This document shows positions 1 through 35,665 of a DNA stretch of 35,665 bases, in pieces (position 1 is the first letter of the stretch; every line of letters begins with the position of its first letter). A model generated the notes under the pieces. It made no database searches, was not told the DNA's origin, and saw nothing but the letters and a program-made list of their open reading frames with translations. This stretch comes from a virus, in the IMG/VR virus record IMGVR_UViG_3300007363_000053, positions 1 to 35,665 of that record. The stretch is one strand, 5' to 3'. The position numbers and the translations under genes are program-made.

Positions 1-304
1 ATGGGTGGACTTAAGATGTCCTAACACACAATAGTCTCAACTCGTTTACTTAATGTTCTATGATTTATCTCCCAGAGCTTTCATTGTTACCTTTCCTCGC
101 AATCTTTAGTTTAAAAGTAACCCCACCTAAAAGGGTGAGAGTAAACCATAGGCCCAATAACCCCAGAGTTTTTAAAGTTAAATAATCTACGAGTGGGAAA
201 CTAAGGCTAACTAGGGAACCAAACCCTTTTCGTAAATTAACACTTGTCTAATTTATGTTTTGAGATATTCTCTAGACATAAATCTTAATGCACAATCTGA
301 TTTA
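1..304. other. non-coding leader region before the methyltransferase
   Basis: No convincing gene was found in either orientation; the longest ATG-initiated frames are only a few codons. On the plus strand there are several short self-complementary segments, for example CACC/GGTG near 125-137 and GAGA/TCTC near 261-271. The stretch runs directly into the strong intrinsic terminator at 305-347, so a transcript from here would end as a small RNA of up to about 300 nt. It could be a small RNA gene, an attenuator leader for the methyltransferase, or simply the end of an upstream unit outside the window. No known RNA family was recognised. Confidence 0.4.
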
Positions 305-347
305 GCTCGGTATTTTACCTCCGTAAAGTACCGAGTGCCCTTTTTTA
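305..347 (+). terminator. intrinsic terminator just before the methyltransferase start
   Basis: CTCGGTATTTTAC (306-318) pairs with GTAAAGTACCGAG (323-335) as a 13-bp stem with one wobble and a CTCC loop. It is followed by TGCCC and a run of six T (341-346). This is a near-ideal Rho-independent terminator. It is unusual in ending only about 4 nt before the ATG at 351. Confidence 0.88.
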
Positions 348-350
348 TAA

Positions 351-1124
<774 letters not shown>

Positions 1125-1146
1125 TTTTTGCAAAGGTTTAATTATC

Positions 1147-1175
1147 TTTACATAACTTCAAACATTTTATAGAAT
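1147..1175 (+). promoter_or_regulatory. sigma70-like promoter for the ERF operon
   Basis: TTTACA (1147-1152), a 17-nt spacer and TAGAAT (1170-1175) form a good -35/-10 pair ahead of the ERF gene. The predicted start would be near 1182. The -10 box lies between two copies of a 13-bp direct repeat. Confidence 0.6.
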
Positions 1176-1189
1176 GTTCAAACATTTTA
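1157..1189 (+). repeat. 13-bp direct repeat pair over the promoter (candidate operator)
   Basis: TTCAAACATTTTA occurs perfectly at 1157-1169 and 1177-1189, with starts 20 bp apart (about two helical turns). The first copy fills most of the promoter spacer and the second covers the likely transcription start, which is how a repressor operator would be placed. The binding protein is unknown. Confidence 0.5.
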
Positions 1190-1202
1190 GGAGAACTAGG
1201 AA

Positions 1203-1883
1203 ATGAATGAAGAAAAATTGAACCTAAAAGCATATGCTGCTTTTGTTAAAGCTCAGAATGAATTTACACCTGTAATATTTGATTGTGTTAATCCTCATTT
1301 TAAAAATAAATACGCAAGTCTTCAAAGCTGTTTTGAAGCTGTTAGAAAAGCTTTTAATAAAAACGGTTTATTTTTATCTCAAAAACATCACATTACAGAT
1401 AAAACCATTGGAATTGAAACAATTCTTGTTCATGAATCTGGCGAAACGTTATCAAGTGGTATTTTATACATGCCTGTTGATAAAGTCACACCTCAAGGCT
1501 TTGGTTCCGCATTAACATATGCGCGTCGATATTCATTAATGACATTTTGTGGAATAGCTGGTGAAGAAGACGATGATGCCAATAAAGCAGAGCAATCTAT
1601 AACTTTTGAAAAACAAAAAACTCCTGCACCTGTTAAAGCTGTTGTTATTCAAAACAACACTGAGGAACGGTTTATGTTTCCTTGGGAAAAACCTGCTTTT
1701 AAAAAAGGCAAATTCGTTGATGAGTTTACCGACAAAATTATTTTGGACGATATTAGTTACTGTTTAAAAATGAACAAAAAAGATAGTGATTACGGCAAAG
1801 CTCTTATTAAAGAAGGTTTAAAGAGAAACATTTGCGATGGCCAAGGCAATCCAATTCAACTCACAGATGAGATTCCATTCTAA
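1203..1883 (+). CDS. erf: ERF family single-strand annealing recombinase
   Basis: The 226-residue protein has the ERF (essential recombination function, P22 type) signature: HFKNKYASL near residues 32-40, IETILVHESGETLSS near 71-85, and PQGFGSALTYARRYSL near 97-112, followed by an acidic EEDDD patch. ERF proteins form rings that anneal complementary single strands during phage recombination and replication, and often help to circularise or concatenate the genome. The tail after residue 130 is variable. ATG1203 follows a purine-rich AGGAGAACTAGGA site. The gene heads a plus-strand operon; its TAA overlaps the next ATG (TAATG). A RusA-like resolvase at 32436 could act in the same pathway. Confidence 0.93.
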   Translation: MNEEKLNLKAYAAFVKAQNEFTPVIFDCVNPHFKNKYASLQSCFEAVRKAFNKNGLFLSQKHHITDKTIGIETILVHESGETLSSGILYMPVDKVTPQGFGSALTYARRYSLMTFCGIAGEEDDDANKAEQSITFEKQKTPAPVKAVVIQNNTEERFMFPWEKPAFKKGKFVDEFTDKIILDDISYCLKMNKKDSDYGKALIKEGLKRNICDGQGNPIQLTDEIPF

Positions 1884-2131
1884 TGAAAAAACAAAAAAGC
1901 AAAGCTAAACCCCGAAGAATAACTTCCACACGACTGAGCGACATTCCAATGACAGGCGAGCGTTGGCTAAACATGACAGACGTAATGCTAATGCTTCAGC
2001 TATCACGCGTGACTATTGGGAAATATATTAAAGAAAAAGGACTACCTGCTTATAAAGTTGGTAAAGCGTGGAACTTTAAAAAAAGCGAGATTGATCGTTG
2101 GCTTAGACAATTCTTACCGCGCATTCATTAA
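1883..2131 (+). CDS. excisionase-like helix-turn-helix DNA-binding protein
   Basis: The 82-residue basic protein has a MerR/excisionase-type winged HTH at about residues 28-75: WLNMTDVMLMLQLSRVTIGKYI, then a YKVGKAWNFKKSEIDRWL wing and helix. This matches the HTH_17/excisionase-family pattern, with the conserved aromatic residue and the S/D-E-I-D-x-W-L ending. Its start overlaps the ERF stop as TAATG, which implies translational coupling. No integrase is visible, so it is more likely a regulator or replication-accessory protein than a true excisionase. Its target could be the direct repeats upstream of the operon; that is inference. Confidence 0.75.
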   Translation: MKKQKSKAKPRRITSTRLSDIPMTGERWLNMTDVMLMLQLSRVTIGKYIKEKGLPAYKVGKAWNFKKSEIDRWLRQFLPRIH

Positions 2132-2134
2132 AAT

Positions 2135-2341
2135 ATGTCTGACTATGAAGACTACATAAGAGACAAAGGATTTGGCAACTCAGGGTTTTTTATTAAAAAT
2201 ACTTCAAAAAATAGTCCAGAACGCAAAAAAGCTATCAAACTTGCACTAGAAACTATCGAGAAATATCACGGCAAAGAAAAATTTGAGCAACTCAAAGCTA
2301 AAATTGAGCAAAAAAGACTAGAACGGCTTAAGCAGTCTTAG
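2135..2341 (+). CDS. hypothetical charged helical protein
   Basis: The 68-residue protein begins MSDYEDYIRDKGF and is lysine/glutamate-rich. The second half is predicted by eye to be one long helix (KKAIKLALETIEKYHGKEKF onward). It starts 3 bp after the HTH gene and so belongs to the same operon. No family was recognised. Its last 14 bp overlap the 3' end of a minus-strand gene. A hairpin, CGGCTTAAG/CTTAGCCG with one bulged T, lies across this convergent junction at about 2322-2342 and might serve as a terminator. Confidence 0.6.
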   Translation: MSDYEDYIRDKGFGNSGFFIKNTSKNSPERKKAIKLALETIEKYHGKEKFEQLKAKIEQKRLERLKQS

Positions 2342-2534
2342 CCGCAAATTCGTTAATTGCTATATCGTAACTCTCAGCAAGCTTTCTTAGCTCTGTCCAA
2401 ATCTCATAAACATCCGAGCATGAGTCACACCCATGACTTCGAATGCGCAAATTCTCATAGACCGTTGCAAGTAAGTATTTAATTACTTCGCACTCATCTC
2501 TGGGACTTAGCTTAATTTGCTCACGTTTGTGCAT
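2328..2534 (-). CDS. hypothetical protein
   Basis: The 68-residue protein contains a CDSC segment near the middle (RSHGCDSCSDVYEIW) and amphipathic helices. No family was recognised. It overlaps the upstream minus-strand membrane-protein gene by 28 bp, which suggests it is the last gene of the virion transcription unit. It converges on the plus-strand early operon with a 14-bp overlap. Confidence 0.55.
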   Translation of the reverse strand: MHKREQIKLSPRDECEVIKYLLATVYENLRIRSHGCDSCSDVYEIWTELRKLAESYDIAINEFAAKTA

Positions 2535-2791
2535 AATTCTTGTTTTACCTTCATTATGCTCTCAATCTTGCTCACTTTTGTCTGCAAATCATCAACATCT
2601 GCCTTAATTTCAAATAAAGGCTTCAAAGTTTCCGTCAAAACAGCAATTTGTGTCTTAAGCATCCAGATCGCTTCTGTGTTTTCTTTGATGCTTTTTTCAT
2701 GCTCATCGTCACCTTTTCTCATGGTATCGATAAACATTTTGACCAAATATCCAATAACAGCAAACAATACTGGAAGCTTAAACTCGTCCAT
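2507..2791 (-). CDS. small membrane protein with coiled-coil tail
   Basis: Starting at ATG2791, the 94-residue product has one hydrophobic segment (LPVLFAVIGYLVKMFI, about residues 5-20). A charged coiled-coil region with heptads follows (NTEAIWMLKTQIAVLTETLKPLFEIKADVDDLQTKVSKIES). The frame stays open to a TTG at 2815, but ATG2791 is preferred because it follows the stop of the small gene at 2797 closely. The topology (N-terminal anchor, long helical tail) resembles small phage holin-associated or inner spanin proteins, but no family was identified. It sits at the end of the structural operon. Confidence 0.6.
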   Translation of the reverse strand: MDEFKLPVLFAVIGYLVKMFIDTMRKGDDEHEKSIKENTEAIWMLKTQIAVLTETLKPLFEIKADVDDLQTKVSKIESIMKVKQELCTNVSKLS

Positions 2792-2796
2792 ATAAC

Positions 2797-2961
2797 CTAC
2801 ACGAGCAATACCCAAAGATTCGTAGAAGCATTAAAAACGTAAAGTTTATGAGTATCTAAAGCCACACCAAGAGTGCCGTCCGCTGTTCCTGCAATAGGTA
2901 GCGCAGCCGCATTTGCTGCGGTTAAAACCGAATTTATAACAGGCCATCTTGTGTAACCCAC
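2797..2961 (-). CDS. small virion-associated protein (54 aa), GTG start
   Basis: A GTG at 2961 follows a strong AAGGAG site that lies within the end of the upstream gene, and the frame runs 54 codons to a TAG. The product includes AGTADGTLGVALDTHKLYVF followed by a W-containing end. TADGTLGVALDT-LYVF is a pattern I associate with phage tail-fibre and structural C-terminal domains. It lies between the 123-residue structural gene (2 nt gap) and the membrane protein. It is short enough to be missed by automated calling. Confidence 0.62.
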   Translation of the reverse strand: MGYTRWPVINSVLTAANAAALPIAGTADGTLGVALDTHKLYVFNASTNLWVLLV

Positions 2962-2963
2962 AA

Positions 2964-3335
2964 CTAAATCTCCTTAGTTGCAATATAACCTGTCAAAGTT
3001 CCACTGCCACTAGTGCGAGTGTATTTCACCCTAATCCAAGGAGCTTCCAACTGATTAAGACTGATGTAATAACTTCCAGCGGATCCGCTCGCTACAGGAG
3101 TTGGATTAAGCGTTAACGCATTCCATGCGCCTGCATTAATGACGTTTCCTTGTGAGTCTTGCTCGTAGCTAACAGAAACTTCAACTGAGAACGTTCCAGT
3201 TGGTGTTCCAGTCCAGGAAAGCTCACACCCTACGTTATCGACGTAGCCGATATTTGTGACCACAGACGTGATGTTGCCAGACATGTCGCCTGCCGTAATG
3301 TTTTTAAATTTTGGTAATATATTCTTTCGTGACAT
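2964..3335 (-). CDS. putative phage structural protein
   Basis: The 123-residue protein is beta-rich with many Ser, Thr and Gly residues. It contains a segment of the type WTGTPTGTFSVEVSVSYEQD and ends in APWIRVKYTRTSGSGTLTGY. This arrangement (deviation of a measured value, then 'iRvkYt-tsGsGtlt') is familiar from small tail or virion proteins of tailed phages with no assigned activity. An AGAGAGGG ribosome site precedes ATG3335. It lies downstream of the large internal virion genes and upstream of the 54-residue gene. Confidence 0.6.
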   Translation of the reverse strand: MSRKNILPKFKNITAGDMSGNITSVVTNIGYVDNVGCELSWTGTPTGTFSVEVSVSYEQDSQGNVINAGAWNALTLNPTPVASGSAGSYYISLNQLEAPWIRVKYTRTSGSGTLTGYIATKEI

Positions 3336-3395
3336 TTTAACCCTCTCTTTTGGAGCTCAGCGTGGTTCGCTTAAGGCTTCATTGATGTATTCTTG

Positions 3396-6300
3396 TCAGA
3401 CTTTAACTGACTGTTTTTCCATTATGCGTGTTTGCGTTGGTGTTAGTTGTTGATCGGCAAGTTTGTTGATGTTTTTCATACTGCCTTTTTGTCTACCGGC
3501 ACCTTGAAGCATCATTGGCATTTGCTGTTGAGCTTGAGCCATCTTAGGTTGCAAAGCCATAATTCCTTCAGGCTTCATTGTGCTATCAAGTGGAGTTCCT
3601 AAAAACAAAGATAACCCTAATCGTGTTTGATAAGGTATTTTTTCTTTTTTTTCTGTAACATTTACTAATTCGTTCATTATACGAAAGCGCATATTTGCAT
3701 AAAAATCTGGATATAAATTTTGTAAATGTAACAATTTTTGACTGTTTAAAGTCCCGTTTTTTATGTCTTCTAAAACCATTAAAGGCTGTTGAGCTATAGA
3801 TAATGCAACATCGTAGTTTTGTTTTTCTATCATAGACGGTGGTGTTGGATCATCTAAAGGACTTTCGCGTCGTTCAATTGGTCTAATAGTATTTAAGTAA
3901 TTAACAGCGTTTGCAGATGCCGCCGCAATAGCCATGCCGTGATCGCTCATGTAATGATTAAAATCTTGATGCATATCAAGCATAGCATTTGGGTTTTCGC
4001 CAAATTGTTTTACTCGTTTATCGAGTTTTTCTTTTACTTTTTCATCCGGCTTTAAATTTTGAGGAATAATTATAGGAGCGCCTTTTATTAAACTATCTAT
4101 AGCTTTGCTTGTATTAGCTTCGCCTTTTAAAACTTGGCGAATGTAATCAGTCATTATTTTAAAAGCAGGAGCATTTGTATCGCGATCTGCGGAGCTTAAA
4201 ATTTTTGTTAGTGCAATGTCCGCAGCTTGATCGTTTCCTGCACTTTTGACTAAATTAGCCATGGTATTAATATTTTCAACTACAAAATTTTTACCAAATG
4301 AACCAAGTTCATTTAAAATTGTTTTGGTAATTGCTGTTTTATCTTGAGCATCAAAGAATTTTTTTCCTAAATATCCAAGATAGGAAGCTGATACAGCGGT
4401 TTTAGGTGGATTAAAAATTTGTGGCGTTTCATAATGCAACAAACTTAAATCCTGTATTAATTGATTTTTATTAGGGAAAATAATATCAGTCATCGCTGAA
4501 CCCATTTTTTCAAATTCATCCAAAATGGTTTTCATTGATAAATTATTACCGCTACCCCTTGCAGTACTTTGTGCTTTTTCATAAATTTCTTTAATTTTAA
4601 ATTTACGTAGATTTTCAAATATCTCAGGAAAATTATCTTTTAAGTATAAAACTTGATCTCTGTCTTTAACATTTAAAAGCTTTTTTCCAAGGTCTTCTGC
4701 TTTAGTACGTTTTAATTTTTTAATTAAAGTATTTAAATCACCTTGATAATCGCCAGGACTTAAATTTGTTTCTTGCAAAAATTCTTGAATTTGTTTTTTA
4801 TACAAAGCATAATCTTTATCTAAAGTTTCAACTTCTTGTAAAAATTTATTTGCTATTGCTTGACCTTCACGTCCAGCAATTTCAATCGCAGCATTTTGAA
4901 TTCCTTCGGATCGAACTTGTTTAAATTCTTTTTTAATTACTCTTAAAGCTGCTATTAATTGCTCGTCTCCTTTATTTTGTGCTTCTAAAAGAGCTTTATT
5001 AATTTCATTAGTATTAAATTCTTTTAATTGAGATAATGTTTTAATTTTATCGCTACTGAATTTTTCTAAAATTTTATTTACTCTGTTAACGACTGCATCG
5101 TTAGTAGAATTTGCAATAATTGGATTATTTTCAATTGCTACTTTAGCTCTAGATTTTATATCTGATGTTAAATCAATAACATCAAAATGTTTCATTATAG
5201 CGTCATATCTTTCTGATAATGCCGCTTTTAATTTAGGAAAAAATCCTATTGCAGTTTTTTTACCTGTTTCTTTATCAACAGTTTCTCCAACTAAACTTTC
5301 TTGAGCATCTTTACCAACATTATAAGCTTCAATATGTGCAGCCGAGCGTTCTCCCAACAAATCTTCATCTAATATTTTTTGTGTTCTATTGTTAGCTTCT
5401 AATTGTTGTTTTCTAAGTTTATTGCCTTCCCAAGTATCTGAATCAGCTATAACTGATGCTTTTTGACCTACTATTGGATCAAGTTCTGTAGTTCCTTTAA
5501 TAGGTTCAACACCTAAACGATCAGCCGCTTCTCGAATTTGATTTGCGTTTGGTTTTTCACCAGGTATTTGATATTCAACTTTGCCACTTGGTCCTGTTAC
5601 AGGTTCTTCTAAATTAACTCCTATTTTAGTAGTTTCTACAGGTTGAGTTTCATTAAAAGGAACTTTAACTTCTGTTTTGGGAATAACGCCTTCATTAACA
5701 ACTGCATTAGCAAGAACGTCATTTTTACTTTTATCTGCATATTTTTGTAATGCACTTTTAACTTCGTCTATAGAACCAGCTACTTGTTTGCCAAATTTTG
5801 CATTCCAAAGCTCACCTGCTCCTGCAAAAGCAGCACCAGTTACGCCACCACCAAGTAATCCATAAAGTCCTATGTTTGTTGCCGCTGAACCTAAAGATTG
5901 ATTTGGGTCTCTAAAAATCGTTTTAACTGCTTCTTGTCCAGAAGCATAAATTGCGCCTTCTATAGCGTTAGCAAAACCCCTTGAACCAATTCGAGCTAAA
6001 GTAGAATACTTTGCTAATTCTCCCGCGCGTGCAATTGCAGCGGCTTGGCTAACTTTTTTAGCATTAATTCCTAATTCTATTCCGTATTTTGTTACTGCTT
6101 CCGCAGCTCTTAAACCTGCGGCTTCTGCACCTAAACCAACACGAGCGGCAGCACCTGCTCCAGCTCCACCAAAACCACCTGTGCCAAGAATCATAGCTGT
6201 GGTTCCAAGAACTTCACCTGTTAATGCTGCTTTTGGATTTACAAGCTTTCTAGCTTCTTGAGCTTCTGTAGTTATTTCCGGAATGTTTAAATGTTCACCA

Positions 6301-6626
6301 ATCGCATTTTCTGCACGATTTATAAGACTGAAAGAAGCTGAATCAGCAACGCCTTCAATACCAGTTAAAAACTCCTGACCTGTTGAACCAAATTTTTTTT
6401 CTAAAACTAAACGCTTTTTTTGTTGTTCATTAAGTGGTTTATAACCATAGCTGTGTATTAAAGTTGGAGCGTCAGCTTTATAAACTTTAGAAATTTCACC
6501 TTCATCATTTTGAAGGTTTATAAAATCACCTTCGATTTCAGGATTTTCTTCTACTTTAGTTTTTTCTTTTTCTTCAGGATGGTAATAATCATAAAAGCTT
6601 GGCTTAACAAAATTATCTTCAGCCAT
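3396..6626 (-). CDS. large internal virion (ejection-like) protein
   Basis: The 1076-residue protein has an acidic N-terminal 60 residues and a long Ala/Gly-rich hydrophobic region at about 115-290, where GGFGGAGAGAAARVGLG and GLLGGGVTGAAFAGAGEL could insert in membranes. A very long charged helical region follows, and a Gln-rich C terminus (QPKMAQAQQQMPMM). The size, composition and position at the far end of the tail operon match internal or ejection proteins of podoviruses, which leave the head and build a channel across the envelope. No lysozyme or protease motif was seen. It starts 11 bp after the 884-residue gene. Confidence 0.62.
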   Translation of the reverse strand: MAEDNFVKPSFYDYYHPEEKEKTKVEENPEIEGDFINLQNDEGEISKVYKADAPTLIHSYGYKPLNEQQKKRLVLEKKFGSTGQEFLTGIEGVADSASFSLINRAENAIGEHLNIPEITTEAQEARKLVNPKAALTGEVLGTTAMILGTGGFGGAGAGAAARVGLGAEAAGLRAAEAVTKYGIELGINAKKVSQAAAIARAGELAKYSTLARIGSRGFANAIEGAIYASGQEAVKTIFRDPNQSLGSAATNIGLYGLLGGGVTGAAFAGAGELWNAKFGKQVAGSIDEVKSALQKYADKSKNDVLANAVVNEGVIPKTEVKVPFNETQPVETTKIGVNLEEPVTGPSGKVEYQIPGEKPNANQIREAADRLGVEPIKGTTELDPIVGQKASVIADSDTWEGNKLRKQQLEANNRTQKILDEDLLGERSAAHIEAYNVGKDAQESLVGETVDKETGKKTAIGFFPKLKAALSERYDAIMKHFDVIDLTSDIKSRAKVAIENNPIIANSTNDAVVNRVNKILEKFSSDKIKTLSQLKEFNTNEINKALLEAQNKGDEQLIAALRVIKKEFKQVRSEGIQNAAIEIAGREGQAIANKFLQEVETLDKDYALYKKQIQEFLQETNLSPGDYQGDLNTLIKKLKRTKAEDLGKKLLNVKDRDQVLYLKDNFPEIFENLRKFKIKEIYEKAQSTARGSGNNLSMKTILDEFEKMGSAMTDIIFPNKNQLIQDLSLLHYETPQIFNPPKTAVSASYLGYLGKKFFDAQDKTAITKTILNELGSFGKNFVVENINTMANLVKSAGNDQAADIALTKILSSADRDTNAPAFKIMTDYIRQVLKGEANTSKAIDSLIKGAPIIIPQNLKPDEKVKEKLDKRVKQFGENPNAMLDMHQDFNHYMSDHGMAIAAASANAVNYLNTIRPIERRESPLDDPTPPSMIEKQNYDVALSIAQQPLMVLEDIKNGTLNSQKLLHLQNLYPDFYANMRFRIMNELVNVTEKKEKIPYQTRLGLSLFLGTPLDSTMKPEGIMALQPKMAQAQQQMPMMLQGAGRQKGSMKNINKLADQQLTPTQTRIMEKQSVKV

Positions 6627-6637
6627 TTAATTTAACC

Positions 6638-9292
6638 TTATGTTCCTTCGCTTATATCTTGCTCTATTTTTTTAGTATTTAAAGCATTAGAAGGTTTGTA
6701 TTTATTTTTACTAGAATCTTTTATAGGTGCTTTATAAAGACTTCTTTTAATTTCATTTTCTTTTTCTTCAAGTTCTTTACGTAAATTAAGCATTTTATAA
6801 TTAAAAACATCGTCACTTAAAATTGTAGGATCAGGGATTTTGTCTTTTATTGCAGCTGCGTTTCTTTCTGTATAATCAGGTCCAATATAAATTGAATATA
6901 ATGGAAACTTTAAATCGCCTTGTAAATCTTGCATTTTTGCTTTTGTTGGTGTTGGTAAAAAAGCACTTCCTTTAGTTTTTCTTATTTCATCCATTTTTTG
7001 AAGTGTAGCTCTAACTTTTTTAATACTGTCCAAAACTTTTTGTTTTTCTGTAGTACCTTTTTCAGAAGCTGTATAAAGTGTTTCACCAGAACCTAAAGAA
7101 ACTCTTTGCTCACGATATGGATCTAATTCCGCAGGTATTTCTTTTCCTGAAGTGTACATTCTTGATTTTGCAAATGTATCAACTTGATCTGCTACGCTTT
7201 GATCTAATTTACCAATCTCAGCATTAAGTCTTTGAGCTTCAATCTTGCCTGCATATTGTGAAGCGATTCGTTTCATTTGTAGCGAAAGTGAATCTGTCAT
7301 CATAATACGAGCCATTTGCATAGCTTGATTAATGTTTCCATATTTTTGATTTAAAGCATTAAGCAAGCTTTCTTTTTTTCCTAAATTTGCTTTTTGAGCA
7401 TATAAATCTTGTTCTATGTAATTGTTTAATTGTTTAAGAACTACGTTTTCGCCGCCTGTTAGACCGGCACCAATTCCACCCAGCACTAATCCAATAGCTG
7501 TTCCAATTTTGTTACCTGTAGACATGTCTGAAATAAAACGACGTGGGTCTATTTTGTTTTGCATAATATCAGCGCGTAAATTATTCATTTCATTATTTAC
7601 GTCACTAAGTTCGTTCATATAATTTTCTTGTTTTTGTTGTAGATCTAAAGCAGTTTTATCATATTCAGTTTCTTCTAATTTAGCTTGAGCCTCAGCTAAA
7701 CGACCAGTTTCTTCATATGCTTTTCTTTGAGCTTGAAAACCTTTTTCAAAAATAGAAGGCTCTTCTAAACTTGTAGAAATTTTTTCAGGTTTAACATTTG
7801 CAAGATTTCTTTGAGCAGACATTTTTGGTAAATTTGATTGTGTACTTGTTGAATTGTTATAATTAACATCAAAAGGCACATTACTTTTAACTGAGCTAGT
7901 TTCTTCTGGTTCTTGTAAAGTTTTAATTTCTGGCTCTAAATTTTCAGGATTGTCATAAGCAATAGCTTCAGGTTCTTCGTATTTCCCAGCTACGCCGCCA
8001 GCGTCTTGATAACCTTCTTTATTTTTAAAGTTTCCTTTAGCTAAAGTATCTTTTACAAATTTAGCAGCCATTTCTGGAGCATTTGGATGATTTACAATGC
8101 TTCGAGGAATTACAATTTCTCCAGGACTAAGCTTTGCATCAACTATATCGTTTTTAACACTGTCGCCTTTTACAACAGCTTTTCCAGGGACTTTTCCTCC
8201 AATATCCATTAAAGATTTTGGTGCCATTCCACCGCAAGCAAAATTACCATCGCGATAAACTGCGCCGCCATCTGCAAGAGTTGAATAATCTAAAGTTGCA
8301 TCTTTAATGTTGTCAGATTGATTAATTGCTCCAAGCATTTGATTTGGATTTTGAAAGTATTGACCAATGTAACTTTGTGGTTGATTTAAAGTCATTCCAC
8401 CCATTGCATAGTTATTAACTTTTCCTCCGTGAGCAAAGTTTCTTGTATCTGTATATTGACCAAAATTATAAGAACCAAAACTAGGAGATGAAACATTATT
8501 ACCTCCCATTGATCCACCTAAAGAGTTACCAAGAGTTCCTCCAATTGTACCACCAATAGGACCACCTAAAGCAATTCCTCCAATAGTACCAAGAGCGCCT
8601 AATGCGCCTCCTAAAATACCACTTTGTCGTTTGGCTGCATCTGCCGCCATTTGAGCATTTATTTGATTAAGACTTGATTGTTGTTGAGCAGCTATTGCAT
8701 TTTGACGAGCTATTGCATCATAAACATTTTGTTGCCCTTGCAATCCAAATTGATTTAATCCAGCTAATCCAGTTTGTTGTTGAGCAACTTGTTGATTAGC
8801 AAGTCCTCCAAGTTGTCCTAAAGCTCCAAGTTGTTGTTGAGCTTGTAATGTAGCACCTTGTCCTGCGGCTTGTTGTTGAAGTGCTCCTCCTTGCATTCCT
8901 GCCTGACGTGCAAGTAATCCGACGTTTCTACCTCCACCTCGTTGACCAGCCATAAGTGCTGCTTGATTTGCTACGTTTTGTCCTGTGGCTTGTTGAAGTG
9001 CTGCAAGTGCTGGATTTGGGCCTACACCGCTAGCTACGTCTTGAAGCTGTTTAAAAACATTAGCTTGATTAGCAAGAGCATTTTGACCTGCAAGAGCATT
9101 CACAAATGCTTGTTGTTGAGCAAGTCCGCTTTGAGTTTGTTCATAAAGCTTTTTAGCTTGTTCTTGTTCAAAAGGGTCAATTAAGTTTGCAGGAGTTGGA
9201 CTAAAACCATTTCCTTTTTTTCCTAATTTTGCAAGACCCGCAACTGTTCCATAATCCCATAGCCCTTTGCCTATTTTACTTAACCAACTCAT
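6638..9292 (-). CDS. large Gln/Ala/Gly-rich internal virion protein
   Basis: The 884-residue protein starts MSWLSKIGKGLWDYG and has a low-complexity Gln/Ala/Gly region at about residues 55-225, rich in QQ-A-L repeats. A Gly/Leu/Ile hydrophobic stretch near 226-270 (GGALGALGTIGGIALGGPIG) is a candidate membrane-active segment. Near residues 365-400 is a motif I know from many phage virion proteins: GDSVKNDIVDAKLSPGEIVI followed by PRSIVNHPNAPE. Coiled-coil regions follow, then another Gly-rich hydrophobic patch near 630. It probably works with the next large protein in genome ejection. The function is inferred from composition and position. Confidence 0.62.
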   Translation of the reverse strand: MSWLSKIGKGLWDYGTVAGLAKLGKKGNGFSPTPANLIDPFEQEQAKKLYEQTQSGLAQQQAFVNALAGQNALANQANVFKQLQDVASGVGPNPALAALQQATGQNVANQAALMAGQRGGGRNVGLLARQAGMQGGALQQQAAGQGATLQAQQQLGALGQLGGLANQQVAQQQTGLAGLNQFGLQGQQNVYDAIARQNAIAAQQQSSLNQINAQMAADAAKRQSGILGGALGALGTIGGIALGGPIGGTIGGTLGNSLGGSMGGNNVSSPSFGSYNFGQYTDTRNFAHGGKVNNYAMGGMTLNQPQSYIGQYFQNPNQMLGAINQSDNIKDATLDYSTLADGGAVYRDGNFACGGMAPKSLMDIGGKVPGKAVVKGDSVKNDIVDAKLSPGEIVIPRSIVNHPNAPEMAAKFVKDTLAKGNFKNKEGYQDAGGVAGKYEEPEAIAYDNPENLEPEIKTLQEPEETSSVKSNVPFDVNYNNSTSTQSNLPKMSAQRNLANVKPEKISTSLEEPSIFEKGFQAQRKAYEETGRLAEAQAKLEETEYDKTALDLQQKQENYMNELSDVNNEMNNLRADIMQNKIDPRRFISDMSTGNKIGTAIGLVLGGIGAGLTGGENVVLKQLNNYIEQDLYAQKANLGKKESLLNALNQKYGNINQAMQMARIMMTDSLSLQMKRIASQYAGKIEAQRLNAEIGKLDQSVADQVDTFAKSRMYTSGKEIPAELDPYREQRVSLGSGETLYTASEKGTTEKQKVLDSIKKVRATLQKMDEIRKTKGSAFLPTPTKAKMQDLQGDLKFPLYSIYIGPDYTERNAAAIKDKIPDPTILSDDVFNYKMLNLRKELEEKENEIKRSLYKAPIKDSSKNKYKPSNALNTKKIEQDISEGT

Positions 9293-9323
9293 TAATTACC
9301 TCTTTTAAATGTCTCACTGTCCG

Positions 9324-12300
9324 TTACCCAACACTTTGCGCAGCAGGTAGACGAGCATAGTTTCCACGAATGCCGTACAGTACGTTAATGCCAGAAATAG
9401 TTAATCCCTCACCTGCTACAGTGCCGTATTGAGGGTCAAAAATTTCATCAACTGATATTTGAAAACTTGCGGTTGTTTGTCTTTGAAAGAAAATACGCCA
9501 TTGTTCAAGAGTCGGATTTCCACCATAAACAAACGTTGACCCATAAAGAGGATCATCGCCATAAGTTCCATTGTAATTTTTTGGATTAATTAGTGTTTGT
9601 TGATCGTTATCGCCATAATTATACGCAACATGAACTTGAAGTTTATGTGGGCTTATATATCGACCAATTAAGTTAAAAAAGTATGCTCTTTCAAAGCCCT
9701 GCAAACCTGCCATATTGAGCTGACCAGTTGTAAAACCCATCGTGACAGGCGTGTTTCCATCCAAGTATTGATTTGGACTTTCTTGAAACACTTGTCCGTA
9801 TTGATTTACAAATGTGTGCAGACTTTCATAAAGAGTGCTTGATATTGCAGGCACTCCCTCAAAAGTTCCCCATTGTTTAAAAAAGTAATCGTACATAAGT
9901 ACAATTCCATTATCTAAAGTAATGCGAACTTGATTTGTGCCAGGGACGTTTACTGAGCTTAATACTGTATGAGTATTAAAATCCTCTACAGGCGCTCCAA
10001 TATAAAGCGTTTGCATATCGCGAGTTAAAAGCCATATGCCTTTATCTGATTGGAACATGATTCCTTCAGGGATGTAAACAATTGATTGTTGATTGTCGCA
10101 TCCTACAGTTGAAGTGATAAACACAGGCTCACTAAAATCGTTATTGGTTCCTGTATTGTCAGGGCCATTTCCATAAATGTAATAAATAGCGTCGTGCTTA
10201 AAAATAATAAGCTTATCGTCCATGGGAGCTAATACACGGATTGCTCCAGTTGAACCTTGTGACCCCTGAGTAGGCGCTATGTACATTGTAAACAAGTCGC
10301 TCATTTCAACAGGCGTATTTTCAATGATTTGTTTTGAATACCAAATTGTATTTGGGTTTTCAGAATCAACTAAGAATAAACGCTGTCGATAAAGAGTCAT
10401 TGTATACGGTGATGGTGGACTGATGTTTTCAACCTCGCCCCCAGTGGTATATAAAATTGAATTACCAATAATTTGAGCATCCGATTGGCTATCTGTCACA
10501 GTTACATAATCCACGGTTTTTGAATTTAATGTAGGCGATGTAATAGATGTCACTTGATAATAAGTTTGCTGAGCTGTTGACCAACGATAAACAACAATCT
10601 TAGGCACTGATAAAGTTTTATAAGTTAACCTAATAGTTGGAACGTTGATTGATAATGATTTTAAAACCGTTGGTGTAATTGTGACGTTTACTTGCGTGTT
10701 TGTTGCATTTGCACTCATTGTTATCTGAGTGCTTGAATCAACCGATAAAATATATGTTCCAGCTGGTATATGTGTTCCAGTTATGGATTGTCCAGCTTGC
10801 AAGTTAGCTGTGCTAGAAATTGCTGTTACAATTGGCGATCCATTTGCAAGTGTTCCTTGAAACGTCGCAGGTGGAGTTAAAATTGTAAATGATACAGGAA
10901 TGCTAGGTGCTGAGCGCTGAATGTTTCCATTTGCATCTGCCCACTCATAAACAGCAACATAATAGTATTGCTGCACGGTCATTGAGCCAGTTGATGAGTT
11001 ACCTTTAACTTCTACATTATCAGGCCAAAGGAAAAAGTTATTCTCTACTGACTGCAAGCCATCATACTGCCACATAAAACCACCCGTTAGATTTAATGTG
11101 TTTGCAATTTCACTAGATGCGTTGTTTGAAACATTTAATGTAAACTTAGCTAAATTCACACCTGTTTGAGCGTAAATACCAAGTCCTGCATTGCTTGCAC
11201 CTTGTTCTTTATTAACAGGTTGAATGAGTGTTCTAATTAAATAAGGAATATATATTTCATTAGAATAAACACTAGCGCTTGGAAGACCAAGAACAATGTA
11301 ACCATCGCCATTTGAATAAGCGAGTTTTGCAAGTATATTTCCACTTGAATCACTTAAAAAGTACGTTGGTTGATAATTAGAGACGTAACATTGAAGCATG
11401 TAGATTGTTTGATCTACAAGAAAGCTCTTTGATGCAAGTCCTACTGAGCGTTGAATAATTGACGTTGAGCCAACCACTCCCGCTTGTGTCATGCTTGTTT
11501 CACGAATAAAATTTGTTTTTAAAGTCGCATCATATCCATAGGTATTTGCTACTTCGTAAAACACATAAACACTATTTAGATTTGCAGTAGATGTGACATT
11601 TGCAATCGTGCCAGTTGGCGACAAAGACGTAGGAGAAGTAATAGTAACAAGAATGCTGTTTAGAACTATTGTTCTTAATGTTGATCCGTTACTAAATGTT
11701 ACATAAACAGTCGGAGTTGAAGTTGTTAAATCAGCGCATACGCTCATGAGCGTTGCTGCGTATCCAGCAAAAACTACAGTGTTATGTTGAAGTAACGTAC
11801 TATCAATATAAGTAACACGAATAGCACCGCCAGCGTCAGACCCATTCCAAGCAACATATAAGTTGTTGTTAGCAACAAATCCATCCCAAGCGCAAGTGCT
11901 AACAGGTGTATAAGTTGTTGATATATCCGTCGCTGATGTCGCAATAAGTGAATAATAGTTTACAGCTACAAATTGCAAATGTGGATTAGCTGCTATTGTG
12001 CTTGTAAAAACAATTACAAAATAATTACCAAGAATAAATACCTTTGGTGATCCACTGCCATTTGCCAATAATGTAGGCGCTACTACGTTTTGTCCTGTTA
12101 CGGCATCTGCAATCACGTAGTAATAAGTTGAAGTTGAATTAACGACGTTAGTATAAACTGTGCAGACAAGGTTATTGCTTGATACAGCCGCATCACATTG
12201 CGTTTGATTTGTATTTATTCGAACCAATGGCAAAGTATTAATTTCAAGAGGATAAAGAATTGATTTATTAATCCAAGTTTGTGAACCTTCTGCCAAAATG

Positions 12301-12536
12301 TTGATCGTGTTACCAATAGCCGTCAAATTTCCATTAAACGTTGTTAGAAATGTTGTTGTAGAATCAGGCAAATCAGGCAGTGATGCAAAACCATTTCGTT
12401 TTTGTAATCGACCTATCTTTTGAAAGATTGTGTTTTTTAAACGAATAAACTTTCCAAAGGGAACCTGCAAAGGATCAGTTTTTAAATCTAATCCTTGAGT
12501 AAAGTTAATAGGAAGCGATTGTTTTTGTAATGGCAT
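9324..12536 (-). CDS. large tail hub/nozzle-like protein
   Basis: The 1070-residue protein begins with LPINFTQGLDLKTDPLQVP and continues with a 'GRLQKRNGFASLP' segment. Many repeated beta-strands follow. A conserved central-C-terminal block reads as APMDDKLIIFKHDAIYYIYG, then FITSTVGCDNQQSI and MFQSDKGIWLLTRD. These features are those of large podovirus tail proteins forming the nozzle or hub below the adaptor (T7 gp12/P22 gp10-type role). The family link is by recollection of the pattern, and length is consistent. Four bp separate it from the fibre gene at 12540. Confidence 0.68.
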   Translation of the reverse strand: MPLQKQSLPINFTQGLDLKTDPLQVPFGKFIRLKNTIFQKIGRLQKRNGFASLPDLPDSTTTFLTTFNGNLTAIGNTINILAEGSQTWINKSILYPLEINTLPLVRINTNQTQCDAAVSSNNLVCTVYTNVVNSTSTYYYVIADAVTGQNVVAPTLLANGSGSPKVFILGNYFVIVFTSTIAANPHLQFVAVNYYSLIATSATDISTTYTPVSTCAWDGFVANNNLYVAWNGSDAGGAIRVTYIDSTLLQHNTVVFAGYAATLMSVCADLTTSTPTVYVTFSNGSTLRTIVLNSILVTITSPTSLSPTGTIANVTSTANLNSVYVFYEVANTYGYDATLKTNFIRETSMTQAGVVGSTSIIQRSVGLASKSFLVDQTIYMLQCYVSNYQPTYFLSDSSGNILAKLAYSNGDGYIVLGLPSASVYSNEIYIPYLIRTLIQPVNKEQGASNAGLGIYAQTGVNLAKFTLNVSNNASSEIANTLNLTGGFMWQYDGLQSVENNFFLWPDNVEVKGNSSTGSMTVQQYYYVAVYEWADANGNIQRSAPSIPVSFTILTPPATFQGTLANGSPIVTAISSTANLQAGQSITGTHIPAGTYILSVDSSTQITMSANATNTQVNVTITPTVLKSLSINVPTIRLTYKTLSVPKIVVYRWSTAQQTYYQVTSITSPTLNSKTVDYVTVTDSQSDAQIIGNSILYTTGGEVENISPPSPYTMTLYRQRLFLVDSENPNTIWYSKQIIENTPVEMSDLFTMYIAPTQGSQGSTGAIRVLAPMDDKLIIFKHDAIYYIYGNGPDNTGTNNDFSEPVFITSTVGCDNQQSIVYIPEGIMFQSDKGIWLLTRDMQTLYIGAPVEDFNTHTVLSSVNVPGTNQVRITLDNGIVLMYDYFFKQWGTFEGVPAISSTLYESLHTFVNQYGQVFQESPNQYLDGNTPVTMGFTTGQLNMAGLQGFERAYFFNLIGRYISPHKLQVHVAYNYGDNDQQTLINPKNYNGTYGDDPLYGSTFVYGGNPTLEQWRIFFQRQTTASFQISVDEIFDPQYGTVAGEGLTISGINVLYGIRGNYARLPAAQSVG

Positions 12537-12539
12537 ATT

Positions 12540-13925
12540 TTAACTTCCAAAGAACATTGCTGTTGCATATGAAGGAGAAACAGCTGAAAAACCAGATGAT
12601 CCAGCATTATATAATGCTTGTAAATTAAATGTTGTGGTTGATCTAGACGGATTTAAAGTTGAATCTTCAACTAATACTACATATGCAACAGTTCCTACGT
12701 TTCTAATTCCACTTCCTAAAAAAGCATAATTTGTATTAGCAAAAGCATTTGTAAAAGTTATTTGAAATCGTCCTGTGCTTAAATAAGTCATCGAAGAAAC
12801 ATTGTAACTATTATAAATAAATAAATTTATGGCGATGTTGCCTGAAGTTGTTAAAGAAGTTCCAGCTGTATATGTAAATGAATTTGATGTCGCAGTCGCT
12901 ACTGTATAAAATCCTGTAACAGCTGTTCCGCTTGAAATTGTTACATAAAACTTTGTTCCTGCAACCATTCCGTGACCAGTAATTGAAACCGTTACTGTTG
13001 TTCCAGATTGTGTATATGTTCCAGTAGCATTTGGCGTAGTTTGAGCATTAAAATTAACCCAAGCTTTTGCAATGTTTGCTTGCACGGTTGCATCTAGCTT
13101 TGCAGTTGTAACGTTCGCATCTGTTATAGCTGTGGTTGTTACTGAGTTAGCAGCTAATTGTGTGGATGTAATACCGCCTGATTTAACGATAATTTGATTG
13201 CTACTTGCCGCAGTTGTTGAGTTATCAACTAATGCAGAAGCCGCTACAGCAATTGTGTTTGAGCTGTTAACAAGCGTTGAGTTATCAAGCTTGATGTTGC
13301 TTGCGATGTTTCCAGACGTATCCATTGTCAAAAAGTTGTTTGATACGGCAGGAATAGTTGGAAGTGTAATTGTGTAATTTAAAGCAAGTGAACTAGGTGG
13401 CGCTAAAGTTAATCCATAAGAACTAACTGTGATGTTTCTTAAAATAACAGAGCCGCAATCCAAGTTAGCCGCAGTATTTGCAGCCGATTGCCAAACAAAT
13501 GTTTGATTTGCAGGAACGTAGGTCGCACTTGCAGGACTAACAAGTCCACCAATTGAGCCAGTTGTTCCGACAATTGATCCGCTTTGAGTTATACGAATTT
13601 TATTTCCGCTACCGTCATTATAATAAAGATCGCCGCCTGTTCCTGAGGAATAAGCACAGTTTAAATCCGCTACACCTGACAAAGTAGATGTTTGATTTTG
13701 AAAACGTGTACTTCGAACAAGTGTCAGATTATTTCCAGCAAAAGATAGATCGGCATTAATATCGATGCCGCTTGGATTAATTTGCACACCACTACCAGTC
13801 GCGTGAGTATGCGAATCAATTAAAGCCATACAGTTATTAATTTGCGTTGCCCAATCTGGCCCTGGATCAACCCCTACCACTGGTACTGGTAGATTCATAT
13901 TTGGACTAATTGTTGTTGTAGGCAT
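12540..13925 (-). CDS. tail fibre-like protein
   Basis: The 461-residue protein is rich in Thr, Ser, Asn and Ala. It starts with a conserved particle-binding type N terminus (MNLPVPVVGVDPGPDWATQI, then a SHTHATGSG turn). The middle has repeated beta segments such as TTAITDANVTTAKLDATVQA, a pattern typical of trimeric phage fibres. The C terminus is aromatic-poor and ends in ATAMFFGS. No chaperone or depolymerase domain was seen. It sits between the small 98-residue protein and the nozzle-like gene and is distinct from the three paralogous fibre genes at 23162-28077. Confidence 0.72.
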   Translation of the reverse strand: MPTTTISPNMNLPVPVVGVDPGPDWATQINNCMALIDSHTHATGSGVQINPSGIDINADLSFAGNNLTLVRSTRFQNQTSTLSGVADLNCAYSSGTGGDLYYNDGSGNKIRITQSGSIVGTTGSIGGLVSPASATYVPANQTFVWQSAANTAANLDCGSVILRNITVSSYGLTLAPPSSLALNYTITLPTIPAVSNNFLTMDTSGNIASNIKLDNSTLVNSSNTIAVAASALVDNSTTAASSNQIIVKSGGITSTQLAANSVTTTAITDANVTTAKLDATVQANIAKAWVNFNAQTTPNATGTYTQSGTTVTVSITGHGMVAGTKFYVTISSGTAVTGFYTVATATSNSFTYTAGTSLTTSGNIAINLFIYNSYNVSSMTYLSTGRFQITFTNAFANTNYAFLGSGIRNVGTVAYVVLVEDSTLNPSRSTTTFNLQALYNAGSSGFSAVSPSYATAMFFGS

Positions 13926-13936
13926 TTAATCTCTCC

Positions 13937-14233
13937 TCAAAATACATATAAGTTTACAGTCACAGCGGCGTTGCTTGTGAGCGTTAAAGTGTCACTATTA
14001 AATGGCTGACTTCTATAAACAGTTGCAGCGCCATTGATGTCGGTAATAAACCAACCTTGCATCATTCTATCTAAGCGGTGATCGATTTGAGTTGTCCCAT
14101 TTGCAAGTGCAACGTCTTTCAATAAAACACCTTGGCTCAATGGATTGTTTAACCAAGGATTTAATTGAGAACTCCAGCCCGTTTGCATGAGCATGAAGTT
14201 TCTATTTGCATCTTGAAAAATAGGTAAACTCAT
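13937..14233 (-). CDS. small tail/virion protein
   Basis: The 98-residue protein contains LLKDVALANGTTQIDHRLDR, then MQGWFITDINGAATVYRS, and ends in VTVNLYVF. This 'v-l-sGTT-i-HkLgR-qGW-i-d' pattern recurs in small phage structural proteins associated with tails or fibres. Role unknown beyond the virion. The gene abuts the adaptor gene (stop and start 1 nt apart), and the fibre gene follows 11 nt later. Confidence 0.68.
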   Translation of the reverse strand: MSLPIFQDANRNFMLMQTGWSSQLNPWLNNPLSQGVLLKDVALANGTTQIDHRLDRMMQGWFITDINGAATVYRSQPFNSDTLTLTSNAAVTVNLYVF

Positions 14234-15241
14234 TTAATATCCACCGTAAGGGCCATCTCCGTTAGCTGTTCCGTAACGATTACCCCAGCTTCTTGTATCA
14301 GAAATGTTATCAGGCTGACCTGCATCGCGATTTTGCGCAGTTTGTTCGATTCTTTGTTTAAGCATCATTTTTTGAGCATTCAACAAAGTCGTGTCACCTT
14401 CTTGTTTACGAGTTGCTTTAATTGCAGCATCAACAATGACGTATTCAGTCCATCCGCTAAAGCCATCTAATGTGTCAGTATCGGCAAGCATTGTTGAAAG
14501 ACGTGGAAAATACCAAAGACCAATGTACTGATTAGCACTTGGTGTAGGGATAAATTCAATTTGATTGCCCAACATTCTATACTGAAGGTTAAACACACCT
14601 AAAAATGTAGAATTGATTTGCGGAAATACGTATCGATTGCGTTGTATGAAATCGAACTTTTTCAGGCTTACCCAAGCATTGTTGCTATTATCTAAACCAC
14701 AGTCCACGCCGTAAAGTTTGTAAAAAGGCTTAGCACCGCTATAATTTTGTCCATTAGGGAGATCATAAAATTGATTAGTCCCGTCTGTAGAAAATCGTAA
14801 TACAGGCGCGATAAAATAGTCTTCATAAGCAGTGATAAGTAAATCATAATACTCTTTAGCTGATTGGTTTATATAAAAATTCCATTCAGGCTTCGAGATA
14901 AATAACGAATTTTCAAGGTCGGCAGCTTGTTGTGCTCTTAAGCGAAGTTCTCCAAGGGAAAGCTTTCCGTTAAGAGTTGGAATAATATTTTGCGGACTTG
15001 TGTAACCACTTGTTCCGCTACCATTAACGGCTGCGACTTTGTAATAATATAAAGTATCAATTGTTACAGACGTATCGGTGTATTCATTTAAAGTTGGTGT
15101 TCCAACGCTTGCATAAGTAACCCCATCAGTTGATCTATAAACGCTGTAACTTGTTGCTCCTGTAGTTAGATCCCAGCTCAAATAGACTTTACCGTCTCCT
15201 TGCTGAACCCAAAAGCTAGTTGGTTGTGCAGGTATTGCCAT
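14234..15241 (-). CDS. head-tail adaptor with N-terminal fibronectin type III domain
   Basis: Residues 1 to about 95 form an Fn3-like domain: AQPTSFWVQQGDGKVYLSW, then ATSYSVYRSTDGVTYASVG and DTLYYYKVAAVNGSGTSGY. Residues from about 95 on form the adaptor: ELRLRAQQAADLENSLFIS, 'EWNFYINQSAKEYYDLL', and a C-terminal region with VDAAIKATRKQEGDTTLLNA. That second part is the pattern of podovirus adaptor/tail-connector proteins that sit below the portal. A strong AGGAGC site precedes ATG15241. Fn3 domains on virion proteins are thought to aid surface adhesion. The fusion point is my estimate. Confidence 0.75.
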   Translation of the reverse strand: MAIPAQPTSFWVQQGDGKVYLSWDLTTGATSYSVYRSTDGVTYASVGTPTLNEYTDTSVTIDTLYYYKVAAVNGSGTSGYTSPQNIIPTLNGKLSLGELRLRAQQAADLENSLFISKPEWNFYINQSAKEYYDLLITAYEDYFIAPVLRFSTDGTNQFYDLPNGQNYSGAKPFYKLYGVDCGLDNSNNAWVSLKKFDFIQRNRYVFPQINSTFLGVFNLQYRMLGNQIEFIPTPSANQYIGLWYFPRLSTMLADTDTLDGFSGWTEYVIVDAAIKATRKQEGDTTLLNAQKMMLKQRIEQTAQNRDAGQPDNISDTRSWGNRYGTANGDGPYGGY

Positions 15242-15260
15242 TCATTGCTCCTAAAAGATT

Positions 15261-15292
15261 GGGAGGTGGAAATGAAGAAAAAACCACCCCCC
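15261..15292 (-). terminator. possible weak terminator between capsid-proximal and tail genes
   Basis: On the minus strand GGGGGGTGG (15292-15284) pairs with CCACCTCCC (15269-15261), nine pairs with one wobble, around a T-rich loop. It is followed by AATCTTTT. The T tract is imperfect, so this may attenuate rather than stop transcription into the tail genes. Confidence 0.42.
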
Positions 15293-15307
15293 AAATTGTT
15301 TTAAAAA

Positions 15308-15964
15308 TTACTCGCCTTGAACAACAACAGATGAGTTGCTGAGGTAAAGTTGCATATAAACTTTAGTTCCATCAGCGGGTTGTTTTGCAATCATTGTAGT
15401 AACAGAGCTAGAAGTTGCTCCTACAAATTTGAAATACAAATAAGGACTTGCAGCACCAACTCCAATAGGAGCCAAGCTCAAGTTTCCACTTCCAACAAGC
15501 TCACAGCCGCTAACAGTTGAAACAGTAGGAGCTGAGCAAGTTCCAGTTCCTAAAGATGCAGTTGATCCACTAGCTTGGAAAGCAACACCCACGGCAGGAG
15601 TTACACCTACAGGAAGTCCCGCAGTTACCCAATTAGCAGTAGTTGAAGTTCCAAGAGTTGCAATTACGTATGTTTTGTTAGCTGTTAGTGCGTTAATTGC
15701 AGTGCTGCCAGCGCTTGGTGAGTTTAAACTAACATTAAAACCATAAAGCTTGTAGTATGGGTCTCCAAGTACAACTTTAAAGTTACCTGCATCAGGTGTG
15801 TTAGTCGCAGTTCCGTAGCATTGCACAGATGCAATCCCTGGGCCCACAAGCGAGCTGTATCCGTTTGCAGATGTGCTATCGATTATAAAATTACAATCTA
15901 AAAGCACAGGGTATACGTGAGGGACAAAGAATTTGCCCACGTTTGAATAAAATTTATTTGCCAT
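15308..15964 (-). CDS. putative capsid-associated structural protein
   Basis: The 218-residue protein begins MANKFYSNVGKFFVPHVYPV and is rich in Ser, Thr, Gly and Val. Near residues 67-78 it contains LGDPYYKLYGFN, and it has a repeated Ala-Thr-Gly-Ser segment around 85-145. Position (just downstream of the major capsid gene, upstream of the adaptor) and composition fit a head decoration or minor head protein. No enzyme motif was seen. The ribosome site AAAGGAA precedes ATG15964. It is separated from the capsid gene by an inserted nuclease gene and about 235 nt of non-coding sequence. Confidence 0.65.
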   Translation of the reverse strand: MANKFYSNVGKFFVPHVYPVLLDCNFIIDSTSANGYSSLVGPGIASVQCYGTATNTPDAGNFKVVLGDPYYKLYGFNVSLNSPSAGSTAINALTANKTYVIATLGTSTTANWVTAGLPVGVTPAVGVAFQASGSTASLGTGTCSAPTVSTVSGCELVGSGNLSLAPIGVGAASPYLYFKFVGATSSSVTTMIAKQPADGTKVYMQLYLSNSSVVVQGE

Positions 15965-16199
15965 TGTTTAAGGTTCCTTTCGTTCACCGCCACCATAATT
16001 TGTCGTTGAAATATCGGACGGGACTAATAGTTCAACTAGAGAGCCACTTTGTGACTTTCACTTATGTCTAAATGTCTTAGGAAGGAGTGTGACTCGAAGT
16101 TCTTGTCCTTCGAGCCACGGTTATGATTCTACAAAGTCGGTGTGAACTTTATAGGGCCACTTGGGAACTAGGACTCAAGTGACGCATGCATGTGATGTG
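15965..16199 (-). other. non-coding 235 nt, likely structured RNA after the nuclease gene
   Basis: No gene is visible. On the minus strand there are two clear hairpins: CACTTG with CAAGTG around a 12-nt loop (near 16156-16179) and CTCGAAG with CTTCGAG around an 8-nt loop (near 16093-16114). This follows the endonuclease VII-like gene and acts as the leader of the structural gene at 15964. It might be a leftover of an intron-like element, but I saw no match to the two capsid-gene introns. Confidence 0.4.
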
Positions 16200-16802
16200 C
16201 TATTTGATTTCTAACAAGTAACTTTCGGCTTTAGCAAGTAAATTGGGATTATCTAAAATAGCTATTGATGTATTGCACCGATAACACAACAAACCTCTAA
16301 CTTTACCCGTTTTGTGACAATGATCTATTGCTAACGGTCTTTTACCTTTTGGTTTTTCACCACAAATTTTACAGCAATTGTTTTGCTCAATAAGCATTTT
16401 TTGATGTTCTTCGGGAGTAATTTTATAACGTTGTAACCTTAGTTTATGGTAATGCTTAGCGTTGTATTTATCTGTTCTATTTTTTACTTTAATACTATTA
16501 CTTCTTCGATATTTTAAAGTTGTTTTATCTCTGCAATTTTTACAAATTGTAGCGCGACCATCGCTAATACCTGAATCTTTATAAAATTCAGTTGCAGGTT
16601 TTGTTTCGTTGCATCTATTACAGGTTTTATTTTGAATGTTTTTTATATTCAAACCTGCTCGACGATCATCTCGGTCTTTTTGTTTTTTAATCTTTCGACA
16701 ATTTGAACAAATTCCCTGCAATCCATCTTTATTACGAGAATCTTTTTCAAAATAAATTGTAGCTTTATTTTCTTTGCATTTATTACAGGTTTTTGTGTTC
16801 AT
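16200..16802 (-). CDS. endonuclease VII-type HNH endonuclease, free-standing
   Basis: The 200-residue protein has two N-terminal zinc modules (Cys6/9/32/35 and Cys61/64/87/90). A C-terminal endonuclease VII-like HNH domain (T4 gp49 family) follows: CCKICG at 143-148, IDHCHKTGKVRGLLCYRCN at 159-177. Asp160 and His161 are the likely active-site residues, Cys144/147/173/176 the zinc ligands, and Asn177 the conserved last residue. Such genes are usually homing endonucleases in phages. It lies immediately after the major capsid gene and its terminator, with its own promoter at 16809-16838, and it separates two structural genes. It is related in domain order to the intron-borne enzyme at 18442. Confidence 0.9.
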   Translation of the reverse strand: MNTKTCNKCKENKATIYFEKDSRNKDGLQGICSNCRKIKKQKDRDDRRAGLNIKNIQNKTCNRCNETKPATEFYKDSGISDGRATICKNCRDKTTLKYRRSNSIKVKNRTDKYNAKHYHKLRLQRYKITPEEHQKMLIEQNNCCKICGEKPKGKRPLAIDHCHKTGKVRGLLCYRCNTSIAILDNPNLLAKAESYLLEIK

Positions 16803-16808
16803 GCTTTA

Positions 16809-16838
16809 ATTATACCCAAGCATTATACAAAAAACCAA
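16809..16838 (-). promoter_or_regulatory. promoter for the free-standing endonuclease gene
   Basis: On the minus strand TTGGTT (16838-16833), an 18-nt spacer and TATAAT (16814-16809) form a strong -10 and fair -35. The expected start falls about at the ATG (16802), so the mRNA may be leaderless. No Shine-Dalgarno site is visible. Confidence 0.55.
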
Positions 16839-16840
16839 TA

Positions 16841-16871
16841 AAAAAGGGTTAAGCCCCGAAAGGCCTAACCC
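16841..16871 (-). terminator. terminator of the major capsid gene
   Basis: On the minus strand GGGTTAGGCCT (16871-16861) and GGGGCTTAACCC (16857-16846) pair over a short loop, followed by TTTTT (16845-16841). It lies 37 bp after the capsid stop codon and separates that gene from the inserted endonuclease gene. Confidence 0.85.
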
Positions 16872-16907
16872 ATTTTATAGTATCCAGCTATTTGTAAATA
16901 GTTGAAA

Positions 16908-18033
16908 TTATTGTGATAAACTTACGACACAATTCCATCCTGGCGCGGAACAGATTAAGTTCCCGTAATAGCCGATACGAACTTCCAATGCGTCTGCGTT
17001 TCCAACACGGATACCTTCCAAACCTTCAAGACCGTAGGTCAAGATGTGAGGAGCTTTTCCAAGTGAACGGAATTTCCATGTATCCATAGAAAGCAAGTAC
17101 GCTACTTGAGCAGGACAGTTTCTATCAGGGATAACGGTAATAGGTCCGTATGCAGCGTGGATGGTAATACCAGCCCAGCCAATTTCACATTCATCGTGCT
17201 TCACTTGTACGTATTGTACCTTGGATCCCAAGGCTTTTACGAGTGCAGCGTATGATGCAAAGTTAGTAAAGCACATATCGGGTTGGCCGCCTTCGCGAGC
17301 TACAAGAGCAGCAGCGTCGATGAGGGCTTCTTCGATTGTTTCGCTTGATCCGTCAAAACGAACACCACCCAAACGAGTAGGATCTACTGAACGGTCAACG
17401 TTCCAGAAAGAATCTCCAGATGAAGGAGCACTTAAAGGAAGCCAAGCTGCGAGACCAGATACAGCCAAGTAGCTGCCTGTTCCAGAAGCTCCTGAAGCTC
17501 CAATATCTCCGTTAACATAGAGGTAACTGTTTGCTGCCCAGTTAGCAGAGAGTGAACTTGCAAGAGTTGTAGAAGATACGCCAGTGAGCACGCCAGTTGA
17601 GCGGTTAACCGCAGTCAATTGAACAGTGTCGCTAGAAGGTGAGCTTCCGTCAGTCGCAGAAACAACGAGCAACATTCCAACTTCGAATTGCACTACTTGC
17701 GCAGAGTTAATCAAAGTGATGGTAGTAGCTGTTGAACTTCCAGACTTAGTGATACTTCCGATTTGACCGCGTGAGCCAGTTCCAGAAGCAAACAAGTTTT
17801 GAGCCAAGTTGTTAGAAATGTTTCTAAAACCTGTGTCCAAGTTTAACTTAGCCTGGTCGATGAAGGCTCCAGCGTTATCTTTTGTTGCCTCGAGCAATTC
17901 ATTCGTTATTGTTACGAGTTGATAGTCACTGATGCGGTATACGAAAAACGCAACGTCTGCGGGTGCAGTTTGTTGGTTTTGCGCATTTGCAAAAGTGTGT
18001 GATCGTCCTTGGCCTGTGCCATAGATGATGGGT
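16908..18033 (-). CDS. major capsid protein, exon 3 (main exon)
   Basis: This exon encodes most of an HK97-like major capsid protein. Upstream of the first in-frame alternative start (TTG17897), the frame stays open and conserved back to A18033. It reads PIIYGTGQGRSHTFANAQ, then DVAFFVYRISDYQLVTITNE, continuous with LLEATKDNAGAF. This is the N-arm/E-loop pattern of this capsid family. The C terminus, LEVRIGYYGNLICSAPGWN, is also typical. The exon starts after a G at 18034 that ends an intron; a TGA in the intron closes the frame further upstream. Calling the gene from TTG17897 would remove about 45 conserved residues. Joined to exons 2 and 1 it gives 431 codons including stop. Confidence 0.92.
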
Positions 18034-18304
18034 CAATCATGTTATCCTAAAGGCTTTTTATCCCTTAGTTCTTAGACTTTTATTCGTCTAAGTTCGGCGT
18101 ACATTTTCATCCTACTTTCATAGGAGTCGATCACTCTTGGGACTTTTTTAGTCTGTTAAACAGTTTCAAGTCCTACGCTCTACGATGTCTAAAACCTTTT
18201 AAAGTTTTAGGTTATCTCGGTATTCCCATTTCAGGGTTCACCGATATTGATCGATTTAACGCTGGCAAATACATCGTAATTACTTACGAGTCCGGCATCC
18301 ATCT
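18034..18304 (-). ncRNA. group I-like intron 2 in the capsid gene (ORF-less)
   Basis: The 271-nt insertion lies between two pieces of the capsid reading frame. The 5' exon ends ATACCGGT and the intron has GCCGG 8 nt inside, so CCGGU can pair with GCCGG, with U-G at the splice site as in group I P1. The intron ends in G. Long segments match intron 1: TCGGTGAA near the 5' half, GATGAAAATGTACGC, and AAGAACTAAGGGATAAAAAG with GATAACA near the 3' end. CTTAGAC/GTCTAAG (18092-18086, 18077-18071) closes a short loop where intron 1 carries its ORF. A full secondary structure was not drawn. Confidence 0.82.
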
Positions 18305-18411
18305 ACCGGTATATATTTCAGTTAACCAGCAAAGCCTGATGGGCTCTCATCTTTTGGCACTAACGCCAAGAAAGGGTTCTTTTTATAAACTAGGTCTTTT
18401 AGGTAATCGTC
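18305..18411 (-). CDS. major capsid protein, exon 2 (contains an in-frame TAA)
   Basis: This 107-nt exon keeps the phase between exon 1 (ends on a codon boundary) and exon 3 (begins with the last base of a codon). It reads DDYLKDLVYKKNPSLALVPK, then DESPSGFAG, a TAA, then LKYIP plus the first two bases of Val. YL-d-V-kk-P-LAL-PKDE and KYIPV/PIIYG match what I remember of this capsid family directly before the exon 3 sequence. The TAA (codon 50 of the spliced frame) followed by CTG is a 6-nt anomaly where family members run straight from the Gly into the -Y-P-P- stretch. Confidence 0.78.
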
Positions 18412-19037
18412 CAATTTGTTATCCCAAAGGCTTTTTATCCCTTAGTTCTTAAACTTCTTTAAGTAATCAATTGCCATTTGTAAGCGCTTTATTGAATCTT
18501 GGAAGTATCCAATTCCAGGATTGCATTGTGTACATAACAACCCTCGAATTTTTCCAGTTTCATGTTCATGATCTACATGAAGTTTTCTTTTAAATTTTTC
18601 TTCGTGTTGACCACAACAAGCACAATTTCCATTTTGTGCTTCATAAAGTCTTTCATAATCAGACAATCTAATTCTGTAATTTTTCCATAAGTCATATTCA
18701 AAGTTTGCTTTAGACTTACAATCAAAACAAAAAGGTCGAGTATAAACCTTGTCCTTTTTGTTAAAAGTTGGAAACTCTTTAATGCTTTTTTCTAAATTAC
18801 AAAATTTACATTTTTTTTGTTTAAGTTCAGCGTACATTTTCATCTCGTTAAGATGTCGGGCACTCATGCTTATATTATATTCTAAATAATTGTTTAGATT
18901 ATTAAGTTTCAATAAGTACGCGTTACGGTGACTAAAGTTTTTACACTTATAGTTTACCTCGGTATTAGCGATCTCAGCCTTCACCGATTTTGCCCGATTA
19001 TTCATTAATGAGTTACCCCATTAAGCGGCAATGATTT
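18412..19037 (-). ncRNA. group I-like intron 1 in the capsid gene (carries HNH ORF)
   Basis: The 626-nt insertion begins after the exon sequence ACACCGGT and contains GCCG 8 nt in, matching the CGGU of the exon with a U-G at the splice site. It ends ATTG before GAC of exon 2. Its 5' part and the last 45 nt are homologous to intron 2. The stem CTTAAAC/GTTTAAG (18825-18819, 18454-18448) corresponds to CTTAGAC/GTCTAAG in intron 2 with a compensated base pair. The endonuclease ORF fills that stem's loop. No group I core was drawn base by base. Confidence 0.82.
18442..19005 (-). CDS. intron-encoded endonuclease VII-type HNH homing endonuclease
   Basis: The longest frame is 187 residues. Residues 1-46 coincide with the intron's 5' core and look non-protein-like, so initiation at Met47 (18867), Met55 (18843) or Met57 (18837) is more plausible. 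The protein has a zinc module (Cys66/69/93/96). An endonuclease VII-type HNH domain follows: CACCG near 128-132, VDHEHETGKIRGLLCTQCN at 144-162, with Asp145/His146 as likely active-site residues and Cys158/161 as ligands. It resembles the free-standing enzyme at 16200. As an intron-borne nuclease it should cut intron-less capsid genes and promote intron homing. Confidence 0.9.
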   Translation of the reverse strand: MNNRAKSVKAEIANTEVNYKCKNFSHRNAYLLKLNNLNNYLEYNISMSARHLNEMKMYAELKQKKCKFCNLEKSIKEFPTFNKKDKVYTRPFCFDCKSKANFEYDLWKNYRIRLSDYERLYEAQNGNCACCGQHEEKFKRKLHVDHEHETGKIRGLLCTQCNPGIGYFQDSIKRLQMAIDYLKKFKN

Positions 19038-19097
19038 ACCGGTGTACAACTCTTTGAGAGCTGCGACCTGGTTCGATACGTTTGCATAAACAGCCAT
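19038..19097 (-). CDS. major capsid protein, exon 1
   Basis: Sixty nucleotides encode MAVYANVSNQVAALKELYTG, a typical N terminus for this capsid family (A-ALKE-Y-). The start ATG19097 has a GAGG site upstream (GAGGCTATTAAA). After the terminal GGT the frame goes on through unrelated sequence to a nearby stop, so the exon must be joined to exon 2, whose first codons (DDYLKDLVY) continue the family pattern. Too short to be found by gene callers. Confidence 0.85.
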
Positions 19098-19121
19098 TTT
19101 AATAGCCTCTTTTCGTATGAA

Positions 19122-20066
19122 TTAATTTTGTAAACGACCTTCAGCAATCGCTATCGCACGAGCACGCCTTTCGGATGCCGTTAATGGTTTTGTTGGACTA
19201 GCGACCATTGAGTTCGTTATAGTTTTGATGGGTTGATTCTTATTTAGTGGTTGTTGTGTTTGCTTCGTCGTTGCTGGGACTGGTGTCTCACCAACTAATT
19301 TGTTTTTAACTTTTGCAAGGTTAGCCACACGTGTAGCTTCCTCGAAAAGATATTCCTCTACTTGAGTTGCAGCTTCATCAACGGATAATACAGTGCCAGG
19401 AGTATAAATATATCCTCCGCGTCCGTCAGAAATCCCTTCATCAAATACTCTTTGTATAAGATTCACGACTTCTTCTTCTGCTCGCATTTCTTTTACTAAT
19501 TCCAAATTAGGATCGCTGTTTACTAAAACTTTAGCATCATTTCTAATTTGATTAATAGCTGCTTCGTAATTCTTTTGTGCTTGTTCCTCTTGGTTCTTGG
19601 CAAATGTTTTTGTTCCTTGCTCAAGCTCCTCGATTCTTTTTAAAGCTTGTTGAAGTTTAAGCTCCACAGTCGCAGTGGGTTGTTGTTGAAAGAAATTCTG
19701 CAAATGCTCAGTGGTGATTCCTGCATCAGCAAGAACTCCAAGAAAATCATTTTGCAAACGATCCTTAGGGATATAATTGGTTTCATATTCCCTTTGCTTT
19801 CTTTCGAGCTCAGCACGAGCAGATTCAATAGCTCTTTGCTCTTGTTGAAGTTTAAGCTGAGCAGCTCTTTGCATTTTCTGGCGACGAGCAAGCTCTACAA
19901 GCTTCGGGCTCATGGCATCTTTTTTCTCAACTTCAGGTGCAGCGGCTTCTACTTGTGGCGTTTCTGCAACAGGTGGAGTGCTTGCTGGAACAAAAGTGCC
20001 TGTTGTGGCATCTGAGGTTCCAATCGACCTTGGGGCATTTACATCAAAAGAACTAACGGTTGGCAT
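19122..20066 (-). CDS. capsid scaffolding protein
   Basis: The 314-residue protein is highly charged and helical, with a Pro/Ala/Thr-rich N terminus. It has a coiled coil at about residues 65-110 (AQLKLQQEQRAIESARAELE), a second near 140-180, and a basic C-terminal part (ASERRARAIAIAEGRLQN). Position between portal and major capsid and this composition are typical of scaffolds, whose C-terminal helices bind coat protein during procapsid assembly and then leave. No protease domain was seen. AGGAGAAA lies about 10 nt before ATG20066. Confidence 0.8.
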   Translation of the reverse strand: MPTVSSFDVNAPRSIGTSDATTGTFVPASTPPVAETPQVEAAAPEVEKKDAMSPKLVELARRQKMQRAAQLKLQQEQRAIESARAELERKQREYETNYIPKDRLQNDFLGVLADAGITTEHLQNFFQQQPTATVELKLQQALKRIEELEQGTKTFAKNQEEQAQKNYEAAINQIRNDAKVLVNSDPNLELVKEMRAEEEVVNLIQRVFDEGISDGRGGYIYTPGTVLSVDEAATQVEEYLFEEATRVANLAKVKNKLVGETPVPATTKQTQQPLNKNQPIKTITNSMVASPTKPLTASERRARAIAIAEGRLQN

Positions 20067-20085
20067 TCAATAATTTCTCCTTTTT

Positions 20086-21996
20086 TTATCCAACTGGCAC
20101 GTTTGAAAGCAGGTCACTTGTCGGACGTGCTAATGGAACACCTTGAACGGGCGCTGCTCCTGTTTGATCTGGCATCATAAGAGGTGGCGGCGGCATAGCT
20201 GCTTGCTTTAGTGTTTGAATTTGTGTGAAAAAATCTCTTAGCTTTTGAGCTTTAGATTCTTCCAAATTAGCAGCAATGTATAAATTATAATACTGAGTTA
20301 CTAGCTTTTCAGCGAGCAACAAATCCATAAATGGATCAGGCGGAGTGTATTTACCGTCTTCTACAATTTCATCTAAGATTTTTAGAATTCTTTCTTCACT
20401 TGCATTGGCAAGCTTATCGACTTGCTCGATGTCAGGGAAGTCTAAAAGACGGCGACCTTCCTCAGGTGATACAAGGCCTGATTGCATCATCTCGGTAACT
20501 TTTTGTAATCGTCCCGCTGGCTCTTTAGGCAAGCTAGATGTGTCGTAGCATTGAATTACAAAAGGATCGTTAAGTTGTTTAACGTTAGGTAAATCAATCT
20601 CTTTAGTACCATCTTTGTTTGGATAGATTGTTTGATAGCTACCTTCTCGCTCAGCAATATCTTTAGCCATATCACAAAACTTTAAAGCAAGGTCTTCGTA
20701 AACATTTGTGTAGCGCTTTTGAAGTGTAGCGAAACGATCTGACTGTAAATCATCGTAGCTTCTTATTGCTTCACCTGAATTTAGACCCGCAGGCTTTTGA
20801 GCAGTAGCCGCAAGAGCACTTATGCCTGATTGTTGATAAGCAAACTGAATCAAGCGCTCTAATTGCGCATACATTTCTTGTGGAATACATGGGGCGACTT
20901 CGTAAATAGGCTTAGTTCCTGAATATGGGACAATAGCTCCAATGTTATTGTTCAATGTCGCTTTACCAACTTTTGATCCAGCTTCAACAAACACACGAGG
21001 CACGCCAACAAGATTAATGGATCGGCTAATAGTGATAAGCATTTCATTGATCTGAGATTGGGTTCCCATGAGCTGTTCGGCAAGCCCTTGTCCCCAAAAT
21101 CCTAATGGTCGTGGTGAATAATGAAAGAAGGCAAAAGGAAAGTAGTCTTTTGTATAAGGTTCATCTAAGATTTTACCCGCAGAACAAACAATAACGTGAC
21201 GACCATCATCTGCGTTCTTTGAGCTAGGTAAATGCCAAGCCTCAACGATAATAATTTGGTCACTAATCGTGCGAGCACCGTCAATGTTTTGCTCTGGAAT
21301 AGCTTGCTCAGCCAATGCGATGTCGCTTCTGTATTTAGGGAAAAGCTCTTGAAGAACCGATCTATCAACAAGCTTAAGTTCAAACATTTGAGTTGGCTTG
21401 CCGTAATAAGCATCGTTTGGATCAACAAAAATTTCAGTTAATAGCTTTCTCTCAAGTGCCAGTTTGTGATCGTCTGTTTCATAAATCTTTAAACAGCCTG
21501 TACCAAATACAGCTCCGTCTCGAAGCATAAGCTCACCTAAATCATAAGCTTTTGTTTGATAAAGCTCGCCATGAATAAAGTTATTCATCTGTTTAGCTAA
21601 ACGTCTTTGTTTATAATCACCATTATCAGTTAAAAATAAAGGCTTTGGTTTTGCCTGCGCAATACGAGATACCAAAGTATCAATACAGCTTTGAACAACG
21701 TTCATTGTTGGGCGATCAACTGGCAAGTTTTGATTGCCGCTTGCGATACGTCCAAGGTTAGACCCTGCGAAGTTATAAAGCGGTTGATTGCCATAAAGCT
21801 TTGCAAAGATACCAGCTTGTGTGAATCGATATTGTTGTTGAGTCTTTAAAAAAGTTGCGCTCTCAAGAACTTGGTTACGAAGGTCGTCATTTGTACGAGC
21901 TAACCACCATTTCCAAGCACGAGGATCATCTTTTTTGCTTTGTTTTGTCTTTGCGTAAATTACGTCTTCACTGTCTTTGCGTGTGATTTTAGGCAT
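20086..21996 (-). CDS. portal protein
   Basis: The 636-residue protein has the layout of podovirus-type portals. An N-terminal region around WKWWLARTNDDLRNQVLESA leads into the clip/wing, and 'RPTMNVVQSCIDTLVSRIAQ' near 95-115 is followed by GELMLRDGAVFGTGCLKIYE. A central block reads SPRPLGFWGQGLAEQLMGTQ with SQINEMLITISRS. SGEAIRSYDDLQSDRFATLQ lies near 410-430, and the C-terminal half is helical. It forms the dodecameric channel for DNA packaging at one vertex. Its start overlaps the TAA of the 81-residue gene (TAATG), and it lies between that gene and the scaffold. Confidence 0.9.
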   Translation of the reverse strand: MPKITRKDSEDVIYAKTKQSKKDDPRAWKWWLARTNDDLRNQVLESATFLKTQQQYRFTQAGIFAKLYGNQPLYNFAGSNLGRIASGNQNLPVDRPTMNVVQSCIDTLVSRIAQAKPKPLFLTDNGDYKQRRLAKQMNNFIHGELYQTKAYDLGELMLRDGAVFGTGCLKIYETDDHKLALERKLLTEIFVDPNDAYYGKPTQMFELKLVDRSVLQELFPKYRSDIALAEQAIPEQNIDGARTISDQIIIVEAWHLPSSKNADDGRHVIVCSAGKILDEPYTKDYFPFAFFHYSPRPLGFWGQGLAEQLMGTQSQINEMLITISRSINLVGVPRVFVEAGSKVGKATLNNNIGAIVPYSGTKPIYEVAPCIPQEMYAQLERLIQFAYQQSGISALAATAQKPAGLNSGEAIRSYDDLQSDRFATLQKRYTNVYEDLALKFCDMAKDIAEREGSYQTIYPNKDGTKEIDLPNVKQLNDPFVIQCYDTSSLPKEPAGRLQKVTEMMQSGLVSPEEGRRLLDFPDIEQVDKLANASEERILKILDEIVEDGKYTPPDPFMDLLLAEKLVTQYYNLYIAANLEESKAQKLRDFFTQIQTLKQAAMPPPPLMMPDQTGAAPVQGVPLARPTSDLLSNVPVG

Positions 21997-22241
21997 TAGT
22001 TCCCCCCAACGGCGTTATTCATTGATGCTGACCAAAATAAAATGTCTTCGGGGCTATAAGTTGGAAGTGGCTTTTCATCCACCGCTTCATCTAAAAGCTT
22101 TTGAGTCTTTTTACCTTTGATAGGCAATACTTCAGAAAGTGTGAATTCGATTGATTCTGAAGTGATTTTGCAGCTTTTTACGTTGTTTTTCTTACATAAA
22201 GCGATGATTTTTGCCAAATCTCGCGCATTTTTAACATCCAT
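21996..22241 (-). CDS. small protein upstream of the portal gene
   Basis: The 81-residue protein begins MDVKNARDLAKIIALCKKNN and has a short acidic/hydrophobic C-terminal region with YSPEDILFWSAS. Small proteins of this kind (a DLAKIIALCRK-like start and an ED-LFWS ending) often precede portals in phages; role unknown. Its TAA overlaps the portal ATG. The start codon lies in the loop of a small perfect hairpin (ACATCC-TTAT-GGATGT) and has no clear ribosome site. Confidence 0.68.
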   Translation of the reverse strand: MDVKNARDLAKIIALCKKNNVKSCKITSESIEFTLSEVLPIKGKKTQKLLDEAVDEKPLPTYSPEDILFWSASMNNAVGGN

Positions 22242-22262
22242 AAGGATGTATAAGTGTCTGAA

Positions 22263-22874
22263 TTATTCCATTCCGAGATGTTTTTTGCGAATTTTCTTCA
22301 TAATTCCATCAATCATCCCGCCTTGAGCGTATTTCTTTTTAGGTTGAACACCTTCAAACTCGCCATCTAATTCATCAGACAAATAAGATTCATGGCAATC
22401 TTGCATACCGATTGGATCATATCCTTGTCCGTATTTAATTGGATTGCCTATTTCAGCGCCACCCACATGATCGTGCTCGGCATATTCCATTTCAGGCGAT
22501 TCCATTTCTTCGTGCTCAGCACTTCCCTCCAGTACTTCACCACCTTCGGCATATCCCTTTTTCTTTGAAATATGCGCCACAATCGCATCAGCAATAGAAC
22601 GAACGGAACTGGGAACTCCCATGTGTGAGGCCATTAGTTTAGGATTGTACTGTCCACCTTCTGCCATTTCTTGAACGTAGGTAGGAGCACCATGATGCTC
22701 AATGCCCGCAGGCTCAACGGCGTCTTTAATCATGCCACCTTTAGCTTTTTTCTGAGCTTTACGTTTTACTGAATAAGCAATAGCAAGAGCTTGTTTTTGA
22801 GGTTTTCCTGATTCCATTTCTGTACTCACATTCTTTGAAAATGATTTTTCTGATTTACCTTGAATTAGTGGCAT
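22263..22874 (-). CDS. conserved phage protein with MPLI-GKS N terminus
   Basis: The 203-residue protein starts with a motif that I recognise from many phages: MPLIQGKSEKSFSKNVSTEM, then E-SGKPQKQALAIAYSVKRK. The rest is acidic and Gly/His-rich with GG-turn repeats (KGGMIKDAVEP, AEGGQYNPK, AEGGEVLEG, AQGGMIDGIM). The repeat phase suggests beta turns or collagen-like segments with metal-binding potential. It lies in the head operon between the 87-residue gene (overlapping as TAATG) and the small pre-portal gene. Function unknown. Confidence 0.7.
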   Translation of the reverse strand: MPLIQGKSEKSFSKNVSTEMESGKPQKQALAIAYSVKRKAQKKAKGGMIKDAVEPAGIEHHGAPTYVQEMAEGGQYNPKLMASHMGVPSSVRSIADAIVAHISKKKGYAEGGEVLEGSAEHEEMESPEMEYAEHDHVGGAEIGNPIKYGQGYDPIGMQDCHESYLSDELDGEFEGVQPKKKYAQGGMIDGIMKKIRKKHLGME

Positions 22875-23137
22875 TAGATTTCTTCCTCACCTGATGAGTA
22901 TTCTTCCATTTCTTTTTGCATAAACTCGCCCATAGCAGCTTGTAGAGCCATTGCGACTGCTTTTGCATCCTTGCTATGAACGGCGTCAATTAATTCTTGA
23001 GCAACGTCTTCAAGACCGTAGTCTTCTGCTTTTTCTTCCTCAACTTGTCCGCCATCATCATAGCGTTGAGTTCCATCAGCTTTGCGTAAATTAATCATTG
23101 CTGAACCAATTTTCTTTTGATCAATGAAAGGAAGCAT
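22874..23137 (-). CDS. conserved small head-operon protein
   Basis: The 87-residue protein begins MLPFIDQKKIGSAMINLRKA, a motif that I recognise from phages with the same gene order, and continues with a helical acidic part (LIDAVHSKDAKAVAMALQAA). Its stop overlaps the next ATG as TAATG. It is probably a minor head or assembly protein; no activity is suggested by the sequence. Confidence 0.68.
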   Translation of the reverse strand: MLPFIDQKKIGSAMINLRKADGTQRYDDGGQVEEEKAEDYGLEDVAQELIDAVHSKDAKAVAMALQAAMGEFMQKEMEEYSSGEEEI

Positions 23138-23161
23138 ATACTTATGTCTTCTTGTCTGAGC

Positions 23162-24790
23162 TTATAATGTAACTTGTAAAGTTGTACCAGCCGTGCCCGC
23201 TGTACCTGTTGAAGTTGTTGGAGTTGTAGCAGCCGATGGTAATGTGGTTGTTGCAGAACTTTCTGTAATTACGCCCGTGGACATATTTATTAAAGTCACG
23301 CGTCCTCCGGCTCCACCTTGGCCTCCCTGACCTCCCCGTCCTGTACCAGTCCCGTTTCCACCTGTACCTCCTGTCCCGCCTGAGGCATCTATCATATTAG
23401 TAGCAGCGTTACCTTGAAGTGAATTGTAAAATATAATTACCCAGCCGCCTCCTGCACCACCAGCACCACCGCCTCCACCTGAATTTCCACCTGCCGAGTT
23501 TGCTCCAGCACCGCCTGTATTTCCTTTGGATTGTATTGCACCTGTAGCAGTAGTCGTGTCTCGTTTTAAAATGTTGCAATAAATTGCGATGACGTTACCA
23601 CCTGTGGCTCCTGATCCGCCTGCACCACCGTTATTTGTTCCATCTCCGTTTGCCCCACCTCCTGCAGCGCCTGACCCTCCTCCGCTATATAAAGTGGTTT
23701 GACGGAGCAAATTAAAATCAAAACGATGTAATGGAATTATATTAGCATTTGTAGCTGTAGCGCCACCCGCTGCACCTGCGGCTAATGCTGGAGCGCCACC
23801 ACTACCTCCGGCTCCGCCTTGGCCTCCTAAACTTTGTTGTCCAAAACTTGAGTTACCGCCCGCTGTACCTGCACCTGTTCCTGAATTTCCACCAATAACA
23901 GAAGAAGCATTAGCACCAACAGTATTTGCAGTGGCAACCGAAACAAGAGCACCGCCTGATGCGCCTGTTCCTGCGTTTCCAGCCGTTCCGTTTCTTGCAA
24001 TAGCTGCGGCAGGTGCATTACTTAAATCTAAAGTGCCTGCAACAAATATGCGATAACCACCGTTGTTTAATGAACCAGTGCCCGAAATAGTTAAATTATT
24101 AACGTAATAATCATCGGCTAACGTTGTAGTTCCTGAACTAATTGTGACATCTCCTAACTGACCAAGGCCATAAAAAGGCGGCAACGTGTTTCCACCTTGA
24201 GCAATGTTTAAATTACCACTTGTTAATTTAGCAGCACTTAAGCTTGGAATATCCGCAGCTACAAGTGAGCGAAGTGATAAAGTTCCTGTTACTCCATCGG
24301 GTGTGGCAAGAACTTGGTTAGCGGTTTGTCCACCGTTAGCAGCAATCGCAATTGTTCCTGCTGTTGTTACGGGGTTATTTGAAACAGATAAAAATGATGG
24401 GACTGACACATCAACGCTAGTAATGTTACCTGCACCCTTATTGTTGAACGTATTCCAATCAGTGGATGAAATATATCCATCCATGGAGCTTGATGCTTGG
24501 TTGATACTTAAGTTACCAGAGGTAAAAACTAATGGGCTTGATGCTGTAACGGCTGCTTGAGCGCGAGCATTGGTAAAAAATAAATTACCTGATTCAGTAA
24601 TCAGATCAGTATTGTAATCGCCACTAACGGCAACGACTGCGCCAATTCTTCCAAAAACAGAAGAAACAGCACCGCCGCCGCCACCTGCAACCCAAGTAAA
24701 ATCATAATTGTTATCACTAGCTTTTCCAAGGATTTGTCCAGTAGTGCCGCCTGCGGGAATTCCAAGAGGTTTATTTGTTGAAATACTCAT
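23162..24790 (-). CDS. glycine-rich fibre protein, paralogue A
   Basis: The 542-residue protein starts MSISTNKPLGIPAGGTTGQI and continues with SVFGRIGAVVAVSGDYNTDL and LFFTNARAQAAV, repeated in each paralogue. Residues about 275-495 are dominated by G-G-x-G-G repeats (GGAGGSGGAP, GGGGGAGGAGGG) that resemble the polyglycine-II layers known from some T-even tail-fibre tip adhesins. The C terminus is Thr/Ala/Ser-rich. Such domains bind host receptors through variable loops. It is the most distal of three tandem copies, 12 bp from the second. Confidence 0.72.
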   Translation of the reverse strand: MSISTNKPLGIPAGGTTGQILGKASDNNYDFTWVAGGGGGAVSSVFGRIGAVVAVSGDYNTDLITESGNLFFTNARAQAAVTASSPLVFTSGNLSINQASSSMDGYISSTDWNTFNNKGAGNITSVDVSVPSFLSVSNNPVTTAGTIAIAANGGQTANQVLATPDGVTGTLSLRSLVAADIPSLSAAKLTSGNLNIAQGGNTLPPFYGLGQLGDVTISSGTTTLADDYYVNNLTISGTGSLNNGGYRIFVAGTLDLSNAPAAAIARNGTAGNAGTGASGGALVSVATANTVGANASSVIGGNSGTGAGTAGGNSSFGQQSLGGQGGAGGSGGAPALAAGAAGGATATNANIIPLHRFDFNLLRQTTLYSGGGSGAAGGGANGDGTNNGGAGGSGATGGNVIAIYCNILKRDTTTATGAIQSKGNTGGAGANSAGGNSGGGGGAGGAGGGWVIIFYNSLQGNAATNMIDASGGTGGTGGNGTGTGRGGQGGQGGAGGRVTLINMSTGVITESSATTTLPSAATTPTTSTGTAGTAGTTLQVTL

Positions 24791-24801
24791 TTAATAATTC
24801 C

Positions 24802-26439
24802 TTATAAGTTTACTCGTGAAATAGCGCCTGCGGTGCCATTTGTTCCAGCTGTTGAACTTGGAACTGTAGGAGTTGCGCCTAAAGTATTTGTAGCATCGGT
24901 TTCAGAAATTGTGCCCGATGAGACGTTAAATAACAAAACTCTGCCCGCTGAAGCGCCTTGGCCTCCACCTCCACCTCGATAAACAACTCCATTACCGCCA
25001 TTACCCCCAGCCCCACCTGACACGTCAATGCAATTTGTTGCAGTTGATCCAGATAAGCTTGCATAATAAATAATAACGCATCCACCACCCGCACCTGCTC
25101 CACCTCCTCCTCCACCTGCGTTTGTAGCAGCCGTAGAACTAGAACCGTTTCCACCATTGCCTCCTATGGCAGCAATAGCACCCACAGCGGTTGATGAGCC
25201 GCGAGTTATTGTGTTGGCAAATATGCAAATTATTCCTGAGCCCGCTCCACCACCGCCGCCAGCGCCAGAAGTATTTCCAGTTGTGCCCGTACCCGACGAA
25301 CCTCCAAAACCACATAAACCTCCTGAAAAAAGCGTAGCGCCTTTTAAAATTTGATGATCTACACGATAAAATGAGTTTTGTGATCTTGTAACTCCTGCTC
25401 TACCGGAAATTTGCGAAGCGTTTGCTCCACCTGAACCAGTGGATGCGCTACTGCCACCCAAACACGCTGTGTTTGTTGTAGAAGTTGAAGCTGCAGTACC
25501 TGTTCCCGTTGTTCCATTTGCTCCAGCGGTTGCAGTTCCTAACGTGCCTCCTACGCTTCCCGCAGCTAAAACAGTTCCAGCACTACCGCCTGTCGCGCCA
25601 CTTGCGTCCCCGCCATTATTTATAGTTAATGAAATTGCGTTCGCAGGTGCGTTTGTTAAATCCAAAGTGCCTGATACAAAAATTTTAAATCCGTTGGGAT
25701 CAAGTCGTGCAGTGCCACTTATAGTAACTGAGCTATAAAATTGATCGCGTGAAAGCGTGGTTGTACCAGAGCTGATATTTAGTGCCCCGTCACTTCCGTC
25801 TCCAAAAAACCCAAGAGGACAACCTCCAAGCGCAGGAGACAAAACACCTGTTGTAATTTTTGCAGCACTGATATTTGGTATGTCGTTAGCAACTAATGAT
25901 CTAACTGACACAACACCTGTTGTTGAATCAGGTGTGGCAAGAATTTGGTTAGCAGTTAAGCCACTAGCTGAAGTAATTGCGAAAGTTCCTGCTCCAGTTG
26001 TGATGGGTGTTCCAGTGACAGCCAAGAACGATGGGACTGTCATTGCGATATTTGTAACTGTTCCACTTCCTTTAGAGTTAAATGTTGTCCAATCAGTTGC
26101 GGACAAATAACCACTGACTGACGTTGTGGCTTTTGGAATTGTTATATTTCCACTTGAATATGCAAGCGGAGAAGAGACACTAAGAGCTGCTTGAGCACGA
26201 GCATTTGTGAAATATAAATTTGTTGAGCCTTCTGTGATTTGAGCGGATGTATAATCGCCAAGTGTTGCAACAACGGCATTGATTCTACCAAAGACAGAAA
26301 AAACACTACCGCCTCCACCGCCGCCGCCGCCGCCTGTTACCCATTGAACGTCGTAATTATCATTAGAAGCTTTTACGAGAACTTGGCCAGCCAAGCCGCC
26401 TTTAATAATACCTTGAGCTTTATTGGTTGAATAACTCAT
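24802..26439 (-). CDS. glycine-rich fibre protein, paralogue B
   Basis: The 545-residue protein has the same N terminus as paralogue A (MSYSTNKAQGIIKGGLAGQV, SVFGRINAVVATLGDYTSAQ, LYFTNARAQAAL), a shared middle (SATDWTTFNSKGSG, TVPSFLAVTG) and a Gly-rich C-terminal half. Divergence is greatest in the Gly-rich part, where receptor contacts are expected. The gene lies 13 bp after paralogue C. The antisense strand has long Pro/Ala-rich open frames caused by the Gly codons; these are not genes. Confidence 0.72.
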   Translation of the reverse strand: MSYSTNKAQGIIKGGLAGQVLVKASNDNYDVQWVTGGGGGGGGGSVFSVFGRINAVVATLGDYTSAQITEGSTNLYFTNARAQAALSVSSPLAYSSGNITIPKATTSVSGYLSATDWTTFNSKGSGTVTNIAMTVPSFLAVTGTPITTGAGTFAITSASGLTANQILATPDSTTGVVSVRSLVANDIPNISAAKITTGVLSPALGGCPLGFFGDGSDGALNISSGTTTLSRDQFYSSVTISGTARLDPNGFKIFVSGTLDLTNAPANAISLTINNGGDASGATGGSAGTVLAAGSVGGTLGTATAGANGTTGTGTAASTSTTNTACLGGSSASTGSGGANASQISGRAGVTRSQNSFYRVDHQILKGATLFSGGLCGFGGSSGTGTTGNTSGAGGGGGAGSGIICIFANTITRGSSTAVGAIAAIGGNGGNGSSSTAATNAGGGGGGAGAGGGCVIIYYASLSGSTATNCIDVSGGAGGNGGNGVVYRGGGGGQGASAGRVLLFNVSSGTISETDATNTLGATPTVPSSTAGTNGTAGAISRVNL

Positions 26440-26451
26440 CTATTTTTTTCC

Positions 26452-28077
26452 TTATAAAGAAGCTTGTGTTGTAACGCCCGCAGTGCCAGAAGTTCCCGCT
26501 GTTCCAGTTGGTGCAGTTGGGGTGCTTGCTGAAGTTCCAGTGCCGTCGGTTTCTGTTACAACTCCAGTTGAGGCGTTGATAAGAATAATTCTGCCGCCAT
26601 TGCCGCCCTGACCTCCCGTTCCTCCATAATAGCCAGCCGTGCCTGTACCGCCGTTTCCACCTGTGCCGCCCGATGCGCGGAATATATTTGTGCCAGTTGA
26701 GCCTTGAAGAGAGTTGTAAACAAAATAAATACAACCGCCACCTCCACCGCCTCCACCGCCGCCACCGCCGCCGCCTGATGCATTACCTCCGTTGCCCCCA
26801 GCTTTACCATCCGTGAAAATAGCATTTGCTGCCGTTGTATTATCGCGTTTAAAAATGTTGCAATAAATTGACATAATACCGCCAGCTTGCGCACCACCAC
26901 CGCCGCCGCCGCCTGTTGACGTTCCATTTCCGTTTCCAGAGCTTCCGCCTGTACCGCCAAACCCGCCTGCTAATTGTGCAGCACCTCGAAGTAAATTTAC
27001 TTCAACATACGCAACACGATTAAACGATCCTGTCGTTGCGGTTTGTCCTGCAACACCCACAGCGCCTAAAGCGCCCCCTGCTCCCGCTGTTCCTGCAACA
27101 CCGCCCATGGCTGTGGCAACCGTTGCAATGGCCGCAGGCGCAGTGCCCGTTCCAGTTGTAGCTGTTGTACCTGCATTTGGTGACGTTGCTGTAATAAGTC
27201 CAGAAGCGGCGCCAGCACCTCCACCTGTTGCGCCTGAAGTATTTCCACCACTACCGGCGGTACCATTTTTAGAGATTGCATTAGCAATTGCTCCAGTCAT
27301 ATCTAAAGTGCCTGCAACAAAAATGCGAAAAATTAGCGTTTGTATTACATTCCCAGATCCAGAAATAGTGAGATTATTGTAGTACATATCTCTAGAAAGC
27401 ACCACGGAACCACTTATCGTAACATTGCCATCTGATCCGTCTCCGTAGAACGGAACACCACACCCACCTTGAGCGGGTGAAAGAAACCCACTTGTGATTT
27501 TAGAAGCATCTAAATTTGGAATGTCGTTTGAAACCAATGCTCGAAGCGACATAGCACCCGTTGCTGAATCAGGTGTTGCCATGACATAATTCGCTGTTTG
27601 TCCACTCGTTGCAGTAATCGCAAGAGTTCCAGTAGTTGTAACTGCACCACTCACTGTTAACCAAGAAGGAACAGTTAACGCCACACTTGTGACAGTTCCA
27701 CTGCCTTTGTTATTGAACGTATTCCAGTCTGTGGATGATAAGTAACCACTTGTTGACGTGTTAGCTAAACTGATTGAATAAGTGCCCGCTGAATAGCTTA
27801 TAGGAGCTGTAAATGAGAACGCAGCTTGTGCACGAGCATTAGTGAAATAAAGATTTGTTGCTCCAACAAGTTCTGTGACTTGATCGGATGTGTAATCCCC
27901 AGTTTGAGCGTGAATGTCTCCAGTTCGACCAAAGACAGATGAAACAGCTCCACCACCGCCACCGCCTGATCCACTTCCCCAAGCTATATCAAAATCATTA
28001 TTTGAAAGTTTTACAATTGCCTGTCCAGTTAAGCCGCCAGACGGAACTCCAAGTGGTCTATTCGTTGAAAATGACAT
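26452..28077 (-). CDS. glycine-rich fibre protein, paralogue C
   Basis: The 541-residue protein repeats the plan of A and B: MSFSTNRPLGVPSGGLTGQA, SVFGRTGDIHAQTGDYTSDQ, LYFTNARAQAAF, then STDWNTFNNKGSGTVTSVAL and a Gly-rich half with runs of up to about 12 consecutive Gly residues (around residue 445). The end of the family pattern is TAGTSGTAGVTTQASL. It is the first of the three in transcription order, just after the terminase large subunit. Unlike classic fibres, these genes lie at the head end of the operon. Confidence 0.72.
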   Translation of the reverse strand: MSFSTNRPLGVPSGGLTGQAIVKLSNNDFDIAWGSGSGGGGGGAVSSVFGRTGDIHAQTGDYTSDQVTELVGATNLYFTNARAQAAFSFTAPISYSAGTYSISLANTSTSGYLSSTDWNTFNNKGSGTVTSVALTVPSWLTVSGAVTTTGTLAITATSGQTANYVMATPDSATGAMSLRALVSNDIPNLDASKITSGFLSPAQGGCGVPFYGDGSDGNVTISGSVVLSRDMYYNNLTISGSGNVIQTLIFRIFVAGTLDMTGAIANAISKNGTAGSGGNTSGATGGGAGAASGLITATSPNAGTTATTGTGTAPAAIATVATAMGGVAGTAGAGGALGAVGVAGQTATTGSFNRVAYVEVNLLRGAAQLAGGFGGTGGSSGNGNGTSTGGGGGGGAQAGGIMSIYCNIFKRDNTTAANAIFTDGKAGGNGGNASGGGGGGGGGGGGGGCIYFVYNSLQGSTGTNIFRASGGTGGNGGTGTAGYYGGTGGQGGNGGRIILINASTGVVTETDGTGTSASTPTAPTGTAGTSGTAGVTTQASL

Positions 28078-28094
28078 CTACTAATGTACAGGTG

Positions 28095-29513
28095 TCAGAT
28101 CATCCCACCTTGTTCTTCTAGATTCTCAAAATGCTCAATAGCCGCTTGTTCCATGCTTGCAACCTCTTGCTCAGCCCATTCACGTGATCCCCAAGCGTGT
28201 TTAATCATCGGAGCTTCTGTAATTGGTGGTCTAGTCATTAGCGCGTACCTGATCATATCGAACGGGTCGTCACCTGAGTAAACATCGCCTTCTTTAGCGT
28301 CTACTTTAAGCACGTCTTCAACTCTATTGGGGTCATGTTGCATTCTGGTTAAGCAATCAAACGTGATCGGACACGTATTAAAGATATAAAATCTTGGTTT
28401 ATTAATGCCATTGGATTTGTTTTGCCATGCTAAGTACGAGCGAACTTGAGCAGCACCTTGTATTCGATCAATGTTCGCACGTTTTAAATGTATAAGATGC
28501 TTTGCAAACTCTTCTGCAATTGTAGGCGGCGTGGATTCATTGAGCACTCCCTTTTTCGCCCAACAATCATGACCAGCCACAATCGGATAAAGGTTCTCAG
28601 TATCAGGATAGCTTTTAAGTATCTTGCAAAATTGATCTACACGAAGCTGAGGCTTTATAAGCTCTCGATACATATAAACGTTGCCGTCTTCATCGACAGC
28701 GAACCATCCAAAAGCTGCGGGGTGATTATAACCAAAGTCGTATGCTCCAAAGCGAGTCCAATGATGAGGAATATTAAATGGCTTTATTAAATGCACGCTT
28801 CGATTGATTTCAGTAAAGAACTGACCTGCAAATATATCCCAATCGCCGTACAAGAATGCGCGTCTTAAAGCCTCATTAGGTTCTGTTTTAAGTCTGTGAA
28901 CGTAGTCAGGGTCATTTTCTAAAAGAGCAGCGTTATCTTGAACGAATGCCTGAATGAATTTGTAGTCCTCTGGGCGTTCTTCTTCTTTAAATTTACGCTC
29001 AACAAAGATTCTTTTAAGCCAAGCGTGACCCACACCTCCTGGGTTACCAGTTAGAATAGCTCTGGGCTTAATACCTTGTTTAGATGAACGATTGGAGCCA
29101 AGTAGTGTGCGAAACATAGTCTCTGGCCACTGACCTGCCTCATCGATAGCTAGATCATGAAACTCACGACCTTGATAAAGTGAGATGTCAGCTTCGTTAT
29201 TGCAATGACAAAACTGGAGTGTGGAACCGTTAGGTAAAGTAATTAGCTTTTTTGATTCGTTATAAAACTCGCGCAGAAACGGATACTCCTGAAACAAAGG
29301 CCTAATATGATTGCCTTCAAGCTCTGGATAAGTTCTGCGAAAAATAGCACCATTGCTGCCAGCGTATACAAGCCTGCGTAACAGCATAATGCGACGAAGA
29401 CCTGCGCTTTTGCCACCACCGCGTGCACCACCGAAAAACACCACAGGCGTCTTTTCAACAGCGTGCAAGAATTCCTTTTGTTTCGGTTGAAGCGATATTC
29501 TGACATCAATCAT
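28095..29513 (-). CDS. terL: terminase large subunit
   Basis: The 472-residue protein has Walker A GGARGGGKS (28-36), Walker B LAIDEA (121-126) with catalytic Glu125, and the coupling motif ILTGNPGG (153-160). The RNase H-like nuclease domain starts at GAYDFGYNHPAAFGW with Asp259, and a late GDDPFDMIRYAL carries the terminal Asp pair. It is the DNA-packaging motor that cuts concatemers and translocates DNA into the head with the portal at 20086. ATG29513 overlaps the small subunit's stop (ATGA). Confidence 0.96.
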   Translation of the reverse strand: MIDVRISLQPKQKEFLHAVEKTPVVFFGGARGGGKSAGLRRIMLLRRLVYAGSNGAIFRRTYPELEGNHIRPLFQEYPFLREFYNESKKLITLPNGSTLQFCHCNNEADISLYQGREFHDLAIDEAGQWPETMFRTLLGSNRSSKQGIKPRAILTGNPGGVGHAWLKRIFVERKFKEEERPEDYKFIQAFVQDNAALLENDPDYVHRLKTEPNEALRRAFLYGDWDIFAGQFFTEINRSVHLIKPFNIPHHWTRFGAYDFGYNHPAAFGWFAVDEDGNVYMYRELIKPQLRVDQFCKILKSYPDTENLYPIVAGHDCWAKKGVLNESTPPTIAEEFAKHLIHLKRANIDRIQGAAQVRSYLAWQNKSNGINKPRFYIFNTCPITFDCLTRMQHDPNRVEDVLKVDAKEGDVYSGDDPFDMIRYALMTRPPITEAPMIKHAWGSREWAEQEVASMEQAAIEHFENLEEQGGMI

Positions 29514-29800
29514 GCATCTTTTTTAACAATGTAATCTTCTAAAATAATTTTAAAACCTTTATCGTCATTATTAGAAATTTCCACAGCTTTACGTTTTGGA
29601 TAAAGATATTGGCAAAGCTCTTTTAAAGCATTGAAACGCAATTCATCTTTATCCGTAGTCAGTGCAAGCTTAATCATTGCTTCAAAAGGATTAATTTTAT
29701 GCTTTTCGCAAATTTCCTCTAAAACAACTGTTTGTCGATTAAGAGTGCCTTTTTTTCTGCCAGAACCTTCAGGTCTTGGCTTTCCTTTAGGCCATGCCAT
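29510..29800 (-). CDS. terS: terminase small subunit
   Basis: The 96-residue protein begins MAWPKGKPRPEGSGRKKGTL, a pattern common in small terminase subunits, followed by a helical region (VLEEICEKHKINPFEAMIKL) and a short C-terminal tail. It precedes and overlaps the large subunit by 4 bp (ATGA), so the two are made in step. Small subunits recognise the packaging site and load DNA on the large subunit; which site is used here is not visible. Confidence 0.85.
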   Translation of the reverse strand: MAWPKGKPRPEGSGRKKGTLNRQTVVLEEICEKHKINPFEAMIKLALTTDKDELRFNALKELCQYLYPKRKAVEISNNDDKGFKIILEDYIVKKDA

Positions 29801-29850
29801 AATTTTATTTTAACCTACTTTTCGTTGATGTGCGTCATGATTAAATCAAG

Positions 29851-30102
29851 TTAAACTTCATCTTCTTCTAACTCAACCATAACAGGGCCATTTGTGGCAG
29901 CTTTCTTCCCGTTACGTTCAATAAGGAGCCACCCTTCTAGACTATTTAACTTCATCTTGATCCCTGGATGAGACTTTTCGTCTAAGTGAAGGGCGCCCCC
30001 GATCCCGCCTGAAGGCCAACTGATGGCGACACCGTTGACCCACATGCGACGAACCGTAATTTCTTTCTTAGCTGCCGTGACTGCTTTAGACAACGACTTC
30101 AC
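29851..30102 (-). CDS. hypothetical protein
   Basis: The 83-residue protein has a beta-rich centre (VRRMWVNGVAISWPSGGIGG, LHLDEKSHPGIKMKL) and an acidic end (VMVELEEDEV). No family was recognised; a phage-DNA or RNA-binding fold is possible. It overlaps the upstream gene by 17 bp and lies 50 bp before the terminase genes. It belongs to a minus-strand operon of four overlapping genes. Confidence 0.62.
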   Translation of the reverse strand: MKSLSKAVTAAKKEITVRRMWVNGVAISWPSGGIGGALHLDEKSHPGIKMKLNSLEGWLLIERNGKKAATNGPVMVELEEDEV

Positions 30103-30322
30103 CCTCTACTGGGCGAGCTTCTGATTTAACTTCAGCTGCTTTGTCTTTTTGAAGCTCAGCACCTTTTTCGTTCAAGATAAGCATTTTGCCGTAAAGCACT
30201 GTCAGCTCATCTTGTAGGCATTTGATTTGGTAGTTTTTCACTCCAACCATAAATGCAGTGTTACTGTGCTCTTGCTCAAGCTCAGCTAGGGTGATGTTTT
30301 CAGGTAGTTTGTATTGTTCCAT
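30086..30322 (-). CDS. hypothetical helical protein
   Basis: From ATG30322 the protein is 78 residues and starts MEQYKLPENITLAELEQEHS, with a long helix (KNYQIKCLQDELTVLYGKML) and a charged tail. The frame stays open a further 21 codons upstream, but a start there would lie inside the acetyltransferase gene without support, so ATG30322 is preferred. It overlaps neighbours by 23 and 17 bp. Coiled-coil-like; no family recognised. Confidence 0.6.
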   Translation of the reverse strand: MEQYKLPENITLAELEQEHSNTAFMVGVKNYQIKCLQDELTVLYGKMLILNEKGAELQKDKAAEVKSEARPVEGEVVV

Positions 30323-31241
30323 GTTTATTCTCACTTTCTTTTGTTCGGACTTCGGAATACTGAGGTGTTGTTTCCATGATCTCATAAACGAGTGGGATTG
30401 ATATAAGTCTTGGTTTTGGAACCATCTTAGACCAAATCCGCTCTCCTATCTTTGTTAAATGCGTGATGACTGTAATGTGTTTAGGGCAAATGTCACGCGC
30501 AATCCCCTGTCGCTGCCAATCGCTTCTAACGTATACAAAATGCAAAATTGTATCTGTTGGAAGCTTCTCATATACTGAGTAACCAACAATGATGTCAGGG
30601 TCATCTTTTAAGCAGCAAACTGTTACAGTAATGGTGGGTTTTCTTAAAATAGCCGCAATGATTTCTCGGTATTTAAAGAACTGAGCTTTATCTATGCCAT
30701 TACGCCAACGAGTGTTTGAGGCTATTTGTTGCAACCAAGTTGCAAATACAAATGCCTCATCTTCTTCTTTCGGGCCTCTTAAAAGTAATATGTCTTCTTT
30801 GCTCATGATGCTCTTTCGGGCTTTTACAAAATTCTTGAGGCCTTCTTGAAGGGGTTTAAGTATTTTCCACACTCTGTCTCGGCTGATTTTGAGGGTGAAG
30901 TTTTCAAGCATGTACTTTGAAATGTCACGAATGGAGATGGCTTGTGCATGAAGCTCCCAGATTTTCTTTTGTGTTTCTGTTTCAAATTCTGCCTCGTTTA
31001 AAAATTGATAAGCGTAATAGTAATAATCTCTTTTGCTCTGGAATAGATCAATCGTATGCGAGCCGTGTGACTTTGCGGTGAAGTAGAAGCTGTCCCACCG
31101 CTTGAGGCATGTCTTAGAGGAATCTTTATAGTCTTCCTCAATATCCTCAAAGCCCAGATTTTTAAGATGCGCATACCATTCTTTTTTTAACTCAAGAAAC
31201 TCCTGAGTCTTGTAATTTGGCTGCTTCTTCTTTTGCTTCAT
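30300..31241 (-). CDS. HTH protein with GNAT-like acetyltransferase domain
   Basis: The 313-residue protein has an HTH-like stretch at about residues 95-135 (HAQAISIRDISKYMLENFTL then SRDRVWKILKPLQ). A GNAT-like region follows at about 200-250: TVTVCCLKDDPDIIVGYSVY, then LHFVYVRSDWQRQGIAR, which looks like the beta4-P-loop (V-Y-V-R-x-x-x-Q-R-x-G-I-A) that binds acetyl-CoA. I know similar phage proteins as GNAT-like. The acceptor substrate is unknown. It overlaps the 116-residue gene by 50 bp and the next gene by 23 bp. A transcriptional or host-takeover role is possible but not shown. Confidence 0.68.
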   Translation of the reverse strand: MKQKKKQPNYKTQEFLELKKEWYAHLKNLGFEDIEEDYKDSSKTCLKRWDSFYFTAKSHGSHTIDLFQSKRDYYYYAYQFLNEAEFETETQKKIWELHAQAISIRDISKYMLENFTLKISRDRVWKILKPLQEGLKNFVKARKSIMSKEDILLLRGPKEEDEAFVFATWLQQIASNTRWRNGIDKAQFFKYREIIAAILRKPTITVTVCCLKDDPDIIVGYSVYEKLPTDTILHFVYVRSDWQRQGIARDICPKHITVITHLTKIGERIWSKMVPKPRLISIPLVYEIMETTPQYSEVRTKESENKHGTIQTT

Positions 31242-31542
31242 CTTCTTTTTTCTTTTTTAATTTTAAATCTTGAATCACGTAAAAAGCTACTTCATTGCTG
31301 ACAGCTTTACGCATGAGTCGAGCAAACTTGTATTTGGGCACTGAGCACACGTCGCGATCAAAATGCTGAATCATGGTCGCAATCATGTTGATAAACCCGT
31401 CGTTGTCTTTTGGGAAATTGTATAAATCGATGATGGATGCAGCGAAGTCGTTAAACTCGCTCATTCCTTGGGGAAGTTTTGTGGGGAAGAAAGCACGCAA
31501 TAATGCGTAATTTCTTTTGATTTTTGCGATAATTTTCTTCAT
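31192..31542 (-). CDS. conserved hypothetical protein
   Basis: The 116-residue protein starts MKKIIAKIKRNYALLRAFFP. It has a conserved-looking centre, SEFNDFAASIIDLYNFPKDN and SMVPKYKF-like SVPKYKFARLMRKAVSNEVA, and a Lys/Glu-rich tail. It opens the minus-strand operon, transcribed divergently from the holin with about 100 bp between. No function recognised. Confidence 0.62.
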   Translation of the reverse strand: MKKIIAKIKRNYALLRAFFPTKLPQGMSEFNDFAASIIDLYNFPKDNDGFINMIATMIQHFDRDVCSVPKYKFARLMRKAVSNEVAFYVIQDLKLKKKKEDEAKEEAAKLQDSGVS

Positions 31543-31643
31543 TTCTCATGAAATAATACATAAAATGATGCAAAAGTAATACTTTATTTTATTTTTTGCT
31601 CAACATTACGCAAAAAGACAAATTCTGTTTTAAAATATCATTT

Positions 31644-31835
31644 ATGGAAAACGCTAAACCTTGGTACTTGTCTAAAACAATTCTTCTTCAACTCATGGGT
31701 GTCATTATTGTTGTAGTGGGTGCATATAATGAAAAAGTTGCTGATTTTTTAAAAGTTAACTTCTCTGAGCTTGGAATTGGTTGGGCAGCTATTAACGTTG
31801 TACTGCGAATTATAACTAAAAAAGAAATTGAATAG
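31644..31835 (+). CDS. putative holin
   Basis: From ATG31644 the protein is 63 residues: MENAKPWYLSKTILLQLMGV, then a hydrophobic helix (LLQLMGVIIVVVGAYN) and a second (GIGWAAINVVLRII), ending with KKEIE. The pattern KPWY-SKTI-L plus an amphipathic turn and GIGW-INVVLR is familiar for small two-helix phage holins. The frame is open 48 bp upstream to ATG31596, but the conserved start is at 31644. It is followed by overlapping lysis-linked genes. Confidence 0.7.
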   Translation: MENAKPWYLSKTILLQLMGVIIVVVGAYNEKVADFLKVNFSELGIGWAAINVVLRIITKKEIE

Positions 31836-32184
31836 TTTTAAACCTGATCCAACTCATTCAGAATTAAACAAGGTTGTTTTTGATTTTGCTGTTAATGCAT
31901 TATTAAAAGCTACTAAGATTGAATTTCCTTTTTTAAATTTTCCCGTTCTTAGTCAAATCTTTGACCGTTTAATCTTTGCCGTTGCTAATCCTATATTTAA
32001 TTATCTGCAAAAGATTGTCACATTCACAGTTATTTCTGCGGACGTGCAAAAGCAGCTCAACGAGTACAATAAGAACTTAAATGATTACAAAGCGGCTGTA
32101 GGAGAAAACAATGATGATAAAATTAAACAATCCGAAGCAGCTCTTAAGAAGGCTATGGACGATCTCCTTAATTGGACTAAGTAG
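31828..32184 (+). CDS. lysis-cassette protein of unknown role
   Basis: The 118-residue protein starts from TTG31828 (N-terminus MNSFKPDPTHSELNKVVFDF), overlapping the holin stop by 8 bp with a purine-rich AAAAAGAAA upstream. It has an amphipathic/hydrophobic middle (FPVLSQIFDRLIFAVANPIF) and a helical Lys/Glu-rich tail. I recall similar proteins next to phage holins, with no assigned function. An inner spanin is one possibility, but the N-terminal membrane anchor expected of Rz is not clear. The lipoprotein gene begins inside it, as Rz1 does in Rz. Confidence 0.62.
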   Translation: MNSFKPDPTHSELNKVVFDFAVNALLKATKIEFPFLNFPVLSQIFDRLIFAVANPIFNYLQKIVTFTVISADVQKQLNEYNKNLNDYKAAVGENNDDKIKQSEAALKKAMDDLLNWTK

Positions 32185-32446
32185 CTGTCAGCACGTTGTT
32201 ATCACCGATCAAGAATGGTGCACCAATATGAGCGATGGAAGTGCGTATTGTGTGATGACTTTAAGCAATCGTAAACGCACTATTCCAAAAAATGAGTGGG
32301 ATATTCAAAGAGTGGGTATGCTGACCACAAAAGCAGAAAACTATGCCAATCTAAAGCAAGTGATTAAACAACTTTGTAGTCAAACTCATGACTGCTATTT
32401 CGATCAAACCAATAAGGTTTTAATTATAAAATTGCATGAGAAATGA
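32111..32446 (+). CDS. small lipoprotein, possible outer-membrane spanin
   Basis: The 111-residue protein has a basic N terminus (MMIKLNNPKQLLRR), a hydrophobic stretch (LWTISLIGL) and a lipobox ending LSSC, followed by a soluble Cys-containing part (CTNMSDGSAYC). Cleavage before the lipobox Cys would give a lipoprotein in the periplasm/outer membrane. It starts 74 bp inside the preceding gene, the arrangement of Rz/Rz1 spanins. It is larger than classic Rz1, so the spanin role is uncertain. The RusA gene begins 11 bp before its end. Confidence 0.62.
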   Translation: MMIKLNNPKQLLRRLWTISLIGLSSCQHVVITDQEWCTNMSDGSAYCVMTLSNRKRTIPKNEWDIQRVGMLTTKAENYANLKQVIKQLCSQTHDCYFDQTNKVLIIKLHEK

Positions 32447-32843
32447 ATTACTTTTTACGATTGAAGCACATCCTATGCCTCATCAACGCACGCGTGTGGC
32501 TCGTGGTGGACGACATTATAATACGGCTAAGCAAGTATCTTATCAGCGTTTTGTAGCAACAGCGGCACGTAAAGCGGCTGATGGCTTAATGTTTACAAAG
32601 CCTATTAAAGTACAATGTGCATTTTACTTTGCACGTCCTAAAGCAGATAAGAAAAAAGAACTTGTTTATGGCGGTAAAGGCGATGTGGATAATTTAATTA
32701 AGCAAGTTTTGGATAGCTGTAACGGTGCAATCTGGGCTGACGACTCGGCTGTTGTAGATGTAACAGGCATTAAACTTTATACCGATGGTCCTGAGCGAAC
32801 CATTGTTCGAATTATTCAACTTTCGGATTGTTTAGATACTTAA
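32436..32843 (+). CDS. rusA: RusA family Holliday junction resolvase
   Basis: The 135-residue protein begins with a beta strand (LLFTIEAHPMPHQRTR) and has the RusA catalytic region GKGDVDNLIKQVLD (near 80-94) with Asp83 and Asp85, then IWADDSAVVDV with Asp102/Asp103. RusA enzymes cut four-way junctions as dimers at CC dinucleotides. Here it would process branches left by the annealing protein at 1203 before packaging. Its end overlaps the 3' end of a minus-strand gene (32812) by 32 bp. Confidence 0.92.
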   Translation: MRNELLFTIEAHPMPHQRTRVARGGRHYNTAKQVSYQRFVATAARKAADGLMFTKPIKVQCAFYFARPKADKKKELVYGGKGDVDNLIKQVLDSCNGAIWADDSAVVDVTGIKLYTDGPERTIVRIIQLSDCLDT

Positions 32844-32949
32844 TTAAAATCAGCATAATTAAGTTGTTGCGTGATCTGTTATCTTTTTTAGCAAGCTTAT
32901 CTAATTGTTTAACAAGCGGTTCTGGTAAACTAACTATAAACTTTTTCAT
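32812..32949 (-). CDS. ribbon-helix-helix transcription regulator (45 aa)
   Basis: A 45-residue minus-strand frame starts ATG32949, overlapping the TGA of the preceding gene (ATGA). Its MKKFIVSLPEPLVKQLDKLA start is a beta strand followed by a helix; the rest (DNRSRNNLIMLILIKYL) completes the ribbon-helix-helix plan of Arc/CopG-type repressors, which bind DNA as dimers through the strand. It is the last gene of a four-gene operon and the obvious candidate autoregulator of the AT-rich operator-like repeats at 33705-33724. It is too short for usual gene calling. Confidence 0.75.
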   Translation of the reverse strand: MKKFIVSLPEPLVKQLDKLAKKDNRSRNNLIMLILIKYLNNPKVE

Positions 32950-33146
32950 ATTTCATTTTTTCTTTCTAATTTATTGTATTCTTTCCATAAAAAAGACGAA
33001 AGATTTCTATATTCTTTGTTTAATTTTTTACCATAAGTATTTTGAACTATAGAAAATTCCCACATGCCTTCTACAAGATTTAAAAATTGTTTTTTAGATA
33101 ATTTGATAATAATTTTTGTTTCTCTTTTTTTCCTTTTATTTTTCAT
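32946..33146 (-). CDS. hypothetical basic protein
   Basis: The 66-residue protein begins MKNKRKKRETKIIIKLSKKQ and is very basic, with an aromatic centre (VEGMWEFSIVQNTYGKKL). It overlaps its neighbours by 4 bp on each side (ATGA type), so the operon is translationally coupled. No family recognised; nucleic-acid binding is plausible from charge only. Confidence 0.6.
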   Translation of the reverse strand: MKNKRKKRETKIIIKLSKKQFLNLVEGMWEFSIVQNTYGKKLNKEYRNLSSFLWKEYNKLERKNEI

Positions 33147-33397
33147 GATTTAACCTTTTTACGTGCTTTTGGTTTTACTGGCCCAAGAAGTGTAATTTGT
33201 AAATTATCTGTCAGCTTTAAACCTTTAGCTTGATTATATTCAAACCCTTGTACGATTTTAATTTTTTTGTCTGAAAATAAATAAAACAAGAATTTATTGT
33301 ACGATTCTAAATTAGCAACACCTATTACTTGTTCTTCATTTTTACTGTTAACAAAATAAATGACGTATTTTGGTTTATTTTTAATTTTATTTTTCAT
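33143..33397 (-). CDS. hypothetical basic protein
   Basis: The 84-residue protein begins MKNKIKNKPKYVIYFVNSKN and has a beta-strand-rich centre (EEQVIGVANLESYNKFLFYL, IKIVQGFEYNQA) and a basic end (KPKARKKVKS). Second gene in the four-gene operon; 2 bp after the first gene's stop and overlapping the third by 4 bp. No family recognised. Confidence 0.6.
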   Translation of the reverse strand: MKNKIKNKPKYVIYFVNSKNEEQVIGVANLESYNKFLFYLFSDKKIKIVQGFEYNQAKGLKLTDNLQITLLGPVKPKARKKVKS

Positions 33398-33399
33398 AA

Positions 33400-33684
33400 T
33401 TAAGCCACTTTTTTTACGTCGATTTGAACGTATTCTGTTACGATTTCAAACTTTTCAATTTCAGAACCAAGTTTTTGCTCAAGAGCTTTACGGTCAAGTG
33501 TCGTGCGTTTTTTATTGTTGAACACAACTAACACGTTACCTGCTTGTATAAAGCCGTCTTTGGGATTTACAGCTTTAACTTGGTCTTTTAGAGCAGCTTC
33601 TTTTTTTTCTAAAAGTTTACGTTGCTCTATTACTTCGGCCAACTCTGTTACTATGTTTATGGTTTCTTTTTTTTCTGTTTTCAT
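33400..33684 (-). CDS. conserved helical phage protein
   Basis: The 94-residue protein begins MKTEKKETINIVTELAEVIE with a coiled-coil helix (QRKLLEKKEAALKDQVKAV). A small beta part follows (GFIQAGNVLVVFNNKKRTTL), then DRKALEQKLGSEIEKFEIVT and a short strand. The order helix-strand-'K-rtsLDk-aLe' is familiar from small phage early proteins of unknown function. First gene of the operon reading to 32812; the ribosome site is weak and the region upstream is very AT-rich. Confidence 0.62.
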   Translation of the reverse strand: MKTEKKETINIVTELAEVIEQRKLLEKKEAALKDQVKAVNPKDGFIQAGNVLVVFNNKKRTTLDRKALEQKLGSEIEKFEIVTEYVQIDVKKVA

Positions 33685-33704
33685 TTTTTATACCTCATAT
33701 ATAT

Positions 33705-33724
33705 AGTATATATCAAGTATATAT
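33705..33724 (-). promoter_or_regulatory. tandem 9-bp repeat upstream of the RHH operon (candidate operator)
   Basis: AGTATATAT occurs twice (33705-33713 and 33716-33724), with starts 11 bp apart, about one helical turn, in an AT-rich stretch 20-40 bp before the start of the operon at 33684. Tandem half sites one turn apart suit a ribbon-helix-helix repressor. A TATA-rich promoter is expected here, but I cannot place its -10 and -35 reliably. Confidence 0.45.
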
Positions 33725-33780
33725 TTTAAATATTAATAATACGTTAAGAAACCAGCTAGGAATGCGTTAAAATAAAAGAC

Positions 33781-33842
33781 GGCGGGAGATGGCGTTTATT
33801 AAGAAAAAAACAATAGGACCCTTGAGGAAGGAGTCTCCCGCC
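33781..33842 (-). terminator. inverted repeat with large loop, possible endolysin terminator
   Basis: GGCGGGAGA (33781-33789) and TCTCCCGCC (33834-33842) are perfect inverted repeats around a 44-nt loop. On the minus strand the repeat starts 24 bp after the endolysin stop and is followed by GTCTTTTATTTT. The T tract fits a terminator, though the loop is unusually long. A regulatory RNA structure or protein-binding site is also possible. Confidence 0.5.
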
Positions 33843-33865
33843 TACAAATATTGTGAACTATTTAG

Positions 33866-34705
33866 CTAGATATTTGAATCTTTAATAAATTTATTTAGGT
33901 CATCAAGTGACCCATTGAATAAATTAAAGTCACAGTCTCCGCTCACGCCCATTACAGAAGCATCCTCGGCTGTTTGCCAGAACGTCCAGTTTGTCCATGG
34001 TTGAGGAATTCGAGGTTTTTTGGCTCTATAATGCGCAATCCAAAGCGAATATCGAAAGAAGTCGATCTCTAAATAAAGCTCACTAGCAAACGAGGGTGAG
34101 GTGTAAATTATTGGCCGTTTATTGGTTAGTTCTTCAACTTTAAATAAAAAGCGCATTGCGGCTTCTTTATCGCTTTTAAATGATGTGTCGTCGTTAACTT
34201 CCCAATCCAAGACTAAAGGCAAATCCATTTCATCAAGCGCTCCGACTGTATCTACAAAAAGCTGAGCTTGAACGATGGGGTTTTTATTTGGTCTAAAGAA
34301 ATGATACGCGCCACGAATAAACCCAAGATTTTTTAGGATACTCCAACGTGATTGAAACATGGGGTCTTTGTACTTTACGCCTTCAGTAGCTTTTATAAAA
34401 ACAAACTTGATTCCTGCTTTTTTTACGTCATCCCAAGAGTTAACAAGATCACCATGATAAACATCAATACCTGCAACAGTTTCGCGTACAACTTCACTTG
34501 ATGGCTTTAATAATGCTTCTATTTTGCTAAGTGTTTTTGGGCCCACAACGCCATCAACAACAAGATTGTTTTTAAGCTGAAATTTTTGTACTTCGTGCAA
34601 AGTATTAAAACCAAACACACCATCAAGCTTTAAATTACAGCCTAATTTATTTAAATTTTCTTGAAGTTGTTTAACTTCATCACCGAACGATCCTAGTCTA
34701 AGCAT
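33866..34705 (-). CDS. endolysin: peptidoglycan-binding domain + GH25 lysozyme
   Basis: The 279-residue protein has an N-terminal peptidoglycan-binding domain (about 1-65, LGSFGDEVKQLQENLNKLG and VDGVVGPKTLSKIEALL). A GH25 muramidase domain (about 76-279) follows: GIDVYHGD with Asp81, FVFIKATEGVKYKD (103-114), GAYHFFRP (132-139) and LVLDWEV with Asp167 and Glu169. The Asp81/Asp167/Glu169 set is the expected GH25 active site. No signal peptide is visible, so export depends on a holin, probably the one at 31644 on the other strand. It follows the micro-ORF region at 34843. Confidence 0.94.
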   Translation of the reverse strand: MLRLGSFGDEVKQLQENLNKLGCNLKLDGVFGFNTLHEVQKFQLKNNLVVDGVVGPKTLSKIEALLKPSSEVVRETVAGIDVYHGDLVNSWDDVKKAGIKFVFIKATEGVKYKDPMFQSRWSILKNLGFIRGAYHFFRPNKNPIVQAQLFVDTVGALDEMDLPLVLDWEVNDDTSFKSDKEAAMRFLFKVEELTNKRPIIYTSPSFASELYLEIDFFRYSLWIAHYRAKKPRIPQPWTNWTFWQTAEDASVMGVSGDCDFNLFNGSLDDLNKFIKDSNI

Positions 34706-34842
34706 ATTGTTATTTTATTGGGCTAAAAACTTTAGAAACCTGTCTCAATGTGATGAAAGCAATCGATAATCTGGTTCTTTGGTTTTTAAAAAAGGTCTCT
34801 GATCTAGGTACCTAAAATCTTTAGCCTTGAAACTCCTTCTAA

Positions 34843-34920
34843 CTACATATCACCCATTTCGCAAACTAAAATAAAAGCACTTAAAGCTGTTAATGTTGCT
34901 GTAATGTATAAATGTATCAT
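34843..34920 (-). CDS. micro-ORF, 25-aa hydrophobic protein
   Basis: ATG34920 overlaps the TGA of the preceding 31-codon frame (ATGA). The 25-residue product has one membrane-type stretch (YITATLTALSAFILVC) and ends GDM. The stop is TAG at 34843. No ribosome site of its own is visible, so it would rely on coupling. It could be a tiny lysis or membrane protein, or a chance frame. Confidence 0.42.
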   Translation of the reverse strand: MIHLYITATLTALSAFILVCEMGDM

Positions 34921-35012
34921 TTTTTTATTATTGGAAATTTGAAACCTTTAAAGGGATTAACTTTTTTAGGTTCACGTTTAAAAAGCTTTTTTAACCAACT
35001 CATAAGCTTCAT
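34917..35012 (-). CDS. micro-ORF, 31-aa basic protein
   Basis: ATG35012 overlaps the TGA of the 164-residue gene (ATGA). The product is basic and amphipathic: MKLMSWLKKLFKREPKKVNP, then FKGFKFPIIKK. It overlaps the next micro-ORF by 4 bp. The chain of ATGA overlaps supports translation; composition suggests membrane association or nucleic-acid binding. Confidence 0.48.
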   Translation of the reverse strand: MKLMSWLKKLFKREPKKVNPFKGFKFPIIKK

Positions 35013-35503
35013 TTCTTTATTTTAATCTTAGTATAGCCCAAAGCAACTACACGCTCCTTGCTGGGTAATTCCTTTGTTAACCCCCTTCCGTTGCACATTG
35101 GACATATGCAAATTGTCTCATAAAAATTATGCTCATTTATAGCTCTAACATAGCCATAATGATCGCAACTAGAGCATCCATATGTTTGCCTGCTATCGAC
35201 AGTTTGTTGAGCTATGTAATCAATAGGACGCTTAGGAAGCTTATCGATGGCAATCTTTAAATCATTAATGCTTGGAAACGTATCTTGAGACTCGAGTAAT
35301 GCTTCTAAAGCACGTCTAAATTTATCTGGAGAAGTCTTGGAAAACTTTATTCCATACCTGCAAAAGTTCTCTATGTATTTATTATCAGGAAAAGATTTAA
35401 AAAAGTGCTTAAACTTATTTGCAATATCTAAAAATGAGGTCATACCTAGCTCTTTAGTAGTATTGCTTTTTTGATACTGTTCTTTATACTCTTCGCTCAT
35501 CAT
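35009..35503 (-). CDS. Zn-ribbon protein, possible replication accessory
   Basis: The 164-residue protein has an N-terminal helical domain (around FLDIANKFKHFFKSFPDNKY, FRRALEALLES) and a C-terminal zinc ribbon with Cys110, Cys113 and a later CICPMC cluster (Cys132, 134, 137). The helical domain followed by a C-x2-C...C-x-C-x2-C unit is familiar from phage proteins sometimes linked to helicase loading. I have no definite family match. It heads a minus-strand unit that runs into two micro-ORFs. Confidence 0.6.
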   Translation of the reverse strand: MMSEEYKEQYQKSNTTKELGMTSFLDIANKFKHFFKSFPDNKYIENFCRYGIKFSKTSPDKFRRALEALLESQDTFPSINDLKIAIDKLPKRPIDYIAQQTVDSRQTYGCSSCDHYGYVRAINEHNFYETICICPMCNGRGLTKELPSKERVVALGYTKIKIKK

Positions 35504-35665
35504 TCTTCCTTATTTTGAATACACGAGGGCTATAACACCACCACTCTTATAATGCTTTTTATGCATTTAGAGTCTTCATGTAACTTGTCTTAAACTATTC
35601 AATGTCTGTTAAATATAAGTATTCAATACTTTATCTAACTCTTTAGTGCTTCTTGCCCTTGCTAA
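35504..35665. other. non-coding end region, probable promoter for the 164-aa gene
   Basis: No gene is visible in these 162 bases. The most distinctive element is the palindrome AGTATT-C-AATACT at 35618-35630. A related half (TATTCAAT) lies at 35596-35603, with a second copy inside the palindrome at 35620-35627. On the minus strand a small hairpin (AATGC/GCATT) lies closer to the gene. This fits an operator/promoter region reading leftward, but no -35/-10 pair could be placed with confidence. Confidence 0.4.
35618..35630. promoter_or_regulatory. 13-bp palindrome, candidate operator
   Basis: AGTATTCAATACT is a perfect odd palindrome with a central C. A partial copy (TATTCAAT) lies 24 bp away. 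Placement about 115 bp upstream of the 164-residue gene on the minus strand suggests a repressor site. No protein is assigned. Confidence 0.4.

Follow-up and report, generated by a model that had tools for sequence, protein, structure and literature searches.

The closest described parallel to the protein module analysed here is the gp38 tip of the T-even-like phages S16 and PP01 (PDB 9v85); PP01 gp38 is described as a beta-helix with a lattice of poly-glycine-II and with receptor loops that vary (PMC12892980). Proteins of the Bordetella phage tropism determinant type, which carry the Mtd_N domain, offer a second comparison. Several adhesins can be present on one virion, each with its own target: in phage CBA120 (PMC8825819) these are the spikes TSP1-4, which assemble into a branched complex whose baseplate anchor is known. 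Capsid fibres and decorations (phi29 gp8.5, SPP1 gp12, T4 Hoc, phage 7-7-1) are encoded near head genes and have been proposed to bind cells or surfaces loosely (PMC7602432, PMC12796354).

We analysed the DNA of an uncultured phage, 35,665 nucleotides long, the whole of IMG/VR record IMGVR_UViG_3300007363_000053, hereafter called the window. Between its terminase and portal genes lie three tandem genes, F1, F2 and F3, whose products would resemble gp38 in combining a beta-helix with a glycine-rich region, protruding variable loops and GGX repeats. Whereas gp38 is a stand-alone tip protein attached to gp37, the module of F1-F3 is fused C-terminally and occurs in three genes. Paralogues of this C-terminal module (C-module) carry Mtd_N, in tandem, at three other viral loci (L185, L188 and L204); F1-F3 themselves gave no Pfam match to it. 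Unlike the CBA120 spikes, F1-F3 revealed no anchor. They are likened to capsid fibres and decorations by gene position and proposed role, not by sequence or fold.

A triplet of paralogues and its conservation

The features of the window referred to below are the following.

28095-29513, minus strand: terminase large subunit, upstream neighbour of the triplet (PHROGs and Pfam)
26452-28077, minus strand: F1, copy nearest the terminase, 541 aa; ATG ORF with a shaft-like N half and the C-module from about residue 205
26455-27465, minus strand: C-module of F1 (residues 205-541), for which a beta-solenoid bearing glycine-rich arms is predicted; about residues 290-375 make up the variable segment
24802-26439, minus strand: F2, middle copy, 545 aa; ATG ORF
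24805-25824, minus strand: C-module of F2
23162-24790, minus strand: F3, copy nearest the portal genes, 542 aa; ATG ORF
23165-24178, minus strand: C-module of F3
22263-23137, minus strand: two small genes after F3 (22874-23137 and 22263-22874), kept in many relatives
20086-21996, minus strand: portal protein (PHROGs)
12540-13925, minus strand: candidate ordinary tail fibre, in the tail module and outside the array (phrog_11355 tail fiber protein, over 43 residues only)

The three copies are 52-54% identical to one another in amino acids over their full length, and their mutual similarity in a search of the window's own record (E ~1e-130) excludes chance; no fourth copy was present in this whole record. 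A sequence-only reading of this DNA had described three tandem paralogues of about 540 codons between the terminase and the head genes, far from the other tail genes. Its coordinates are exact, the triplet lies about 9 kb from the tail-module fibre gene, and the two motifs that it quoted, SVFGR..GDY and FTNARAQAA, are common to the three copies, as is TDW.TFN. F1 is separated from the end of the terminase gene by 17 nt, the intergenic gaps are 11-17 nt long, and AGGA-type ribosome sites are present on F2 and F3. After F3 come three small genes and then the portal gene, beginning about 1.2 kb downstream. The triplet is therefore not placed in the tail module, which is the usual, if not obligatory, location for receptor-binding fibres.

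F1, F2 and F3 had no match in Pfam, PHROGs or NCBIfam. Glycine accounts for 13% of the N half and 27-32% of the C half. The N half is made of shaft modules common to more than 400 viral stretches, and its N-terminus showed no recognised anchor domain. A shared N-terminal anchor was considered and rejected: within the collected set, the first 36 residues match one other protein only, and this match lies within its shaft.

A scan with the terminase identified two phages at 90-92% terminase identity, L084 (contig 3300042691_026724) and L085 (contig 3300035681_000076). Both carry three genes of about 540-546 aa in identical order between the terminase and the same small genes.

F1 orthologues: L084 11437-13068; L085 11437-13059
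F2 orthologues: L084 13081-14721; L085 13072-14712
F3 orthologues: L084 14733-16358; L085 14726-16351

Across the three phages, proteins at the same position are 67-74% (F1), 62-79% (F2) and 74-78% (F3) identical, F3 being the most conserved copy between the window and the relatives (74-75%), and unlike copies are 48-54% identical in every comparison. In a tree of 85 C-modules, the nine triplet proteins formed one clade (support 96/90) in which each copy position had its own clade (100/99 or better). These positional clades, together with an identity that is higher between orthologues than between paralogues, indicate that the triplication predates the split of the three carriers. The dN/dS ratios (Nei-Gojobori) were 0.13-0.27 for F1-F3 and 0.04-0.06 for the terminase, values that are rough for F1-F3 given a dS of 1.2-1.7, near saturation; the dN of F1-F3 was 2.6 to 4.9 times that of the terminase. 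The triplet is long established and encodes three distinct proteins, on which purifying selection acts. The fibre gene of the tail module is 72-73% identical in the two near relatives. No cultured relative was found among phage records for F1, for the start of the C-module or for the capsid protein. Nor did the analysis turn up a relative whose structure has been solved or whose function has been tested. At another place in the window, a tRNA-Asn (1049-1124) adjoins an ORF (351-1058) that reads like a DNA cytosine methyltransferase, and this region (351-1124) has no counterpart in the compared parts of L084 and L085.

Predicted fold and distribution of the C-module

AlphaFold2 models were obtained for nine sequences. 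Much of the F1 C-module was modelled with a pLDDT of 70-87 and the solenoid strands reached about 70-92; the F3 C-module alone gave a mean pLDDT of 69.9 and a pTM of 0.76, with the variable segment below 50. The C-module is thus predicted to consist of a beta-solenoid core with glycine-rich arms. Because the N half (pLDDT ~25-37) gave no usable model, we infer rather than model the fibre and trimer form.

Among viral models, one match was a protein from an uncultured phage (TM 0.73 on the query). The C-module model also matched 'collagen-like' proteins of the giant viruses Orpheovirus and Pandoravirus (BFVD A0A2I2L380, A0A2I2L5F3, S4VX73) with a Foldseek probability of 1.00 and a TM of 0.41-0.47 on the query. 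Foldseek against the PDB returned nothing usable for F1. When the F1 model was compared with six solved chains, the IcsA autochaperone scored Z 5.2 and the receptor-binding domain of PP01 gp38 Z 3.9 (rmsd 3.7 over 130 residues, a weak match found at a second look), both of them scores that chance similarity often reaches. The same comparison with the F3 C-domain model gave no match, so that the likeness to gp38 was obtained for F1 only, and a profile search against PDB sequences (E up to 1), which low complexity limits, did not return gp38.

Gly-Gly pairs at lag 3 were enriched in nine of nine proteins from the three phages (z 3.1-5.6). This GGX periodicity was discarded as a proof of poly-glycine-II, 80 other glycine-rich ORFs being its equal (mean 3.77 vs 3.91); the sequences of the glycine-rich runs are compatible with poly-glycine-II packing.

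To follow the module in other viruses, its glycine-poor start (DGSDGDVTI...RDMYYNNLT...RIFVAGTLD) was used as a query, and 180 viral loci were found, of which 79 were taken for inspection. The C-module, about 335 aa long in F1-F3, has a median length of 338 aa in relatives (5-95% range 253-381); in most of them it reaches the end of the protein and is preceded by N parts of about 10 to 1100 residues. It is unmatched in Pfam, PHROGs and NCBIfam. Matches of a whole-C-domain profile to L065, L093, L062 and others were set aside as mostly local and low-complexity. Tandem arrays of C-modules are common, with four copies in L185, three in L254 and two in L188, L189, L197, L202, L203, L204, L206 and L215. 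The fusion to Mtd_N in L185, L188 and L204 scores above the Pfam cut-off, and the fused protein of L185 is classified by PHROGs as 'tail fiber protein'. First and second copies of this Mtd_N group fall into two groups with moderate support (89/89 and 88/72), so this tandem set likewise dates far back, with an origin separate from that of the window's triplet. Judged from these sequences, arrays of two to four C-modules have more than one origin.

The genes that carry the module occupy various positions. L185 has, one after another, the terminase, the portal, another fibre-like gene, four C-module genes and the major head protein; a pair of C-module genes (L204) or a single one (L181) is found between portal and major head protein. 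In L209 the module ends a protein of 899 aa with minor-tail and tail-fibre PHROG matches, encoded after Baseplate_J and Tail_P2_I genes and before the sheath and tube genes, which is the usual place of a P2-like tail fibre. From these four contexts, the fusion partners are fibre-like while the gene position varies. A protein of 1660 aa in L258 also ends with the C-module. An inverted pair of tip genes in L258/L259 was examined as an invertible fibre cassette and rejected, since it is a perfect palindrome of 8129 nt without spacer; this palindrome (L258 514-16771, on a Rhodospirillales MAG contig) is most likely an assembly artefact.

Probable adhesins on the tail, the neck or the head

We consider it probable (about 60%) that F1, F2 and F3 are adhesins of the virion, expressed together and retained as a fixed set of three distinct proteins. 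This reading is favoured because of positional orthology, purifying selection and the occurrence of the tip module elsewhere on tail-fibre and Mtd_N proteins. With an N-terminal shaft, a portable and mostly C-terminal module and a variable segment, F1-F3 are also modular like a receptor-binding tail fibre. Each protein would be a fibre: shaft modules that are common in phage fibres would build its N half, and its last ~335 residues would be the binding tip, made of the beta-solenoid core and GGX glycine-rich arms; the variable loop segment would contact the cell surface. One acquired gene would have been triplicated before the three known carriers split, the copies would since have been retained as three distinct, non-interchangeable proteins, and the particle probably gains three binding specificities beyond the ordinary tail fibre. 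Three receptor-binding proteins on one virion had been one of two proposals of the sequence-only reading and it is the better supported, by orthology, purifying selection and the tip-module fusions; we infer that the proteins reside in the virion as trimeric fibres and bind cells, each copy with a specificity of its own. A point against an adhesin role is the other candidate tail fibre of this phage, which the tail module encodes. The three-adhesin reading is compatible with attachment to the capsid as well as to the tail or neck.

The interval between terminase and portal was compared among relatives collected by a capsid-protein scan (72 related loci). Counting contigs with both terminase and portal, and merging loci of the same contig, the triplet was present in two contigs and the window, a pair of small genes of about 110 aa (smA/smB) in 16, and neither in 16. 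In these other relatives smA/smB sit between the two small genes that follow F3 in the window (for example L091 11761-12416 and L094 5756-6852), and they show weak matches, below cut-off, to BclA_C and to phrog_486 'head and packaging'/'virion structural protein'. Single smA/smB-like genes are found right after the capsid gene in L130 and L135. An smA with a long glycine-rich insertion was seen in L092, L094, L095, L098 and L099. One exact insertion point for smA/smB and the triplet was rejected, the two positions being one gene apart with smA/smB further on. It is suggestive only that the interval tends to hold extra, probably surface-exposed proteins. As regards the major capsid gene of the window (16908-17897), it is flanked by two endonuclease VII-like ORFs (16200-16802 and 18442-19005), and in L084/L123 and several relatives (L161, L163-L167) the gene for this protein is broken up into two or more ORFs, as if hit by mobile insertions.

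That F1-F3 are head fibres or capsid decorations providing loose and reversible binding, with host range set by the tail fibre 12540-13925, is possible but unlikely. Such a role would agree with the placement of the triplet in the packaging and head region, some 9 kb away from the tail module, with the smA/smB genes of the same interval in 16 related contigs and their counterparts after the capsid gene in L130 and L135, with the C-module arrays of L185 and L204, which are flanked by the portal and capsid genes, and with the existence of capsid fibres that bind host structures (PMC12796354, PMC7602432). However, the site of attachment does not follow from gene position, the tip module is also found at a P2-like tail-fibre position and on Mtd_N anchors, and smA/smB lie one gene off the insertion point of the triplet, with family matches below cut-off. 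A broader proposal, which we regard as quite doubtful, is that of a widespread and unnamed adhesin module which phages have repeatedly multiplied, within the head-gene cluster, into lasting arrays of two to four specialised copies, shown together as mixed capsid or neck fibres beside an ordinary tail fibre. There is little probability that F1-F3 act outside the virion, for instance secreted from the infected cell or placed on its surface, or serve as structural filler: this would fit proteins that no family model matches, but the genes lie within the late structural gene run and the module is repeatedly fused to fibre parts.

Divergence between copies and between genomes

The C-terminal half had been expected to diverge most. 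Between the window and the relatives, this holds for F1 and F2 (C half 56-61% identity, N half 72-80%) and fails for F3 (74-77% and 72-74%, respectively), where the C half is not more divergent. Nor does the variability reside in the polyglycine-like sequence itself: over 85 C-modules, the poly-glycine runs are conserved and the variability lies between them, with an entropy peak at about residues 290-375 of F1 and a maximum at 351-365. A variable tip had been anticipated; a variable segment is present, but it lies between the glycine runs.

Exchange between the copies was assessed by comparing the nucleotide identity of unlike copies within and between genomes. Within genomes it was 0.559 (F1-F2), 0.560 (F1-F3) and 0.550 (F2-F3), and between genomes 0.556, 0.560 and 0.549, respectively; the mean excess of within-genome identity over 959 sliding windows was 0.001 (sd 0.05). 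In some short windows a paralogue was closer than the orthologue, and such excesses were scattered evenly around zero. The longest identical run between paralogues was 12-23 nt. As unlike copies are equally identical within and between genomes, neither gene conversion nor recent shuffling is evident, in a test that rests on three genomes and that rare swaps could escape. The other proposal of the sequence-only reading, an array serving as a reservoir of tip variants whose recombination would switch host range, is very improbable and the least probable of the readings considered: the copies are tandem paralogues with a shared N half, the C halves of F1 and F2 are more variable and F1-F3 change faster between phages than their neighbours, but all three pairs lack a within-genome excess, identical runs are short and positional orthology is complete in the three genomes.

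If F1-F3 are indeed three co-displayed adhesins, a common tip domain, unnamed in the three family libraries searched, would mark adhesins in many uncultured phages. Several paralogous adhesins could then persist as a fixed set and not as a recombination pool, and the triplet would offer a straightforward case in which to ask whether fibres whose genes lie in the head region are carried on the head or on the tail.
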